A DNA stretch of 64,000 nt, from the NCBI RefSeq assembly GCF_029919115.1, contig NZ_CP123990.1:1550001-1614000 (forward strand), written 5' to 3'. Shown in pieces: positions 1-64,000 of the stretch (positions are counted from its first letter, which is position 1; every line of letters begins with the position of its first letter). Under the pieces are notes generated by a model, which worked only from the letters and a program-made list of their open reading frames with translations, was not told the DNA's origin and did not search any database. This stretch comes from Variovorax paradoxus. Its GTDB lineage: Bacteria > Pseudomonadota > Gammaproteobacteria > Burkholderiales > Burkholderiaceae_C. A program made the position numbers and the translations under genes.

Positions 1-323
1 GGAAAGCGCCGGAAGCCGGCCAACGCTTCGGCTGCACTGGCGTCGTCGCCGGTGCCTCTTACATAGCGGTTCACGCGATACGCATCGGGCCAGTCGCCTT
101 CGATGGCCACGGCGTTGAAGCCTTTTTCAGCCAGCAGGCGGCGCGTGATGTTCGCACGCTCGGCATAGAACTCCTGTGTGCCGTGCGAGGCTTCGCCGAG
201 CAGCACATAGTGCGCATCGCCGATCAGGTCGAGCAGGGCGTCGTGGTCGCAGGGGTTTCCTTCCAGCGGATGCGCCGCCGAGCGCAACGCTTCCACTTCC
301 TTCGAAATGTTGGATGGCTTCAT
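1..323 (-). CDS. Erythromycin esterase family protein, N-terminal part (cut by window edge)
   Basis: The first 107 residues read from ATG at 323 and run off the window. Near residues 38-55 they carry the family signature LLGEASHGTQEFY, with the His and Glu expected in the active site, followed by AIEGDWPDAYRVNRYVRG, another conserved block. The family includes true macrolide esterases, but most chromosomal members have no proven role in resistance. Its ATG overlaps the stop of the phosphoribosyltransferase (ATGA), so the two are translationally coupled. This pairing recurs in many genomes and suggests a shared, unknown substrate. It is the last visible gene of the heat-shock-type operon. Confidence 0.85.
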   Translation of the reverse strand, partial: MKPSNISKEVEALRSAAHPLEGNPCDHDALLDLIGDAHYVLLGEASHGTQEFYAERANITRRLLAEKGFNAVAIEGDWPDAYRVNRYVRGTGDDASAAEALAGFRRF

Positions 324-1006
324 CGTGCAAGGTCCTCAGGCTGTGGCGCGCGGAGGCGGCGCCCTTCCGCTTCTTCGAGCAGGCGGCAGACTTCTTCGTC
401 GCTGGTCTGCGAAAAATCGAGATACCAGCGGCCGACACCGAGGAATGCATCGGGTACTTCAGGGCACACCACGTCGTCTGCCTCGCCGTACAAGAGTGCG
501 CAGGCTTCGGGCGATGCCACGGGCGCCGCAACAACCACGCGGGTCGGCGCCTGGCGGCGCACCGCGCGCACGGCCACGCGCATGGTGGCGCCGGTGGCAA
601 GTCCGTCGTCGACAAGGATCGCGATGCGGCCGCGCAGATCGGGCGCGGGGCGGCCGCCGCGGTAGGCGCGCTCGCGCCGTTCGAGCTCATGCCGTTCGTT
701 GCGCACCACTTCATCGACTGCCTTCGCGCCAATGCCAAGCTCGCGCACCAGGTCGTTGTCGAGCACCTGTTCGCCGCCGCCCGCAATGGCGCCCATGGCG
801 TATTCCTCGTGTCCCGGAACACCCAGCTTGCGCACCACCAGCACATCGAGCGGCGCCTGGAGTGCCTTGGCCACCTCGTGGGCTACCGGCACGCCGCCGC
901 GCGGCAGGGCCAGCACGGTCACGTCCGGCCTGACTGCGTAGATGGCCAGCTCTTGTGCGAGCGCCTGGCCCGCATGCTCCCGGTTGCGGAAAAACTCGAA
1001 TGACAT
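320..1006 (-). CDS. Phosphoribosyltransferase domain protein
   Basis: A 228-residue predicted type I phosphoribosyltransferase. The PRPP-binding loop is visible as ILVDDGLATGATM around residues 130-142: two acidic residues, then a small-residue and Thr loop. The N-terminal ALPRGGVPVAHEVA and VRKLGVPGHEEYAMGAI blocks are typical of the stand-alone family often found beside erythromycin-esterase homologues. The true base or substrate is unknown. ATG at 1006 is preceded by AAGGA at a normal distance. The stop overlaps the start of the esterase gene by four bases. It lies 58 bp after the preceding small gene on the same strand. Confidence 0.88.
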   Translation of the reverse strand: MSFEFFRNREHAGQALAQELAIYAVRPDVTVLALPRGGVPVAHEVAKALQAPLDVLVVRKLGVPGHEEYAMGAIAGGGEQVLDNDLVRELGIGAKAVDEVVRNERHELERRERAYRGGRPAPDLRGRIAILVDDGLATGATMRVAVRAVRRQAPTRVVVAAPVASPEACALLYGEADDVVCPEVPDAFLGVGRWYLDFSQTSDEEVCRLLEEAEGRRLRAPQPEDLAR

Positions 1007-1064
1007 TTCGGTGTCCTTGCGGCCACCTTAGGTTCGCCTGCGCGGAAACGCTGTAGGGGGATGC

Positions 1065-1412
1065 TCACATCGGCGTAGGCGTGCTCTGCCCCGGCCCCGA
1101 GCGGTAGCGTTTCGCCGTCTCCCAGGCGTTGACGATCAGCTCGCGCGCCTTGGGATGCTCGGGGTCGGTTACCACCCATTCCGGATACGCGTGCGGAAGG
1201 CCGGCCGCCGTCACGCGGATGGCATCGAATTCGATGGGGGAGAGCGGCGTGCTTGCGCTTGCGCGGTGGGTCAGGGTCTTGTGCAGGCCCGCTTTCCATG
1301 CATCCGGCAGGTGATCGACGGCGGGCAGCAGCGCCAGCGCGATGTGCGCCGCGCGCGGGCTCAGGGCTGCGGCGTCGGCGCGCAAACGCGCCAGGCACTC
1401 GGCACCGCTCAT
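1065..1412 (-). CDS. Hypothetical protein, 115 aa
   Basis: Not recognised. It is a soluble, Ala/Pro-rich protein with no signal peptide or membrane segment. The start is supported by GGAGGTGAGAA directly before ATG at 1412. It sits 37 bp downstream of an hsp20 gene and 58 bp upstream of the phosphoribosyltransferase on the same strand, so it is probably co-transcribed with heat-shock genes. It is probably a real gene because of the strong ribosome site and operon position; no function is inferred. Confidence 0.65.
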   Translation of the reverse strand: MSGAECLARLRADAAALSPRAAHIALALLPAVDHLPDAWKAGLHKTLTHRASASTPLSPIEFDAIRVTAAGLPHAYPEWVVTDPEHPKARELIVNAWETAKRYRSGPGQSTPTPM

Positions 1413-1449
1413 TTCTCACCTCCGGAGCATGCGTGCATGCGGGCTGCTC

Positions 1450-1854
1450 TCACGCCGCCTGGATCTCGATGCGCCGCGGCTGTGCGTGTTCCGCCTTTGG
1501 AATGCGCAGCTTCAGCACACCCTGCTTCAGTTCCGCCGAGATGGCGGCCGTGTCCAGCTCCTTGCTGAGCGTGAACACGCGGCGGAAGCGAGCCAGGCCT
1601 ACCTCCGTGTGGCTGGATTCCAGCCCTTCGGGAACGGCCAGGTCCGACTCCGCCTCGATGGTCAGCGTGTCGGACGCCACGTGCAGGCCGAGCTTCTCGC
1701 GCGAGACGCCGGGCAGGTCGGCAAAGAGCGTGATGCCGCCGCTGTCCTCGATGACGTCGACCGGCGGCGTCAGGGCGGCGTCGCTGTAGCGGGCGCCCTC
1801 CTTGCGGGCGAGCTCCTTCGATTCGGCGACGCGAGGCGATGTGGTGGTGTTCAT
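1450..1854 (-). CDS. Hsp20/alpha-crystallin small heat-shock protein
   Basis: 134 residues. An alpha-crystallin domain spans about residues 28-130, with PPVDVIEDSGGITLFADLPG at the front and the LKQGVLKLRIPK strand carrying the conserved G-V-L motif near the end. Family members are ATP-independent holdases that form oligomers with unfolding proteins. AGGAG precedes ATG at 1854. It follows a second Hsp20 gene by 24 bp, and the two probably form a hetero-oligomeric pair as in IbpA/IbpB-type systems. That pairing is an inference; the sequences differ considerably. Confidence 0.93.
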   Translation of the reverse strand: MNTTTSPRVAESKELARKEGARYSDAALTPPVDVIEDSGGITLFADLPGVSREKLGLHVASDTLTIEAESDLAVPEGLESSHTEVGLARFRRVFTLSKELDTAAISAELKQGVLKLRIPKAEHAQPRRIEIQAA

Positions 1855-1878
1855 GATCGTCTCTCCTTTCTTTGTCTG

Positions 1879-2316
1879 TCACTGAACGGTGATGCGCCGG
1901 GGCTGCGACGAAGCGCGGCGCTGCACGGTGATGTGCAGTACCCCGTCGCGGTACTTGGCCTGCACGGCATCCGGGTCGGCATCGTCGGGCAAGGTCAGCA
2001 CCCTGCGGAAGGCGCCCTCGAAGCGTTCGTTGATGTGCACGGCCGCCTTGGCATCGCCCTGGGGCAGCGCGTTGGCGCGCGTGCCGGCAATGGTGAGCAG
2101 GCCGCGCTCGAGGTTGACCTCCAGGCTGGACGGATCGACACCCGGCGCAAACGCATAGATCTCCACGGTCTGCGGCGTGCCGCCGATGTTCAGCGCAGGA
2201 AAGCCGTTGCGGCCGACGCCGCGGATGGTGGGAGACAGATCGAAGGCCTGCTGCATCTCGCGCTGCAGGCGATCCATCTCGGCGAACACGTCGCGCGGAA
2301 ACAAGGATCGGTACAT
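1879..2316 (-). CDS. Hsp20/alpha-crystallin small heat-shock protein, first gene of operon
   Basis: 145 residues from ATG at 2316, chosen over an upstream in-frame start at 2331 because GGAGG lies about seven bases before 2316. The N-terminal arm (MYRSLFPRDVFAEMDRLQRE) is amphipathic, as in class A small heat-shock proteins. The alpha-crystallin domain covers about residues 42-143 and ends with YRDGVLHITV, the conserved G-V-L strand. It is an ATP-independent chaperone acting in the cytoplasm. It is the promoter-proximal gene of a five-gene leftward set, behind a candidate sigma-32 promoter at 2384-2411. Confidence 0.93.
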   Translation of the reverse strand: MYRSLFPRDVFAEMDRLQREMQQAFDLSPTIRGVGRNGFPALNIGGTPQTVEIYAFAPGVDPSSLEVNLERGLLTIAGTRANALPQGDAKAAVHINERFEGAFRRVLTLPDDADPDAVQAKYRDGVLHITVQRRASSQPRRITVQ

Positions 2317-2383
2317 GGCGAAAACCTCCATTCAAGAGTTGAACAGGGCGCCGGAGGCCTCTCTCCAGCGCTTCCGATCAGCG

Positions 2384-2411
2384 AAATAGGCGCAGCCGGA
2401 GTTTTTTCAAG
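2384..2411 (-). promoter_or_regulatory. Candidate sigma-32 (heat-shock) promoter
   Basis: On the minus strand CTTGAAA (2411-2405) matches the sigma-32 -35 consensus exactly. It is followed after 13 bp by GCCTATTT (2391-2384), a partial match to CCCCATNT. The site lies about 70 bp before the first hsp20 start, as expected for a heat-shock operon. Confidence 0.6.
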
Positions 2412-2572
2412 GGGTTTTTTCAGAGGTGCGGCAGCGGCGGGGCGAGGCTATGAATCTGCAGCCCGCGATTGAAAAGACCATTCATCAAACCTCTTGAAGC
2501 GCGGCGCGGCGCACCTAATTCGAACCTCGTCGAAATCGTCAGTCGTCATTCCAAACCTAGAGGAGATTTGTC

Positions 2573-2932
2573 ATGTCGATGGACCTGCTCAAGCAGATTG
2601 CCGCATCCCGCCTTCCCATGTCTTTCCGGACGCCCAAGGAGATCGACGAGGTCAGAATTCTTCGCCAGGCCGGGCTCGTGATTGCCTTTGTTCCGGCACC
2701 CGCCGACCCGCTGAAGCTGTCAGGCGCCGAGCCTGCCGCACAGGTGCTTGCCATTACCGAAAAAGGCCGCGAAGAACTCTCGCGAATCCGCTATCCGGGC
2801 GAAGCGCCGAAAGGCGGCAAACCGCGCCACATGGGCTTCAGGAACTGGCTCGCCGGGGCGCGCAGCGGGCACGGATTGCAGCAAGGTTTACTGTCACGCA
2901 ATCACGACTCGCGGCCGTCGCAAACCTTGTAG
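2573..2932 (+). CDS. Hypothetical protein, 119 aa, wing-like segment
   Basis: Not assigned to a family. ATG at 2573 follows AGAGGAGATTTGTC, a good ribosome site. The middle portion, VLAITEKGREELSRIR (about residues 59-74), resembles the beta-wing of small winged-helix proteins (PadR/MarR type). The preceding helices are too short for a confident DNA-binding call. The C-terminal third is basic and probably disordered. It stands alone between the heat-shock operon, which is divergent, and another small gene. Confidence 0.6.
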   Translation: MSMDLLKQIAASRLPMSFRTPKEIDEVRILRQAGLVIAFVPAPADPLKLSGAEPAAQVLAITEKGREELSRIRYPGEAPKGGKPRHMGFRNWLAGARSGHGLQQGLLSRNHDSRPSQTL

Positions 2933-3049
2933 GCCGCCTCCTTCCTGAACATGCGCGGAAGTCCATCCCGGCGCATGCGCGCTTCCGCGCTGAATCCGAT
3001 TCGCCAATCCAGCAATACACGAGTGACCCAGCGAAAACAGGAGACAGAC

Positions 3050-3373
3050 ATGGACTTCGAAGGCATCTACTGCTTTGATACGGCGAGCGTCCGTTTTGCA
3101 ATCTACCCGGACGGTCCCGATGGCGCGCGGATCATCGCGCAGATTTCGGAAGACACCCTGCACGACGTGTTCGGTACCCGGAACCTTGGCGACCGGTTGC
3201 TCGAAACATGCAGAACGCACTTCGACGCCATCGGTGCCGCCGCACTCAAGCGCTTTCGGGCCAACCCCAACCGGCCCATCGACCTGACGGTGGAAGACTT
3301 TTCTTCCCGGCGCTTCCTTCCCCGTTCTGCGGGGGCTCAGGCGTCCTGGTCGCCAGCCTCGCTCGCCGCTTGA
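3050..3373 (+). CDS. Small protein resembling DUF1488
   Basis: 107 residues from ATG at 3050, preceded by CAGGAG. An open frame extends upstream to 2951 but without a ribosome site. The sequence pattern (FAIYPDGPDGARIIAQIS, then a short helix, then FDAIGAAALKRF) resembles the small DUF1488 proteins of proteobacteria: a beta-sheet with an Ile/Leu-rich strand, then a helix beginning at an aromatic residue. The role of that family is unknown. The extended Ser/Ala tail after residue 95 is atypical. The family call is by eye only. Confidence 0.6.
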   Translation: MDFEGIYCFDTASVRFAIYPDGPDGARIIAQISEDTLHDVFGTRNLGDRLLETCRTHFDAIGAAALKRFRANPNRPIDLTVEDFSSRRFLPRSAGAQASWSPASLAA

Positions 3374-3566
3374 AATAGCCGCGCGCACGGCGCGGCCATT
3401 CGTCCCCAATCGCGTTATGGGGAACTCTCCGACACGGCAAGGAGGTTTCAGCCGTACCCGAAAAGCCCGAATTCTTTGCAAATTGTGAGTTCAGGCCGTT
3501 GGGTTGACGAGAGCGTGTTCCTTCTGGACACCCGGTCGCTGGCCTTCATGCAAGCAAGGAACACCG

Positions 3567-5465
3567 GTGCCAGTGACTCAGCAGCTTTCCGAGCCCGAGG
3601 CGCAAGACGCCTACCTGTTCCGCGAAGGAACGCATTCCCGCTTGTACGACCTGATGGGTTGCCACCTCTCCAAAGAGGGCGGCGCCCGCTTTGCGGTGTG
3701 GGCGCCCAATGCGGAATCCGTTTCCGTGGTCGGCGACTGGAACCATTGGTCCGGCGATGCCGATCCGCTCACCCCTTCGCCTGACGGCACGGGCATCTGG
3801 CTGGGCCACGCGCCCCACGCGGCGCTCGGCCAGACGTACAAGTACCGCATTCGCTCGCGCTTTAGCGGCTACGTCGTCGACAAGGCCGATCCCTTTGCCT
3901 TTTGCGCCGAGCACCCGCCCGCCACGGCCTCGCGCATCTGCGACCTTTCGTATGAATGGAACGACGGCGAATGGATGGCCACCCGCGCGGCGCGCAATGC
4001 GCTGGACGCGCCCATGTCGGTGTACGAGGTGCACCTGGGCTCGTGGCGGCGGCGCGACGGGCACTTCATGGGGTACCGCGAAATTGCCCATGAGCTTGCC
4101 GACTATGTGAAGCACATGGGCTTCACCCACGTGGAGCTCATGCCCGTGACGGAGCACCCGTTCTACGGCTCTTGGGGGTACCAGACCACCGGCTACTTTG
4201 CGCCCACCGCGCGCTTCGGATCGCCGCAGGACTTCATGTACCTGGTCGATCACCTGCACCAGAACGGCATCGGTGTGCTGCTGGACTGGGTGCCTTCGCA
4301 CTTTCCGACCGACGAGCACGGACTCGCGTTCTTCGACGGCACGCACCTCTACGAGCATGCCGATCCGCGCCAGGGCTTTCACCCGGAGTGGAACTCGAGC
4401 ATCTTCAACTACGGCCGCGCAGAAGTGCGCAGCTTTTTGGTTTCGTCCGGGCTTTTCTGGCTCGACCGGTACCACCTGGACGGGCTGCGGGTGGATGCGG
4501 TGGCATCGATGCTCTACCTCGACTACGCGCGCAAGCACGGCGAGTGGATTCCCAACCGCCACGGCGGCCGCGAGAACCTCGAGGCGATCGACTTCTTGCA
4601 GACGCTGAACCGCGCCGTGTACCGCGAGCACCCGGACACCATTACCGTGGCCGAGGAATCGACCGCATGGCCGCGCGTTTCGCGCCCTACCGACATGGAC
4701 GGCCTGGGCTTCGGCGAGAAGTGGAACATGGGCTGGATGCACGACGTGCTCGCCTACATGAAGGAAGAGCCCGTCCACCGCAAGTACCACCATCACAAGA
4801 TGACGTTCTCGCTGGTGTATGCGTTCCACGAGAACTTTGTGCTGCCGCTTTCGCACGACGAGGTGGTGCACGGCAAGGGCTCGCTGCTGAACAAGATGCC
4901 CGGCGACCCTTGGCAGCAGTTTGCCAACCTGCGTGCGCTGTTCGGCTTCATGTGGGCGCACCCGGGCAAGAAGCTGCTGTTCATGGGCGGCGAGTTCGGG
5001 CAGCGGCGCGAATGGACGCACGACGGCGAGCTCGAATGGTGGGTGTGCGACCTCGAAGGGCATGCCGGCCTGCAGTGGCTGGTGTCGCAGCTCAACCGGG
5101 TGTACCGCGGCGCGCCCGCGCTCTACCAGCAGGACTTCACGCCCGCGGGCTTCGAATGGGTGGTGGCGGACGATGCGGAACGCAGTGTTTTCGCGTTCGT
5201 GCGAAAGGCGCGCGACGGCCATCCGCCGCTGCTGGTGGTCAGCAACCTGACGCCGGTGCCGCGCACCAACTATGTGCTGGGCGTGCCGCAAGGCGGGTAC
5301 TGGCGCGAACTCATCAATACAGACGCAGTGGAGTTTGGCGGTTCGGGCTGGGGCAACCTGGGCGGCGTCGAATCTGCGCCCGTGCGCTCGCATGGCCGCA
5401 TGCAGTCGGTGTGCATCACGTTGCCGCCGCTTTCCACGCTGATTTTCGAACACCGCCCATCATGA
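3567..5465 (+). CDS. glgB: 1,4-alpha-glucan branching enzyme GlgB
   Basis: Transfers alpha-1,4 chains to 6-positions to make branched glucan. The GTG at 3567 is chosen because AAGGA lies six bases upstream; the open frame reaches back to an unsupported start at 3504, and another GTG sits at 3573. About 632 residues: a CBM48 domain ([20 protein letters not shown]) near the N-terminus, then a GH13 barrel with LRVDAV (nucleophile Asp, about residue 309), VAEEST (acid Glu, about 362) and [10 protein letters not shown] (about 430). The extra N1 domain of E. coli-type GlgB (about 730 aa) is missing, as in many short GlgBs. First gene of the operon; its stop overlaps glgE (ATGA). Confidence 0.95.
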
Positions 5466-7513
5466 AAAAACTGTTCGCAACCCCGCAGACGCCCGCAGCT
5501 TCGAGAATGCCCGAGGTGCCCCACGGGGACCGGCGCGCGGTGGTCGACGCCGTCTTGCCCGCGGTGGACAACGGCCGCTTTCCGGTGAAATGCATCGTCG
5601 GCGAAATGGTCCACGTGAAGGCGCATTGCTTTACCGACGGCCACGACGTGCTGCGCGTGGTGCTGTGCTGGCGGCCGCACGACAAGACCGAGTTCCGCGA
5701 AGTGCCGATGAAGCCGCTCGTCAACGACGTGTGGGAGGCCACCTTCTCGCCGCCTGCGCTCGGGCGCTACTACTACACCGTGGTTGCGTGGGTCGATCCG
5801 TTCGAATCATGGCGCAGCGAAATGGCGCGGCGTGTGGACGCCGACGACGTGCGCATCGCATCGCAGGTGGGCGCGCTCGAAGTGGCCGCGGCCGCCGAGC
5901 GGGCCGAAGGCGCGGACCGGCAGGCGCTTGCGCGCTGGGCCACCGAGCTCGATGCCGTGGCCGCCCACCCGGCCACCGAGGTATCGACCCTGAAGGCGCT
6001 GGCGCTGGACGAAGAGCTGGCCATGCTTGCGCGCCGCCACCCCGACCGCCGGCACGAGGTGCGCTACCCCGTCGAGCTGCCGCTGGAGGCCGAGCGCGAG
6101 CGTGCCCGCTTCAGCACCTGGTACGAGCTGTTCCCTCGCTCCGCCGGCACCACGCCCGGCGTGCATGGCACCTTCAAGGATGTGGAGGCCCGCCTGCCTG
6201 CGATTGCAGCCATGGGATTCGACGTGCTCTACTTTCCGCCGATACACCCCATCGGCCGCGTGCAGCGCAAGGGCCCCAACAACGCGCTGGCCAGCGGCCC
6301 CGACGATGTGGGCAGCCCCTGGGCCATTGGCGCGGCCGAAGGCGGGCACAAGTCGATTCTTCCGGCCCTTGGCACGGCGGAGGATTTTCGGCACCTGTAT
6401 GCGCAGGCCACCGCGCACGGGCTGGAGATTGCGCTGGACATTGCGTTCCAGTGCGCGCCCGACCACCCCTACGTGAAGGCGCACCCCGACTGGTTCCGGT
6501 GGCGGCCCGACGGCAGCGTGCAATACGCGGAGAACCCGCCCAAGAAGTACCAGGACATCTATCCCTTCAACTTCGAGAGCGAAGACTGGCGCGGCCTGTG
6601 GCTGGAGCTGCGCAGCGTGATCGAGCATTGGATCGGCGAGGGCGTGCGCATCTTCCGGGTGGACAACCCGCACACCAAGGCCTTTCCGTTCTGGGAATGG
6701 GCCATCGGGGAGATACGGCGCGAGCATCCCGAGGTGATCTTCCTTGCCGAGGCTTTCACGCGGCCCAAGGTGATGCACCGGCTGGCAAAGCTGGGCTTTT
6801 CGCAGTCGTACACCTACTTCACCTGGCGCAACACCAAGCAGGAGCTCACCGAATATTTCACCGAGCTTTCGACCGCGCCGGGCGTCGACTACTTCAGGCC
6901 CAACGTGTGGCCGAACACGCCAGACATCCTGCACGAGCAGCTGCAGGGCGGGGAGCCATCGGTGTACATGGCGCGGCTGGTGCTGGCCGCCACGCTGTCG
7001 GCCAACTACGGCATCTACGGGCCGGCTTTCGAACTGCGCGAGCACCTGCCGCGTTCGCCCGGCAGCGAGGAATACCTCGATTCGGAAAAGTACCAGCTGC
7101 GGCACTGGAACCACGACGACCCCACCAGCCTGGCGCCCTTCATCGCCCGCGTGAACCGCATCCGCCGCGAGAATCCGGCGCTGCAGTGGGACCGCAGCCT
7201 GCGGTTCCTGCAGATCGACAACGACCAGCTGCTGGCCTATGCCAAGGTGTCCGAGGGCGGCGACAACATGATCGTGACGGTGGTGAACCTCGATCCGCAC
7301 AACGTGCAGTCGGGCTGGCTGCAGTTCGATTCGCAAACCGCGGGCATCGACAGTTCGCGCGCTTTCCAGATGCATGACCTGCTGAGCGGGCAGCGGTTTA
7401 CGTGGCAGGGCGGATGGCATTACATACGGCTCGATCCGCACAGCGTGCCCGCGCACATCTTCGTCGTTCGGCGGCGCCATGGCGACGAGCGCGACTTCGA
7501 CTACTTTCTGTGA
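5462..7513 (+). CDS. glgE: Maltose-1-phosphate maltosyltransferase GlgE
   Basis: Extends alpha-1,4-glucan using alpha-maltose 1-phosphate. 683 residues from ATG at 5462, overlapping the glgB stop; the frame is open much further upstream, but that is a shadow of glgB. It shows an N-terminal beta domain typical of GH13_3, then [12 protein letters not shown] (about residue 325), FRVDNPHTK with the nucleophile Asp (about 399) and [10 protein letters not shown] with the acid Glu (about 429). VDNPHTK is diagnostic of GlgE rather than ordinary amylases. Its donor would be made by the fused TreS-maltokinase encoded 12 bp downstream, so one operon encodes the complete GlgE pathway. Confidence 0.95.
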
Positions 7514-7525
7514 GGCCGCGCCACC

Positions 7526-10852
<3,327 letters not shown>

Positions 10853-10911
10853 TGCTTGCACCGCATTCGCCGCTTTTGTCCGCAACCGCATTTCACGCAC
10901 CGGAGAGACTC

Positions 10912-11664
10912 ATGGACCGATTTGGCATTCACCTGGAGCCGCTGAACGCAATGCTCTACCAGGTTGGGGCCTTCGTGCCTCGCCTGGCCATTGCACTCGT
11001 CGTGGTGCTCGCCGGCTGGCTTATCGCCAAGACGGTGCGCTTTGCCGTTACCAAGGCATTGCGCGCCATCAATTTCAACGTGCTGACGGAGCGCGCCGGG
11101 TTGGACAACTTCTTGCGCCAGGGCGGGTGGGGCGGCGACACCAGCAGCCTCTTCGGCGTGCTGGCCTACTGGCTCGTCATTCTTGCGGCACTGCTGGTGG
11201 CCTTCAACGGCCTGGGGCTGAGCTACATCGCAGACCTGCTCGGGCGCGTGGTGTGGTTTGTGCCCAACCTGTTCGTCGCCTTGCTGGTGCTGGCCTTCGG
11301 ATCGTATTTCGCCCGCTTCGTGGGAGAGGCGGTGTCGAGCTACTTTCGCGGTGCGCAGATGCGCGACGCCGTGCTGCTGGGGCAGATTGCGCGCTATGCG
11401 GTGATGGCCTTCGTCATCCTGATTGCGCTGGACCAGATCAAGGTGGGCGGCGACATCGTGCGCGAGAGCTTCCTGGTGGTGCTTGCGGGCGTGGTGTTTG
11501 CGCTGGCCCTGGCTTTCGGGCTTGCGGGCAAGGACTGGGCTGCGGCGCAGATCGAGCGCTGGTGGCCGCGCGCGCCGAAGGACAAGAGCGTTACTACCAC
11601 CACGCCGACCATCGTGGTAGAGCCCAGCAAGGGCAGCTCGCCCGGGGAGCGGCCGCCGCGCTGA
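10912..11664 (+). CDS. MscS/CmpX-like mechanosensitive channel protein
   Basis: 250 residues from ATG at 10912, preceded by GGAGAG; the frame is open upstream without support. It has five hydrophobic segments (about residues 20-42, 80-103, 112-133, 162-180, 193-213). The paired-helix repeat with FVPNLFVALLVLAFGSYFARF and FALALAFGLAGKDWA matches the transmembrane repeat of CmpX-type mechanosensitive channels. It lacks the large cytoplasmic MscS vestibule and ends in a Pro/Ser/Thr tail. Location is probably the inner membrane. It is embedded between treS-mak and glgX in an operon that makes osmoprotective trehalose, which suggests a link to turgor sensing; that link is inference. Confidence 0.82.
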   Translation: MDRFGIHLEPLNAMLYQVGAFVPRLAIALVVVLAGWLIAKTVRFAVTKALRAINFNVLTERAGLDNFLRQGGWGGDTSSLFGVLAYWLVILAALLVAFNGLGLSYIADLLGRVVWFVPNLFVALLVLAFGSYFARFVGEAVSSYFRGAQMRDAVLLGQIARYAVMAFVILIALDQIKVGGDIVRESFLVVLAGVVFALALAFGLAGKDWAAAQIERWWPRAPKDKSVTTTTPTIVVEPSKGSSPGERPPR

Positions 11665-11718
11665 ACGCGCGTTCTCCTTGGTTCTCCTTTCGCGTCTTTC
11701 TCCCACATTCGATTTTCG

Positions 11719-13881
11719 ATGACACGCAGCAAACGACCTTTCATTACGGCCGTGTGGCCGGGCCGCCCGTATCCGCGCGGCGCCAACTGGGACGGGGAGG
11801 GCGTCAACTTTGCGCTCTTCTCCCAACACGCACAGGGCGTCGACCTGTGCCTTTTCGACGAGAAGGGCCGCCACGAGATCCAGCGCATTCCGATTCGCGA
11901 GCGCACCGACGGCATCTGGCACTGCTACCTGCCCGAAGCCCGCCCGGGCCTTGCCTACGGCTATCGCGTGCACGGACCCTACAAGCCCGAAGAGGGCCAC
12001 CGCTTCAACCCGCACAAGCTGCTGGTAGACCCCTACGCAAAAGACCTGGTCGGCGACCTGCGCTGGGGCGATGCGCTTTATGGCTACACCGTGGGCAGCA
12101 AGCGCGAAGACCTGTCGTTCGACCGGCGCGACAGCGCACCGCTGGTGCCCAAGGGCCGTGTGCTCGAAACTGCCTTTACCTGGGGCGACGACCGCCGCCC
12201 TTCCGTCCCCTGGCAGGACATGGTCATCTACGAGCTGCACGTGCGCGGCTTTACCATGCGCCACCCCGACGTGCCGACCGAACTGCGCGGCACCTACGCC
12301 GGCCTGTGCTGCGCGCCGGTGGTCGACTACCTGAAGCGCCTGGGCGTGACCACCATCGAGCTGTTGCCGGTGCACAGCTTCCTGAACGACAGGCACCTGG
12401 CCGAAAAGGGCCTGCAGAACTACTGGGGCTACAACTCGCTGGCCTACTTCGCACCCGAAATGCGCTACAGCGCCTCGGGCAAGGTGAAGGAGTTCAAGAC
12501 CATGGTCAAGACCCTGCACTCCGCGGGCATCGAGGTGATTCTCGACGTGGTCTACAACCACACCTGCGAGGGCAACCAATTGGGGCCCACGCTATCGATG
12601 CGGGGCGTGGACAACTCGTCCTACTACATCGTCAACGCCGAGAACCGGCGCTACTACGACGACTTCACCGGCTGCGGCAACACAGTGAACCTGGAGCATC
12701 CGCATGCGCTGCAGCTGGTGATGGACTCGCTGCGCTACTGGGCCGAGGAAATGCACGTCGACGGGTTTCGCTTCGACCTGGCTTCTGCGCTGGCACGCGA
12801 GTCGGGCAAGGTCGAAAACCTGGGCGGCTTCTTCGATGCGATCCGGCAAGACCCGACGCTCAATCGCGTCAAGCTCATTGCCGAGCCGTGGGATCTTGGC
12901 CACGGCGGCTACCAGGTGGGCAATTTTCCGCTGGGCTGGGCCGAATGGAACGACCGCTACCGCGACGGCATGCGCGGGTTCTGGAAGGGCGATGCCGGCG
13001 TGATCGGCGAAATGGGCAAGCGGCTCACCGGCTCCGAAGACCTCTACGGCTGGTCGGGCAAGCAGCCCACGGCCAGCATCAACTTCATTACCGCGCACGA
13101 CGGCTTCACGCTCAACGACCTGGTCTCTTACAACGACAAGCACAACGAGGCGAACGGCGAAGACAACCGCGACGGCAACAGCCACAACATATCGTGGAAC
13201 TGCGGCGCGGAAGGCCCGACCGAAGACCCCGATATCGTGGCGCTGCGCGAGCGGCAAAAGCGCAACATGCTGGCCACGCTGCTGCTCTCGCAGGGCGTGC
13301 CCATGCTGCTGGCCGGCGACGAGCGCGGCCACACGCAGAACGGCAACAACAACGTCTACTGCCAGGACAACGAACTCGGCTGGATCGACTGGACGCCCAC
13401 GCCCGAGCGCCAGGCGCTGGTCACCTTTGTAGAGCGCGCCATTGCGCTCAGGCGCGCGCATCCCTCGTTCAGGAGGCGCAGCTTTTTTGCGGGCAAGCCG
13501 CGCGAGGCCGAAAGCGTGACCGACGTGATCTGGCTCAAGCCCGATGGCGCCGAGATGCGGCCCGAAGATTGGGGCGACGCCAACGCCAGGTGCTTTGCCA
13601 TGTACATGTCCGGCGGCGGCATCGTCGATCGCGGGCCGCGCGGCGAGGTGCAGCACGACGACGACTTTCTGGTGCTGTTCAACGCGCATCACGACGAGAT
13701 CAAGTTCACGCTGCCGCCGGCGCCCTATGGCGCATGGCGGTTGCTGCTGGACACCGCCAGCGGCTCGCCGCCGCCCGCCACCGAAGACGTGGCCGCGCTC
13801 GCGCCTGCATGGTCGGAGCCCGCTTACCCGCTGCAGTGCCGCTCGCTGGTGGTGCTGAGCCGGCCGGATGTACGGCCATGA
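11719..13881 (+). CDS. glgX: Glycogen debranching enzyme GlgX
   Basis: Hydrolyses alpha-1,6 branches of (trimmed) glycogen. 720 residues: an N-terminal CBM48 (WDGEGVNFALFSQHAQGVDLC, read in two parts around residues 22-42), then a GH13_11 barrel with FRFDLASAL (nucleophile about 352), AEPWDLG (acid Glu about 389) and TAHDGFTLNDLVSYN (about 457), and a C-terminal beta domain with the RRRSFF segment. ATG at 11719 lies 54 bp after the channel gene, the longest gap in the operon. Its stop overlaps treZ (ATGA). It would feed linear malto-oligosaccharides to TreY. Confidence 0.95.
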   Translation: MTRSKRPFITAVWPGRPYPRGANWDGEGVNFALFSQHAQGVDLCLFDEKGRHEIQRIPIRERTDGIWHCYLPEARPGLAYGYRVHGPYKPEEGHRFNPHKLLVDPYAKDLVGDLRWGDALYGYTVGSKREDLSFDRRDSAPLVPKGRVLETAFTWGDDRRPSVPWQDMVIYELHVRGFTMRHPDVPTELRGTYAGLCCAPVVDYLKRLGVTTIELLPVHSFLNDRHLAEKGLQNYWGYNSLAYFAPEMRYSASGKVKEFKTMVKTLHSAGIEVILDVVYNHTCEGNQLGPTLSMRGVDNSSYYIVNAENRRYYDDFTGCGNTVNLEHPHALQLVMDSLRYWAEEMHVDGFRFDLASALARESGKVENLGGFFDAIRQDPTLNRVKLIAEPWDLGHGGYQVGNFPLGWAEWNDRYRDGMRGFWKGDAGVIGEMGKRLTGSEDLYGWSGKQPTASINFITAHDGFTLNDLVSYNDKHNEANGEDNRDGNSHNISWNCGAEGPTEDPDIVALRERQKRNMLATLLLSQGVPMLLAGDERGHTQNGNNNVYCQDNELGWIDWTPTPERQALVTFVERAIALRRAHPSFRRRSFFAGKPREAESVTDVIWLKPDGAEMRPEDWGDANARCFAMYMSGGGIVDRGPRGEVQHDDDFLVLFNAHHDEIKFTLPPAPYGAWRLLLDTASGSPPPATEDVAALAPAWSEPAYPLQCRSLVVLSRPDVRP

Positions 13882-15737
13882 AGCGCGCTCATCGCATGCC
13901 CTTCGGGGCCACTGTCAACAGCCACAACGGCGGTGTCGACTTTGCGCTTTGGGCGCCCTCGGCCGACAGCATCGTGCTGGTGCACACGCCGGCCGAAGGC
14001 GCGGCCGCTTCGCACGCCATGCAGCGCGATGCGGACGGCTGGCACCGCCTCACGCTGGCCGATGCGCGCCACGGCGACAGCTATGCCTACCGGCTCGCCG
14101 ACGGCCTCACCATTCCCGATCCGGCCTCACGCTACAACCCGGACGACGTTCATGGCCCGAGCCGCATCGTCGACCCGCATCGCTTCGAATGGACCGATGC
14201 GAACTGGCGCGGCCGCCCGTGGCACGAAGCCGTGGTCTACGAAGTGCACGTGGGCACCTTCACCGAAGAGGGCACTTTCGAGGCCGCGCGCGAGCGGATC
14301 GGCGAACTGGCCGAGCTGGGCATCACCGCCATCGAGCTCATGCCGCTGGCGGACTTTCCGGGTGCGCGCAACTGGGGCTACGACGGCGTGCTGCAGTTTG
14401 CGCCGGATGCAAGCTATGGAACGCCGGACGATCTCAAGGCGCTGGTCAATGCCGCGCACGGGCTCGGCCTGATGGTGCTGGTCGATGTGGTCTACAACCA
14501 CTTCGGACCCGAGGGCAACTACCTGCACGCGTGCTGCCCCGAGTTCTTCAACGCGGCGGAGCGCACGCCCTGGGGGGCCGCCATCAACTTCGACGGCGAC
14601 CAATCGCGTACCGTGCGCGACTTCTTCATTCACAACGCCTTGTACTGGATCGAAGAGTTCCACATCGACGGCCTGCGCATGGATGCGATCCACGCCATTC
14701 GCGATTCGTCCGAAAAGCACATCGTGAAGGAGATCCGCGAGGCGCTGAACGCCGGCCCCGCACGCGAAAGGCATGTGCACCTGGTGCTGGAGAACGACGC
14801 CAACCAGGCTTCTCTGCTCGCACGCGACGGCGGTGGCCTGCCCATTGCCGGCACCGCGCAATGGAACGACGACCTGCACCACGCCGCCCATGTGCTGGCC
14901 ACCGGCGAGCGCGACGGCTACTACGCCGACTACGCGGACGACCCCGCCTGCCGTCTTGCGCGCGCGCTGGCCGAAGGCTTCATCTACCAGGGCCAGCCGT
15001 CGGCATTCCGCAGTGGAGAGCTGCGCGGTGAACCGAGCACGCAATTGCCGTCGACCGCCTTCGTGTCTTACCTGCAGACCCACGACCAGGTCGGCAACCG
15101 GGCCTTTGGTGAGCGCATCCATGCGATGGGCGATCCGGCCTTGGTGCGTGCCGCATTTGCCTGCGTGCTGCTCTCGCCGCATGTGCCCATGCTTTTCATG
15201 GGCGACGAATTCGCGGCGTCGTCGCCGTTCTTGTACTTCTGCGACTTCGGGCCCGAGCTGGCCTCGGCCGTTGCCGAAGGACGGCGCTCGGAGTTCGGCG
15301 GCTTTGCCGCGTTTGCCGACGAAGCGGCGCGTGCCCGCATTCCAGACCCGAACGCCGAAGAGACCTTTGCCACCTCGAAGCTCCGGTGGCGCGAGCGTGG
15401 CACGCAGCCGCACTTTGCGCGGCTGTGCGAAATGCAGCAACTGCTCGATGCGCGCCATCGCCTGTTGGTGCCGCACCTGGCCGGCGCCCGACGCGGCGGA
15501 AGCTACCGCTGCGACAACGGCGTGGTGCAGGTGCAATGGGAGTTGTCGGGCACCGCGGCCGGCGACGAAGCCAAGCGCCTTCATCTGCTGGCCAACTTTG
15601 GTGCGGAAGCCGCCACGCAAGCAGCGGCAACGCCCGGTGCGGTGGTCTACAGCTCAGGCACTGCTGCCGATGCGGCAGGCCTGCGCCTGGAGCGAGGCGC
15701 GGTGCACGCAACGCTGGAGGATGTGGCCGGTGGATGA
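13878..15737 (+). CDS. treZ: Malto-oligosyltrehalose trehalohydrolase TreZ
   Basis: Releases trehalose from malto-oligosyltrehalose made by TreY. 619 residues; ATG at 13878 overlaps the glgX stop. It shows an N-terminal CBM48 (GVDFALWAPSADSIVLV), the barrel with VYNHFGPEGNYL (about residue 208), LRMDAIHAIRDSS (nucleophile Asp about 268), LVLENDAN (acid Glu about 304) and LQTHDQVGNRAFGER (about 399). HAIRDSS after the nucleophile is characteristic of TreZ. Its end overlaps the next gene's start region by eight bases. Confidence 0.94.
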   Translation: MKRAHRMPFGATVNSHNGGVDFALWAPSADSIVLVHTPAEGAAASHAMQRDADGWHRLTLADARHGDSYAYRLADGLTIPDPASRYNPDDVHGPSRIVDPHRFEWTDANWRGRPWHEAVVYEVHVGTFTEEGTFEAARERIGELAELGITAIELMPLADFPGARNWGYDGVLQFAPDASYGTPDDLKALVNAAHGLGLMVLVDVVYNHFGPEGNYLHACCPEFFNAAERTPWGAAINFDGDQSRTVRDFFIHNALYWIEEFHIDGLRMDAIHAIRDSSEKHIVKEIREALNAGPARERHVHLVLENDANQASLLARDGGGLPIAGTAQWNDDLHHAAHVLATGERDGYYADYADDPACRLARALAEGFIYQGQPSAFRSGELRGEPSTQLPSTAFVSYLQTHDQVGNRAFGERIHAMGDPALVRAAFACVLLSPHVPMLFMGDEFAASSPFLYFCDFGPELASAVAEGRRSEFGGFAAFADEAARARIPDPNAEETFATSKLRWRERGTQPHFARLCEMQQLLDARHRLLVPHLAGARRGGSYRCDNGVVQVQWELSGTAAGDEAKRLHLLANFGAEAATQAAATPGAVVYSSGTAADAAGLRLERGAVHATLEDVAGG

Positions 15738-18700
15738 TTCGAGCCAATGGCCGGCCGATGCGCTGGAACGCCTTTGCAGGCACTACGGCATCTCCGCCAC
15801 CTATTTCGACGCTTTTGGGACGCAGCGCCACGCCACGCCCGAGAACCTTGCCGCATTGCTTGCGGAGTTTGGCGTGCGACCGGGCACAGCAGCGGCCGAT
15901 GCGGCCGAACCGGCGCTACCGCCGGGGCTGGTGGTGGCGGCACACGCGCCGCACTGGTCCGTGCATCTTTCGCGGCACGGCCATTCCGCGGGCAAGCTTC
16001 GCTGGCGCTTGCGCGATGAAGAAGGGCGCCTTCGCGAGGGCGAGGCCGATGCGCACGCGCTGCACGACGGCGGTTGCGTGCTGCACCTGGCCGAACCACT
16101 CGCGCCCGGCTACCACCGGCTGCAGATCGACGGGCTCGATGGCGAGACCATGGTGGTCGCTTCGCCCGGGCGCTGCTACCGGCCGCCCGCCGCGCGTGAC
16201 GGCGGCCGCGTGTGGGGGCCGGCAGTGCAGCTGTATGCGCTGCGCTCGCCGCGCAACTGGGGCATAGGCGACTTCAGCGACCTGGACGCGCTGATCGACA
16301 GCATGGCCGGGCAGGGCGCCGACGTGATCGGGCTGAACCCACTGCATGCGCTGTTCCCCACAGACCCGCAGCGCGCCAGCCCCTACAGCCCATCTTCACG
16401 GCAGCGGCTCAACGTGCTGTACATCGACGTGGAGGCGGTGGACGACTTTGCCGTCTGCGAGCCCGCGCGCCGCCGCGTGGAGGCGCCCGAGTTCCAGGCC
16501 AGGCTGGCTGCGCTGCGCGAGGCGCCGCTGGTGGACCATGCGGGCGTGGCCGCTGCCAAGTTCGAAGTGCTCGAGCTGCTTTTCGATCACTTCAGAACGC
16601 ACCATCTTTTGCGCCCCGGTGGTCCGGACGCAGCCGGCAAAGCCTTTCTCGACTTCGTTGCCGAGCAAGGCGAGCCACTCCGTCGCCACGCGCTCTTCGA
16701 GGCGCTGCAGGCGCACTTTGCGGCGGCAGATCCGCAATGCTGGGGTTGGCTCGCTTGGCCGGAGGCCTACCGCGACATCGACGCGACAGCGGTGCAGGAG
16801 TTTGCGGCGCAGCATGCGGACCGCCTGCAGTACCACCAATACCTGCAATGGCTGGCCGAGCGCCAGCTTGCGCGCGCGGGTGCGCGCTGCGAGGCGCTTG
16901 GCATGGGCATCGGCCTTTACCTGGACCTGGCAGTTTCGGTGGACCGCGGCGGCTCCGACGCGTGGGGCGCACAGCATTGCTTTGCAGTCGGCGCCAGCAT
17001 CGGCGCGCCGCCGGACGAGTTCAACCCCGCCGGGCAGAACTGGGGCCTGCCGCCGCTGCGGCCGGACCGTCTGCGCGCGAACCACTACCAGCCCTTCGTG
17101 CAGATGCTGCGCGAGAACATGCGCCATGCGGGCGCGCTGCGCATCGACCATGTCATGGGGCTGATGCGCCTGTTCTGGATTCCGCCGGGACGCACCGCGC
17201 ACGACGGCGCCTACGTACGCTACGCGGTCGACGAGATGCTTGCCATCGTGGCCCTGGAGAGCCATCGGCACCGCTGCATGGTGGTGGGCGAAGACCTGGG
17301 CACGGTCGAGGACGCGATGCGCGATGCGCTCGCGCGTGCCGATGTGCTGTCTTACCGGCTGCTCTATTTCGAAAAGCAGGGCAGCGGATTCACGCCCCCT
17401 GCGGCATACCCGCCCGCAGCGCTGGTCGCCATCAGCACGCACGACCTTGCCACGCTTGCGGGCTGGTGGTCGGGGCATGACCTTCGGCTGCGGCTGGCGC
17501 TCGGACTTTTTCCGGACCCGCGGCTGTTCGACAAGCAACTGCTCGACCGCGCGCAAGAACGCATCCGGTTGATGCTGGCGGTGCGCGAGGCGGGGCTGCT
17601 GTCGGACGACGAGGCCGCGCAGGCCCTGGCGCTGGCAACGCCTTCGCCGAGCGCCATGCAGGCGATTCATGCGTTCCTGGCCGCGGCGCCGTCGGCGCTG
17701 ATGGTGTTTCAGCTGGAGGACGTGGCCGGCGAAGTCGAGCAGGCCAACATGCCCGGCACAGTCGACACGCACCCCAACTGGCAGCGCAAGCTCGCATCAT
17801 CTGTGGAGGCACTGGCGGCAAGCGATGCCATGCAAGGCTTGGCCGGGCACCTGCGCGCTGCGCGGCCGCGCCGCAGCGCAAGCGCGGAGCCGGCGCCGCT
17901 TCTGCAAGCACGCGTGCCGCGCGCCACATACCGCCTGCAGTTTCACAAGGGCTTCAGCTTCGACGATGCGATTCGCGTGCTGCCTTACCTGGCGCAGCTC
18001 GGCGTGAGCCATGTGTATTGCTCGCCCATTCAGCGGGCCCGCGCGGGCAGCACCCACGGCTACGACGTGGTGGCGCATGCAGAGGTCAACCCCGAGCTTG
18101 GCGGCGCCGAAGGCTTCGCGCGCTTTGTCGAGGCGCTGCAGGCCAACGGCCTGGGGCAGCTGCTCGACATGGTGCCCAACCACATGGGCGTGCTCGGCGC
18201 CGACAACGCGTGGTGGATGGACGTGCTGGAGAACGGCCCGGCTTCGCTCTTCGCGCAGTATTTCGACATCGACTGGCAGCCGCTCAACGAGGAGCTGACC
18301 GGCAAGGTGCTGCTTCCGGTGCTCGGCGGCCACTATGGCGAGGTGCTCTCCAGTGGTGAGCTCGTGCTGCATTTCGAAGCCGCGCAAGGCAGCTTTGCGC
18401 TGCGCTATTTCGACCACCGGTTTCCCCTTGCACCTGAAAGCTACCCCACAGTGCTGGCGCGCGCGCTGCCGCACCTGAAAGACCCGGTGCTTGCGGCGGA
18501 GCTTGCCAGTCTTTCGACGGCCTTCGGCCACTTGCCCGGCCGCCATGCGCAGGCACCTTCGCAACGCTCGGAGCGCGTGCGCGACAAAGAGCTGTTCAAG
18601 ACCCGCCTCGCGCAGCTGGTGCAGGCGCATCCCGCGCTGGCGCGCGCCGTGCTTGCTGCGGTGGCCGAGCTCAACCTTGCATCGGACAGCGCGCGCGACG

Positions 18701-20775
18701 AGCTGCACCGGCTCATCGAAGTGCAGGCCTACCGGCTGGCGTACTGGCGGGTGGCGTCGGACGAGATCAACTACCGGCGCTTCTTCGACATCAACGACCT
18801 GGCGGCGGTGCGCATGGAGCGCGACGACGTGTTCGAGGCCACGCAGGCCTTTGCGCTGGACCTTGCCGCGGCCGGCGTGGTGGATGGCCTGCGCATCGAC
18901 CACCCCGATGGCCTGTATGACCCTGCGCGCTACTTCAGGCAACTGCAGGACGGCTATGCGCGCCGCGCGGGCATCGTGCTGCCGGCCCCGGGGCCCGACG
19001 GCAGGCCTCAGCGCCCGCTGTACGTGGTCGCCGAAAAAATCGCCGCGTCTGAAGAAGAAGTGCCCGTTGAATGGCACGTGCACGGCACTACCGGCTACCG
19101 TTTTGCCAATGTTGCCAACGGCGTGCTGGTGGACACCGAGGCAGCAGATGCATTGCGGCAGACCTGGCAGCACTTCACCGGCGACGCGCAAGACTTCGAT
19201 GCCGTCGCCCGCGCAGGCAAGCATGAAGTGATGCGCAGCGCGCTCGCTTCAGAACTGAACGTGCTCTCTACCGAACTGCTGCGCATTGCGCGCGCCGACC
19301 GCACCACGCGCGACTACACGCTCAATGCGCTGCGTCGCGCGCTGGCCGGCGTGGCGGCCTGCATGCCGGTGTACCGCACCTACATCGTCGATGCGCCGTC
19401 CGCACAAGACGCGCATTTCATCGATGCGGCTACAGATGCAGCCGAACGCCAGAGCCTGGACGCCGACCGCTCCATCTTCGCCTTCGTGCGCCGCTCGCTG
19501 CGCGGCGAGGCTGCCGAGCGTGCGACGCCCGCACTGGCCGAGCGCGTGCGCCGCTTCGCGGTGCGCTTTCAGCAGTTCAGCGCACCCGTCGCGGCCAAGG
19601 GCGTGGAAGACACCGCCTTCTACCGCTACTTTCCGCTGAGCGCGCTCAACGAAGTGGGCGGCGAGCCGGATCAATTCGGGTTCGATGTGGACGAGTTTCA
19701 TGCGCTCAGCGCCGACCGCGCGCGCCACTGGCCGCACACCATGCTCGCCACTTCGACGCACGACAACAAGCGCTCGGAAGACGTGCGCAACCGCATCGAC
19801 GTGCTGTCTGAAATGCCGGACGAGTGGCGCAAAGCGCTGGCGCGCTGGCATGCGCTCTGCCGTGGCGGGCACGAGGCTGCTGCGCCTTCGCGGGCGGATG
19901 AGTACCTGCTCTACCAGACCCTGCTCGGTACATTGCCCTTCGGTGGGCTCAGCGCCGAAGCCATGCCGGCGTATGAGCAGCGCGTGCTGCAGTACATGCA
20001 AAAGGCCGCGCGCGAATCCAAGTCGCACACGCGCTGGACCCAGCCCGACGCGCAGTATGAAGAGGCGCTGGAAGCCTTGGTGCGAAAGATTCTTTCCGAT
20101 CGTTCGCAAGGCGGCTGCCTTGCCGACATCCAGCACATGGCCGATCGCCTCTCATGGTTCGGCGCGTGGAACGGCCTGACGCTGACGCTGCTGAAGTACG
20201 CCTCGCCCGGCGTGCCCGATCTCTATCAAGGCAGCGAGCTTGTCGACCTGAGCCTGGTCGACCCCGACAACCGGCGGCCGGTGGACTATGAACTGCGCAG
20301 CAAGCGGCTCGATCAGCTTCAGGCGATGGCCAGCGAAGCCGATCTGCCGGCGCGGGTGCAGTCACTCGCCGAGGCACCGCACGACGGGAGCGCGAAACTC
20401 TGGTTTATCTGGCGGATGCTGTCGCTGCGGCGAGAGCATGCGGAGCTTTTCCGTGACGGCAGCTATGAAGGGCTCGCGGTCGAAGGGCCGTTGGCCCGGC
20501 ATGTGGTGGCGTTTGCGCGGAGGCATGAAGGGCGGACGCTGGTGGTGATTGCGGGGAGGCTGTTTGCTGGTATCGCGCGGGGCGGGGCGGATGGGGGAGC
20601 GCCGGTGCTTCCTGAGGCGGATGCCTGGCGTGGGACGAGGGTGGTGCTGACTGATGGGCTTGGGAGTGCAAGGCTCGCGAATGCGCTGACCGGGGACGCG
20701 CTTGCAGCGGACGGCAATGTCGTGCCGCTTGAGGAGGCGTTTCGCCGGATGCCTTGGGCTGTGTTTTCCTTGTGA
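15730..20775 (+). CDS. Fusion of 4-alpha-glucanotransferase (MalQ) and malto-oligosyltrehalose synthase (TreY)
   Basis: 1681 residues. Residues 1 to about 710 are a complete GH77 amylomaltase: LRIDHVMGLMR (nucleophile about 472), VVGEDLGTVED (acid Glu about 520) and STHDLATLAGWW (about 570). After a short Arg/Ala-rich linker, VPRATYRLQFHKGFSF (about 727) opens a complete GH13_26 TreY: LRIDHPDGLYDP (about 1055), VAEKIAASEEE (about 1100) and TSTHDNKRSEDVRNRI (about 1342). No stop lies between them. The GTG at 15730 has GGAGG nine bases upstream; the in-frame ATG at 15721 abuts that GGAGG and is less likely. MalQ would disproportionate short glucans into substrates for TreY. The two are separate neighbouring genes in pseudomonads. 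Confidence 0.93.
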   Translation: MDDSSQWPADALERLCRHYGISATYFDAFGTQRHATPENLAALLAEFGVRPGTAAADAAEPALPPGLVVAAHAPHWSVHLSRHGHSAGKLRWRLRDEEGRLREGEADAHALHDGGCVLHLAEPLAPGYHRLQIDGLDGETMVVASPGRCYRPPAARDGGRVWGPAVQLYALRSPRNWGIGDFSDLDALIDSMAGQGADVIGLNPLHALFPTDPQRASPYSPSSRQRLNVLYIDVEAVDDFAVCEPARRRVEAPEFQARLAALREAPLVDHAGVAAAKFEVLELLFDHFRTHHLLRPGGPDAAGKAFLDFVAEQGEPLRRHALFEALQAHFAAADPQCWGWLAWPEAYRDIDATAVQEFAAQHADRLQYHQYLQWLAERQLARAGARCEALGMGIGLYLDLAVSVDRGGSDAWGAQHCFAVGASIGAPPDEFNPAGQNWGLPPLRPDRLRANHYQPFVQMLRENMRHAGALRIDHVMGLMRLFWIPPGRTAHDGAYVRYAVDEMLAIVALESHRHRCMVVGEDLGTVEDAMRDALARADVLSYRLLYFEKQGSGFTPPAAYPPAALVAISTHDLATLAGWWSGHDLRLRLALGLFPDPRLFDKQLLDRAQERIRLMLAVREAGLLSDDEAAQALALATPSPSAMQAIHAFLAAAPSALMVFQLEDVAGEVEQANMPGTVDTHPNWQRKLASSVEALAASDAMQGLAGHLRAARPRRSASAEPAPLLQARVPRATYRLQFHKGFSFDDAIRVLPYLAQLGVSHVYCSPIQRARAGSTHGYDVVAHAEVNPELGGAEGFARFVEALQANGLGQLLDMVPNHMGVLGADNAWWMDVLENGPASLFAQYFDIDWQPLNEELTGKVLLPVLGGHYGEVLSSGELVLHFEAAQGSFALRYFDHRFPLAPESYPTVLARALPHLKDPVLAAELASLSTAFGHLPGRHAQAPSQRSERVRDKELFKTRLAQLVQAHPALARAVLAAVAELNLASDSARDELHRLIEVQAYRLAYWRVASDEINYRRFFDINDLAAVRMERDDVFEATQAFALDLAAAGVVDGLRIDHPDGLYDPARYFRQLQDGYARRAGIVLPAPGPDGRPQRPLYVVAEKIAASEEEVPVEWHVHGTTGYRFANVANGVLVDTEAADALRQTWQHFTGDAQDFDAVARAGKHEVMRSALASELNVLSTELLRIARADRTTRDYTLNALRRALAGVAACMPVYRTYIVDAPSAQDAHFIDAATDAAERQSLDADRSIFAFVRRSLRGEAAERATPALAERVRRFAVRFQQFSAPVAAKGVEDTAFYRYFPLSALNEVGGEPDQFGFDVDEFHALSADRARHWPHTMLATSTHDNKRSEDVRNRIDVLSEMPDEWRKALARWHALCRGGHEAAAPSRADEYLLYQTLLGTLPFGGLSAEAMPAYEQRVLQYMQKAARESKSHTRWTQPDAQYEEALEALVRKILSDRSQGGCLADIQHMADRLSWFGAWNGLTLTLLKYASPGVPDLYQGSELVDLSLVDPDNRRPVDYELRSKRLDQLQAMASEADLPARVQSLAEAPHDGSAKLWFIWRMLSLRREHAELFRDGSYEGLAVEGPLARHVVAFARRHEGRTLVVIAGRLFAGIARGGADGGAPVLPEADAWRGTRVVLTDGLGSARLANALTGDALAADGNVVPLEEAFRRMPWAVFSL

Positions 20776-20798
20776 CAGCGGCCTGTCGGACTCAAGCC

Positions 20799-21095
20799 CT
20801 AATTGCGCGAAGCCTTGAAAAATGCGTCGTACGCGGCAGCGGTAAAGCCAGTGACACCTCGGCCGTTCGCATAGAGTTGAGGCACCCCGCTGTTGCCGCC
20901 GAGTTGCGCGTAGGCTGATCTGCCTTCCGCGGTGTCGATGTCCACCTCCCGATAACCGATGCCCTTGGCTGCCAAGTAGGCCTTTGCCTGTTTGCAGTAG
21001 CCGCACCACTTGGCAGAAAAAAGCACCGTGTCGCGAGGCGGCGCGGCAGATGTTCGGGCAGGGTCGGTGGGCTTGTAAATTGCGCCGCTGGCCAT
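20799..21095 (-). CDS. Glutaredoxin-fold protein with CGYC active site
   Basis: 98 residues from ATG at 21095, chosen because GGAGG lies just upstream; in-frame starts at 21149 and 21179 lack one. LFSAKWCGYCKQAKAYL gives a thioredoxin-type CxxC at about residues 33-36, and GGNSGVPQLYANGRGVTGF gives the cis-Pro and the GSH-site glycine pattern of glutaredoxins. It is a small thiol-disulfide oxidoreductase, probably cytoplasmic. It is convergent with the malQ::treY gene, 23 bp away. The substrate is unknown. Confidence 0.85.
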   Translation of the reverse strand: MASGAIYKPTDPARTSAAPPRDTVLFSAKWCGYCKQAKAYLAAKGIGYREVDIDTAEGRSAYAQLGGNSGVPQLYANGRGVTGFTAAAYDAFFKASRN

Positions 21096-21353
21096 CCGAC
21101 CTCCGCGCACCGCGCCGCCGAACCTTCGCAAATTTCGATTTCGCGCCATTAGAACCGCGTGTGTGCCGCACTTTTGCATCGAACTGTGGGCTCACGACAG
21201 GCTGCTTTGGGCGAGGGCCAATGTCTCAAATGGGCCCAAAGTAGAAGTTCGATTCTCTCCAAAGCGGACTCTCGCCGCTCGCGAAAAACTATTTGGCGTT
21301 GAGCCCGCATTGCTCGGAGTTGCTGGACGTCGTGCGTCCCTCTAAGTGCAGGA

Positions 21354-21758
21354 TCAAGGCTTTCCATTCCGTGCGTTTCGAATAACAAGTAGCCAAAAGA
21401 CCAGACCTCCGACTGCACCTGAACCAAGATAGTTAAGCGAGTCGAACAGTCCCGACTGAGCCCAACGCACGGAGTCGAACGGCATGGCAAGCTCATTCCA
21501 AAATGGAACGGCAAGCAAAAGGCCGCCAAGCGCAAATTGCCACCAACGTTTGAGGTTCCAACGTTTCATCGCCGCGTATGCAGGCAGACCGAAAACCAGG
21601 GCGCACAGAATTGCTAGCGGAAATCCTGCAATCCAATAGAAAGGTAGTCCGCACCAAGCGAATGTTCCCGCGAGCAAGCCAACTCCACAGGTACCAGCAG
21701 TCGCCAAGGCAACGCCGGCACAAGCGGAAAAGCAGAGCAACCCAAGAAATCGAAGCAT
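21354..21758 (-). CDS. Small membrane protein, unknown
   Basis: 134 residues with about four hydrophobic segments (residues 3-25, 26-60, 74-88, 108-127) and short charged loops (MKRWNLKRWW). Not recognised. Base composition is visibly less GC-rich than the flanking operons, and the gene stands alone between non-coding stretches. It is the last member of a run of single leftward genes with related hairpin repeats between them, so it may be a recently acquired cassette-like gene. Confidence 0.6.
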   Translation of the reverse strand: MLRFLGLLCFSACAGVALATAGTCGVGLLAGTFAWCGLPFYWIAGFPLAILCALVFGLPAYAAMKRWNLKRWWQFALGGLLLAVPFWNELAMPFDSVRWAQSGLFDSLNYLGSGAVGGLVFWLLVIRNARNGKP

Positions 21759-21846
21759 CCGTGCGCCCTAAGTTGTGGTGTGGCCGGGGCCGCTTTTGAT
21801 TCGTATCGAGGCTAAGCAAAGTTGCCGCGCAGGGATGCGAGCAACG

Positions 21847-21863
21847 TCTGCAATTGGCCGGTG
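21847..21863 (+). repeat. Degenerate copy of intergenic hairpin-motif repeat
   Basis: CTGCAATTGGCCGGTG resembles the core CTGCTGTTGGCCGAC of the copies at 22237, 23964 and 23343. It lies in the gap between the unknown genes at 21758 and 21898. This is the weakest copy of the set. Confidence 0.3.
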
Positions 21864-21897
21864 GGCGTCATAACGAGAGCGCGCGCTGCGAAGAGTT

Positions 21898-22194
21898 TCA
21901 GTCGTCTTCGCCAGGCGGCGCCCGTTCGATCGTCCATTGTTCTTCAGGACCCGAGCGAGTGGCCTGAAATCCGGGCGCAAGGTCGGCGAGTTGGGCTATT
22001 GCAGGGTCGAGTTCTAGGACATGGCCTAGACCAGCAAGCGCAACATCTTCCAGCTCCTCGCTCACCCCGTCTAGGAACTGCCATCCGTGATCATCTTCGT
22101 CATGTGAAACCAGTAGGATCGGCCTACTACGGTTCAAGACAGTTTTCGAGAAGACCGTTGCGCAGTTTCGAGGCTGATCGAATGGCCATTTCAT
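21898..22194 (-). CDS. Hypothetical protein, 98 aa
   Basis: An acidic soluble protein beginning MKWPFDQPRNC, with ILLVSHDEDDHGWQFLDG at about residues 27-44 and a C-terminal LDPAIAQLADLAPGFQATR. The SHDEDDHGWQFL pattern recurs, from memory, in small uncharacterised proteins of Burkholderiales and pseudomonads. It faintly recalls DUF2185-type proteins, some of which act as immunity proteins; I do not assign that function. It is a single gene flanked by repeat-bearing gaps in the lower-GC stretch. Confidence 0.65.
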   Translation of the reverse strand: MKWPFDQPRNCATVFSKTVLNRSRPILLVSHDEDDHGWQFLDGVSEELEDVALAGLGHVLELDPAIAQLADLAPGFQATRSGPEEQWTIERAPPGEDD

Positions 22195-22236
22195 GATGTC
22201 GCTTGGTATCTCCTGGTAGGTGTGGTCGCGCTAGAT

Positions 22237-22253
22237 GACTGCTGCTGGCCGGC
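22237..22253 (+). repeat. Degenerate copy of intergenic hairpin-motif repeat
   Basis: GACTGCTGCTGGCCGGC matches 15 of 17 bases of the copy at 23964-23980. It sits in the gap between the 98-aa unknown and the VOC gene. Confidence 0.45.
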
Positions 22254-22274
22254 AACCGTCGATGCTTCCTCGGC

Positions 22275-22646
22275 TCAGTCAGGGCGAGAAACATCCTCTC
22301 CAAACATCATGCGGTGACCGTCAATGGTCTCGATTCCAAACTCTCGCATGCCCCAGGGCTCTGTGCAAAGAGCCTTGACCATCTGCACACCCCGCGCAGC
22401 CAGATCCTTGTGCAAGCCAGTGACATCGTCGACCTCAATGTAGGCCATATATGAGTGCTCGCCCAGCTCCCGTGCGGCAGGTGTGTCCGGGCACTCTCCT
22501 GCCATGATGGTGCAGGCGTCGCGTCTGAACAGACGCCAGCCGGGCACTTCCTTCCATTCGATCGAGAACCCCAGGACGTCGCTGTAGAAATCGGCGGACC
22601 GGGCCAGGTCGCGCACTGCGATCACAAGTCGAGGTTGTTTGAGCAT
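22275..22646 (-). CDS. VOC (glyoxalase/bleomycin-resistance fold) protein
   Basis: 123 residues with one complete vicinal-oxygen-chelate domain made of two beta-alpha-beta-beta-beta units: RLVIAVRDLARSADFYSDVLGF at the front and MAYIEVDDVTGLHKDLAARGV from about residue 67. Potential metal ligands include the Glu of YIEVDD and the C-terminal Glu in MMFGED; the first His is not obvious, so metal binding is uncertain. Members include glyoxalase I, dioxygenases and antibiotic-binding proteins, and substrate cannot be read from the sequence. It is a stand-alone leftward gene between two hairpin repeats. Confidence 0.85.
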   Translation of the reverse strand: MLKQPRLVIAVRDLARSADFYSDVLGFSIEWKEVPGWRLFRRDACTIMAGECPDTPAARELGEHSYMAYIEVDDVTGLHKDLAARGVQMVKALCTEPWGMREFGIETIDGHRMMFGEDVSRPD

Positions 22647-22703
22647 GACGAATATGACGAAGGATCGAATGACTACCCGCAGGATTCTGCTTCAGAGATG
22701 AAG

Positions 22704-22761
22704 GTCGGCTTCTGGCCGACTGTAGCTAGTCGCGTTGCCGTCGCGAAACGGCCCGAAGCGG
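22704..22761 (+). repeat. Composite ~58-bp intergenic repeat, copy in RidA-VOC gap
   Basis: The repeat starts with a perfect 6-bp hairpin, GTCGGC TTCTG GCCGAC (22704-22720), continues TGTAGC, and about 27 bp later has CCCGAAGCGG (22752-22761). The same two blocks with the same spacing occur at 23964-24022. It lies downstream of the RidA gene and upstream of the VOC gene. Confidence 0.65.
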
Positions 22762-22906
22762 CTGTTCATACACGTCCGCATCGAGCCGCCGGAAATCCCA
22801 AACCTACAGCTTCAGAACGAACGCGAGACCGTCCCAGGGATACCAGACAAGGTAGCCTGTCGCGACAGCGGCCGCCGCAGCGGAGATTAAAGGCCGAAGT
22901 TCAATA

Positions 22907-23287
22907 CTAGGCCTCGGCGACAGCCGCGATCGAAATCTTCAGGCCCGGAATTCGTGCAGGCAGCTTCGCTCCCTGCCGCGCAGGCGGATTGGATGGAAAC
23001 CACCTGAGCCACTCCTCGTTCATGCCCACAAAGTCATCCTCGTCCGCGAGGACGACGGTGAAGCTCACCGCCTTGTCCATGGAGCTACCCGCTTCCTCAA
23101 GAATCGCTTGCACGTTGGTCAGGCACTGTCGGGTTTGTTCCTGGATTGTGCTGCCCACTATTGCACCTGTGACGACGTCCGCTGGCGAGGTGCCGGAGAC
23201 GAAAACGAGGCCAGCGGCTTTGACGGCCTGACTGTATGTCTGCGGTGGCTTGGCAGCCTTCGGTGTAAAAACAATATGACGAGCCAT
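22907..23287 (-). CDS. RidA/YjgF family protein
   Basis: 126 residues from ATG at 23287; GGAG precedes it, and an in-frame upstream start at 23335 lacks a ribosome site. The pattern YSQAVKAAGLVFVSGTSP, then IQEQTRQCLTNVQAILEEAGSS, then IPGLKISIAAVAEA at the end follows the Rid fold. The archetypal enamine deaminase has an Arg in the I-P-x-x-x-x-R-x-x-x E region; here a Lys/Arg-poor stretch (NPPARQGAKLPARIPGLKIS) replaces the usual motif, so true RidA deaminase activity is doubtful and a Rid1-7 subtype is likely. It is a single leftward gene flanked by repeat copies. Confidence 0.85.
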   Translation of the reverse strand: MARHIVFTPKAAKPPQTYSQAVKAAGLVFVSGTSPADVVTGAIVGSTIQEQTRQCLTNVQAILEEAGSSMDKAVSFTVVLADEDDFVGMNEEWLRWFPSNPPARQGAKLPARIPGLKISIAAVAEA

Positions 23288-23342
23288 TTGTTTCTCCAGC
23301 AAAAAAGGGGTGTCTTCCCAACCAGCCGTCGACAACGAGAGA

Positions 23343-23414
23343 CGGCTTCTGGCCGACTGTAGCCGGTCAGATCGTTAGCACAACTACCGTTCGGGACACT
23401 GCTCTCGGCCGAGA
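23343..23414 (+). repeat. Intergenic hairpin-motif repeat, two cores in one gap
   Basis: CGGCTTCTGGCCGACTGTAG (23343-23362) and the base after it are identical to 22706-22726. A second, diverged core ACTGCTCTCGGCCGAGA lies at 23398-23414. Both are in the gap between the exported unknown protein and RidA. Confidence 0.6.
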
Positions 23415-23439
23415 CAGCCGGCCGCACCCTGCAGCGTTA

Positions 23440-23895
23440 TTAATGCGTAGCACTATGAACGCGCAGCACTTCGTCTTTTTCCTTCAATGGCAGAAAGAAG
23501 ATTCCTGGTTTGAGGCTGGAAAATACCGCTCCCTTTAAGAGCAGAAGTCGAGTTGTTGCATCGTTCTGATGAGCGGCCCTGATCTCACCGAGGCTGTAGT
23601 GCATAAGCGGGTCAAGCGGTATGAGCAATTCCCCTGGTACTCGGTCTGCATTTGTAATCAGAGCCTCATCGACTGCCACGCGAAGACGAATGACATTCGC
23701 CGAACCAGGGCCAGTGCGCGCCTGGTCATCCGTGACCGGATTGCCCTTCCCGTCAACCATGTCAACGCTGACGACGTGGCCGACCAGTACATGGTCCGCC
23801 TCCGTAGCCATTGCGGTGAGGGACATCTGCAGCGGAAGGCTCGCCAGTGCAGCAAGGGGGATCGTTGCGATCAGCGACAAAAGAAGGCGTTTCAT
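23440..23895 (-). CDS. Exported hypothetical protein, 151 aa
   Basis: Begins at MKRLLLSLIATIPLAALAS (ATG at 23895), a Sec signal peptide with probable cleavage near residue 19; an upstream in-frame start at 23910 would put charged residues ahead of it. The mature part is beta-rich (VLVGHVVSVDMVDGKGNPV, LRVAVDEALI, RLLLLKGAVFSSLKPG). No family recognised. A periplasmic or outer-surface location is likely. It is flanked on both sides by the intergenic hairpin repeats in the lower-GC stretch. Confidence 0.65.
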   Translation of the reverse strand: MKRLLLSLIATIPLAALASLPLQMSLTAMATEADHVLVGHVVSVDMVDGKGNPVTDDQARTGPGSANVIRLRVAVDEALITNADRVPGELLIPLDPLMHYSLGEIRAAHQNDATTRLLLLKGAVFSSLKPGIFFLPLKEKDEVLRVHSATH

Positions 23896-23963
23896 CAAGC
23901 GTTCAAGCACTTCACAATCTCCATAACATCTGATCGCCGTAGCGCCGCACTACCGAGGGCGAG

Positions 23964-24022
23964 GACTGCTGTTGGCCGACTGTAGCCTCCCGCGCCGCCG
24001 GCAAAAAGTGGTCCCAAAGCGG
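23964..24022 (+). repeat. Composite ~58-bp intergenic repeat, second full copy
   Basis: GACTGCTGTTGGCCGACTG (23964-23982) continues into TAGCC, and CCCAAAGCGG (24013-24022) follows after a spacer of about 26 bp. This is the same two-block layout as 22704-22761. It lies in the gap between the unknown genes at 23895 and 24116. Confidence 0.65.
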
Positions 24023-24115
24023 TCCTCGTTATTGCCAAATAGCGGGCGCTCAGAAGCGACGTGTTGCGTTGAAGGCTGAGCCAAGCAATTGGGTGACATG
24101 CTCTTCAAGGCAGGG

Positions 24116-24508
24116 TTAGACGTTACCGTCGTACTTCTCCTTCAACTCGAAGTACACCTTCTTGCAATGCTCGTAATACTCGCGCTCGTCATCCGCTCTT
24201 TGCTGAGCTGGTTCTCCACTTTGAACAGGATCTGCCGCAGCGGCTTCGATGACCTCCAAAGACACGTTGTCTCCCGGCTTTAGGTCGTAGTCCTCAAACC
24301 AGACTAGATGATCGTCCTGGATGCCGGGGCCCCGCGAAGTAAGCCCACCAAGACGGAGATGAATGTCAAAGTCTTCGACGGCTCTGTGGGGGCGGCTTGC
24401 CGACCCAAGCTTACCAACAGCGGTAATGGTTGTCGTCAGAACGCCCAAATCATCTGCCCCTCCAACTACTGGCTGCTGATCGTTGAGTTGGACTCGAAAT
24501 GCAAGCAT
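24116..24508 (-). CDS. Hypothetical protein, 130 aa
   Basis: MLAFRVQLNDQQPVVGGADDLGVLTTTITAVG at the N-terminus looks like the start of a beta-sandwich or sheet. The middle has HLRLGGLTSRG and LKPGDNVSLEVIEA, then a charged C-terminal helix (EREYYEHCKKVYFELKEKY). I recall similar sequences only as uncharacterised small proteins, so no function is given. It is the upstream-most gene of the leftward cassette-like run. Its stop codon lies inside GTCTAAC, which resembles an integron core site but has no partner (see rejected items). Confidence 0.6.
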   Translation of the reverse strand: MLAFRVQLNDQQPVVGGADDLGVLTTTITAVGKLGSASRPHRAVEDFDIHLRLGGLTSRGPGIQDDHLVWFEDYDLKPGDNVSLEVIEAAAADPVQSGEPAQQRADDEREYYEHCKKVYFELKEKYDGNV

Positions 24509-24968
24509 GCTGTGCCTTGTTGACGGGACGTAGAAAGTCGCCTCTAGCGCATTCTGCCGCAGCGCGAAGGCCGGCCTGCCCAGAACAGGCGACTCAGACG
24601 CACTTCACTGTGTCGTTCTCTGGTACTCAACGAAGAGCCCGTGCCGGACCTATCGCGTCGTGTCTGGTGCCTCACCCTGGCATCGCGGAACCTGATGGCT
24701 CCCGACTCGTAGGGAAGCTCGGCGATGTTGAGCTCAGCGTCCGATGGTCATGCTTTTTGGATTGACGGGCGAATTGGCAGGCAGTCAGGAACGTCCGGTG
24801 TTGGCCGTATTCTGCCCTTAGGTTTTCCGCGCCGACGCGCCACTTGGCGTCATGCTCAAAGTCGCGCGCAGGCACCTCTCCTCTAGACAGGCAGCCGTCT
24901 TGCCGCAGCCGAGGAGCTCGCCATTGCGGATGCTTGAACGCCTAGACGACGTCTTTTAGCGACTGAGC
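24509..24968. other. Intergenic stretch without convincing gene
   Basis: Short open frames on both strands here have no ribosome sites and no recognisable motifs. The base composition resembles the lower-GC stretch next to it, so decayed coding sequence is possible. I saw no full copy of the intergenic repeat. Confidence 0.5.
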
Positions 24969-25316
24969 TCAACTTGGCTCATGGTTCGCTCTCGCAGCAG
25001 CTTGCAACAGTTCCAACGATAGGGCCCCCGGCAAGCTGTGCACTTCGCAGTACCAGACTTGGTAGCACCATCGCCCCTCGATCTGCTCAGTTCCGGCAAA
25101 GCTGATGGTGTCGAACGCGCACGCGACCACCTCGGGGCGCCAGAGGATGCCCAGCGGTGGTGGCACATTGTCCGGGCGCGCCTCCCACAGGCCGAGTTGC
25201 ATCCTTCCTTCTATGTCTCGCAGTGCCAGCATTCCGCACAGCCACGGCTGGTCGACGAACTCCCGCTTGCTCAGCCGGGTGCCGCCGCGGTATCGGGGTT
25301 TCATCTTCACGCGCAC
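24969..25316 (-). CDS. Hypothetical protein, 115 aa, behind a LexA box
   Basis: Begins GTG at 25316 (or ATG at 25304, MKPRYRGGTRLSKREF). It is a small soluble protein rich in Trp and Cys: PWLCGMLALRDIEGRMQLGLWE, then GRWCYQVWYCEV. No family recognised. The Cys/Trp pattern (three Cys at about residues 27, 83 and 89) could hold a metal, but that is speculation. A near-perfect LexA site lies 28 bp before the start, so the gene is probably induced by DNA damage. It is not next to imuA/imuB/dnaE2 or other SOS genes in this window. Confidence 0.65.
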   Translation of the reverse strand: MRVKMKPRYRGGTRLSKREFVDQPWLCGMLALRDIEGRMQLGLWEARPDNVPPPLGILWRPEVVACAFDTISFAGTEQIEGRWCYQVWYCEVHSLPGALSLELLQAAARANHEPS

Positions 25317-25343
25317 GACGAACTCAATTGCCTTAGAACTTTA

Positions 25344-25363
25344 TACTGTACAAATATACAGTA
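25344..25363 (-). promoter_or_regulatory. LexA (SOS) box
   Basis: TACTGTACAAATATACAGTA contains CTGT-N8-ACAG with AT-rich flanks and matches the gammaproteobacterial/betaproteobacterial SOS consensus (TACTGTATATATATACAGTA) at 18 of 20 positions. It overlaps a TATAAA element (25345-25340 on the minus strand) and lies 28 bp before the 115-aa gene. Confidence 0.85.
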
Positions 25364-25406
25364 TTTAGCGATGACGAGGCAATGAAAACGTGCCAGCAAC
25401 GTCGCT

Positions 25407-25775
25407 TCAGGCGAGGGCCAGGCGCAACGATTCAATCGTCGTATCGGCGGTGCAGATGCGGCGTTGCAGTTCGGCGTTAAGCAATCTCAAAAGCGCGCCG
25501 AGTTCGCTGCGGTTCACATAGACCTCTGCCGGGTCGTTCAAGCGCTTTGGCTCGATGAGCCCTTCGAGGCACGCGTATGCGCGGTGCACGTCGTGAATAC
25601 TGTTGATGTCGTCGCACGCCTGAAGCGCGAGCGACTCGGCGCTGTCTTGCAGCGGGCACGAGCTTGATTCAGCTGCAGCGTCAGGATTTGGTATCGCGTC
25701 CGGCGCAGCTGTGAGGTTTTCGGGAGGAGCGGGGAGCGTGGGGGCGTGCTCAGGCTCGCGAGCGGGTGTAGCCAT
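25407..25775 (-). CDS. Hypothetical protein, 122 aa, downstream of P4-like leader
   Basis: ATG at 25775 has GGAGG six bases upstream; the frame is open back to 25826 but only across the structured leader. Residues 1-50 are Pro/Ala-rich and probably disordered. Residues 60-122 are helical: LALQACDDINSIHDVHRAYACLEGLI, then VNRSELGALLRLLNAELQRRI. The arrangement resembles small helical proteins (DUF3077-like) that sit behind P4-type leaders in pseudomonads and Burkholderiales; this comparison is from memory and unverified. Expression is probably controlled by the seqA/seqB/seqC structure, because the seqC arm abuts its ribosome site. Confidence 0.7.
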   Translation of the reverse strand: MATPAREPEHAPTLPAPPENLTAAPDAIPNPDAAAESSSCPLQDSAESLALQACDDINSIHDVHRAYACLEGLIEPKRLNDPAEVYVNRSELGALLRLLNAELQRRICTADTTIESLRLALA

Positions 25776-25785
25776 TGATGGCCTC

Positions 25786-25996
25786 CAAGAGGTGCGGTTT
25801 GCTGAAACCGCCGCTCTCGCTGTCAAACGATTGGCGGCGACTCGGACGGGTTGACAGACCGGGCACCTCTTGCGAGAACCGGCAGGGCTCGCGCCCTCCC
25901 ATCCGAGCCGCCAAAAACTGGAGGCACGAACGAGAAAGCCGCAGATCCTGCGGAGGGACTGCGGCTTTCGTCGCAGAGGTGCTTCAGGCTGTCAAA
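25786..25996 (-). ncRNA. Structured leader with P4 CI-RNA-like seqA/seqB/seqC elements
   Basis: Reading the minus strand: TTTGACAG-6 nt-GCACCTCT (25996-25975, seqA-like); then about 100 nt with an 11-bp hairpin (25969-25934) and a 5-bp hairpin (25897-25884); then CAAGAGGTGC-CCGGT-CTGTCAA (25872-25851, seqB-like); then TTTGACAG-24 nt-GCACCTCTTG (25827-25786, seqC-like) touching the GGAGG ribosome site of the next gene. The middle element can pair perfectly with either flank, so the two pairings exclude each other. This is the layout of satellite phage P4 immunity, where CI RNA pairs with seqA and seqC to end transcription early. Homology to P4 is an inference from architecture. Confidence 0.6.
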
Positions 25997-26030
25997 CCTA
26001 ATCACGCCTTTTTCCTGACGTGACCGGCGC

Positions 26031-26036
26031 AGTATA
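26031..26036 (-). promoter_or_regulatory. Candidate -10 element for the structured leader
   Basis: TATACT on the minus strand (26036-26031) is a good sigma-70 -10 hexamer placed about 35 bp before the seqA-like element. No good -35 lies at 16-18 bp, so the call rests on the -10 and the position only. Confidence 0.3.
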
Positions 26037-26150
26037 GCGAGCAGGCTTTCCTCAAATTCCCAATGAGCCGACCGCCTGCCCGGCATCTGTCCGACATCTC
26101 CGCTGCTCGAAATCGCAGACCGTGCCATGAAGAAACTCCCAGGAGAATTC

Positions 26151-26540
26151 ATGGCTCAACTCAACCAACCTGTCGACAAGAGCGGATCTCATGACCGCGG
26201 TCATCCCGCACCATCGCCCGCAGACCTTAAAAAGGCTGCCGACGAATTCACTGAAGGGCCAAACGTCGAGGCAAGCCCTTGGGAGCTTCAGGCCGCGCGC
26301 GGAGAAACGCCGCTGCAAGGGCCTCGGGCAGAGAGCGCCCTCGACTGGGACGAGTTTCTGGCGCGCTACGGCGAGTGGAAAGAAGCGACGGTTCGTTTCG
26401 AGGCCGCCGTTCGCGAGATGAAGGCGGGCTCGGAGCAAGGCCGCTTGCAGGCGCAGCAGCTTGCGCGCGAACTTGCCCGTCTGCACCATGCGTTCATGGA
26501 GTCCTCGCAGCCTTACTTCCAGGCGTCGAAGGTCGATTGA
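26151..26540 (+). CDS. Hypothetical protein, 129 aa
   Basis: ATG at 26151 follows CAGGAGAATTC; an upstream in-frame start at 26127 lacks a site. The N-terminal 50 residues are hydrophilic and Pro-rich. The rest is one long charged helix (DWDEFLARYGEWKEATVRFEAAV, read in parts, then EQGRLQAQQLARELARLHHAF), suggesting a coiled coil. No family recognised. It converges with the PRC-barrel gene across a hairpin. Confidence 0.65.
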   Translation: MAQLNQPVDKSGSHDRGHPAPSPADLKKAADEFTEGPNVEASPWELQAARGETPLQGPRAESALDWDEFLARYGEWKEATVRFEAAVREMKAGSEQGRLQAQQLARELARLHHAFMESSQPYFQASKVD

Positions 26541-26548
26541 GGAGCAGG

Positions 26549-26580
26549 CTCCCCGCCGCCCCACATGGCTCAGCGGGGAG
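26549..26580. terminator. Hairpin between convergent genes
   Basis: CTCCCCGC (26549-26556) and GCGGGGAG (26573-26580) form a perfect 8-bp stem with a 16-nt loop between the convergent unknown gene and the PRC-barrel gene. There is no clear U tract on either strand, so termination is plausible but unproven. Confidence 0.35.
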
Positions 26581-26605
26581 GCGCTGAACGTTCCCTCTGG
26601 CTCTC

Positions 26606-26944
26606 TTACAGCCCGTAATACTTGTCGACCGTGCCGCTGTACGTGTCGTCGTAGTCGGGCACGCGGTCGCTCGCATACTTGGGCGCGCCCTCGAGCTGCG
26701 CCTTGTCCAGCGGCACCACATAGCCGTCTTGCGAAAGGTCGTACTTCAGCATGGGCCAAGGAATCGGATAACGGTCGGTGCCCATGCCCAGGAATCCGCC
26801 GAACTCCATCACGGCGTAGCGGACCTGGCCCGATACCTTGTCGATCATGAGGTCGTCGATGGTGCCGAGTTTGTCGCCCGCCGCGTTGTACACGGTGGTC
26901 CCCTCGACACGCTCTGAAGAAATAACCGGATTGGAACTTGTCAT
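26606..26944 (-). CDS. PRC-barrel domain protein
   Basis: 112 residues from ATG at 26944, the start of the compact domain; the frame is open far upstream but that is a shadow. EGTTVYNAAGDKLGTIDDLMI and SGQVRYAVMEFGGFLGMG are the hallmark strands of the PRC-barrel (photosynthetic reaction centre H-subunit / RimM fold). The C-terminal tail ends in an acidic/Tyr-rich segment (DYDDTYSGTVDKYYGL) common in stress-induced members. The function of these soluble proteins is unknown, and they are often induced by general stress. GGAGAC lies upstream of the start. Confidence 0.88.
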   Translation of the reverse strand: MTSSNPVISSERVEGTTVYNAAGDKLGTIDDLMIDKVSGQVRYAVMEFGGFLGMGTDRYPIPWPMLKYDLSQDGYVVPLDKAQLEGAPKYASDRVPDYDDTYSGTVDKYYGL

Positions 26945-27030
26945 GGAAGGTTGTCTCCGGCCGGCATTTCTGGGGATGTCGGCGTTGAATGTTGCAAAGC
27001 CCAGAGCTGCAACTCTCCGCTCTGCAAAAT

Positions 27031-27477
27031 TCATCCACATCGGTCGAGAGACCGTCGTGTTGTAGGCGCCTTTCGGCCGCCTGCGCGTGTTGCAGCCCGC
27101 AAGATGCGCTGGAAGGTCGGGCATTCCATGTGGCTGGGCGCGGGGCAGGCGGCGGCATGGCGCAGGCCGTCGCGCATGGCAGTGAGCTTGCGAATGGTCT
27201 TGTCGAGCTCGTCGGCCTTTGCCGCAAGCATTCGCCTGTCGATGCGCGGCACTCCCTCGGGCGCGAACATATGGCCGATCTCTTCGAGCGAGAAGCCCGC
27301 GGAGCGCCCCACCGAGATCAGCGCGAGCTTCTCCAGCACGCCCGAATCGAACAAACGGCGCAGGCCGCGCCGGCCGGTGGAGGCGATGAGCCCTTTCTCT
27401 TCGTAGAAGCGCAGCGTCGAAGCGGGAACGCCGGATTGCTGCGCCACTTCGGCAATGTCCATGTGAGTTGCTGCCAT
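27031..27477 (-). CDS. MerR family transcriptional regulator (SoxR-like, without Fe-S cluster ligands)
   Basis: 148 residues. The helix-turn-helix and wing, MDIAEVAQQSGVPASTLRFYEEKGLI, are classical MerR. The dimerisation helix covers about residues 80-108 and resembles SoxR (DELDKTIRKLTAMRDGL). SoxR would then have four closely spaced Cys holding [2Fe-2S]; here only two Cys remain (ACPAPSHMECP, about 113 and 121), so a different effector or a thiol switch is likely. The start is 13 bp from a palindromic operator shared with the divergent methyltransferase gene. Confidence 0.9.
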   Translation of the reverse strand: MAATHMDIAEVAQQSGVPASTLRFYEEKGLIASTGRRGLRRLFDSGVLEKLALISVGRSAGFSLEEIGHMFAPEGVPRIDRRMLAAKADELDKTIRKLTAMRDGLRHAAACPAPSHMECPTFQRILRAATRAGGRKAPTTRRSLDRCG

Positions 27478-27483
27478 TACCTC

Positions 27484-27514
27484 TTGACCTCAAGTCGACT
27501 TGAAGTTGCAAAGT
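27484..27514 (+). promoter_or_regulatory. MerR/SoxR-type promoter-operator with 19-bp spacer
   Basis: TTGACC (27484-27489) and CAAAGT (27509-27514) are separated by 19 bp. The perfect palindrome TCAAGTCGACTTGA (27490-27503) sits inside the spacer. An over-long spacer with a central dyad is the signature of MerR-activated promoters, and the dyad is close to the SoxR site CCTCAAGTTAACTTGAGG. It drives the methyltransferase gene rightward. Confidence 0.7.
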
Positions 27515-27552
27515 CTAGCTTCCGCCCATTCGGGCATGCAAGGAAAACGATC

Positions 27553-28410
27553 ATGAACATCAAGCAGCACACGGAAGGCAACGAGCAGGCCGCACTTTGG
27601 AACGGCCGCGCGGGGCGCGCCTGGGTCGATGCGCAGGAGTCGCTCGACCGGTTGTTCACTCCGTTCGAGAACCTGCTCGTGAATGAGGTGCGCGCCGCGC
27701 ACGGACGCCGGGTGCTCGACGTGGGCTGTGGCACGGGTGCAACCACGCTGGCCATTGCACGAGCGCTCGGCACGGAAGGCCGCTGCACCGGCGCCGACAT
27801 TTCAGAGCCGATGATTGCCGTCGCGCGGGCACGCGCCGGGCGCGAAGGCGCACCGGCAAGGTTTGTGTGCGGCGATGCGCAAAAGCAGCCCTTCGAGCCG
27901 GCGAGCTTCGACATGATCGTCTCGCGCTTCGGCGTGATGTTCTTCGACAGCCCGGTGCAGGCTTTTTCGAACCTGCTGAATGCGGCCAAGGGCGGCGCGA
28001 AACTTCGGGCGATTGCATGGCGCAGCGCCGCGGAGAACCCGTTCATGACCACGGCCGAGCGCGCCGCGTCACCTCTGCTGCCGAACCTGCCGGCCCGCAA
28101 GCCGGGCGCGCCGGGACAGTTCGCCTTTGCGGACCGGGGCCGGGTCGCGTCCATCCTGGAAGAGAGCGGCTGGGCCGGCATCGATATTCGCGCGATCGAC
28201 GTGGAATGCACGTTTTCTGAAAGCGATCTGCGTACTTATCTCACCCGTCTCGGCCCCGTCGGCCTGGCTCTTCAGGATGAAACAGACGAGCGCAGGCGCG
28301 CACAAGTTGTCGAAACCGTTCGTGCCGCGTTCCAGCCCTTTGTGCATGGCGCCGAGGTTCGCTTCACCGCCGCCTGCTGGATGATCGGCGCGCACGCGGC
28401 TGCTGCGTAG
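27553..28410 (+). CDS. SAM-dependent class I methyltransferase
   Basis: 285 residues from ATG at 27553, preceded by AGGAAA. The SAM site is clear: VLDVGCGTGATTLAIARAL (motif I, about residues 52-70), then GADIS (motif II) and FDMIVSRFGVMFF (motif IV/V, about 118-130). It belongs to the UbiE/type-11 group acting on small molecules; the substrate is not known. It is divergent from the MerR regulator and under the dyad operator, so it is probably the regulator's target. It ends 4 bp from the stop of the convergent oxidase gene. Confidence 0.88.
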   Translation: MNIKQHTEGNEQAALWNGRAGRAWVDAQESLDRLFTPFENLLVNEVRAAHGRRVLDVGCGTGATTLAIARALGTEGRCTGADISEPMIAVARARAGREGAPARFVCGDAQKQPFEPASFDMIVSRFGVMFFDSPVQAFSNLLNAAKGGAKLRAIAWRSAAENPFMTTAERAASPLLPNLPARKPGAPGQFAFADRGRVASILEESGWAGIDIRAIDVECTFSESDLRTYLTRLGPVGLALQDETDERRRAQVVETVRAAFQPFVHGAEVRFTAACWMIGAHAAAA

Positions 28411-28414
28411 CGCT

Positions 28415-31077
28415 TCAACCCAGCAGCCGCGGCACGAGTTGCACCGTGAGTGCGCCGATGATTCCCTGCGCTGTGACGCAGTGCCACATGAGCCCGGTGT
28501 TGTCGATGGTCGCGCGCGCCGTGGGCAGCAGCCGGCCCGCCCAGGAGCGCACCAGCACATAGCCGCCCATCAGCATGATCACGGCAATGTGAAAGGCCTG
28601 GTAGCCGAGCAGCATGCCGACCGATGCACTCCAGCCTTGCGCGCGCGGATCGAGTTGCGCCAGCACATGGCCGCCGATGTCGAGCGCGGCTGCTGCTGCG
28701 GCGGCCACCATGGCCAGCGCCACCAGCGTGCGCAGCAGGCGCTGGCCGCGTGCATGCGCAGTGCGCGCCATGCGCGTGGCGGCCAGCATGGCGGCCGAGC
28801 TTGCCGCGAGCAGCAGGGCCGTGGCCAGCGGCCAGCGCGTGGCGGGCAGGGCGGCACCGGGTGGCGGGCACACGTCGCTTGCCATTGCAAGGTGCACGTG
28901 GGTGTAGAGCAGCGAGACGAAGATGGTCATGTCCACAGCAATCAGCACGATCATGGCCCACCATGAATGCGATGTGCTGCCATGCGCGCCCACCGGCAGG
29001 TGCACGCCGTGGCCCACGTCCACCGTTGCAACAGGCGGAGGTTGATCCGAGTCCCATAGCCAGCGCAGGATGAATGCAATGGCGAGCACGCCGCACGCAA
29101 ACGCCGGCACCGTCTGCGAAACCGTGAGAAGCAGAAAGAAGCCTGCGGTGCCCGCCGCCGCGCCCAGCGGCCACCAGCTGTCGGTGGGCAGGCGCAGCAG
29201 GTGCAACGGCCGCGCGTCGCGCAGGCTGGTCATCAGCGTTTCGCGGCCGCCGAACACGGTGCGGGGCAGCCAGTGGTGGCCGGCCTCGACCTCTTGCGGC
29301 AGTGCGGGGTTCTTCCAGAGTGGATAGCGCGAACCAACCTGCGGAATGCTGCGCGCGCCGTATTCGCGCGGCGGCAGCCATTCGAGAGTGCCTGCGCGCC
29401 ACGGGTCGCCGTGGTCGCGGGGCGGCCGCCGCAGCGTGCGAAACGCATCGATGAAAAAGAGCAGCACGCCCGCCGCCAATACATAGGCGCCGACGGTCGA
29501 CAGCATGTTGAGTGCGTTCCAGCCCAGGCTGCCGTCATAGGTGTACACGCGACGCGGCATGCCGAGCATGCCCGCAATGTGCATCGGGAAGAACGCCAGG
29601 TTGAATCCGCCGAACATGAGCCCGAAGACCCAGCGGCCCCATCGCTCCGAAAGGCAATGGCCGTTGAAGAGCGGTGCCCAGTAGTAGAACCCTGCAAACA
29701 CCGGAAACACCATGCCGCCGATGAGCACATAGTGCAGGTGCGCCACGATGAAGTAGCTGTCGTGGGCCTGCCAGTCGAACGGCAGCACCGCCACCATCAC
29801 ACCGGTAAGGCCGCCCAGCACAAAGATGAAGTGAAAGCCGAGCAAGAACAGCGTAGGCGCATTCAGCACGACGCGGCCGCGCCAGAAGGTGGCAATCCAC
29901 GCGAACACCTGCACGCCGCTGGGGCGCATTCAGCACGACGCGGCCGCGCCAGAAGGTGGCAATCCACGCGAACACCTGCACGCCGCTGGGTATGGCGACG
30001 ATGAAGCTCGCAGCGGAAACGATCAGCAGCGAGAGGTTGCCAAGGCCCGCGGTAAACATGTGGTGCGCCCACAGCGCAAAGCTCACCACGCCCACGCCGA
30101 TGAGCGCCAGCACCACCGCACGGTGGCCCACCAGCGGCGTGCCGGCAAGCGTTGCCACCATCATCGAGACCATGCCGGCCGCGGGCAAGAAGATGATCCA
30201 GCGGCGTGCCGGCAAGCGTTGCCACCATCATCGAGACCATGCCGGCCGCGGGCAAGAAGATGATGTAGACCTCGGGATGGCCGAAGAACCAGAACAGGTG
30301 CTGCCACAGCAGCGGATCGCCGCCGCGCGCGGGTATGAAAAACGGCCAGTCGAATGCGCGCTCCAGCTCGAGCAGCATGGTGGCGGCAATCACGGCCGGA
30401 AACGCGATGACGATCATCAGCGCGCTCACCAGCATGGCCCAGGCAAAGATGGGCATGTGCATCAGCTTCATGCCCGGCGCGCGCGTGAAGAGAATGCCCA
30501 CGATCAGCTCGATGGCGCCCGCAATGGCCGAGATTTCGATGAACCCGATGCCCAGCAGCCACCAGTCGGCGCCGCGCCCGGGCGAAAACTCCTTGCCCGT
30601 GAGCGGCGGGTACATGAACCACCCGCCGTCCGGAGATTCGCCGAAGAAAATGGTGCAGAAGAACGCCAGGCCGCCAATGGCATAGGCCCAGAACGCATAG
30701 GCCGAGAGCAGCGGAAACGGCAGGTCGCGCGCGCCGAGCATGCCCGGCAGCAAATAGATGGCCACGGCCTCGACGATGGGCACCGCAAACAGAAACATCA
30801 TCACGGTGCCGTGCATCGTGAAGAGCTGGTTATAGGTGTTGGCGTCGATCAGGCCGTTGCCGGGCACTGCCAGCTGCGTGCGCATCAAGAGCGCCAGGAT
30901 GCCGGCCAGCACAAAGAACAGCATGGCCGTGGCAATGTAGAACACGCCGATGCGCGTGTTGTTGACCGCCGACAGCTGGCGCCAGCCGGTGGGCGGCTTC
31001 CACGCGCGCTCCAGCGCCTCGCGTTCCGCTTCGGGGCGCGGGGGCAGGTTTGCTGGCTCGGTCGCGGCTTGGATCAT
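28415..31077 (-). CDS. ctaD: Cytochrome c oxidase subunit I fused to subunit III (frame broken by two 67-bp duplications)
   Basis: ATG at 31077 overlaps the stop of the subunit II gene. The N-terminal part carries subunit I signatures ([57 protein letters not shown]). From about residue 590 it continues into a subunit III-like helical region with [20 protein letters not shown] and [14 protein letters not shown]. As given, the frame shifts at about 30131-30264 and 29856-29989, each holding an exact 67-bp tandem duplication. Deleting one copy of each leaves 2529 bp, exactly 843 codons, so the true gene is probably intact at 842 aa. It is an inner-membrane terminal oxidase. Confidence 0.9.
29856..29989. 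repeat. Exact 67-bp tandem duplication inside ctaD
   Basis: 29856-29922 and 29923-29989 are identical. The duplication shifts the ctaD frame by one base. The unit length is the same as in two other duplications nearby, which suggests an assembly join. Confidence 0.97.
30131..30264. repeat. Exact 67-bp tandem duplication inside ctaD
   Basis: 30131-30197 and 30198-30264 are identical, again with a unit of 67 bp. It repeats the codons around [20 protein letters not shown] and shifts the frame. Confidence 0.97.
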
Positions 31078-32015
31078 TTCAGTTGCGCGAGCCAGGCCGC
31101 GATCAGTTGAAGGTCTGCATGGCCGATGCGCTCGCCGGACGAGGGCATGCGCGCACCCGGTTTCAGCTGCTGCGTGTGGGCAACCCAGGCGGCCAGTTGG
31201 GCAGGCTCGTTGGGCACGGTGCCGGCCCCCAGGTGCAGCCGGCTGCCCACGTGGGTCAGGTCGGGGCCGAGGCGGCTTTCTTCGCTCACGCCGCGCACGG
31301 TGTGGCAGGCATTGCAGCGGTGGGCAAGAAAGGCCTCGCGGCCGCGTTCGAGTTCGGGTGACGACGCTGCCGGCGCAACCGCGGGCCTTGCCTGCGCCGC
31401 GAGCCAGGCATCGAATGCGGCGGGCTCTTCTGCCACCACATGCAGCGCCATGCGCGCATGCTGCTCGCCGCAATATTCGGCGCATTGGCCGCGCCATGTG
31501 CCGGGCCGGTCGGCCTGCAGCTGCAGGTGCTGCACGCGGCCAGGCAGCATGTCCATCTTGCCGCCGAGCGAGGGCACCCAGAAGCTGTGGATCACATCGG
31601 CGCTGCCAAGGCCGAAGTAAACGGGCCGCCCGACGGGTATGCGTATTTCATTCGCGGTGACCACTTCGGCGCCGGTGGCGGGGTCGCGGTAGCGCACCTC
31701 CCACCACCACATGTGGCCTGTAACGCCGATGATCAGCGCGTTGGCTGGCGGAACGGGGCGCCACGGCGGCCGGTGCCATTCGCTGTAGAAGAAAAGTGCC
31801 ACAAGCACCACGGTCGGAAACACCAGGCCGCCGCCAATGAGCCACCAGCGCGTGTTCACGGTGCCACTGCGGCGGCGAACGGCCAGCACCAGCAGCAGCA
31901 TGACCCCGGCAAAGATCAGCGTGCCGCCAATCGCCAGCACGGTGCTCACGTCGAGCAGCGCGCCGGCGACAGGCCCTGCGGCCCGGAGTGCGGATTGCGG
32001 CGGGCCTTCGCTCAT
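31074..32015 (-). CDS. ctaC: Cytochrome c oxidase subunit II with C-terminal heme c domain
   Basis: 313 residues. Two membrane helices (about 25-46 and 57-77) precede the CuA domain: [14 protein letters not shown] with His143, then [12 protein letters not shown] giving Cys178, Cys182, His186 and Met189, all CuA ligands. A cytochrome c domain follows, with CNACH at 234-238. This is the caa3-type arrangement, taking electrons from cytochrome c into the CuA site. The stop overlaps ctaD. The start ATG at 32015 lies inside the first copy of a 67-bp duplication; in the corrected sequence it overlaps the stop of the upstream lipoprotein cytochrome gene (ATGA). Confidence 0.92.
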
Positions 32016-32116
32016 TCGAGTGCGAGCAGGTAGGCCGCCATGTCGCGCGCCGGAGTGCGGATTGCGGCGGGCCTTCGCTCATTCGAGTGCGAGCAGGTAG
32101 GCCGCCATGTCGCGCG
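31983..32116. repeat. Exact 67-bp tandem duplication at the ctaC / cytochrome c junction
   Basis: 31983-32049 and 32050-32116 are identical. The duplicated unit includes the end of the lipoprotein cytochrome gene and the start of ctaC, so both genes survive, but a false 67-bp spacer is created. Confidence 0.97.
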
Positions 32117-32474
32117 CATCGTCCGGTGAAACGCCCATTGCCGGCATGAGGGTGCCGGGTACCAGCGAGCCGGGCGCCACGATCCAGCGCACAAGGTGCT
32201 CGGGCCCGTTAGGCACGTGCCCCGCGATGTAGCTGCGGCGGCCGAATGCGGCCAGCGTGGGGCCCATGCGTCCACGGGCCGCCTGCACGTCTGGAATGGC
32301 GTGGCAGCTGCCGCACTGGTATTGCGCGAGCAGCAGCCTTCCTCTTTCTACCTGCGCTTGCGGCGCACGATCGAACGGAGGAGGGATGTCTTGCGGCATG
32401 CACCCGGCAGAGAGCAGCGCCAGCACCAGCGGCGCGAGCGGCAATACGGCACGATACGGCAGGACGGCCAGCAT
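32079..32474 (-). CDS. Cytochrome c lipoprotein, oxidase-associated
   Basis: 131 residues from ATG at 32474. The signal peptide ends in a lipobox, LLSAGC (Cys25), so it should be a lipid-anchored periplasmic protein. One heme c site, CGSCH at 54-58, and a downstream Met (GTLMPAMGVSPDDARDMAAYL) as likely sixth ligand. The C-terminal helix is the typical cytochrome c end. It is the first gene of the oxidase set and presumably donates electrons to subunit II. Confidence 0.88.
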   Translation of the reverse strand: MLAVLPYRAVLPLAPLVLALLSAGCMPQDIPPPFDRAPQAQVERGRLLLAQYQCGSCHAIPDVQAARGRMGPTLAAFGRRSYIAGHVPNGPEHLVRWIVAPGSLVPGTLMPAMGVSPDDARDMAAYLLALE

Positions 32475-32552
32475 GCCGCAATTTTGCGGACAGGAACGCG
32501 GCTTGCGCCGACACGGCGGCGCCGGAGCGCGTCGGACAATGCCGCCAATTGA

Positions 32553-33425
32553 ATGTTGCCGATGGGTGCACCCAAGACCGTTCTTCTCACCGTTGCCGTG
32601 CTGGGCCTTGCAGGCGCGGCGGCGGGTGCGCTGGTGGTGTATGGCGGCCTCTACAACGTGGCCGCCACCGTGCAGCACACGCAGCCGGTGTACTCGCTGC
32701 TCGAAACCGCCATGCACCAGTCGGTGAAGATGCGCGCCCGCAACATCGAGACGCCGCCGCTGGACGACGAACGCATGGTGATGCGCGGCGCCGCATGTTT
32801 TCGCGACAAGTGCGTGCAGTGCCACGGCGCGCCGGGCGTTGCGCAAGGCGACATCGGAAAGAGCATGCAGCCCTTGCCCGGGCCGCTGGTCGATGCACGG
32901 CACCACTGGAAGCCGCGCGAGCTGTATTGGCTGACCAAGCACGGCATCAAGATGAGCGGCATGCCGGCCTGGGAGTACAGGCTGTCCGAGGAAGAGCTGT
33001 GGTCGGTGGTGGCTTTCCTTGCCCGGCTGCCGGATTTGACGCCGCAGCAATATGCGGAAGCCACGCGCGTCGAACCGACCGGCGTGCAGGGCGCATCAAC
33101 GGGATCGGCATGCGGCGCTGTTCCAGATGGCGCACCGGTCCGCATGGGTGAGGCCGACCGCGGCAAGCGGGCGCTTCACCAGTACGCCTGCAGCGCCTGC
33201 CACACCATTCCAGGCGTCACGAGCTCTTCGCCGCACGTCGGTCCGCCGCTGGCGGGTATAGGAGGGCGCACTCTCATCGCCGGGAAGCTCGCCAACACGC
33301 CCGACAACATGGTGCGCTGGCTGCGGCATACAAGGAAGGTCGATCCGTTGACAGCCATGCCGGAACTCGGCGTGACCGAGCAGGACGCGCGCGACATTGC
33401 CGCCTACCTTGCAACGCTGCGCTGA
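32553..33425 (+). CDS. Diheme cytochrome c, membrane-anchored
   Basis: 290 residues with an N-terminal hydrophobic anchor (VLLTVAVLGLAGAAAGALVV, about 10-29). Two heme c domains: CVQCH at 87-91 with GMPAW as a likely distal Met region, and CSACH at 213-217 with AMPELGVTEQDARDIAAYL. It is divergent from the oxidase cluster, with a 78-bp gap between starts, and presumably works with it as donor. No strong ribosome site is seen; ATG at 32553 and 32562 are both possible. The linker between domains (TGVQGASTGSACGAVPDG) is low complexity. Confidence 0.87.
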   Translation: MLPMGAPKTVLLTVAVLGLAGAAAGALVVYGGLYNVAATVQHTQPVYSLLETAMHQSVKMRARNIETPPLDDERMVMRGAACFRDKCVQCHGAPGVAQGDIGKSMQPLPGPLVDARHHWKPRELYWLTKHGIKMSGMPAWEYRLSEEELWSVVAFLARLPDLTPQQYAEATRVEPTGVQGASTGSACGAVPDGAPVRMGEADRGKRALHQYACSACHTIPGVTSSSPHVGPPLAGIGGRTLIAGKLANTPDNMVRWLRHTRKVDPLTAMPELGVTEQDARDIAAYLATLR

Positions 33426-33439
33426 GGGCGGCCTCGGGC

Positions 33440-33703
33440 CTAGAACTTCGCCGCGGTACGTTCGTCGTCTACGGTGGCAATGCGCAGGCGCGCGCGCTCG
33501 TGCCTGATGACGAGTTCGGCGCAGCGCTCCTGGGTGGACGCATCGGCCGGCGGCTGCTCCCTGCAATCCACCAGGAGCTGCGACTCGTCGAAGTCCAGCC
33601 CATGAAGAACCTCCTGGCCATGCGAATTGATGGCCAGGAGGTTTTCAGCGGACAACTGGTTGCGCAGGGCCTCTGAAATGGTGAGCGATTGCACAGGCTT
33701 CAC
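33440..33703 (-). CDS. Hypothetical protein, 87 aa
   Basis: Starts at GTG 33703 with GGAGGG upstream. A small acidic soluble protein (TISEALRNQLSAENLLAINSHG at the start, FDESQLLVDC in the middle). No family recognised. It lies just downstream of the periplasmic Lys-rich unknown on the same strand (19 bp), so they are likely co-transcribed. Its end is 14 bp from the convergent cytochrome gene. Confidence 0.55.
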   Translation of the reverse strand: MKPVQSLTISEALRNQLSAENLLAINSHGQEVLHGLDFDESQLLVDCREQPPADASTQERCAELVIRHERARLRIATVDDERTAAKF

Positions 33704-33722
33704 CGCTTCGTCGTCCCTCCGG

Positions 33723-34154
33723 TCACTTCTTCATGGCCTTGATTTCGGCCTTGCCCTTTTCATGATCGGCCTTGGCTTGCTTCACGCAAGCATCCTTGGC
33801 GTCGCCCTTCTGGTCGTCGCACTTTTCCTTGGCAACGTCGTAGGCCACATCTATCTTGGCTTCGGCCACCTTGCGGGCATTGCCGTCGCTGGGCCTTTGC
33901 TTCTGGTCGAGTTCGGCCTTGGCGATTTTTTCCTTGCCCTTGGCCTGTTCCATGCAGACATCCTTGGCGTTGTCCTTCATGGCGTCGCAGGCAGCCTTGT
34001 CGGCCTTGTAGTCGGCCGAGATCTTGTCGCGCGCCGCCTTGAACTCGGCCATGGCCGGATCGGTGGCCGCGGACGGAGTAGTGTTCACTTGCGCATGCAC
34101 CTGGACCATTCCAAGGCACGATGCCGCTGCGCAAACCATAAGCAGTTTCTTCAT
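33723..34154 (-). CDS. Exported Lys/Ala/Asp-rich protein, unknown
   Basis: 143 residues. A Sec signal peptide (MKKLLMVCAAASCLGMVQVHAQ) is followed by a highly charged helical region with two similar halves: KADKAACDAMKDNAKDVCMEQ and VAKEKCDDQKGDAKDACVKQ. The internal repeat carries paired Cys in the pattern CxxxxxxAKDxC, suggesting intra-repeat disulfides. Proteins of this kind are common in Burkholderiales and have no known role. A periplasmic location and stress context are inferred. Confidence 0.75.
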   Translation of the reverse strand: MKKLLMVCAAASCLGMVQVHAQVNTTPSAATDPAMAEFKAARDKISADYKADKAACDAMKDNAKDVCMEQAKGKEKIAKAELDQKQRPSDGNARKVAEAKIDVAYDVAKEKCDDQKGDAKDACVKQAKADHEKGKAEIKAMKK

Positions 34155-34301
34155 GATGATCTCCTTGACGCCGGTGGTTGTTCTGCAAGGAAGGATCGGC
34201 GTCTGAATTCAATATAGAAGTCGCCCGTGCCCCGTTGGTAGGACGCTTTTCAAAGCAGCCGTAAGCACATGCTGACGCTGCTTCTCTATCGGTTTATCGG
34301 C

Positions 34302-36083
34302 TCAAGCCGTTGCGCTGGCCCAGTATTCCCGCGCCGCGGCCTTCACGGTACGCATGGCCTCGGGATCGCCATGCCAAAGGGCCGAGAGGTATGCCTTGGC
34401 CTGCGCAAGCGACACATCGGGCGGCAGGGGCGGCACCGCGGCATCGGTCACCATTTCAAGCAGCATGGGGCGGTCGGCCGAAAAGGCGGCCTCCCATGCC
34501 GGCCCGATGGCTTCGGGCGTGTCGACGCGCAACGCGCCGAGGCCGAGCATTTCCGCAAAGCGCGCATACGGAAAATCAGGCAGTACCTGCGAGGCTTCGA
34601 ACTTGGGGTCGCCGCCGAGCACGCGCTGCTCCCACGTCACCAGGTTGAGGTCGCGGTTGTTGAGCACCATCACCACCAGGCGCGGATCGGCCCAGTCGCG
34701 CCACATGCGTGCAAGGGTGATGAGCGCGTTCAGCCCGTTCATCTGCATGGCGCCGTCGCCCAGCATCGCAATAACTGGCCGGTCTGGGTGGGCGAGCTTG
34801 GCCGCAATGGCATATGGAACGGCGGGCCCCATGGTGGCCAGCCCGCCGGAGAGGCTGGCTTTCATGCCGCGGCGCAGCTTGACGTCGCGGGCGTACCAGT
34901 TGGCGGCGGTGCCGCTGTCGCAGGTGAGCACGGCCTGCTCCGGCAGGCGCGGCGAGAGCTCCCAGAACACGCGTTGCGGGTTGAGAGGCGAGGCCTCCAC
35001 ATGTGCGCGCGCTTCGAGCACCCGCCACCATTTGGCCACCTCGGCTTCGATGCCGCGGCGCCAGGCGCCGTGTTCCTTTTGCTCCAACAGCGGCAGCAGG
35101 GCGGCCAGCGTGGCGCGGCTGTCGCCGACCAGGCCCAGTTCGGCCGGGTAGCGCAGGCCGATGGCGCGAGGGTCGGTGTCGATCTGTACGCAGCGCGCCC
35201 GGCCTTCGGGTGGCAAGAACTCGGCATACGGAAACGACGAGCCCACCATCAGCAGGGTGTCGCAGTCTTCCATCATCCGTGAACTCGGCCGGGTGCCCAG
35301 AACGCCGATGGAGCCGGTCACAAAGGGAAGATCGTCGGGCACCGCGGCCTTGCCCAGAAGGGCCTTGGCAATGCCGGCGCCCAGCCGCTCGGCCACAAGA
35401 ACCAGTTCGTCGGTGGCGTGCAGGGCGCCCGCGCCCGCGAGGATGGCCACCTTGCTGCCGGCATTGATGATTTGCGCCGCGTGCTCGAGCGCCGGCGCTT
35501 CGGGCACCACCGCGGTGGCCGTGGTGCCGATGCCGCTGTGCACGGTGCCGTGCTCGCGCGGAGGCACCGGCACGGCGGGCAGGTCTTGCACGTCGTTGGG
35601 AAAGATCACGCAGGTAACGGCGCGCCGGTCGCGTGCAATGCGCATGGCGCGGTCGATCAGGTGGCGGGCCTGTTCCGGGCTGGAGGCCATTTGCACGAAC
35701 TCATGGGCCACATCCTTGAAGAGCGAGACCAGGTCCACCTCTTGCTGATAGTCGCCGCCGAGGGCGCTGCGCTTCTGCTGGCCGACGATGGCAACCACGG
35801 GCTGATGGTCGAGCTTTGCGTCGTAGAGGCCGTTCAGCAGGTGGATTGCGCCCGGGCCCGAGGTGGCCAGGCACACACCCACCTCGCCGGTGAACTTGGC
35901 ATGGGCGCAGGCCATGAAGGCGGCAAGCTCCTCGTGGCGGCTTTGAATGAATTCGATGGAGCCTTCGGCGCGGTCGAGTGCGCCCATCAGGCCGTTGATG
36001 CCATCGCCGGGATAGCCGTAGATGCGGCGCACGCCCCAGTCGTACAAGCGTTGCACCACGAAGTCGCTGACTGTCTGCTTCAT
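34302..36083 (-). CDS. Thiamine-diphosphate enzyme, pyruvate oxidase (PoxB)-like
   Basis: 593 residues from ATG at 36083; the frame is open upstream but without support. The three ThDP-family domains are visible: the Pyr domain with YGYPGDGINGLMGAL and the catalytic Glu in SRHEELAAFMACA (about 50); the central domain (about 190-330); and the PP domain with MLGDGAMQMNGLNAL (about 437) and NNRDLNLVTWEQR completing the ThDP motif. It is closest to PoxB (pyruvate to acetate plus CO2, with FAD and quinone) among acetolactate-synthase relatives. The C-terminal amphipathic lipid-binding tail of E. coli PoxB is not evident, so the acceptor is uncertain. Confidence 0.85.
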   Translation of the reverse strand: MKQTVSDFVVQRLYDWGVRRIYGYPGDGINGLMGALDRAEGSIEFIQSRHEELAAFMACAHAKFTGEVGVCLATSGPGAIHLLNGLYDAKLDHQPVVAIVGQQKRSALGGDYQQEVDLVSLFKDVAHEFVQMASSPEQARHLIDRAMRIARDRRAVTCVIFPNDVQDLPAVPVPPREHGTVHSGIGTTATAVVPEAPALEHAAQIINAGSKVAILAGAGALHATDELVLVAERLGAGIAKALLGKAAVPDDLPFVTGSIGVLGTRPSSRMMEDCDTLLMVGSSFPYAEFLPPEGRARCVQIDTDPRAIGLRYPAELGLVGDSRATLAALLPLLEQKEHGAWRRGIEAEVAKWWRVLEARAHVEASPLNPQRVFWELSPRLPEQAVLTCDSGTAANWYARDVKLRRGMKASLSGGLATMGPAVPYAIAAKLAHPDRPVIAMLGDGAMQMNGLNALITLARMWRDWADPRLVVMVLNNRDLNLVTWEQRVLGGDPKFEASQVLPDFPYARFAEMLGLGALRVDTPEAIGPAWEAAFSADRPMLLEMVTDAAVPPLPPDVSLAQAKAYLSALWHGDPEAMRTVKAAAREYWASATA

Positions 36084-36293
36084 TGAAGAGGCTCCATGTC
36101 CAAAAGCGCGATGTTGTGCACTTGCCGTGCTGCGGGATGTCGTGCAATGGGCGGCAGGCCCGTCGGTGCAATCCCACAGCGCCGGCTCGCGATGTCGCCA
36201 GACTGCTCCCACGCGCATGCCCTGCGTCTTCCGACCTGTGCCGCGGAGGAGCGGCGCAGCATGAGAGGCTTCTTCACCCTTAAGGAGAAAGCA

Positions 36294-36608
36294 ATGCCAA
36301 GAGGTGACAAGTCGTCCTATACGGACAAGCAGAAACGCAAGGCCGAGCACATCGAGGAAAGCTACGAGCACCGCGGTGTCGGCAAGGCCGAAGCCGAGAA
36401 ACGCGCCTGGGCAACGGTAAACGCAGAGACCGGCGGCGGCAAGAAGAGCGGCAGCGGCCGCGGCAAGGCCGAGAACCATGCGCCTTCTCGCAAGGGCGGC
36501 CACAAGGGCGGCGCAGCAGCGGCATCGCGCACGGCAGCCGAGCGCTCCGCATCCGCCAAGAAGGCCGCGGCCACGCGCAAGCGTAACGCAGAGCACCGAA
36601 GCGGCTGA
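36294..36608 (+). CDS. Small basic KGG-rich protein (annotated elsewhere as plasmid stabilisation protein)
   Basis: 104 residues with AAGGAG before ATG at 36294. It starts MPRGDKSSYTDKQKRKAEHIEE, then a ChaB-like helical part (GVGKAEAEKRAWATVN), then a lysine/glycine/alanine-rich tail (SRKGGHKGGAAAASRTAAER) reminiscent of histone H1 tails. Similar proteins occur in rhizobia and Burkholderiales under the unproven name plasmid stabilisation protein. DNA binding is plausible from the tail. It is divergent from the PoxB-like gene and followed by a CBS-domain gene. Confidence 0.8.
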   Translation: MPRGDKSSYTDKQKRKAEHIEESYEHRGVGKAEAEKRAWATVNAETGGGKKSGSGRGKAENHAPSRKGGHKGGAAAASRTAAERSASAKKAAATRKRNAEHRSG

Positions 36609-36646
36609 TCCGCAGGCCGAAACCCAAGCCGAAAAGGAGAACCGCA

Positions 36647-37120
36647 ATGACCCGAGTTTCCGAACTGATGACCCGCGGCGTACGAACCCTTTCGCCAGCG
36701 GACCCGGTGGCACTGGCCGCCCAGGCCATGGACGAACTGGACATCGGCGCCATTCCGGTGTGCGACGGCCAGCGCCTCCTGGGCATGGTGACCGACCGCG
36801 ACATCGTGCTGCGCGTGGTGGCCCAGAAACGCCCGTTCGACATTTCGCTGTCCGAAGTGATGACGAAGGACGTCAAGTGGTGCACCGAAGCCGACAACGT
36901 CGAGACGGTAATGGACGAGATGGCCGGCTACCAGGTCCGGCGCATGCCGGTGGTGGACCGCGACCACAGGCTGGTGGGCATGCTGTCGCTCGGCGACACG
37001 GCCGCCAAGGGCGACATAGGCAAGGCGGGCGACACGCTCAACATCATTTCGCAGCCTGCCGAGCCAGACCGCTCGAAGCAGTCGGCCGCAAGCGGGCCGA
37101 GCGGCGGGGGCGCGTCTTGA
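36647..37120 (+). CDS. CBS-domain protein
   Basis: 157 residues with two CBS motifs forming a Bateman module: MTRGVRTLSPADPVALAAQAMDE (read in parts, about 8-30) through GMVTDRDIVLRV, and VMTKDVKWCTEADNVETVMDE through GMLSLGDTA. The C-terminal tail is disordered. Such modules bind adenine nucleotides and sense energy state. Stand-alone two-CBS proteins of this type are general-stress genes in many proteobacteria. AAGGAG lies 7 bp before ATG at 36647. Its partner is unknown. Confidence 0.9.
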   Translation: MTRVSELMTRGVRTLSPADPVALAAQAMDELDIGAIPVCDGQRLLGMVTDRDIVLRVVAQKRPFDISLSEVMTKDVKWCTEADNVETVMDEMAGYQVRRMPVVDRDHRLVGMLSLGDTAAKGDIGKAGDTLNIISQPAEPDRSKQSAASGPSGGGAS

Positions 37121-37128
37121 AAGTTGGC

Positions 37129-37734
37129 TCAGCGCTGTGCAGGCAGGCGGATGCGGGGGCCGGGTGTGGTGCGCACCAGCAGCGCCTCTTCTGCCTGGCG
37201 CAGAAACCGTTGGTTGCGTTCCGGTGTCTGCGAAGCAACGCAGTCGCGCGGCGCCAGCGCTTCCAGGTCGCGCATGCCCGCATCGGCCAGCGTCGCCCAG
37301 ATGCATTGGTCGCTGGCCACGCCCGTCACGATCAGCCGCCTTGCATTCAGGTAGGCGAGCAGAAGCTCGAGCGGCGTGGCAAAGAAGGCCGATTGCTTTG
37401 GCTTCAGCACAAAGTAGTCCTTTTCGCCGGGTAGCAGGGCCGACGTGATTTCGGCGCCCGCACCGCCCGAGGCGAGGGACATTTCCACCAGCTTCGGAAA
37501 GTCGGAGCGCCAGCGTCCGCGGTTGTCGTTCACGTAGATGGTGGGCACTCCGACGCGGGTGCAACGGGCTTTCAGCGCCGCAATGCGGCCGGCAATGGAG
37601 AGGGCGCCGGGCAAGAGCTTTTCGGCGTCCGGAAAATCCCAGCAGCTGATCATGTCGATGATCAACAATGCCGTGTGGCCAGCGGCGGGTGTGGGGGCAA
37701 GGGCAGGGGGCGGCGAAGCAGAGTTAGAGGCCAT
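37129..37734 (-). CDS. Isochorismatase-like cysteine hydrolase
   Basis: 201 residues. The catalytic triad of the family can be placed: Asp in ALLIIDMIS (about 27), Lys in VLKPKQSAF (about 112) and Cys in GVASDQCIWATLADAG (about 145). The first 20 residues are Pro/Ala-rich. The family covers nicotinamidases, ureidoacrylate hydrolases and isochorismatases; the metal-site His residues of nicotinamidase are not evident, so an amidohydrolase on another small amide is more likely. It is convergent with the CBS gene (8-bp gap). Confidence 0.85.
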   Translation of the reverse strand: MASNSASPPPALAPTPAAGHTALLIIDMISCWDFPDAEKLLPGALSIAGRIAALKARCTRVGVPTIYVNDNRGRWRSDFPKLVEMSLASGGAGAEITSALLPGEKDYFVLKPKQSAFFATPLELLLAYLNARRLIVTGVASDQCIWATLADAGMRDLEALAPRDCVASQTPERNQRFLRQAEEALLVRTTPGPRIRLPAQR

Positions 37735-38015
37735 GTACCGGCGGGTCTCCAGTCAGCGAAGGCTTCACCATTTCAAAAGCGCGCGGCCGCCCCCGTAGGA
37801 AAGCTGCGCGTGGCCGCGAAAGTCGCTGCCGAGTCATCGCAAGGTGCGGCGCGTAGGAGGCCTCTTTCACAACGACGCGCGTTATCCCGCCGTGCGGAAT
37901 CGCAAGCTGTTCGACCATCGGCATCAGGACGGCCAAGGCGCGTAGGCGCTTCGCCCGTCTGAACGCACGGATCGCCGCCGTGCGCCCCGCCAATCGTTCA
38001 CAAGGAGCTATTCCG

Positions 38016-38831
38016 ATGAACACTTCCCCGATGGAAACTTCCGCTTTCACCCGGCCCTTTGCCATCGTGACCGGCGCATCGTCGGGCATAGGATTGGAAC
38101 TGGCGCGCTGCTGCGCCAACGAGGGCTTCGATCTTTTGATTGCGGCCGATGAACCGGAGATCGAGGATGCCGCCGTTCAACTGCGCCGCCTGGGCGTGGA
38201 GGTGCAACCCGTGCTTGCCGATCTTTCCACCACCGAAGGGGTCGACCGGCTTCTGGCGGCGGCCGGCCAGCGCCCGGTGAATGCGCTGCTCGCCAATGCC
38301 GGCCGGGGGCTCGGCCATGCCTTTCTCGACCAGAATTTTGCTGAGGCGCGGCATGTGCTGGACACCAACATCACCGGCACGCTTTACCTGATTCATGCCG
38401 TGGGCGGCGCAATGCGCGCACGCGGGCAGGGGCGCATCCTGATCACCGGCTCGATTGCGGGCTTCATGCCCGGCAGCTTCCAGGCGGTGTACAACGGCAC
38501 CAAGGCTTTTCTGGACTCGTTCTCCTTCGCGCTGCGCGAAGAGCTGAAGGACAGCGGCGTTACCGTAAGCTGCCTGATGCCCGGGCCGACCGACACCGAG
38601 TTTTTCGACCGTGCCGACATGCTCGACACGAAGGTGGGGCAGGACGACAAGAAGGCAGACCCGGCCAAGGTGGCGAAGATCGGCTTCGAAGCCATGATGG
38701 ACGGGGAAGGCGACGTGGTTGCCGGCTGGAAGAACAAGCTGCAGGTGGCTGTTGCCAACGTCACGCCGTCGGCGTTGCTGGCCAAGCAGCACCGCAGGAT
38801 GGCCGAACCCGGAACGGCGGACCAACGCTAG
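38016..38831 (+). CDS. Short-chain dehydrogenase/reductase
   Basis: 271 residues from ATG at 38016 with AAGGAG upstream. Rossmann motif TGASSGIGLELA (about 14-25), NAG at about 95, catalytic Ser in ITGSIAG (about 144) and YNGTK (about 157-161) as the active-site Tyr and Lys. The C-terminal part with AGWKNKLQVAVANVTPSAL resembles general SDRs (YqjQ/DltE group) of unknown substrate. The preceding gap of 281 bp holds two CGTAGGA motifs. It is the first of a rightward stress-gene run. Confidence 0.88.
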   Translation: MNTSPMETSAFTRPFAIVTGASSGIGLELARCCANEGFDLLIAADEPEIEDAAVQLRRLGVEVQPVLADLSTTEGVDRLLAAAGQRPVNALLANAGRGLGHAFLDQNFAEARHVLDTNITGTLYLIHAVGGAMRARGQGRILITGSIAGFMPGSFQAVYNGTKAFLDSFSFALREELKDSGVTVSCLMPGPTDTEFFDRADMLDTKVGQDDKKADPAKVAKIGFEAMMDGEGDVVAGWKNKLQVAVANVTPSALLAKQHRRMAEPGTADQR

Positions 38832-38847
38832 TCCGGGAGCGCATGCC

Positions 38848-40020
38848 ATGGACACTTCATTCAGCTCGGGAGTCGCCCTCGTGGACACCGTCCTCAAGAG
38901 CACCGGCGGCAGCGTGGTGGTGTGGAGCGCCGATCCGCAGGCCTACAGCAGCGACCACGAACGCGCCACGCGCAGCAACTTCGCAGAGCGCCTTGCGGCG
39001 TTGAAGGGCTTTCGCTTTGCGGGCGAATACGATGCATCGCGTGCGCATGAAAACACGCCGCTGTACTTTGTGCCGAGCGATACCCTGCCCAGCACGCAGA
39101 TGGCGCGCTCGCTCGGCATATCGACGCTGCACGACCTGTTCGGGGGCGTGGTTCCATACCCCTTCGTGGCCACCAAGGCCATCACGCATCCGCTGGTGGG
39201 CAGGGCCGCTGCCTGCCCCGAAGGGTGGGCGCCAACCTTCGCTTCCGACATATCGCATGCGGCGCTCGACGGCTTCTCCGCCTTTGCTGCAGAGGATGCG
39301 CGATGGGCCGGGCGCCATATGCTGGAGAAGGGCCCTGTGCGCGTGAAACCGGTGTGCGCCACCGGCGGACGTGGCCAGACCGTGGTGACCGATGCCGATG
39401 CGCTGGACCGCTGCCTTGCGGCCATGGACGAGAGCCAGATTGCGCTGCACGGCGTGGTGATCGAAGAGAACCTGCAGCGGCCGGACACCTTCAGCGTGGG
39501 GCAGGTGATGGTCGACCACATGATCGTGAGCTACTTCGGCCGCCAGCGCATGACCACCGACAACGCCGGCCAGAGCGTGTATGGCGGTTCCGACCTGACG
39601 CTGGTGCGCGGCAACTTCGACGTGCTGCTTGCCAAGACCAGCCCCAATCCGGCGCTGTGCCTTGCCATCGAGCAGGCGCGGCGCTACCACCAGGCGGTGA
39701 TCGACTGCTTTCCCGGCTTTCTTGCGTCGCGCGTCAACTACGACGTGGCGCAAGGCGTGGGCGCCGCGGGTGCGTGGCGATCGGGCGTGCTCGAACAGTC
39801 ATGGCGCGTGGGGGGCGCAACCGGCGCGGAGATGGTGGCGCTCGAAAGCTTCTGGCGCGATGCGGCCCTCGAGCGAATGCGCGTTTCCTGCTTCGAGGCC
39901 TATGGCGCAGCGGCGCAGATTCCGGCGGATGCGGCGGTGCACTACCGCGGGATCGACAAACAGAATGGTCCACTGACCAAGTACGCATTGATCCAACCGT
40001 ATGCCAGCGACACGACATAA
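38848..40020 (+). CDS. DUF3182 family protein
   Basis: 390 residues from ATG at 38848 with GGGAG upstream. The sequence matches the DUF3182 pattern: GGSVVVWSADP early, HPLVGRAAACPEGWAP (about 115), VRVKPVCATGGRGQTVV (about 162-178), and VVIEENLQRPDTFSVGQV (about 203). The KPxxATGGRGQ loop followed by EEN resembles ATP-grasp nucleotide binding, so an ATP-dependent ligase is plausible but unproven. Its last 20 bases overlap the next gene, an alpha/beta hydrolase, indicating coupled translation. Confidence 0.85.
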   Translation: MDTSFSSGVALVDTVLKSTGGSVVVWSADPQAYSSDHERATRSNFAERLAALKGFRFAGEYDASRAHENTPLYFVPSDTLPSTQMARSLGISTLHDLFGGVVPYPFVATKAITHPLVGRAAACPEGWAPTFASDISHAALDGFSAFAAEDARWAGRHMLEKGPVRVKPVCATGGRGQTVVTDADALDRCLAAMDESQIALHGVVIEENLQRPDTFSVGQVMVDHMIVSYFGRQRMTTDNAGQSVYGGSDLTLVRGNFDVLLAKTSPNPALCLAIEQARRYHQAVIDCFPGFLASRVNYDVAQGVGAAGAWRSGVLEQSWRVGGATGAEMVALESFWRDAALERMRVSCFEAYGAAAQIPADAAVHYRGIDKQNGPLTKYALIQPYASDTT

Positions 40021-40780
40021 CGTCATCGATATTCCCGTAGACGGCCAGCACATTGCCGGAACGCTGGTCGCGGCTTCCACGATGGTGCCCGGTGTCCTGC
40101 TCGTGCACGGCTGGGATGGCAGCCAGGAGCAATACATTGCCCGCGCGCACGACATTGCCGCGCTCGGCTGCGTGTGCCTCACGTTCGACCTGCGGGGCCA
40201 CGCACGCCACGCGGCGCTGCGCAAGGAGGTGACGCGCGAGGACAACCTGCGCGACGTGCTCGCGGCCTACGACACGCTGGTGAGCCACCCCACGGTCGAC
40301 CCCAACGCGATTGCCATCATCGGCAGCAGCTACGGCGGCTACCTGGCGGCGCTGGTCAGCGCCATGCGGCCGGTGCGGTGGCTCGCACTGCGCGCGCCGG
40401 CGCTCTACCGCGACCGCGAGTGGCTGGCGCCCAAGGGGCAACTGAGCAGGTCGGACCTGGTGGCCTATCGACGCACGCTGGTGGGCCCCCGCGACAACCG
40501 GGCGCTTGCCGCCTGCGAGGCGTTCACGGGCGACGTGCTGATCGTCGAATCGGAGCACGACCAGATCGTGCCGCACCCGGTCATCGAGAACTACCTGGGT
40601 GCGTTCAAGCGCGTGCGCTCCGCCACCTATCGCGTCATTTCGGGAGCCGACCACGCGTTGTCCAAGCAGTCTTCCCGCCAGGCCTACGGGCAGTTGCTCG
40701 TCTCGTGGATGACCGAAATGACGCTGGGCGCCAGGGCCACCGGCGCAATGACGCGGGCGGTTTCCGAAAGCCCCGCCTAG
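40001..40780 (+). CDS. Alpha/beta hydrolase (dienelactone hydrolase-like)
   Basis: 259 residues. LVHGWDGSQEQYI supplies the oxyanion region (about 33), GSSYGGYLA the nucleophile elbow (Ser about 110), SEHDQIVPH the acid Asp (about 189), and GADHAL the catalytic His (about 214). It lacks a signal peptide. Its start overlaps the DUF3182 gene by 20 bp, so the two probably work on linked substrates. The physiological ester or peptide is unknown. Confidence 0.87.
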   Translation: MPATRHNVIDIPVDGQHIAGTLVAASTMVPGVLLVHGWDGSQEQYIARAHDIAALGCVCLTFDLRGHARHAALRKEVTREDNLRDVLAAYDTLVSHPTVDPNAIAIIGSSYGGYLAALVSAMRPVRWLALRAPALYRDREWLAPKGQLSRSDLVAYRRTLVGPRDNRALAACEAFTGDVLIVESEHDQIVPHPVIENYLGAFKRVRSATYRVISGADHALSKQSSRQAYGQLLVSWMTEMTLGARATGAMTRAVSESPA

Positions 40781-40791
40781 AGGTTTTGAAC

Positions 40792-41274
40792 ATGAACACA
40801 AGCAAACGACTTGCGCCGGTGCTGCGAACCGGCCTGATTGCCGGAACCTTTGCAAGCCTTGCCTCCACGGCCGCGCTCATGCTGCGCGGCCGCCGCGAGG
40901 CCGGCAGTGCCGTGGCACCCACCAATGCCACCAGCCACTGGCTCTGGGGCGACCAGGCCTTGCAGGTGTACCGGCCCACGCTGCGGCACACGGGCCTTGG
41001 CTACGCCACCCACCACGCGAGTGCGATCTTCTGGGCGCTGCTCTATGCGTGGCTGCATGCCGAGCGGCGCCCGCCCCAATCGGTACCGGCCGCACTTGCC
41101 AGTGCCGGCGCGGCAACGGCGGTGGCCTGCACGATCGACTACACGATCACGCCGCGCCGGCTCACGCCCGGTTTCGAACACCATCTTTCCAAAGGTTCGA
41201 TGGCGGCGGTCTACGGCCTCTTTGCAGTGGGCCTGGCAGCCGGCTGCCTGCTCGCGCAGCGCGGGCGCGAGTAG
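40792..41274 (+). CDS. Hypothetical membrane protein, 160 aa
   Basis: ATG at 40792, 11 bp after the hydrolase stop, with AGAGG upstream. About four hydrophobic segments (residues 11-30, 76-88, 98-112, 137-154) and a conserved-looking THHASAIFWALLYAWLH. Similar small membrane proteins are found beside stress genes in Burkholderiales; no function known. It is probably in the same transcript as DUF3182 and the hydrolase. Confidence 0.7.
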   Translation: MNTSKRLAPVLRTGLIAGTFASLASTAALMLRGRREAGSAVAPTNATSHWLWGDQALQVYRPTLRHTGLGYATHHASAIFWALLYAWLHAERRPPQSVPAALASAGAATAVACTIDYTITPRRLTPGFEHHLSKGSMAAVYGLFAVGLAAGCLLAQRGRE

Positions 41275-41372
41275 TGGGCGCTGCTACGCACACACAGGCA
41301 GCTTTCCTACGTCGCGAAGTTTCCGGTCCCCCCATCGTTCAGCTTCCACTAACCCATTATTCGGAGCCCACG

Positions 41373-41870
41373 ATGCCCACCTCTACCAAGCGAGCAGCAC
41401 CTGATGCATGCAGCCTTCTCGATACCGACCACCGCAACGTCAAGAAGTTGTTCAAGGAGTACGAGGAACTGACCCATTCGCGAGCCGCCAGCGCGCAGCA
41501 AAAGAAGCGCGAACTGGCAACCCAGATCTGCACCGAACTGACGGTGCATGCGCAAATCGAGGAAGAAATTTTCTACCCCGCCCTGCGCGAAGCACTCAGC
41601 GAAACCGATCTGCTGGACGAAGCCGAAGTCGAGCACGCCAGCGCCAAGGAACTGATTGCGCAAATCGAATCCGCCTCCGACGTGGACGACAAGTTTGACG
41701 CCAAGGTGATCGTGCTGGGTGAATACATCGACCACCACGTGAAGGAAGAGCGCAACGAGATCTTCGTCAAGGCGCGCGCTGCCAAGGGGCTCGACCTGGT
41801 CGCCATGCGTGACCAGCTCGCAGCTCGCAAGGAAGAGCTGATGGAAGAGCTCACCGGCGCAACCGCCTGA
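41373..41870 (+). CDS. Hemerythrin domain protein
   Basis: 165 residues from ATG at 41373 (frame open upstream). The non-heme diiron ligands follow the hemerythrin pattern: DTDHRNVKKLFKEYE (first His about 20), HAQIEEEIFYP (His and Glu about 59-63), EHASAKELI (about 87) and DHHVKEERNEIF (about 117-122). It has a C-terminal charged helix. Family members bind O2 or act in oxidative/nitrosative stress, and some resemble the YtfE repair proteins. The upstream gap has a TCCTACG motif. A second hemerythrin gene follows 102 bp later. Confidence 0.9.
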   Translation: MPTSTKRAAPDACSLLDTDHRNVKKLFKEYEELTHSRAASAQQKKRELATQICTELTVHAQIEEEIFYPALREALSETDLLDEAEVEHASAKELIAQIESASDVDDKFDAKVIVLGEYIDHHVKEERNEIFVKARAAKGLDLVAMRDQLAARKEELMEELTGATA

Positions 41871-41972
41871 CGACCCGCCTGGGTCGCAGGCCTGCCTTGC
41901 TACCCCAACGGCACCTGGCCGCGCGCCGGCCGGGTGCCACGCTTTTGCTTTTCATTGGCCTTGGAGGTCACC

Positions 41973-42563
41973 ATGACAAATCTTGTCTCCCGGCTTTTTC
42001 CCACGGCGACCAACATGATTCGCCTGGATCACACGCACGTGCTTTCCACTTTTCACCAGTACAAGGCCAGCGCGCCGAGCCGGGTGAAAAAGGGGCTGGT
42101 CAACACCATTTGCACGGCGCTCGAAATTCACGCGCAGCTCGAAGAAGAAATCTTCTACCCCGAGATGCGCAAGATCGACGATGAACGCATTACCGAAGCC
42201 ATCCACGAGCATTCCGAAATGCGCAGGCTCATCGGCCTGCTTCGCACCATGGAACCCGAGGCGCGCGACTATGACGAGACGCTGTCGGCGCTGATGCGCG
42301 ACGTGATGCATCACGTGGCCGACGAAGAAACCATCTTGCTGCCGGCGGCCGAAAAGCACCTGGCAGACAAGCTGGGCGACCTGGGTGCGCAAATGACCAA
42401 GCGCCGGCTGCAACTTGCGGGCCCGCGCACCGGCGAAATTGCGCTCGACATGGGGCGGGCCGCTTCTGGCAACACCACGGCCATTGCCATGGTCGGGCTC
42501 GCTGCTGCGGGGCTTCTGCTGGCACGGCGTTCAGGCCACTTGCGCTGGCACGCGCGCGCTTGA
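41973..42563 (+). CDS. Hemerythrin domain protein with C-terminal membrane segment
   Basis: 196 residues from ATG at 41973, with GGAGG five bases upstream (clear start). Iron ligands: LDHTHVLSTFHQYK (about 19), HAQLEEEIFYPEM (about 52-56), EHSEMRRLI (about 78), MHHVADEETILLP (about 110-116). Residues 167-184 (AIAMVGLAAAGLLLARRSG) form a possible membrane anchor, unlike its neighbour. It probably arose by duplication of the preceding gene or a relative. An O2/NO-related role is inferred from the family. Confidence 0.9.
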   Translation: MTNLVSRLFPTATNMIRLDHTHVLSTFHQYKASAPSRVKKGLVNTICTALEIHAQLEEEIFYPEMRKIDDERITEAIHEHSEMRRLIGLLRTMEPEARDYDETLSALMRDVMHHVADEETILLPAAEKHLADKLGDLGAQMTKRRLQLAGPRTGEIALDMGRAASGNTTAIAMVGLAAAGLLLARRSGHLRWHARA

Positions 42564-42576
42564 TCGGGGCCAGCGG

Positions 42577-43890
42577 CTACAGCATGTCCCGCATGCGGTA
42601 GTACATCATTCCCAGCACGAGTGCCGGGGTGCGCAGCAGTGTGCCGCCCGGAAAGGCCAGGTGCCCGATGCGGGCGAACAGGTCGAAGCGTTCGGCCTGC
42701 CCGGCAATGGCCTCGGCCGCCAGCTTGCCTGCCATGCCTGTCAGCGCCAGGCCGTGGCCGGAGAAGCCCTGCAGGTAATAGATGTTGGCGCCGATGCGCC
42801 CGAAATCGGGTGCCTTGTTCATGGTGATGTCGACGAAGCCGCCCCATGCGTGGTCGATGCCCAGGTCTGACAGCTGCGGAAACACCGCGAGCATGCTCTT
42901 GCGGATTTTCTCGATCAGGTTGCGCGGTGTGCGGGCGCTGTAGCTGTCCCCCGAGCCGAACAGCAGCCGGTGATCGGCGCTGAGGCGGAAATAGTCGAGC
43001 ACGAAGTTGGTGTCCGACGCAGCCGGCCTGCCGCGCATGAGCGCATCCGCGCGAGCCTTGTCCATGGGTTCGGTCGCAATCATGTAGGTGCCCACGGGCA
43101 TGATGCGCGCCGATACTTCCGGCGCCACGTCGCCGCCGTATTCAGCCAGGTACACGTTGCCCGCGAGAACCACGAAGCTGCACCGCACCTCGCCCTGCGC
43201 GGTCTTGACCACCGGCCGCGCGCCGCGTTCGATGACCTGCGCAGCGGAGTTTTCATGCAGCTGCGCACCGGCCGCACGCGCCGCGGAGGCCAGGCCCAGC
43301 GAATACTTGAGCGGATGCAGGTGCCCCGAAAAGGCGTCGAAGGTGCCGGCATCGAATCGCTTGCTGTCTACCCACTGCGCAATGTCTGCGGGCCCGAGCC
43401 ATTGAAGCGGGTAGCCGTAGACGCGGCCCACGTGGTCCATCCATTGGCGAAGCGCGCGCGACTTCGAAGGCTTGACTGAAAGGTTGAGGTAGCCGGGCTG
43501 CCAGTCGCAGTCGATGGCATGGCGCGCCATGCGGTCGCGCAGCAGGTTGAGCCCTTCGACCGAGACATCCCACGCGCGGCGCGCGTCTTCGGGTGTGAAC
43601 TGCTTTTCGATGGCCTCTTCGCCGTCGGAGCCGAAGCCGACGATCGCCTGTCCGCCGTTGCGGCCCGAGGCACCCCAGCCGACGCGCTGTGCCTCGAGCA
43701 GCACCACCGCATAGCCGCGCGAAGCCAGTTCCAGCGCCGCCGAGAGCCCCGCAAGGCCGCCGCCCACCACGCAGACATCGGCCGTGGCAATGCCCTCGAG
43801 CGGGCGCGCAGCTTCGAACCGCTCGGCGCGCTGCACGCTTGCTTCGTAATAGGAGTTCTCGACGACGCCGAGTTCTTTTCGCAGCAGCAA
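42577..43890 (-). CDS. FAD-dependent amine oxidoreductase (PuuB-like)
   Basis: 437 residues starting at TTG 43888-43890; no in-frame ATG exists near, and the preceding stop is immediately adjacent. ADVCVVGGGLAGLSAALELA (about 36-55) is the FAD dinucleotide fold, followed by GWGASGRNGGQ (about 71-81), diagnostic of the DAO/glycine-oxidase family and strongly like gamma-glutamylputrescine oxidase PuuB. The substrate is likely a polyamine derivative, supported by homospermidine synthase directly upstream (no gap). Confidence 0.87.
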   Translation of the reverse strand: MLLRKELGVVENSYYEASVQRAERFEAARPLEGIATADVCVVGGGLAGLSAALELASRGYAVVLLEAQRVGWGASGRNGGQAIVGFGSDGEEAIEKQFTPEDARRAWDVSVEGLNLLRDRMARHAIDCDWQPGYLNLSVKPSKSRALRQWMDHVGRVYGYPLQWLGPADIAQWVDSKRFDAGTFDAFSGHLHPLKYSLGLASAARAAGAQLHENSAAQVIERGARPVVKTAQGEVRCSFVVLAGNVYLAEYGGDVAPEVSARIMPVGTYMIATEPMDKARADALMRGRPAASDTNFVLDYFRLSADHRLLFGSGDSYSARTPRNLIEKIRKSMLAVFPQLSDLGIDHAWGGFVDITMNKAPDFGRIGANIYYLQGFSGHGLALTGMAGKLAAEAIAGQAERFDLFARIGHLAFPGGTLLRTPALVLGMMYYRMRDML

Positions 43891-45315
43891 TCAGGCCACC
43901 CGGAAGTTGAGAAACTGCCAGGGGTCTTCATCATCCTTTTCTTCGTTGAAGAGCGGGCTGCGGTCTTTCAGCGGGTTCCAGTCGCCATACACGCCCACCA
44001 CCTCGCCGAGGTAGGGCGTTGCAGCTTCGAGAACAACACGGTGATCGAGGTCGTCGGGCTCCACCAGCCCGGCATCGGGGTTGCGCAGCGCCCACAGCAT
44101 GCCGCCCAGGATGCCGGCCACCACCTGCAGGCTGGTGGCGCTGTTGGCGGGCGCCAGTTCGCGTGCTTGCTCGATGGTCAGGCGCGAGCCGAACCAGTAG
44201 ACGCCCTTGGGATTGCCCATCAACAGCACGCCAAGCTCGTCCATGCCTTCGACTATTTCGTCGCGGATGATCTTCTGGCGATGCTGCAGCTGCCAGTTCT
44301 TGCCGGCCACTTCGTGCAGCGAGAGCACGGCGTCATCGCAGGGGTGATAGGCGTAGTGCACCGTGGGGCGGTACACCACTTCGCCGTTCTTGCGCAGGGT
44401 GAGGTGGTCGGCAATCGAAATCGATTCCGCGTGCGTTACCAGAAAGCCGTGGTAGGGCCCTTCGAGCGGCGTCCAGCTGCGCACCCGCGTGCCAATGCCG
44501 GGCCGCTTCAGATAGATGGCCGCATCGCTGCCAAAGCCATGGCGCGCGGCGTCGGCGGGCCAATGCCGCTCGTGCGTTCCCCAGCCCAGTTCGGCCGGCT
44601 GCAGGCCCTCGTCGACGAAGCCCTGCACCGACCAGGTGTTGACGAATTCATTGCGCTGCTTGCGCTGCCGTGCCAACTGCGTGTCGCGCTCGGCAATGTG
44701 AATGACCTTGATCTCGAGCTGCTTCGCAAGCGCGGCCCAGTCCTCGTAGCTCGTTGGCATCGATTCGACTTGCGCATGCGTGTCGGCTGCTATGTTGAGC
44801 AACGCCTGCTTGACCAGCGCGGACACAAGGCCGGGGTTGGCGCCTTGGGTGATCACGGCCGTGGGTCCGCTGCGCTTGTCCAGGCGCCAGGCCAGCACTT
44901 CTTCGCGCAGGCTGTAGTTGGAGCGGCGGGAAGGGGGCAGGCCGGGGTCGTCGTAGCGACCGGGCCAGGGCTCGTTGCAGGTGTCCAGGTAGAAGGCGCC
45001 GCGCTCTCGGCAGAGCTTGATGAGCGCCAGACTCGAGACATCGACCGACAGGTTGACCAGGAAGTCGCCCTTGCCAACCAAGGGCTCGAGCACGGCGGCA
45101 AAGTTGCCTTCTTCGAGCCGTGCGGGAATCACTTCGACGCCCAGCTCCTTCGCAAGGCCGCTGCGGTCTTCGCCAGACTTCACGATCTTGACGTCCGAGG
45201 CCTTCAGGCCGAACAGGCGCAGCAGCAGCGGCAGCAGTGCCTGGCCGATGGAGCCGAAGCCGATCATCGTGAGCCTGCCGTCAAACCGTGCCAGCAGTTC
45301 GTTCTTCTTCGTCAT
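43891..45315 (-). CDS. hss: Homospermidine synthase
   Basis: Forms homospermidine from putrescine using NAD+. 474 residues from ATG at 45315 (GAGG upstream; TTG at 45321 also in frame). Rossmann start LTMIGFGSIGQALLPLLLRL (about 16-35), then FYLDTCNEPWPGRY (about 106-119) and TQGANPGLVSALVKQAL (about 155-171), all characteristic of bacterial HSS. Homospermidine is a membrane/stress polyamine in many betaproteobacteria. The PuuB-like oxidase follows with no gap, so synthesis and oxidation of polyamines are co-transcribed. Confidence 0.93.
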   Translation of the reverse strand: MTKKNELLARFDGRLTMIGFGSIGQALLPLLLRLFGLKASDVKIVKSGEDRSGLAKELGVEVIPARLEEGNFAAVLEPLVGKGDFLVNLSVDVSSLALIKLCRERGAFYLDTCNEPWPGRYDDPGLPPSRRSNYSLREEVLAWRLDKRSGPTAVITQGANPGLVSALVKQALLNIAADTHAQVESMPTSYEDWAALAKQLEIKVIHIAERDTQLARQRKQRNEFVNTWSVQGFVDEGLQPAELGWGTHERHWPADAARHGFGSDAAIYLKRPGIGTRVRSWTPLEGPYHGFLVTHAESISIADHLTLRKNGEVVYRPTVHYAYHPCDDAVLSLHEVAGKNWQLQHRQKIIRDEIVEGMDELGVLLMGNPKGVYWFGSRLTIEQARELAPANSATSLQVVAGILGGMLWALRNPDAGLVEPDDLDHRVVLEAATPYLGEVVGVYGDWNPLKDRSPLFNEEKDDEDPWQFLNFRVA

Positions 45316-45488
45316 GCGCAACCTCGCTGAGTGGTTCTGCGTTTTCAGAAAAATGTGGCGCTGATGGTTGCATCCGCACGTCAGCTTGCCTTTGCCGATG
45401 GCGTAGGAGGAGTCCGTGAGCGGATTTTTTTGGCCTGCTCATGGTAGAAACCGGCGACCTTGCGCGCGTCGCGCATTGCATCGATCCG

Positions 45489-47144
45489 ATGGCAGAAAAC
45501 TCCAATTCCAGAATGTCCGGAATCTTCAACAAACCAACTGGTAATGGCGCGCGCTTCGCATGGCCGCTTTGGCTTGCGTTCGGCATCGCCCTGTTACTTC
45601 TGGGTGGCTGCGCAGGCCTGCCTTCGGGCGTGGAGCGCAAGCCGTCCGTTGCCATTTCGGACGGCGCCGACACGCCGCTCGGCCGCCTGGTTACGGCGGC
45701 CTCGCCGGCGGGGCGGGGCTTGAGCGGGTTTCGCCTGCTGCCCATGCCGCAGTTCTCGCTGCATGCCCGCATCGAGCTGGCCAAGCGCGCACAGCGCTCC
45801 ATCGACGTGCAGTACTACCTGGTGCAGAACGACGAAACCGGCCGCTACCTGCTGCGCGCATTGCGCGACGCTGCCGAGCGCGGCGTGCGCGTGCGCCTGC
45901 TGGTGGACGACCTCTACACCGCCGGCGCCGACCCGCTGTTCGCGGGCCTGGCGGCGCACCCCAACGCCGAGGTGCGGATGTTCAATCCGTTCCCCAGTGG
46001 GCGCGAGCGCCTGGGAACGCGCTGGGCTTCGTCGCTGCTCGACTTCGACCGCGTGCACCGCCGCATGCACAACAAGCTCTTCGTGGTCGACAACGTCATG
46101 GCCGTGATGGGCGGGCGCAACATTGCCAACGAATACTTCCTGCGCGACGGCGGCTCCAACTTCATCGACATCGACACGCTGGTGGCCGGCACCGTGGTGC
46201 CGCGGCTTTCGTCTCTGTTCGACATGTACTGGAACAGCCCGTATGTGTACCCCGTGGAATCGCTGGTTTCGACCGGCGGGGCCACGCCGCAGCAATTGCG
46301 CGATCGATTCGAGCAACTGACCGGCGGGCCGGACACGCTGCACCCCGCGCCGCTGGTTTCTACCGACCTGCTGGGCAACAACGCGCTGGCCAAGGACCTG
46401 GACGAGGGCGCGCTTTCGCTCGTCTGGGCGCGCGCCGAAGCCTATGCCGATGCCCCCGCCAAGGCGCTGGGCCCGACCGAAGAAGCCCGCGGGTTGCCGG
46501 CCGACGAGGCGCCCGACAGCGTGCTTTACAACGTGCGGCGCTATATAAGAAGCGCCGAGCACGAGGTGCTGCAGACCACGCCTTACCTGATCCCGGGCCG
46601 CGGCGGCATGGAGTCGATTCGCCTGGTGCGGCAAAAGGGTGTGAGCTACACCATCGTCACCAATTCGCTGGCCGCCACGGATGAGTCGCTGGTGCACATA
46701 GGCTACCGCCGCTACCGGCCGGCGATGCTGCGGCTGGGCGTGTCGCTGTACGAGCTGAGCCCCAAGCGCGTGGAAGAAACCAAGCGATTCGGCATGTACG
46801 GTTCGGCAAGCGGAAGGCTGCACGGAAAGTCGGCCGTGGTCGACGGCAACATTGTGTTCATCGGCTCGATGAACTTCGATCCGCGCTCGATGCTGCACAA
46901 CACCGAGATCGGCATTTTCATTTTCAGCCCGCAAATTGCGCAGCAGCTCACCAGCCTGATCGGCTTCATCCGGCTCGACGGCGCATACCAGCTGCAGCTG
47001 GGGCCGCGCGGTGGCATCGAATGGGTGAGCCCGGCGTCTGGCGACGGCGCCGACACCATCCTGCACGTGGAGCCGGAAACGGATTTCTGGTCGCGATGGA
47101 AGCTGGAGCTGTTTGCCCCGCTGGTGCCCGAGAGCCTGCTTTAG
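45489..47144 (+). CDS. Phospholipase D family lipoprotein (cardiolipin synthase C-like)
   Basis: 551 residues from ATG at 45489; ATG 45441 and 45513 also in frame. An N-terminal hydrophobic segment ends in a lipobox LLLLGGC (Cys about 41). Two HKD motifs: HNKLFVVDNVMAVMGGRN (about 194) and HGKSAVVDGNIVFIGSMNFD (about 444). Two HKD motifs plus length match ClsC (YmdC) of E. coli, which makes cardiolipin from phosphatidylethanolamine and phosphatidylglycerol and needs a partner, YmdB; none is seen here. A CGTAGGA motif lies upstream. Confidence 0.88.
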   Translation: MAENSNSRMSGIFNKPTGNGARFAWPLWLAFGIALLLLGGCAGLPSGVERKPSVAISDGADTPLGRLVTAASPAGRGLSGFRLLPMPQFSLHARIELAKRAQRSIDVQYYLVQNDETGRYLLRALRDAAERGVRVRLLVDDLYTAGADPLFAGLAAHPNAEVRMFNPFPSGRERLGTRWASSLLDFDRVHRRMHNKLFVVDNVMAVMGGRNIANEYFLRDGGSNFIDIDTLVAGTVVPRLSSLFDMYWNSPYVYPVESLVSTGGATPQQLRDRFEQLTGGPDTLHPAPLVSTDLLGNNALAKDLDEGALSLVWARAEAYADAPAKALGPTEEARGLPADEAPDSVLYNVRRYIRSAEHEVLQTTPYLIPGRGGMESIRLVRQKGVSYTIVTNSLAATDESLVHIGYRRYRPAMLRLGVSLYELSPKRVEETKRFGMYGSASGRLHGKSAVVDGNIVFIGSMNFDPRSMLHNTEIGIFIFSPQIAQQLTSLIGFIRLDGAYQLQLGPRGGIEWVSPASGDGADTILHVEPETDFWSRWKLELFAPLVPESLL

Positions 47145-47162
47145 CGGCGCGCCTGCGCCGCT
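47143..47162. terminator. Possible bidirectional hairpin between convergent genes
   Basis: AGCGGCGC GCCT GCGCCGCT forms a perfect 8-bp stem between the convergent phospholipase and M23 genes. There is no U tract, so it may only stop transcription weakly. Confidence 0.35.
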
Positions 47163-47172
47163 ACCGGGGTGC

Positions 47173-47679
47173 CTAGTGCTGCAGGCGCCCGCTCAGGTAG
47201 GGCTCGGGATCGACGGCGGTGCCGTTCTTGCGGATTTCGAAATGCACCTTCACGCGGTCGGTGCCGCTCTTGCCCATTTCGGCAATTTTCTGGCCCTGGC
47301 GCACCACCGCGTTTTCCTTGACGACGATGTTTTCAGCGTGGGCGTATGCGGTAAGAAAGGTGTCGTTGTGCTTGACGATGACCATGTTCCCGTAGCCGCG
47401 CAACTCGCCCCCCACGTACACCACGCGTCCGTCAGCCGATGCGACGACCGGGTCGCCAAGGTTGCCGGCAATGTCGAGGCCCTTGTTGCGCACGCCGTCG
47501 AAGCGCGCAATGGTGGTGCCGCTCGCGGGCCGGATGAACAGGGCCTGCGGCTGCTGCACCGGCGGCGGCACGTTCACGCCGGTGCGCGGCGGCGGGGCGG
47601 GCGTGGTGCAGGCTGCAAGGCCGGCGGCTACGAGTAGCGCGGCGCCGGTACGTAAAACAAAAGTCTGAAGGTGCTGCAT
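47173..47679 (-). CDS. M23 family peptidase-like lipoprotein (NlpD-like)
   Basis: 168 residues from ATG at 47679. Signal peptide with lipobox GLAAC (Cys about 23), Pro-rich stretch, then the LytM domain (about 65-165): NKGLDIAGNLGDPVVASADG, NMVIVKHNDTFLTAYAHAE and RVKVHFEIRKNG. The first zinc-ligand His is replaced (NKGLDI instead of HxGxDx), so the domain is probably inactive, like NlpD/EnvC, which activate amidases. It lacks a LysM domain. Outer-membrane anchoring and a division role are inferred. Confidence 0.85.
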   Translation of the reverse strand: MQHLQTFVLRTGAALLVAAGLAACTTPAPPPRTGVNVPPPVQQPQALFIRPASGTTIARFDGVRNKGLDIAGNLGDPVVASADGRVVYVGGELRGYGNMVIVKHNDTFLTAYAHAENIVVKENAVVRQGQKIAEMGKSGTDRVKVHFEIRKNGTAVDPEPYLSGRLQH

Positions 47680-47835
47680 GGTTCTCTGTTGGAACGAATT
47701 CGTTGCTGAGGGTTCCTTCGGCTCGGCGCGCCGGCCAGTTACCGCCGGCATGCTAGCAAACTCGCGTGAGCCGGCTGGCGCGGGCGACGGGGAGCCGAAA
47801 GAATCGGAGGTAACAGGAAAGTAACGGCTTGGCAG

Positions 47836-48348
47836 TTACTTGAGCGGAATGGGCGTGCCGCGATCGATCGGCACCGCGGTTACGCTGTTCTTCGGCGAGC
47901 CGTCGATCAGCAGGTCGGAGTAGGTGAGGTAGATGAGCGTGTTGCGCCGCGCGTCGACCATGCGCACCACCCGCAGCCGCTTGAAAAGAATCGACAGCCG
48001 CTCGGTGTAGACCTCTTCGCGCTTGGGCAGCGGCTGCGTGATGCTGACGGGGCCGACCTGGCGGCAGGCAATGGAGGCCTCCGACTTGTCTTCGGCAACG
48101 CCAAAGGCACCCGCCAGGCCGCCCGTCTTGGCGCGCGAGACGTAGCAGGTCACGCCATTGACCTTGGGGTCGTCGTAGGCCTCGACCACGATCTTGTGGT
48201 CCGGCCCGATGAGCTTGAAAGCGGTGTCGACGTCGCCCACTATTTCTGCGTGCGCCGCCGAGGCCAGCGCGAGGCCCAGGCCGGCGGCAACGGTGGATGC
48301 GAGCGCCGCACGGAAGAGGGCGGCAGCGCGCGGTGCCTGGATGGTCAT
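47836..48348 (-). CDS. creA: CreA family periplasmic protein
   Basis: 170 residues from ATG at 48348, five bases after the NUDIX stop. Signal peptide ([20 protein letters not shown]), then the CreA core: [39 protein letters not shown] with a Cys, and [10 protein letters not shown] with a second Cys that may form a disulfide. CreA is a conserved periplasmic protein in proteobacteria with no known function. It is likely in one operon with the NUDIX gene. Confidence 0.9.
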
Positions 48349-48353
48349 GTGTT

Positions 48354-48905
48354 TCAAACGATGCTGAGTTCGTGCACGCGGTCGAAGCTGCCGCGCCGCC
48401 GGTCTTCGAAGAAGTGTTCCAGGGCCTCGCGCACGGTGCGAAACGCAATTTCTTCCCAGGGAATTTCTTCTTCGGTGAAAAGCCGGGCCTCGATGGTTTC
48501 GTGGCCCGGGTCGAAGCGGTCGTCCAGCAGGCGGGCGCGGTAGAACAGGTGCACCTGCCCCACGCGCACCACGCTGATCACCGCGAAGAGGCCCTGCATT
48601 TCGTAGTTGGCGCCGGCCTCTTCATCGGTTTCGCGCGCCGCGCCCTGGGCGGCGGTTTCGCCAAGCTCCATGAAGCCCGCGGGCAGCGTCCACTTGCCCC
48701 AGCGCGGCTCGATGTTGCGCTTGCACAGCAGCACCTTGTCGCCAAGAACGGGAATGGTGCCCACCACGTTCAGCGGGTTCTCGTAGTGGATGGTGCTGCA
48801 GGCGGGGCAGACGGCGCGTTCCTTGGTGTCGCCATCGTCCGGAACGCGGTAGACCACCGCGGTGCCGCAGTTCTTGCAGTGCTTGATGGGTACGCGCAGG
48901 ATCAT
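48354..48905 (-). CDS. NUDIX hydrolase with N-terminal zinc ribbon
   Basis: 183 residues. CKNCG and CPAC (about 10-37) form a zinc-ribbon as in NudC-type NADH pyrophosphatases. The Nudix box [20 protein letters not shown] (about 77-96) has all the conserved Gly, Glu and REUXEE residues. It lacks the SQPWPFPxS substrate motif of NudC, so it is a smaller relative acting on ADP-ribose or another nucleotide diphosphate. It is upstream of creA and 19 bp after the FAH-family gene, all leftward. Confidence 0.9.
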
Positions 48906-48924
48906 GGAGCGTGAGCGTGGGGCT

Positions 48925-49626
48925 TCAGACGATCTTGACCGTCAGCTTGGGCAGGCCGGCCACTTCGCCGACCAGCGTGTCGCCCGCCACCACCGCCGCC
49001 ACGCCTTCGGGCGTGCCGCTGTAGATCAGGTCGCCGGGCTGCAGCTCCCAGGCGGCGGAAAGATGCTCGATGGTTTCGGCCACGTTCCAGATCAGCTTGC
49101 TCACGGTGCTGCGCTGGCGGTCGGTGCCGTTCACCTGCAGCGAGATTTCGGCGTTCTCGGCGTCGCCGGCCTGCGCCACCGGCACGATGGGGCCGATGGG
49201 TGCGCTCTGCTCGAAGCCCTTGCCGATGTCCCAGGGGCGGCCCTGCTTCTTCATTTCGCCCTGCAGGTCGCGGCGAGTCATGTCAAGGCCCACTGCGTAG
49301 CCGTAGATGTGCTTGTGCGCGTCGGCGGCCTTGATGTTCTTGCCGCCGGTGCCAATGGCCACCACGAGTTCGATCTCGTGGTGCAGGTTCTTGGTGAGTG
49401 TGGGGTAGGCCATGGTGCCGGTCTGGCCCGCATCGACCACTACCAGCGCGTCGGCCGGCTTCATGAAGAAGAACGGCGGTTCGCGGCCGGTAAAGCCCAT
49501 TTCCTTGGCGTGATCTTCATAGTTGCGGCCCACGCAATAGATGCGGTGCACCGGAAAACGGGCGGGCTGCCCGACCACCGGAACCGAAACGGTTGCGGGC
49601 GGGGCGAAAACAAACTCGGAAGCCAT
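48925..49626 (-). CDS. Fumarylacetoacetate hydrolase family protein, probable fumarylpyruvate hydrolase
   Basis: 233 residues from ATG at 49626 (AGGA upstream). Metal site of the FAH fold: HEIELVVAIG (Glu ligands about 83-85) and VGLDMTRRDLQGEMKKQGRPW (about 108-130, read in parts), then IYSGTPEGV near the C-terminus. FAH members of this short type with a neighbouring zeta-class GST isomerase usually split fumarylpyruvate to fumarate and pyruvate in the gentisate pathway. The isomerase gene is divergent, 86 bp away. Gentisate dioxygenase is not in this window. Confidence 0.85.
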   Translation of the reverse strand: MASEFVFAPPATVSVPVVGQPARFPVHRIYCVGRNYEDHAKEMGFTGREPPFFFMKPADALVVVDAGQTGTMAYPTLTKNLHHEIELVVAIGTGGKNIKAADAHKHIYGYAVGLDMTRRDLQGEMKKQGRPWDIGKGFEQSAPIGPIVPVAQAGDAENAEISLQVNGTDRQRSTVSKLIWNVAETIEHLSAAWELQPGDLIYSGTPEGVAAVVAGDTLVGEVAGLPKLTVKIV

Positions 49627-49712
49627 TGCGTCTGTCCTTTTCAGCGGAACGGAGAAAAACGGCAGTGTGCCAGAGGCAGGCCAGGGTTGTTCGCGGGCGC
49701 TATGCTTGCGCA

Positions 49713-50354
49713 ATGATGAAGCTGCATAACTACTTCCGCTCCTCGTCGTCCTTCCGGGTGCGCATTGCGCTCAACCTGAAAGGCCTGGACTACGACTACG
49801 TGCCGGTGCACATTGCCCGCGGCGACCATCGCACGGGCCCCTATTCGGCCATTTCGGCCGACATGCTGGTGCCGCTGCTCGAAGACGAGGGCGAGCGCTT
49901 CTCGCAGTCGATGGCCATCATCGAATACCTGGACGAGACCTACCCCGAGCCGCCGCTGCTGCCGCACGACCCGGTCGGCCGGGCGCACGTGCGGGCGCTG
50001 GCCCAGTCGATTGCCTGCGAGATCCACCCGCTGAACAACCTGCGCGTGCTCAAGTACCTGGTGAAGGAGCTCAAGCTCGACGACGAGGCCAAGAACACCT
50101 GGTACCGCCACTGGGTTCGCGACGGCATGCTGGCCTTCGAGCGGCAGCTTGCGCAGCACCCCGGCAGCACCTTCTGCTACGGCAACACGCCCACGCTGGC
50201 CGACTGCTGCCTGGTGCCGCAGATCTTCAACGGCAGGCGCTTCGACTGCGACTTCAGCGGGCTGCCGCGCACCATGGGCGCCTTCGAGGCGTGCATGGCG
50301 CTGGACGCGTTCCAGCGCGCCCAGCCTTCGCAGGCGCCCGACGCGGAAGCCTGA
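49713..50354 (+). CDS. Maleylacetoacetate / maleylpyruvate isomerase (zeta-class GST)
   Basis: 213 residues; ATG at 49713 (and 49716). N-terminal YFRSSSSFRVRIALNLKGL is the SSCxWRVRIAL-type glutathione motif of zeta-class enzymes; the usual Cys is Ser here, as in maleylpyruvate isomerase NagL. The GSH-site QSMAIIEYLDE (about 66-76) follows. It isomerises maleylpyruvate to fumarylpyruvate with glutathione. It pairs with the divergent FAH-family hydrolase. MaiA of tyrosine breakdown is the alternative. Confidence 0.87.
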   Translation: MMKLHNYFRSSSSFRVRIALNLKGLDYDYVPVHIARGDHRTGPYSAISADMLVPLLEDEGERFSQSMAIIEYLDETYPEPPLLPHDPVGRAHVRALAQSIACEIHPLNNLRVLKYLVKELKLDDEAKNTWYRHWVRDGMLAFERQLAQHPGSTFCYGNTPTLADCCLVPQIFNGRRFDCDFSGLPRTMGAFEACMALDAFQRAQPSQAPDAEA

Positions 50355-50359
50355 GCGGC

Positions 50360-51127
50360 ATGGACGCCGGCATGGACCCGCGCTGGCTTGTGCCCGACTG
50401 GCCGGCGCCGCAGAACGTGCGGGCGCTGTGCACCACGCGCTCAGGCGGCGTATCGGCCGGGCGCTATGAAAGCCTGAATCTCGGCGACCACGTGGGCGAC
50501 GAGCCCGCGCATGTCGCTGCCAACCGCACCCGCCTGCGGCAGGCCATCGGCGTGCGGCCCGTCTTCTTGCAGCAGGTGCATGGGAGTGAGCTTGTGGCAC
50601 TCGAGGGCGCCGGCAGTGCCTTGCCGGATGGCGCCGCCGCCGATGCCTGCACCACAGCCGAGAGCGGCCTCGCCTGCACGATCATGGTGGCCGATTGCCT
50701 GCCCGTGCTTTTCACCGATGCCGCAGGCCGCCGCGTGGCCGCCGCGCATGCGGGTTGGCGCGGGCTTGCGGGCGGGGTGCTCGAAGCGGCAGCGGGGCGT
50801 TTTGCCCCGGAGCAGGGCAAGGTGCTGGCATGGCTCGGCCCCTGCATCGGGCCGAAAGCCTTCGAGGTGGGGGCCGAGGTCAAGTCGGCGTTCGAGGCGC
50901 ACGCACCGGATGCAGCCGGCTGTTTCAAGCCCGCTGCAACTGACGGCAAATGGCTGGCCGACCTGCCGGCGCTTGCACGCCAGCGCCTTCGCGCGGCCGG
51001 CGTAGAGGCTGTCTACGGCAACGATAGCAGCGACGGCTGGTGCACCGTCGGCAACCCGTCACGGTTCTTTTCGCACCGGCGGGACGGCATCAGCGGGCGC
51101 TTCGCCGCGCTGGTCTGGAAGGCCTGA
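50360..51127 (+). CDS. pgeF: PgeF/YfiH family peptidoglycan editing factor (laccase-domain protein)
   Basis: 255 residues from ATG at 50360. The copper/zinc-site motifs of the family are seen: FLQQVHGSELV (His about 76), TIMVADCLPVLF (Cys about 115) and AAHAGWRGLAGGVL (His about 131). These enzymes remove mis-incorporated L-Ser from UDP-MurNAc and were earlier called polyphenol oxidases. The stop lies 69 bp inside the antisense end of the next small gene. It follows the isomerase gene by 5 bp. Confidence 0.9.
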   Translation: MDAGMDPRWLVPDWPAPQNVRALCTTRSGGVSAGRYESLNLGDHVGDEPAHVAANRTRLRQAIGVRPVFLQQVHGSELVALEGAGSALPDGAAADACTTAESGLACTIMVADCLPVLFTDAAGRRVAAAHAGWRGLAGGVLEAAAGRFAPEQGKVLAWLGPCIGPKAFEVGAEVKSAFEAHAPDAAGCFKPAATDGKWLADLPALARQRLRAAGVEAVYGNDSSDGWCTVGNPSRFFSHRRDGISGRFAALVWKA

Positions 51128-51391
51128 TTCCTTGTTTGCTTCCGCGCCGGTTGCGGCTTTGGCGGCAGCCGCCCGGCGTGCCTCTTCCTGCGCCTCGGCC
51201 TCGCGCTGCCTGATCGCGCGGCGGCGGCCCGGGGTTCCCATCAGGTAAACCACCAAGGCCACGGGCGCCAATCCGTACAAAAGAAATGTGAAGATGGCAC
51301 CCAGCACGGTGCCCGTGGTGCTGGTGGCTTCGGCCACGGCCATCATCACGGCAACGTAGAGCCAGCCGATCACGATCAGGTGGATGAACAC
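51059..51391 (-). CDS. Small membrane protein, unknown
   Basis: 110 residues, GTG start at 51391. Two hydrophobic segments (about 3-20 and 29-50: GTVLGAIFTFLLYGLAPVALVV, read in parts), then a Lys/Ala/Glu-rich cytoplasmic tail. Its last 23 codons overlap the pgeF end on the other strand, an unusual convergent overlap of 69 bp. Similar small proteins are common in Comamonadaceae; no function known. Confidence 0.65.
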   Translation of the reverse strand: MFIHLIVIGWLYVAVMMAVAEATSTTGTVLGAIFTFLLYGLAPVALVVYLMGTPGRRRAIRQREAEAQEEARRAAAAKAATGAEANKESGLPDQRGEAPADAVPPVRKEP

Positions 51392-51505
51392 AACAAGTTT
51401 CAGTCGGTAAGTAGGTGGGCGGCGTTATGAAGGCCTTGTGAAATGCAGCATACTCAAAACACGAGCAGCCATCCGTACCGACTCAGGCGAGGACCAGGAG
51501 ACACC

Positions 51506-53266
51506 ATGAAGCAACAAGCCACGGGGGCCGATGCGTTCGCGCCCTTCCAGCAGGCACTGTCAGAGGGATGGAACAAGGCGCTGGAATCGTTCCAGCAATC
51601 CGCCGCGCAGGGGGCCTCTGCCTTCGTCGGCGGCACGCCGCTGTGGCAAATGCCGCAGACGGCCAAGATGCCCGAGCTGCCCAAGATCTCCATCGACCCC
51701 GAAAAGCTTCAATCGATCCAGCAGCAATATGTTGCCGAGGCGACCGAGCTCTGGCGCCAGGGCTTTGCCGCCAAGCCCGAGGGCGACAAGCGCTTTGCGT
51801 CCGACGCCTGGGGCGGCAATCCGCTCGCTGCCTTCTCGGCGGCCGTGTACCTGCTCAATGGCCGCACCATGCTGAACATGGCCGACGCCATCGACGCCGA
51901 CGAGAAAACCAAGGCCCGCCTGCGCTTTGCCGTGGAGCAGTGGATGGCGGCCTCGTCGCCGAGCAATTCGCTGGCGCTGAACGCCGAGGCGCAGAAAAAA
52001 GCCATCGAAACCCAGGGCGAGAGCATTGCCAAGGGCATTCAGAACCTGCTGCACGACATCAAGCAGGGCCACCTCAGCATGACCGACGAAAGCGCCTTCG
52101 AAGTGGGGCGCAACGTGGCCACCACCGAAGGCGCGGTGGTGTTCGAGAACGAGCTGTTCCAGCTGCTCGAATACAAGCCGCTCACGGCCAAGGTGTACGA
52201 GCGGCCCTTCTTGCTGGTGCCGCCCTGCATCAACAAGTTCTACATACTCGACCTGCAGCCCGAGAACTCGCTGATCCGCTATGCGAACGAGCAGGGCCAC
52301 CGCGTGTTCGTGGTCAGCTGGCGCAACCCCGACGAATCGTTGGCCAACGCCACCTGGGACGACTACATCGAGAACGCCGCAATCAAGGCGATTCACACGG
52401 TGCAGGAGATCAGCGGCCCCACCAACAAGTCGGGGCAGATCAATGCGCTCGGCTTCTGCGTGGGCGGCACCATCCTGAGCACCGCGCTGGCCGTGCTTGC
52501 GGCACGCGGCGAAAAGCCGGCGGCCTCGGTCACGCTGCTCACCACGTTCCTCGACTTCAGCGACACCGGCATTCTCGACATCTTCGTCGACGAGCCGATG
52601 GTGCAGTACCGCGAAATGCAGCTCGGCAAGGGCGGGCTGCTGCCGGGCGGCGACCTGGCCTCGACCTTCAGCTTTTTGCGCCCCAACGACCTGGTGTGGA
52701 ACTACGTGGTCGGCAACTACCTGAAGGGCGAAACGCCGCCCCCGTTCGACCTGCTTTACTGGAACAGCGACGCCACCAACCTGCCGGGCCCGTTCTACAC
52801 CTGGTACCTGCGCAACACCTACCACGAGAACAAGCTCGCCAAGCCCAATGCGCTCACGGTGTGCGGCCAGAAGGTCGATCTGGGCAAGATCGATGTGCCG
52901 GTGTACATCTACGGCTCGCGCGAAGACCACATCGTGCCGATTGGCGGGGCCTATGCATCGACGCAGCTGCTGCCGGGCAAGAAGCGCTTCGTCATGGGCG
53001 CATCGGGCCACATTGCAGGCGTGATCAACCCGCCCGCCAAGAAAAAGCGCAGCCACTGGATTCGCGAGGACGGCAAATTCCCGAAGACGCAGGCCGAATG
53101 GCTGGCCGGCGCCACCGAGCACCCCGGCAGCTGGTGGACCGACTGGGCCCAGTGGCTCAAGGGCCATGCGGGCAAGCAGGTTCCCGCGCCGAAGACGTAC
53201 GGCAACGGCAAGACGTACAAGGCCATCGAGCCGGCGCCGGGGCGCTACGTCAAGGCCCGCGCCTGA
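51506..53266 (+). CDS. phaC: Class I poly(3-hydroxyalkanoate) synthase PhaC
   Basis: 586 residues from ATG at 51506 with AGGAG upstream. Polymerises 3-hydroxyacyl-CoA at granule surfaces. The PhaC N-terminal domain (about 100-270) is followed by the alpha/beta hydrolase core with the lipase-like box GFCVGG (Cys about 318), the catalytic Asp in SREDHIVP (about 473) and His in ASGHIAG (about 500). Length and motifs match class I (short-chain monomers), which work without PhaE/PhaR. phaA follows 81 bp later; phaB is not in the window. Confidence 0.96.
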   Translation: MKQQATGADAFAPFQQALSEGWNKALESFQQSAAQGASAFVGGTPLWQMPQTAKMPELPKISIDPEKLQSIQQQYVAEATELWRQGFAAKPEGDKRFASDAWGGNPLAAFSAAVYLLNGRTMLNMADAIDADEKTKARLRFAVEQWMAASSPSNSLALNAEAQKKAIETQGESIAKGIQNLLHDIKQGHLSMTDESAFEVGRNVATTEGAVVFENELFQLLEYKPLTAKVYERPFLLVPPCINKFYILDLQPENSLIRYANEQGHRVFVVSWRNPDESLANATWDDYIENAAIKAIHTVQEISGPTNKSGQINALGFCVGGTILSTALAVLAARGEKPAASVTLLTTFLDFSDTGILDIFVDEPMVQYREMQLGKGGLLPGGDLASTFSFLRPNDLVWNYVVGNYLKGETPPPFDLLYWNSDATNLPGPFYTWYLRNTYHENKLAKPNALTVCGQKVDLGKIDVPVYIYGSREDHIVPIGGAYASTQLLPGKKRFVMGASGHIAGVINPPAKKKRSHWIREDGKFPKTQAEWLAGATEHPGSWWTDWAQWLKGHAGKQVPAPKTYGNGKTYKAIEPAPGRYVKARA

Positions 53267-53347
53267 CGCAGCCCAAAGCAACAGCCGACAGCCGCACGCA
53301 CAATCCCACGCACCCGCTTCATTCAAATCACTTCAACGGAGAACCTC

Positions 53348-54526
53348 ATGGAAGACATCGTCATCGTTTCGGCTGCACGCACGGCGGTCGGCAAGTTCGG
53401 CGGCTCGCTCGCCGGCATTGCGGCCACGGAACTGGGCGCCCTCGTGATCAAGGAAGTGATTGCACGCGCGAACCTCACGGCCGAGCAGGTCGGCGAGGCC
53501 ATCATGGGCCAGGTACTGGCAGCCGGCGCGGGCCAGAACCCCGCGCGGCAGGCATGGCTCAAGAGCGGCGGCGCCAAGGAAACCCCGGCGCTCACCATCA
53601 ACGCGGTGTGCGGCTCGGGCCTGAAGGCCGTGATGCTCGCAGCGCAGGCCGTGGCCACCGGCGACAGCGAAATCGTGATTGCCGGCGGGCAAGAGAACAT
53701 GAGCATGGCGCCGCACGTGCTGCCCAACTCGCGCAACGGCCAGCGCATGGGCGACTGGAAAATGGTCGACACGATGATCGTCGACGGCCTGTGGGACGTA
53801 TACAACCAGTACCACATGGGCATCACGGCCGAGAACGTGGCCAAGAAGTTCGGCATCGACCGCTCGGCGCAAGATGAACTCGCCCTCGGCAGCCAGACCA
53901 AGGCTGCGGCTGCGCAAGATGCCGGCAAGTTCAAGGACGAGATCGTGCCGGTGAGCATTCCGCAGAAGAAGGGCGACCCGCTCGTCTTCGACAAGGACGA
54001 GTTCATCAACCGCAAGACCAGCGCCGAAGGCCTGGCGGGCCTGCGCCCCGCGTTCGACAAGGCCGGCGGCGTGACCGCGGGCAATGCCTCGGGCCTGAAC
54101 GACGGCGCTGCCGCGGTGATGGTGATGACGGCCAAGAAGGCCGCCGCCCTGGGCCTGAAGCCGCTGGGCCGCATCGCAAGCTATGCTACCGCCGGCCTCG
54201 ACCCGGCCATCATGGGCATGGGCCCGGTGCCCGCGTCGACCAAGGCGCTGCAGCGTGCCGGCTGGAAGGCGGCCGATCTCGACCTGCTCGAGATCAACGA
54301 GGCCTTTGCCGCTCAGGCCTGCGCGGTGAACAAGGAAATGGGCTGGGACGTGAACAAGGTGAACGTGAACGGCGGCGCCATTGCCATCGGTCACCCCATC
54401 GGTGCGTCGGGCTGCCGCATTCTTGTGACGTTGCTGCACGAAATGCAGCGGCAGAACGCCAAGAAGGGCATTGCGTCGCTGTGCATCGGCGGCGGCATGG
54501 GTGTGGCGCTGACTATCGAGCGCTGA
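53348..54526 (+). CDS. phaA: Acetyl-CoA acetyltransferase (beta-ketothiolase) PhaA
   Basis: 392 residues. Condenses two acetyl-CoA to acetoacetyl-CoA for PHB. Catalytic triad of thiolases: Cys in AVCGSGLKAV (about 89), His in IGHPIGASGCR (about 349) and Cys in LCIGGGMGVAL (about 378). The start ATG has GGAG upstream. The length and downstream position behind phaC fit a biosynthetic thiolase. It is the last gene of the transcript, which ends at a strong terminator. Confidence 0.96.
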   Translation: MEDIVIVSAARTAVGKFGGSLAGIAATELGALVIKEVIARANLTAEQVGEAIMGQVLAAGAGQNPARQAWLKSGGAKETPALTINAVCGSGLKAVMLAAQAVATGDSEIVIAGGQENMSMAPHVLPNSRNGQRMGDWKMVDTMIVDGLWDVYNQYHMGITAENVAKKFGIDRSAQDELALGSQTKAAAAQDAGKFKDEIVPVSIPQKKGDPLVFDKDEFINRKTSAEGLAGLRPAFDKAGGVTAGNASGLNDGAAAVMVMTAKKAAALGLKPLGRIASYATAGLDPAIMGMGPVPASTKALQRAGWKAADLDLLEINEAFAAQACAVNKEMGWDVNKVNVNGGAIAIGHPIGASGCRILVTLLHEMQRQNAKKGIASLCIGGGMGVALTIER

Positions 54527-54537
54527 GTTTTCCTTGG

Positions 54538-54568
54538 GGCGCCTCGATCGAGAGGCGCCTTTTTTTTT
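54538..54568 (+). terminator. Rho-independent terminator of phaCA
   Basis: GGCGCCTC GATCGA GAGGCGCC (54538-54559) is a perfect 8-bp GC-rich stem, followed by nine T (54560-54568). It begins 12 bp after the phaA stop. Confidence 0.95.
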
Positions 54569-54617
54569 GCGCTGCCTGTCGTTCAGGGCGGCGCACCCGC
54601 CGACGGGGTACCTTTCT

Positions 54618-54750
54618 CCGCGAATGTCCCCCGGCCTTCGGCCTCCTCCTTTATTTCGCTGCGCAAGGCACCCCGCCAGCGGGTGCGTTGGGCGGAGCCG
54701 TGGTTGATCAAATAAAGGAGGAGGGGCGCAGCCCCGGGGGACATTCGCGG
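54618..54750. repeat. Long imperfect inverted repeat
   Basis: CCGCGAATGTCCCCCGG (54618-54634) and CCTCCTCCTTTATTT (54642-54656) are mirrored by AAATAAAGGAGGAGG (54710-54724) and CCGGGGGACATTCGCGG (54734-54750). This looks like a pair of opposed intergenic repeat elements; from memory, this sequence type is common between genes in Variovorax. Confidence 0.85.
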
Positions 54751-54842
54751 AGGGGAGTACCCGGTGGCCTTTGCACCCGCCCTGAAGCCCCGGGGGACAT
54801 TCGCGGAGGGGAGTACCCGGTGGCCTTTGCACACGCCCTGAA
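54731..54842 (+). repeat. Tandem 56-bp repeat (two units, one mismatch)
   Basis: 54731-54786 and 54787-54842 differ at a single base (CCC versus CAC near the end). Each unit contains the CCGGGGGACATTCGCGG arm of the inverted repeat. Unlike the 67-bp duplications, the units are not identical, so this is likely a real repeat. Confidence 0.9.
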
Positions 54843-54879
54843 CAGCAGCCCTGGACAGCAGACGCCACCTTGTTCACCG

Positions 54880-54975
54880 CTCAAATTTTCAGCAAACTGT
54901 GTATTCCCCTTTTAAAACAACAACTTAAATCGCGTTTACAAGGAAGCACATCAGTTATCCCCAAAGTTGTCCACG
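54880..54975. other. AT-rich stretch with two DnaA-box-like 9-mers
   Basis: A stretch unusually AT-rich for this window (TTTTAAAACAACAACTTAAA, about 54910-54929) is followed by TTATCCCCA (54955-54963; one mismatch to TTATCCACA) and TTGTCCACG (54967-54975; two mismatches). Two weak boxes do not make an origin. The rest of the gap to the LysR gene holds nothing else I recognise. Confidence 0.3.
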
Positions 54976-55053
54976 GAAAATGGGGACGGCATCGGGTTCT
55001 TCACAATCCGCTCGCAAGTCCTTGTTTTATCGGCCCGCGGAGCCGGAATTCAG

Positions 55054-55962
55054 TCAAACAGCAGCCTGCTCCCCCGCATAGTGCCGGCACAGCGTTTCGA
55101 CCAGCGCCTGTGCATAGATCGGCAACGCCGACCGGTCTCGCACCAGCAGGTACCGCTCCCGCACACACCACGCATCGCTCAGGTCGATCAGTGCGAGCTG
55201 CATGCTCTCCTGATTGCGCCGTGCAGCCGACTCGGGCACCACGCCAATGCCCACGCCGCTGCCGATCATCCGGCACATCGCGTCGAAGCTGCCTAGCTGG
55301 ATGCGCAGTTTCTGCCGCTTGCCGAGGTTGTCGGTAATCTGCGCCAAAAAAGTCTGCAACGTGCTGCCTTGCTGCATGCCGATCGCGTCTTCGTCCAGCG
55401 TCTCGGCAAATGAAATCTTTCGGCGCTTTGCGAAGCGGTGCTTGCGCGAGGTAACGAGCACCAGCCGGTCGGTGCTGAAGTGGATGGCTTCGAGCCCCAG
55501 TGTGTCGACGCGGCCGGCCACGATGCCGATGTCGGCGCGGCCGTCGAGCACACCGCGCGGGATCTGAGCATTCGGTTTTTCCTGAAGGTCGACGTTAATG
55601 CGGGGGTTGCGCGCAAGAAAGCCGGGCAGTATTTCGGGCAGGAAATCCGTCACCGCCGTGGTGTTGGCGAATACGCGCAAATGGCCGCGCAGGCCGCCGC
55701 CGTATTCGAGCAGGTCGGCGCGCAGTTGCTCGGTCTGGTGGAGTACCAGGCGGGCGTGATGCAAGAAGGCTTCGCCCGGAGGTAGCAGTCGCACGCCGCG
55801 TGCCTCGCGCTGCAGCAATTGCAGGCCCGCCTGCGTTTCGAGCGCCTTGATGCGCGCACTGGCCGCCGCAAGCGACAGGTGCTGCCGCTCGGCGGCCCGC
55901 GTGAGGTTGCCGAGTTCGGCCGTGGCAACGAAAAGGCGCAGGTCGGTCAGGTCGAAGAGCAT
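55054..55962 (-). CDS. LysR family transcriptional regulator
   Basis: 302 residues from ATG at 55962. The LysR helix-turn-helix is at the N-terminus (LRLFVATAELGNLTRAAERQ, then SARIKALETQAGLQLLQRE), and the effector domain from about residue 90 (GHLRVFANTTAVTDFLPEIL). It is divergent from the Bug receptor and CoA-pathway genes, separated by 105 bp, so it most likely activates them in response to the organic acid they degrade. In Pseudomonas a LysR regulator sits beside the itaconate genes. Confidence 0.92.
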   Translation of the reverse strand: MLFDLTDLRLFVATAELGNLTRAAERQHLSLAAASARIKALETQAGLQLLQREARGVRLLPPGEAFLHHARLVLHQTEQLRADLLEYGGGLRGHLRVFANTTAVTDFLPEILPGFLARNPRINVDLQEKPNAQIPRGVLDGRADIGIVAGRVDTLGLEAIHFSTDRLVLVTSRKHRFAKRRKISFAETLDEDAIGMQQGSTLQTFLAQITDNLGKRQKLRIQLGSFDAMCRMIGSGVGIGVVPESAARRNQESMQLALIDLSDAWCVRERYLLVRDRSALPIYAQALVETLCRHYAGEQAAV

Positions 55963-56067
55963 GGGCCATCGTAACCAAGCCTTCGGAATTTCGGAAGGCT
56001 GGGTTCCGAAATCGCAGATTGCGCGCAGGGGTAGGGCGGAACACCATGCGGCCATGGAGACAAAGAC

Positions 56068-57039
56068 ATGAGATTTCGCGCACTGGCCCTTCTTTCGTTC
56101 GCCGCCGCATTGATTGCTGCAGGCCCCGCAACCGCGCAGCCGTATCCTTCGCGCCCGGTTACCCTCATAGTGCCCCAGGCCGCGGGCGGCACCAACGACA
56201 TCGTGGGTCGCCTTGTGGGCCAGAAGATCGGCGAGGTGATGAACGCCAGCGTGGTGGTCGACAACCGTCCGGGCGCGGGCGGCAACATCGGCACGCAGCT
56301 CGTCGCCAAGGGCCCGAAGGACGGCTACACGCTGCTCATGACCATCAGCAGCAGCCAGGCCATCAACCCCGCGCTCTACAAGAACGCGGGCTTCGACCCG
56401 GTGAAAGACTTCAAGCCCGTGGGCCTGATTGGCGCGGTGCCCAATGTGCTGCTGGTCAACCCTTCTTTTCCCCCCAAGGATTTCAACGAGTTCCTGAAGC
56501 TTGCGCGGGAGAAGGGCGCAAATTACCAGTACGCCTCGGCCGGCAACGGCACGCTCAACCACCTGCTTGGCGAAATGCTCAACAGCATGGCCGGCATCTC
56601 CCTGCAGCACGTGCCGTACAAGGGCGTGGCTCCCGCGCTGAACGACGTGCTCGGCGGGCAACTGCCCATTGTTTTTGCCAGCCTGCCTTCAGCGCTTTCG
56701 CACATCAAGGCCGGCAAGCTGCGCGCGCTGGCGGTGAGCGGCGACAAGCGCTCGCCGGTACTGCCCGACGTGCCCACCATCGGCGAGGCGGTGCCGGGCT
56801 ACAACGGCACGCTGTGGATCGGCCTGTTCGCGCCCGCGGGCGTTCCGCCTGACGTGCTCGCCACGCTGCAAGATGCCACGCGCAAGGCGCTGGCCGCAAA
56901 GGACCTGCGCGACAAGCTCGACCAGCAGGGCGTCGAGATTGCGGCACCCACCACGCCGGAGCAATTCTCGAAGCTGCTGCAGGACGACCTCGCCAAGTGG
57001 GCGCGCATCGTCAAGGCATCGGGCGCCGCCGTGGATTGA
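56068..57039 (+). CDS. Bug family periplasmic solute-binding receptor (TctC-like)
   Basis: 323 residues with a Sec signal peptide (MRFRALALLSFAAALIAAGP, cleavage near residue 23 at ATAQ). Bug family signatures: PVTLIVPQAAGGTNDIVGRL, NRPGAGGNIGTQLVAKGPKD and the central HVPYKGVAPALNDVLGGQL. These receptors bind carboxylates for tripartite tricarboxylate transporters, but no TctA/TctB genes are present. First gene of the LysR-divergent set, probably for a C5 dicarboxylate such as itaconate or mesaconate (inferred). Confidence 0.93.
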   Translation: MRFRALALLSFAAALIAAGPATAQPYPSRPVTLIVPQAAGGTNDIVGRLVGQKIGEVMNASVVVDNRPGAGGNIGTQLVAKGPKDGYTLLMTISSSQAINPALYKNAGFDPVKDFKPVGLIGAVPNVLLVNPSFPPKDFNEFLKLAREKGANYQYASAGNGTLNHLLGEMLNSMAGISLQHVPYKGVAPALNDVLGGQLPIVFASLPSALSHIKAGKLRALAVSGDKRSPVLPDVPTIGEAVPGYNGTLWIGLFAPAGVPPDVLATLQDATRKALAAKDLRDKLDQQGVEIAAPTTPEQFSKLLQDDLAKWARIVKASGAAVD

Positions 57040-57061
57040 TGGACTGACAAGAAAAAGAACC

Positions 57062-57970
57062 ATGAACAATCACGCGCCGGAAAATTCCTCTCCACTGATC
57101 GGCGGCGACACACTCGCAAAGCTCCAGTCATGGCAGGGCCGCAGCGAAATGCTCGCCGACGACATCACCGCCGCACCCGTGCGCGCTCTCTCGGCCACGC
57201 TGGACCGCGACGACCCGCTGCCCGCCGCCGGCACGCGCCTGCCCGAGCTCTGGCACTGGCTCTACTTCTTGCCTCACCATCGCCAATCCGAAATCGGCGA
57301 AGACGGCCATGCGAAGCGCGGCGGTTTCCTGCCGCCCGTGCCGCTACCGCGCCGCATGTGGGCCGGCGGACGGCTGGTGTGGGAGAAGGGCAATCCGCTG
57401 CAAGTCGGCGACACGGTCGAGCGCACTTCGACCATCGCTTCGGTCACCCACAAGGCAGGCCGCACCGGCGAACTGGTGTTCGTGCTCGTGCGCCATGAAG
57501 TGCGCAACGCGCATGGCCTGGCGCTCACCGAAGAGCACGACATCGTCTATCGCGCCGCGGCCGCGGCCGACGAGAAAACCCCGCCGCCCACGCCGGCGCC
57601 GAAAGACGCCGCCTTCAGCCGCGAGATCGTTCCCGACGACGTGCTGCTGTTCCGCTACTCGGCACTCACCTTCAACGGCCACCGCATTCACTACGACCGC
57701 CGCTACGTGACGCAGGTCGAGGGCTATCCGGGCCTGATCGTGCATGGCCCGCTCATTGCCACGCTGCTGGTCGACCTGCTGCGCCGCAACGTGCCGGGCG
57801 CGCAACTCGCACGCTTCGAATTCCGCGCCGTGCGGCCGACCTTCGACATCGCGCCGTTCCGCGTGCACGGCAAGCCGGCCGAAGGCAGCACCGACAGCAA
57901 GACTTTCAGCCTGTGGGGCGAAGACGCCGACGGCTGGCTCACTATGCAGGCCACGGCCGTGCTCGCATGA
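57062..57970 (+). CDS. MaoC/FAS1-like dehydratase, probable itaconyl- or mesaconyl-CoA hydratase
   Basis: 302 residues from ATG at 57062. Two hot-dog halves: the N-terminal FAS1-like dehydratase domain (LPPVPLPRRMWAGGRLVW, about 90-107) and a C-terminal MaoC-like part with FRYSALTFNGHRIHYDRRYV (about 197-216), where the hydratase Asp/His motif is expected, and GYPGLIVHGPLIATLL. This architecture is that of mesaconyl-C4-CoA hydratase and itaconyl-CoA hydratase (Ich). It would hydrate the unsaturated acyl-CoA made by the downstream CoA-transferase. Confidence 0.85.
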   Translation: MNNHAPENSSPLIGGDTLAKLQSWQGRSEMLADDITAAPVRALSATLDRDDPLPAAGTRLPELWHWLYFLPHHRQSEIGEDGHAKRGGFLPPVPLPRRMWAGGRLVWEKGNPLQVGDTVERTSTIASVTHKAGRTGELVFVLVRHEVRNAHGLALTEEHDIVYRAAAAADEKTPPPTPAPKDAAFSREIVPDDVLLFRYSALTFNGHRIHYDRRYVTQVEGYPGLIVHGPLIATLLVDLLRRNVPGAQLARFEFRAVRPTFDIAPFRVHGKPAEGSTDSKTFSLWGEDADGWLTMQATAVLA

Positions 57971-57989
57971 ACACAGGGAGAACAAGCGC

Positions 57990-59171
57990 ATGACAAGACC
58001 CCTCGACGGCATTACCGTGGTTTCGCTCGAGCACGCGATTGCCGCACCGTTCTGCACACGGCAACTGGCCGACCTCGGCGCCCGCGTCATCAAGGTGGAG
58101 CGGCCCGGCGTCGGTGACTTTGCGCGCGCCTACGACGCCCGCGTGGGGGGCGAGGCGTCGCACTTCGTGTGGGTGAACCGCTCGAAGGAAAGCCTCACGC
58201 TCGACCTCAAGCAGCCCGCCGCTCTGGCCGTTCTGCAAGAACTGGTGGCCGGGGCCGACGTGCTGGTGCAGAACCTCGCGCCCGGTGCCGCCGCCCGCAT
58301 GGGACTGGGCGCCGAAGCGCTGCAGGCGAAGCATCCGCGGCTCATCGTGTGCGACATCTCGGGTTACGGCGAAGACGGCCCCTACCGCGACAAGAAGGCC
58401 TACGACCTCTTGATACAGAGCGAAGCGGGCTTCCTGTCAGTCACGGGCACCCCGGACGATCCGTGCAAGTCCGGCAACTCCATCGCCGATATTGCAGCGG
58501 GCATGTATGCGTACACCGGCATCCTCGCGGCGCTGCTGCAGCGTGGCAAGACCGGCAAGGGCTCGCACATCGACGTGTCCATGCTCGAGTCGCTCGCCGA
58601 GTGGATGGGCTACCCGATGTACTACGCCTACGAGGGCGCGCCACCCCCGCCGCGCAGCGCCGCATCGCACGCCACCATCTACCCCTACGGTCCGTTTCCC
58701 GCGGGCGACGGCGGCACGGTGATGCTGGGCCTGCAGAACGAGCGCGAATGGCGCGCGTTCTGCGAGAAGGTGCTGCTGCAGGCGGAGCTTGCCACCGATG
58801 CGCGCTTCGACAGCAACGCCCGGCGCAACGAGAACCGCGAAGCGCTGCGCACCATCATCGTGGAGACCTTCGCCGCGCTCGGCACCGCGCAGGTGCTCGA
58901 GCGCCTCGATGCCGCGCAGATTGCCAACGCACGCATGAACGACATGGCGGGGCTCTGGGCGCATCCGCAATTGCAGGCGCGCGACCGCTGGCGGCAGGTG
59001 GGTTCGCCGGCCGGGGACATTCCGGCGCTGTTGCCCGCAGGCCGCCAGAGCGCGTTCGACTACCGCATGGACCCGGTGCCCGCCGTGGGCGAGCACACCG
59101 AGGCCATTCTGCGCAGCCTAGGGCGGGGCAATGCCGACATTGCGGCTTTGCGAGAGGCAGGGGCGGTGTGA
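57990..59171 (+). CDS. Class III CoA-transferase (CaiB/BaiF family)
   Basis: 393 residues from ATG at 57990 with AGGGAG upstream. Signatures: MTRPLDGITVVSLEHAIAAP, GARVIKVERPGVGDFAR, VNRSKESLTLDLK and DLLIQSEAGFLSVTG; the active-site Asp of the family should lie in the KAYDLLIQ segment (about residue 135). It would activate the dicarboxylate by CoA transfer from a donor acyl-CoA. Pseudomonas Ict (itaconate CoA-transferase) belongs to this family and sits beside the same kinds of genes. Substrate is an inference from the neighbours. Confidence 0.9.
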   Translation: MTRPLDGITVVSLEHAIAAPFCTRQLADLGARVIKVERPGVGDFARAYDARVGGEASHFVWVNRSKESLTLDLKQPAALAVLQELVAGADVLVQNLAPGAAARMGLGAEALQAKHPRLIVCDISGYGEDGPYRDKKAYDLLIQSEAGFLSVTGTPDDPCKSGNSIADIAAGMYAYTGILAALLQRGKTGKGSHIDVSMLESLAEWMGYPMYYAYEGAPPPPRSAASHATIYPYGPFPAGDGGTVMLGLQNEREWRAFCEKVLLQAELATDARFDSNARRNENREALRTIIVETFAALGTAQVLERLDAAQIANARMNDMAGLWAHPQLQARDRWRQVGSPAGDIPALLPAGRQSAFDYRMDPVPAVGEHTEAILRSLGRGNADIAALREAGAV

Positions 59172-60040
59172 GCCCGATGGATGCAGCTTCGCCGCTGGCC
59201 TTGGCACGTACGTTCCTGTTCGTGCCTGCTGACCGCCCCGAGCGCCATGCGCGTGCGCTGGCCAGCGGCGCGGGCGGCGTGATCGTCGACCTGGAAGACG
59301 CCGTGGCGCCCGATCGAAAGGCGGAGGCGCGCGCGCTGCTGAAGGCTTCTTTCTCTGCCTTGAGCGTGGCGCAGCGCCAGCGCCTGCTGGTGCGCATCAA
59401 CGCCAGTGGTACGCCATGGCACGACAACGACCGGGCCGAGGTGGGCGAGCTCGTCGCTCAAGGCCTGATTGCCGGCGTGATGCTGCCGAAGGCCGAGCGT
59501 GCTGCCGACCTGCAGCAACTCGGTGTAGTTATCGGACCGAACGGCCTGATCGTGCCGTTGATCGAATCGGCCGCGGGCCTGGAAGCCGCGCGCGAACTCG
59601 CGGCGGCACCGCAGGTGCTGCGGCTCGCCTTCGGCAATCTCGATTTCCAGGCCGACCTGGGGCTTGCCTGCGATGCGGACGAAGCCGAGCTGGTGCCCGT
59701 GCGCCTGGCACTGGTGCTCGCCTCGCGCCGCGCCGGGCTTGCGGCGCCCATCGACGGCGTCACCCCCGATTGGCGCGACATGGCGCGGCTTGCCAACGAC
59801 GCGGCCCGCGCACGGCGCGGCGGCTTCGGCGCCAAGCTTTGCATTCACCCGGACCAGGTCGCGCCCGTGCATGCCGCGCTCGGCCCAAGCACGGGCGAAC
59901 TCGCATGGGCGCGCCGAGTGATGGATGCGACCCGAGCCGCGGGCGGCGGTGTCGTCAGCCTCGACGGACGCATGGTCGACGCACCGGTGGTGCGCCTCGC
60001 AGAACGCCTGCTGGCACTCGAATCGCAAGCTCCGCCCTGA
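59168..60040 (+). CDS. HpcH/HpaI family CoA lyase (CitE-like), probable citramalyl-CoA lyase
   Basis: 290 residues from GTG at 59168 overlapping the previous stop (GTGA); ATG at 59177 is an alternative. CitE signatures: TFLFVPADRPERHARALASGA, VDLEDAVAPDRKAEAR (Glu/Asp metal ligands), LPKAER (about 110), PLIESAAGL and LAFGNLDFQADLG (about 160). Members split citryl-, malyl- or citramalyl-CoA. Here the chain hydratase, CoA-transferase and lyase fits (S)-citramalyl-CoA cleavage to acetyl-CoA and pyruvate. Confidence 0.88.
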   Translation: MSPMDAASPLALARTFLFVPADRPERHARALASGAGGVIVDLEDAVAPDRKAEARALLKASFSALSVAQRQRLLVRINASGTPWHDNDRAEVGELVAQGLIAGVMLPKAERAADLQQLGVVIGPNGLIVPLIESAAGLEAARELAAAPQVLRLAFGNLDFQADLGLACDADEAELVPVRLALVLASRRAGLAAPIDGVTPDWRDMARLANDAARARRGGFGAKLCIHPDQVAPVHAALGPSTGELAWARRVMDATRAAGGGVVSLDGRMVDAPVVRLAERLLALESQAPP

Positions 60041-60092
60041 AGGCGGCGGGGCTTCGGACATTCCAAACCAACAACCTCAAGGAGACAACGAA

Positions 60093-61097
60093 GTGAAAGC
60101 AACAAGGAACTGGAAGATGCGGGCCGTGCTCGCGGTGTGCACGGGCGCCTGCCTCATGGCGGTTCAAGCACCAGCCACCGCGCAGGCCCCCTGGCCCGAC
60201 AAGCCCATCACCATGGTCGTGCCGTATTCGGCCGGCGGCCCCACCGACGTGGTGGCGCGCATGCTGGCCATTCCCATGGGCAAGTCGCTCGGGCAGACCG
60301 TCATCGTCGAGAACACGGTGGGTGCGGGCGGCACCATCGCGCCCGGGCGCGTGGCCAAGGCGGCGCCCAACGGCTACACCATCCTGATCCATCACATGGG
60401 CATGGCCACCGCGCCGGCGCTCTACAAGAAGCTCAGCTACGACCCGCTGAAAGACTTCGAATACGTCGGCCAGGTGATGGACGTGCCGATGACGCTGCTT
60501 TCACGCAAGGATTTTCCGGCCAACAACTTCCAGGAACTGCTGGGCTATGTGAAGGCAAACAAGGACAAGGTCACGCTCGCCAACGCCGGCGTTGGTGCGG
60601 TGTCGCAGCTGTGCGGCATGCTTCTGGCGCATCAGATCGGCGTGCAGCTCACCACCGTGCCTTACAAAGGCGCCGGCCCCGCGCTCAACGACCTCATGGG
60701 CGGGCAGGTCGACCTGCTGTGCGACCAGACCACGCAGACCGCGCCGGTCATCAAGGACGGCAATCGCGTGAAGGTGTTCGGCGTGACCACGCCCAAGCGG
60801 CTGTCGAGCATGCCCAACATCCCGACGCTCGACGAGCAGGGGCTCAAGGGCTTCGACGTGAAGGTGTGGCACGGCATCTACGCGCCCAAGGGCACGCCGC
60901 CGGCGGTGATGCAAAAGCTCAACACGGCGCTGCGGGCGGCGCTGCAGGACGACATGGTCAAGCATCGCTTCGCCGAACTGAGCACCGAGGCCGTGCCGAT
61001 GGACAAGGTCACGCCCGAAGCCCTGCGCACCCACCTCGCGGCCGAGACCGAGAAGTGGGGCAAGGTGATTCGCGCAGCGGGCGTGCAGGCGGACTGA
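60093..61097 (+). CDS. Bug family periplasmic solute-binding receptor, second copy
   Basis: 334 residues from GTG at 60093 with AAGGAG upstream. Signal peptide to about residue 31 (ATAQ). Bug signatures: ITMVVPYSAGGPTDVVARML, ENTVGAGGTIAPGRVAKAAPNG and TTVPYKGAGPALNDLMGGQV. Sequence is clearly different from the first receptor at 56068, so the pair is not a recent duplication. It closes the module, 52 bp after the lyase gene. It is convergent with the molybdenum hydroxylase gene. Confidence 0.92.
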   Translation: MKATRNWKMRAVLAVCTGACLMAVQAPATAQAPWPDKPITMVVPYSAGGPTDVVARMLAIPMGKSLGQTVIVENTVGAGGTIAPGRVAKAAPNGYTILIHHMGMATAPALYKKLSYDPLKDFEYVGQVMDVPMTLLSRKDFPANNFQELLGYVKANKDKVTLANAGVGAVSQLCGMLLAHQIGVQLTTVPYKGAGPALNDLMGGQVDLLCDQTTQTAPVIKDGNRVKVFGVTTPKRLSSMPNIPTLDEQGLKGFDVKVWHGIYAPKGTPPAVMQKLNTALRAALQDDMVKHRFAELSTEAVPMDKVTPEALRTHLAAETEKWGKVIRAAGVQAD

Positions 61098-61125
61098 GCC
61101 TTGCCGCGGCCTGCCGGGCGGCGGC

Positions 61126-63375
61126 TTACGCCAGGTTGAAAGGCAGCTGGCGCAGCGGCTTGCCCGTCAGCCGCGCCAGGGCGTTGGCGAACGCCGGCGC
61201 CAGCGGCGGCAGGCCCGGCTCGCCGATGCCGGTGGGCGCGTCGGCGCTCGGCACCACGTGCACCTCGAACTCCGGCATGTGGGTGATGCGGGCCACGGCA
61301 AAGTCGCCGAAGTTGCTTTGCTGCACTTCACCGTCCTTCAGCGTGATGGCGCCGCCCGGCAGGCACATCGACAGGCCCATGACCGCGGCACCCTGCACCT
61401 GCGCCTCCACGCTGCGCGGATTGACGGCGAGGTTGCAGTGCACGCCGGCGGTGGCGCGGTGCAGAACCGGCTGGCCGTCTTTCACCGAAGCTTCCACCAC
61501 ATAGGCCACCACCGACTGGAAGGACTCGTGCACCGCCACGCCCCAGGCGCGGCCCTGTGCCAGCTGCTTGTTGCCGTAGCCGCTCTTGTCGACCGCCATT
61601 TGCAGCGCGGCGCGATGGCGCGGGTGCTTGTCTCCGAAGAGCTGCATGCGATAGGCCACCGGGTCCTGCTTTGTGCTGTGCGCGATCTCGTCGATGAGCG
61701 TTTCCATCACGAAGGCGGTGTGCGTGGAACCCACGCTGCGCCACCACAGCACCGGCACGTTGACCTTGGGATGGTGCACGGTCAGGCGCATCGGCAGCGG
61801 GTACGGTTCGCGCATGCCCTCTGTGGCTGACGCGTCGATGCCGTCCTTGACCTGGAACGACTCGAACACCGTTCCCGTGAGGATCGACTGGCCCACGATG
61901 ACGTGGTCCCACGCCAGCACCTTGCCGCGCTCGTTGAAGCCGATGCGTGCGCGGTGCAGGTGCATGGGGCGGTAGTAGCCGCCCTTGATGTCGTCCTCGC
62001 GGCTCCACAGCAGGCGCACCGGCGCGGTCAGGCCCGCGGTGCGCGCGGCCTTGGCGATCTGGCAGGCCTCGACCACGTAGTCGCTCGAGCCCACGAAGCG
62101 ACGGCCGAAGCCGCCGCCCGCCATTTGCACATGCACGCTCACCTGCTCGGGCTTGAGGCCCAGCACACGTGCCGCCGCGGCGGCGTCCAGCCCGGCGCTC
62201 TGCGTGCCGACCCAGAGCTCGGCGCGGTCGGCCGACAGCTTCACGGTGCAGTTCAGCGGCTCCATGGGCGCATGGGCCAGGTAGGGGAACACGAACTCGG
62301 CTTCGAGCTGTTTGGGCGCCTTGGCCAGCGGTGCCATGTCGGCATCGAACTTGCGCGGGCCGGGCTTGGCGGCCAGTTCGCGATATTGCGCCAATTGCTT
62401 TTCGCTGTCGACCTTTTCGACGGCGGAGGTGTCCCACTGCAGCTTCAGCGCATCGCGGCCCATCTTGGCCGGCCAGTAGCCGTCGGCCACCACCGCCACG
62501 CCTTCGGCGCCGCGATCGAGCGGCACGCGCAGCACGACCTTCACGCCCTTGACTGCGCGCGCAGCGCTGTCGTCCACCGACTTCAGCCGCGCGCCGAACA
62601 CCGGCGGATGGGCCACCACCGCGGTGAGTTGCCCGGGCTGCTTGACGTCGATGCCGAAGTCTTGCCGGCCACTGCTCTTGGCGCGTGCGTCCAGCCGCGT
62701 GGTGGGCCGGCCGATGATGCGGAAGTCCTTCGGGTCTTTGAGCGTGACCTTCTCGGGCACCGGCAATGCCATGGCGGCTTCGGCCAGTTCGCCGTAGCCC
62801 AGCTTGCGTCCGCCCGGGCCCAGCACAGTGCCGGCCTGTGTGCGCAGCGTGGCCACGTCCACATTCCACCTTGCGGCTGCGGCCGACAGCAGCATGGCCC
62901 GTGCACGGGCGCCAAGCTCGCGGTATTGCGTGAAGCTGTTCTTGATGGAGTTGGAGCCGCCGGTCAGGTGCATGCCGAACACGGGGTCGTGGTAGGCCGC
63001 ATCGTTGGTGCCGCTCTTGCTGCGCACCAGGCTCCAGTCGGCATCGAGCTCTTCGGCCAGGATCATCGGCAGGCCCGTCTGCACGCCTTGGCCAAATTCA
63101 AGCCGGTTGTGGGTGACCGTGACTTCGCCGTTGCGGGCAATCTGCACGAAGGCAAGCGGCTGCTGCGTGGGCTTGAGTCCGCCGGCCGCTTTGGCCGCAC
63201 CGTCGGCCTGCGCCATGGCCATGTGCGGAAACGCGCCAATCGCCAAACCGCCCACGCCAGCCAGCTTCAGGAAGCTGCGGCGGGGCAGGGCGGCGGCGTC
63301 GTCGGGCTGGCTTGCGGCCAGCAGGCGTTGCAGGGCGCGCGGGAGTTCGCTCGGATCGATATGGGTGGGCAACAT
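61126..63375 (-). CDS. Molybdopterin-binding subunit of IorAB-type hydroxylase (isoquinoline 1-oxidoreductase beta-like)
   Basis: 749 residues from ATG at 63375. An N-terminal Tat-like signal (RRSFLKLAGVGGLAIGA, about 33-49) followed by the MoCo-binding domain: FGQGVQTGLPMILAEELD, GGGFGRRFVGSSDYVVEA and GEPGLPPLAPAFANALARL near the end, which holds the catalytic Glu (about 727). Export is by the twin-arginine route, with the small Fe-S subunit hitch-hiking. It oxidises aldehydes or N-heterocycles; the substrate cannot be read. It is 13 bp downstream of the 2Fe-2S subunit. Confidence 0.9.
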   Translation of the reverse strand: MLPTHIDPSELPRALQRLLAASQPDDAAALPRRSFLKLAGVGGLAIGAFPHMAMAQADGAAKAAGGLKPTQQPLAFVQIARNGEVTVTHNRLEFGQGVQTGLPMILAEELDADWSLVRSKSGTNDAAYHDPVFGMHLTGGSNSIKNSFTQYRELGARARAMLLSAAAARWNVDVATLRTQAGTVLGPGGRKLGYGELAEAAMALPVPEKVTLKDPKDFRIIGRPTTRLDARAKSSGRQDFGIDVKQPGQLTAVVAHPPVFGARLKSVDDSAARAVKGVKVVLRVPLDRGAEGVAVVADGYWPAKMGRDALKLQWDTSAVEKVDSEKQLAQYRELAAKPGPRKFDADMAPLAKAPKQLEAEFVFPYLAHAPMEPLNCTVKLSADRAELWVGTQSAGLDAAAAARVLGLKPEQVSVHVQMAGGGFGRRFVGSSDYVVEACQIAKAARTAGLTAPVRLLWSREDDIKGGYYRPMHLHRARIGFNERGKVLAWDHVIVGQSILTGTVFESFQVKDGIDASATEGMREPYPLPMRLTVHHPKVNVPVLWWRSVGSTHTAFVMETLIDEIAHSTKQDPVAYRMQLFGDKHPRHRAALQMAVDKSGYGNKQLAQGRAWGVAVHESFQSVVAYVVEASVKDGQPVLHRATAGVHCNLAVNPRSVEAQVQGAAVMGLSMCLPGGAITLKDGEVQQSNFGDFAVARITHMPEFEVHVVPSADAPTGIGEPGLPPLAPAFANALARLTGKPLRQLPFNLA

Positions 63376-63388
63376 GTAGCGTGCTCCT

Positions 63389-63862
63389 TCAGGCCAGGGT
63401 CTTGGCGGCATCGGCCACCGCGGCCCGGATGCGGGCATAGGTGCCGCAGCGGCAGATGTTGCCGGCCATGGCCGAATCGATCTCGTCCGCGCTGGGCTGC
63501 TTGCCGGGCGGCAGCGATTTGATGAACGCCGTGGCGCTCATGATCTGCCCGCTCTGGCAGTAGCCGCACTGCGCCACGTCGTGCTTCACCCATGCGGCAT
63601 GCACGGCCGCGCCGACCCGGTCGCTGCCGTCGGTGGCGGCTTCGATGGTGACGATCTTCTTGCCTTCGGCCGCCGAGATGGGCGTGATGCACGAGCGGAT
63701 GGCCTGGCCGTCCAGGTGCACGGTGCAGGCACCGCACAGCGCGGCGCCGCAGCCGAACTTGGTGCCGGTCATGCCCAGCGTGTCGCGCAGGGCCCAGAGG
63801 ATGGGGGTGCCGGGATCGGCGTCGACCGTGTGTTCACGGCCATTGACGTGGAGCGCGCTCAT
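63389..63862 (-). CDS. 2Fe-2S subunit of IorAB-type hydroxylase
   Basis: 157 residues from ATG at 63862 (GGAG upstream). Ferredoxin-like N-terminal part with CGAALCGACTVHLDG (about 38-52) for one [2Fe-2S] and the helical C-terminal part with CGYCQSGQI (about 99) and CRCGTY (about 137) for the other. It has no signal peptide, as expected for the partner that is exported with the Tat substrate. It transfers electrons to a cytochrome c, encoded just upstream. Confidence 0.95.
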   Translation of the reverse strand: MSALHVNGREHTVDADPGTPILWALRDTLGMTGTKFGCGAALCGACTVHLDGQAIRSCITPISAAEGKKIVTIEAATDGSDRVGAAVHAAWVKHDVAQCGYCQSGQIMSATAFIKSLPPGKQPSADEIDSAMAGNICRCGTYARIRAAVADAAKTLA

Positions 63863-63903
63863 GTTCTGTTCTCCGCAGGGTGGGGTGTGATGGTTTCTTG
63901 TGA

Positions 63904-64000
63904 CTACTTGGCGCCGTCGAGCAGCCATTGCGCGAGCAGCTGTGCGTCAGCGTCGGGAACCTGTGCTTGCGGGGGCATCGGCATCGAACCCCACTTTCCG
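63904..64000 (-). CDS. Cytochrome c, C-terminal part (cut by window edge)
   Basis: The last 31 residues, read from the window end, are GKWGSMPMPPQAQVPDADAQ followed by LLAQWLLDGAK. GxWGSxPMPP with the distal Met and a closing helix AQLLAQWLL matches class I cytochromes c (c8/c551 type). The heme-binding CxxCH lies outside the window. It is probably the electron acceptor of the molybdenum hydroxylase and the first gene of that operon in the visible part. Confidence 0.8.
   Translation of the reverse strand, partial: GKWGSMPMPPQAQVPDADAQLLAQWLLDGAK

Follow-up and report, generated by a model that had tools for sequence, protein, structure and literature searches.

Variovorax is a soil bacterium. 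In this study, 64,000 nucleotides of Variovorax paradoxus (contig NZ_CP123990.1, positions 1,550,001 to 1,614,000 of the forward strand), referred to here as the window, were analyzed. On its minus strand, the window carries a gene for a 122-aa protein preceded by a leader of several RNA elements (Table 1). In 5′ to 3′ direction, TATACT, a hairpin, the boxes a′ and b′, a terminator-like hairpin, a C4 RNA, a second a′, a further hairpin, a second b′, GGAGG, and the open reading frame (ORF) follow each other. Two copies of a target thus flank the C4 RNA, the A element upstream together with the terminator-like hairpin, and the C element downstream at the ribosome binding site (RBS) of the 122-aa gene.

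Table 1. Elements of the leader and gene in the window.
Feature	Position	Strand	Basis
Whole cassette	25407..26057	minus	homology breakpoints against relatives G004 and G072
-10-like hexamer TATACT of the unit's predicted promoter	26031..26036	minus	found at this place in numerous type-I units, both C4-bearing and C4-less
5′ hairpin of the leader, start of A (GTCACGTC..GGCGTGAT)	26001..26024	minus	predicted folds
A element, box a′ TTTGACAG, in loop of AGG..CCT hairpin	25996-25989	minus	sequence
A element, box b′ GCACCTCT	25982-25975	minus	complementary to C4 box b
Terminator-like hairpin with T-rich tail (GAAAGCCGCAG..CTGCGGCTTTC)	25932..25969	minus	fold and scan
C4 antisense RNA	25830..25918	minus	Rfam RF01695 and predicted fold
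C4 box b CAAGAGGTGC	25872-25863	minus	read in sequence
C4 box a CTGTCAA	25857-25851	minus	read in sequence
C element, box a′ TTTGACAG	25827-25820	minus	sequence
Hairpin in C element, between second a′ and second b′		minus	part order on the minus strand
C element, box b′ GCACCTCTTG, overlaps RBS	25795-25786	minus	sequence
RBS GGAGG	25786-25782	minus	precedes ATG 25775
Protein of 122 aa (type I within the cassette family)	25407..25775	minus	ORF; predicted two-helix hairpin

The Rfam search that an earlier reading of this locus (the original prediction) had proposed as a check assigned the middle element to the C4 antisense RNA family (RF01695; cmscan) with 58.8 bits against a gathering cut-off of 45, an E-value of 8.5e-9 over the window, and coverage of model positions 1-87 of 87. 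The order A-C4-C matches seqA-CI-seqC of P4 immunity. Thereby, the predicted P4 CI-like layout of three elements was borne out, the likeness being one to the C4/CI family in general and not to P4 specifically. Also, the proposed complementarity of the middle element to either the upstream or the downstream element was found, but it is divided between two separate boxes, a and b, and does not form a continuous duplex. The downstream element adjoins the GGAGG of the 122-aa gene as predicted, its b′ overlapping this motif. The A region (26037-25981) matched the Rfam family of C4 targets, c4-a1b1 (RF03163), with 30.2 bits, under the cut-off of 46.7 (E 8.7e-6), and isrK (RF01394) with 21.7 bits, under the cut-off of 50 (E 0.015); the E-value for c4-a1b1, although the score is below the cut-off, points to a distant kinship. 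On the 5′ side of the C4 stem, GGCGG is located, a placement that would fit processing of C4 from a longer transcript by RNase P.

The predicted folds of C4 (-51.9 kcal/mol, z -4.5) and of the A region (-47.1 kcal/mol, z -4.3) were more stable than those of all 200 shuffles in each case. A promoter scan revealed no consensus sigma-70 promoter before the leader. In the terminator scan, which detected the hairpin behind A, 0.9 such sites are expected by chance in the region; its plan is common to the leaders of relatives and of phages. The 5′ leader hairpins of relatives have different complementary stems, e.g. TCGCGC/GCGCGA or CCTCG/CGAGG (by eye).

Among 11 neighboring proteins (20799-29929) scanned with Pfam, no phage domain and no satellite replication or integration gene were detected, so that the predicted absence of phage genes holds within the scope of these 11. 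Domains found were glutaredoxin, glyoxalase, RidA-type, MerR, COX1, and PRC-barrel; the other five proteins had no match over the curated cut-off.

A longer frame of the 122-aa ORF, with 139 aa, starts at an upstream TTG (ORF list). AlphaFold2 (pLDDT 77.6, pTM 0.55) predicts helices at residues 41-74 and 89-121 and a low-confidence N-terminus. For the window protein, no family match was obtained in Pfam, PHROGs, NCBIfam, or PADLOC, nothing usable among sequences of solved structures (best E 0.65), no Foldseek match of the predicted two-helix hairpin at E 0.001 in PDB or BFVD, and no tblastn match among the 50,697 phage records and 72,556 plasmid records searched; relatives were not found in viral contigs by a pattern scan. 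Three other cassette proteins had no match over the cut-off in Pfam and PADLOC. By eye, the cassette proteins comprise four sequence types, mostly of 90-130 aa, three of which align with the window protein at 24-61% identity, the fourth being the FKPFEW type. The relatives are under purifying selection (median dN/dS 0.20, all 105 pairs <1).

Covariation and specificity of the pairing code

For the analysis of the pairing code, 118 of 140 loci yielded 120 units, while 22 loci, all from the family level, gave none; six units of other genera were left out, resulting in a parsed set of 114 units at 112 loci in 34 genomes. Two loci came from the source genome, 29 from among the genus-scan matches listed, one from the family scan, and 80 from multi-copy genomes, which are over-represented since these 80 were chosen from them. 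Seven a-words were found, namely CTTCC (34), ACGCC (27), CTGTC (18), CTGCT (16), AGACC (10), AGTCC (7), and AGGCC (2), and together with box b 68 distinct a+b codes.

Covariation of the three elements in related genomes, on which the original prediction had made its proposal depend, was strong. Where the A loop was placed code-free (109 units), its a′ matched box a of its own C4 at all five bases in 107/109 loci, compared with a mean of 21.8 and a maximum of 35 in 2000 shuffles; the two mismatches were L109 and the solo C4 L124. With only one locus per distinct code, 64/65 matched (shuffled mean 13.2), and each of the five a/a′ positions showed two or three standard pair types. TT plus the core complementary to a was present in the own A element of 106/114 units, in the own C element of 102/114, and in both of 99/114 (shuffled means 21.8 for A and 21.0 for C, with a maximum of 35 in 1000 for C). 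Code-free placement of a′ in C gave 86 full matches in 109 (shuffled mean 18.4), a figure lower than the code-based 102/114 because this placement misframed some loci. For box b, the longest exact complement, counted with G-U pairs excluded, had a mean length of 6.7 (A) and 7.5 (C) bases at the own locus versus 4.8 and 4.9 at other loci.

The strict match in A or C failed in 15 of the 114 units: in five by the flanking TT only (L066, L067, L068, L082, and the second unit of L088), in seven with one side missing (L005, L008, L010, L011, L014, L089, L126), and in three that are solo C4s (L124, the first of L088, and L114). At L088 and L114, which are syntenic in two genomes, a solo C4 with the word AGGCC stands before a full unit (L088) and a C4-less unit (L114).

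Eight syntenic groups contain 30 of the 114 units and allowed code changes to be followed in place. Between L112 and L130, GGAAG is replaced by AGCAG in A, C4, and C, the leader being otherwise nearly identical. Concerted changes of all three elements were also found for L026 versus L087/L113/L091, L103 versus L086/L094, L012/L013 versus L140, and L115 versus L132/L105. At L070 versus L133, a and b are changed in A, C4, and C, and the new b pairs with A only by including G-U; at L098 versus L086, b is changed in all three, requiring G-U pairs in A and a bulge in C (both by eye). These joint changes in place are the strongest single line of evidence that A, C4, and C probably pair in vivo.

Within genomes, the codes tend to differ. 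Among 274 same-genome pairs of units, 36 share a, 4 share b, and none shares both, where cross-genome shuffles give expectations of 53, 9.8, and 4.5, respectively, and a fraction of 0.0075 of the shuffles is as low as 0. This avoidance of the full code (0 versus 4.5) is weakened because it is confounded by orthology. When orthology was controlled, the full code was shared by 0/15 close within-genome paralogs versus 69/306 close between-genome pairs, and for distant pairs there were 0 matches versus 1.13 expected. The avoidance is then weaker and keeps its direction, which we regard as suggestive and not as proof. In genomes with at least three units, and among the C4s taken in per genome, the own C4 was the best match for 84/90 C targets (two ties, four with another C4 better) and for 74/90 A targets (seven ties, nine with another better). 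For the 12 C4-less copies, parsing succeeded in eight, and none of these had a C4 matching both boxes among the C4s taken in, the lists of which are incomplete for some genomes; L202 and L200 have one or two C4s with the same a in their own genome.

Occurrence of the cassette family and leaders in phage contigs

The source genome (5.81 Mb, one contig) contains two C4 loci and three copies of the protein. Its second C4 locus (L002) precedes a homologous protein, and at the third protein copy (L197) an A element is fused to the RBS without C4. In the genus, C4 was detected in 47/100 genomes with 187 matches, summed from the per-genome counts, and at most 13 per genome; genomes drawn from the family and the class were positive in 29/200 and 18/274 cases. 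All three scans used stricter filters, by which weak matches may be lost. Two genomes stand out by their numbers, G137 (L038) with 12 C4 matches in 2.7 Mb and G572 (L298) with six in 1.5 Mb, four of these clustered in 1.4 kb of contig C9.

A profile of 12 type-I proteins matched 45 of the 100 genus genomes, all of them among the 47 with C4, and none of the 53 without; in the remaining two C4 genomes, G043 and G067, C4 is followed by proteins of other types (L022, L013). C4 and protein are linked at the level of the genome and not of the single copy: among 20 copies selected as having no listed C4 next to them, six had a full leader, 12 including L197 had A without C4, L208 had a broken C4, and L199 had no leader in the 330 bases shown. 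Copies of the protein without C4 are common, so that control by C4 can be dispensed with.

In other genera of the family, leaders of the C4 plan stand before unrelated genes, some of them degenerate. At L040 and L044 of another genus, a C4 leader precedes a short ORF of nine codons (MADTLSAKT) and a strong terminator-like hairpin, i.e. the gene appears to have been lost and the leader retained. The C4-scaffold pattern also matched eight viral contigs. Seven viral-contig leaders align with the window leader at 75-80% identity, L145 not being among the matches listed, and their parts have the same order. Box a′ is kept in C of 8/8 and in A of 7/8 contigs, L144 being cut by the contig end. Behind C4, L147 and L148 carry Rha and AntA genes; L148 also has a terminase and a second Ant gene, and L143 a primase. 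The code words CTTCC and AGTCC are common to phage contigs and chromosomal units. The leader is considered to be of phage type because homologous leaders of the same order occur in phage contigs, and also before unrelated genes in other genera. The simplest reading would be a capture of such a leader by chromosomal genes, presumably in this direction. The suggestion that an immunity RNA was captured in front of a chromosomal gene is supported, the leader being homologous to leaders of phage contigs, two of which precede Rha and AntA genes.

Proposed mechanism, alternatives and known systems

We propose, with a probability of roughly three in four (about 0.77), that the locus is a self-silencing cassette, in which a C4 immunity leader of phage type is joined to a small gene of the chromosome and C4 limits the 122-aa protein via A and C. 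The RNA family, the three-way complementarity with its covariation, the coding constraint, the multiplicity, and the cassette-like ends form the established part of this model. A, C4, C, and the gene would be expressed from a single promoter. Part of the transcripts would end at the hairpin behind A, similar to IsrK, and C4 would be processed from those reading through. C4 would then pair with its boxes a and b to A, favoring the stop, and to C, covering the RBS. The 122-aa protein would be made only until C4 accumulates, e.g. when DNA enters a cell without that C4. We infer that the unit is transcribed and processed, in which direction and how strongly it is controlled, and any role upon entry into naive cells. 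The best reading is that captured phage immunity leaders form self-silenced, mutually insulated cassettes.

Within the model, the evidence for repression at C is stronger than that for termination at A. Equilibrium folding of 71 of the 114 units, the pattern not being found in the rest, gave a terminator probability of 0.98 with or without C4 bound, which does not support an equilibrium terminator/antiterminator switch. A competing CTGCG/CGCAG hairpin (mean probability 0.74) occurs only in the nascent RNA before the 3′ arm of the terminator exists; therefore, an attenuation step would rest on kinetics. As the terminator is predicted irrespective of C4, transcripts are likely to terminate there by default, with a certain amount of read-through as in the case of IsrK.

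As an alternative, the locus could be the remnant of a prophage immunity region: the small gene would be cargo of the phage, and C4 with its leader would have been retained either fortuitously or because it protects against superinfecting phages of the same code. This would fit the homologous leaders that precede Rha, AntA, and further small ORFs in phage contigs, and the occurrence of the code words CTTCC and AGTCC in both phage and chromosome. Against it, the window protein was unmatched in the phage and plasmid records and, by the pattern scan, in the viral contigs. The dN/dS of 0.20, the A and C target sites staying in step with C4, and the lack of phage domains among the 11 neighbors, which bears on the window only, argue in the same direction, and we consider a remnant unlikely. 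C4s that stand without a target of their own (L124, the first of two in L088, and the sole C4 at L114), and likewise targets without C4, would fit a network acting in trans, in which the C4 of one cassette regulates other cassettes or host mRNAs, as proposed for A. baumannii. Against this stand the 0/274 same-genome pairs with a common full code, the own C4 usually being the best match, and the 0/8 parsed C4-less copies with a both-box C4 among those taken in, with lists incomplete for some genomes. A trans network therefore appears quite improbable to us.

The terminated short RNA behind A might itself be the active molecule, an activator or sponge of the IsrK type, with C4 merely as its antagonist. 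IsrK of Gifsy-1 is described as such an activator in the accessible text of PMC4825925, the A region resembles isrK below the cut-off (21.7 bits), and the terminator is strongly predicted. The C element, however, repeats the A boxes beside the RBS, which is a classical repression target, and as A and C bear boxes of the same sense, they should not pair with each other through them. We give this explanation very little weight and retain the self-silencing cassette as the preferred reading.

The cassette shares with C4 of P1/P7 (RF01695) the RNA fold and Rfam score, two antisense boxes, and a C target at the RBS. It differs by its chromosomal location, many codes per genome, and targets on both sides; also, the target gene of P1/P7-type systems is an antirepressor, whereas the 122-aa protein has no antirepressor match in Pfam, PHROGs, or NCBIfam. 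For P1/P7, a few base changes in the loop restrict cross-reactivity, as cited in the accessible part of PMC5320573. The order seqA-RNA-seqC and a terminator-like hairpin are shared with P4 CI RNA, which pairs with seqA and seqC (PMC4825925, accessible text). Unlike in P4, no P4 genes were found in the 11 neighbors scanned, and the downstream gene encodes a small protein predicted to be helical. In Gifsy-1 IsrK/STnc1160 and Burkholderia cenocepacia ncS23/ncS24, an A element with terminator also precedes a C4-like RNA, in one transcription unit there and predictedly so here. According to the accessible text of PMC4825925, the RNA downstream of IsrK seems to be processed from read-through transcripts. 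The accessible part of PMC4603805 reports by dRNA-Seq of B. cenocepacia an 81-nt isrK RNA with terminator directly 5′ of a 90-nt C4 in one transcription unit, the RNA lengths being inferred and unconfirmed according to its table. Gifsy-1 is a prophage, whereas the cassette stands alone and its A element scores under the isrK cut-off.

Many C4-like RNAs per genome are also a property of the A. baumannii Group 1 C4-like sRNAs; strain AB5075 has 21, varying in the a′ loop, and the accessible part of PMC5320573 names no cis target genes for them. Chromosomal C4-like RNAs were thus known without known target genes, as far as that part of the paper extends. In contrast, most units analyzed here have their own two targets and a gene, and the covariation of the code was measured. 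Work on small and antisense RNAs of Variovorax concerns other loci in the accessible part of PMC7494200. No report on the cassette family was found in searches of an open-access library, most subscription papers being outside this coverage. The 114 units with 7 a-words and 68 a+b codes show which bases decide on pairing, and that the RNA and both targets change together. Two questions thereby become directly testable in a natural set: how an antisense RNA and two targets can acquire a new specificity and remain functional, and whether genes of the chromosome are able to act as immunity groups. The family also provides a ready collection of insulated antisense regulators.

Cassette ends, possible mobility and neighboring features

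In G004, the relative with the highest identity at the flanking PRC-barrel gene, 45 bases take the place of window positions 20766-26057, and homology resumes at 26058, approximately 20 bases before TATACT. The 5.3 kb absent from G004 comprise glutaredoxin, glyoxalase, and RidA-type genes in addition to the cassette and mark a variable site. Another relative, G072, shares 25410-27416, where the upper limit is set by the extent of the compared locus and the lower one, at which G072 departs, coincides with the end of the ORF in the window. At L002, the leader homology ends at 1721, and the flanks of seven relatives stop aligning at 1777-1806, 56-85 bases farther out. Among 107 between-genome pairs with at least 75% protein identity, which are not independent since they stem from few clades, 53 share neither flank, 29 both, and 25 one. 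Where a flank is unshared, the alignment usually breaks off no more than a few tens of bases from the unit ends, often at most 3 bases from the stop codon. The median dS of 0.37 suggests that neutral flanks should still align.

No convincing terminal repeats were seen at the cassette ends by eye; as neither these nor an enzyme were found, we only infer mobility of the ~650-bp cassette. Variovorax chromosomes might carry mobile cassettes of roughly 650 bp, reaching from promoter to stop codon and having no transposase of their own, with the C4 RNA as incompatibility system. A newcomer would express its protein only if no resident had the same code, so that heteroimmune cassettes would accumulate and codes would diversify. 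We put this forward tentatively and consider it rather doubtful on balance; if true, phage immunity groups would have been re-created among chromosomal genes.

Two further features were noticed in the window. The region of cytochrome oxidase subunit I is split into overlapping ORFs and contains direct repeats at 29856-30264 (67-base offset, 77 shared 30-mers, at least two stretches), which represent tandem duplications, either real or due to an assembly error. A palindrome, TACTGTACAAATATACAGTA, is located at 25344-25363 before a 115-aa gene (25316-24969) and resembles a LexA box. No such box was found at L248 and L249. The same palindrome is present at the paralog of the 115-aa gene in the source genome (L252), and a distant relative (L250) has a similar box; therefore, the 115-aa gene may be SOS-regulated.
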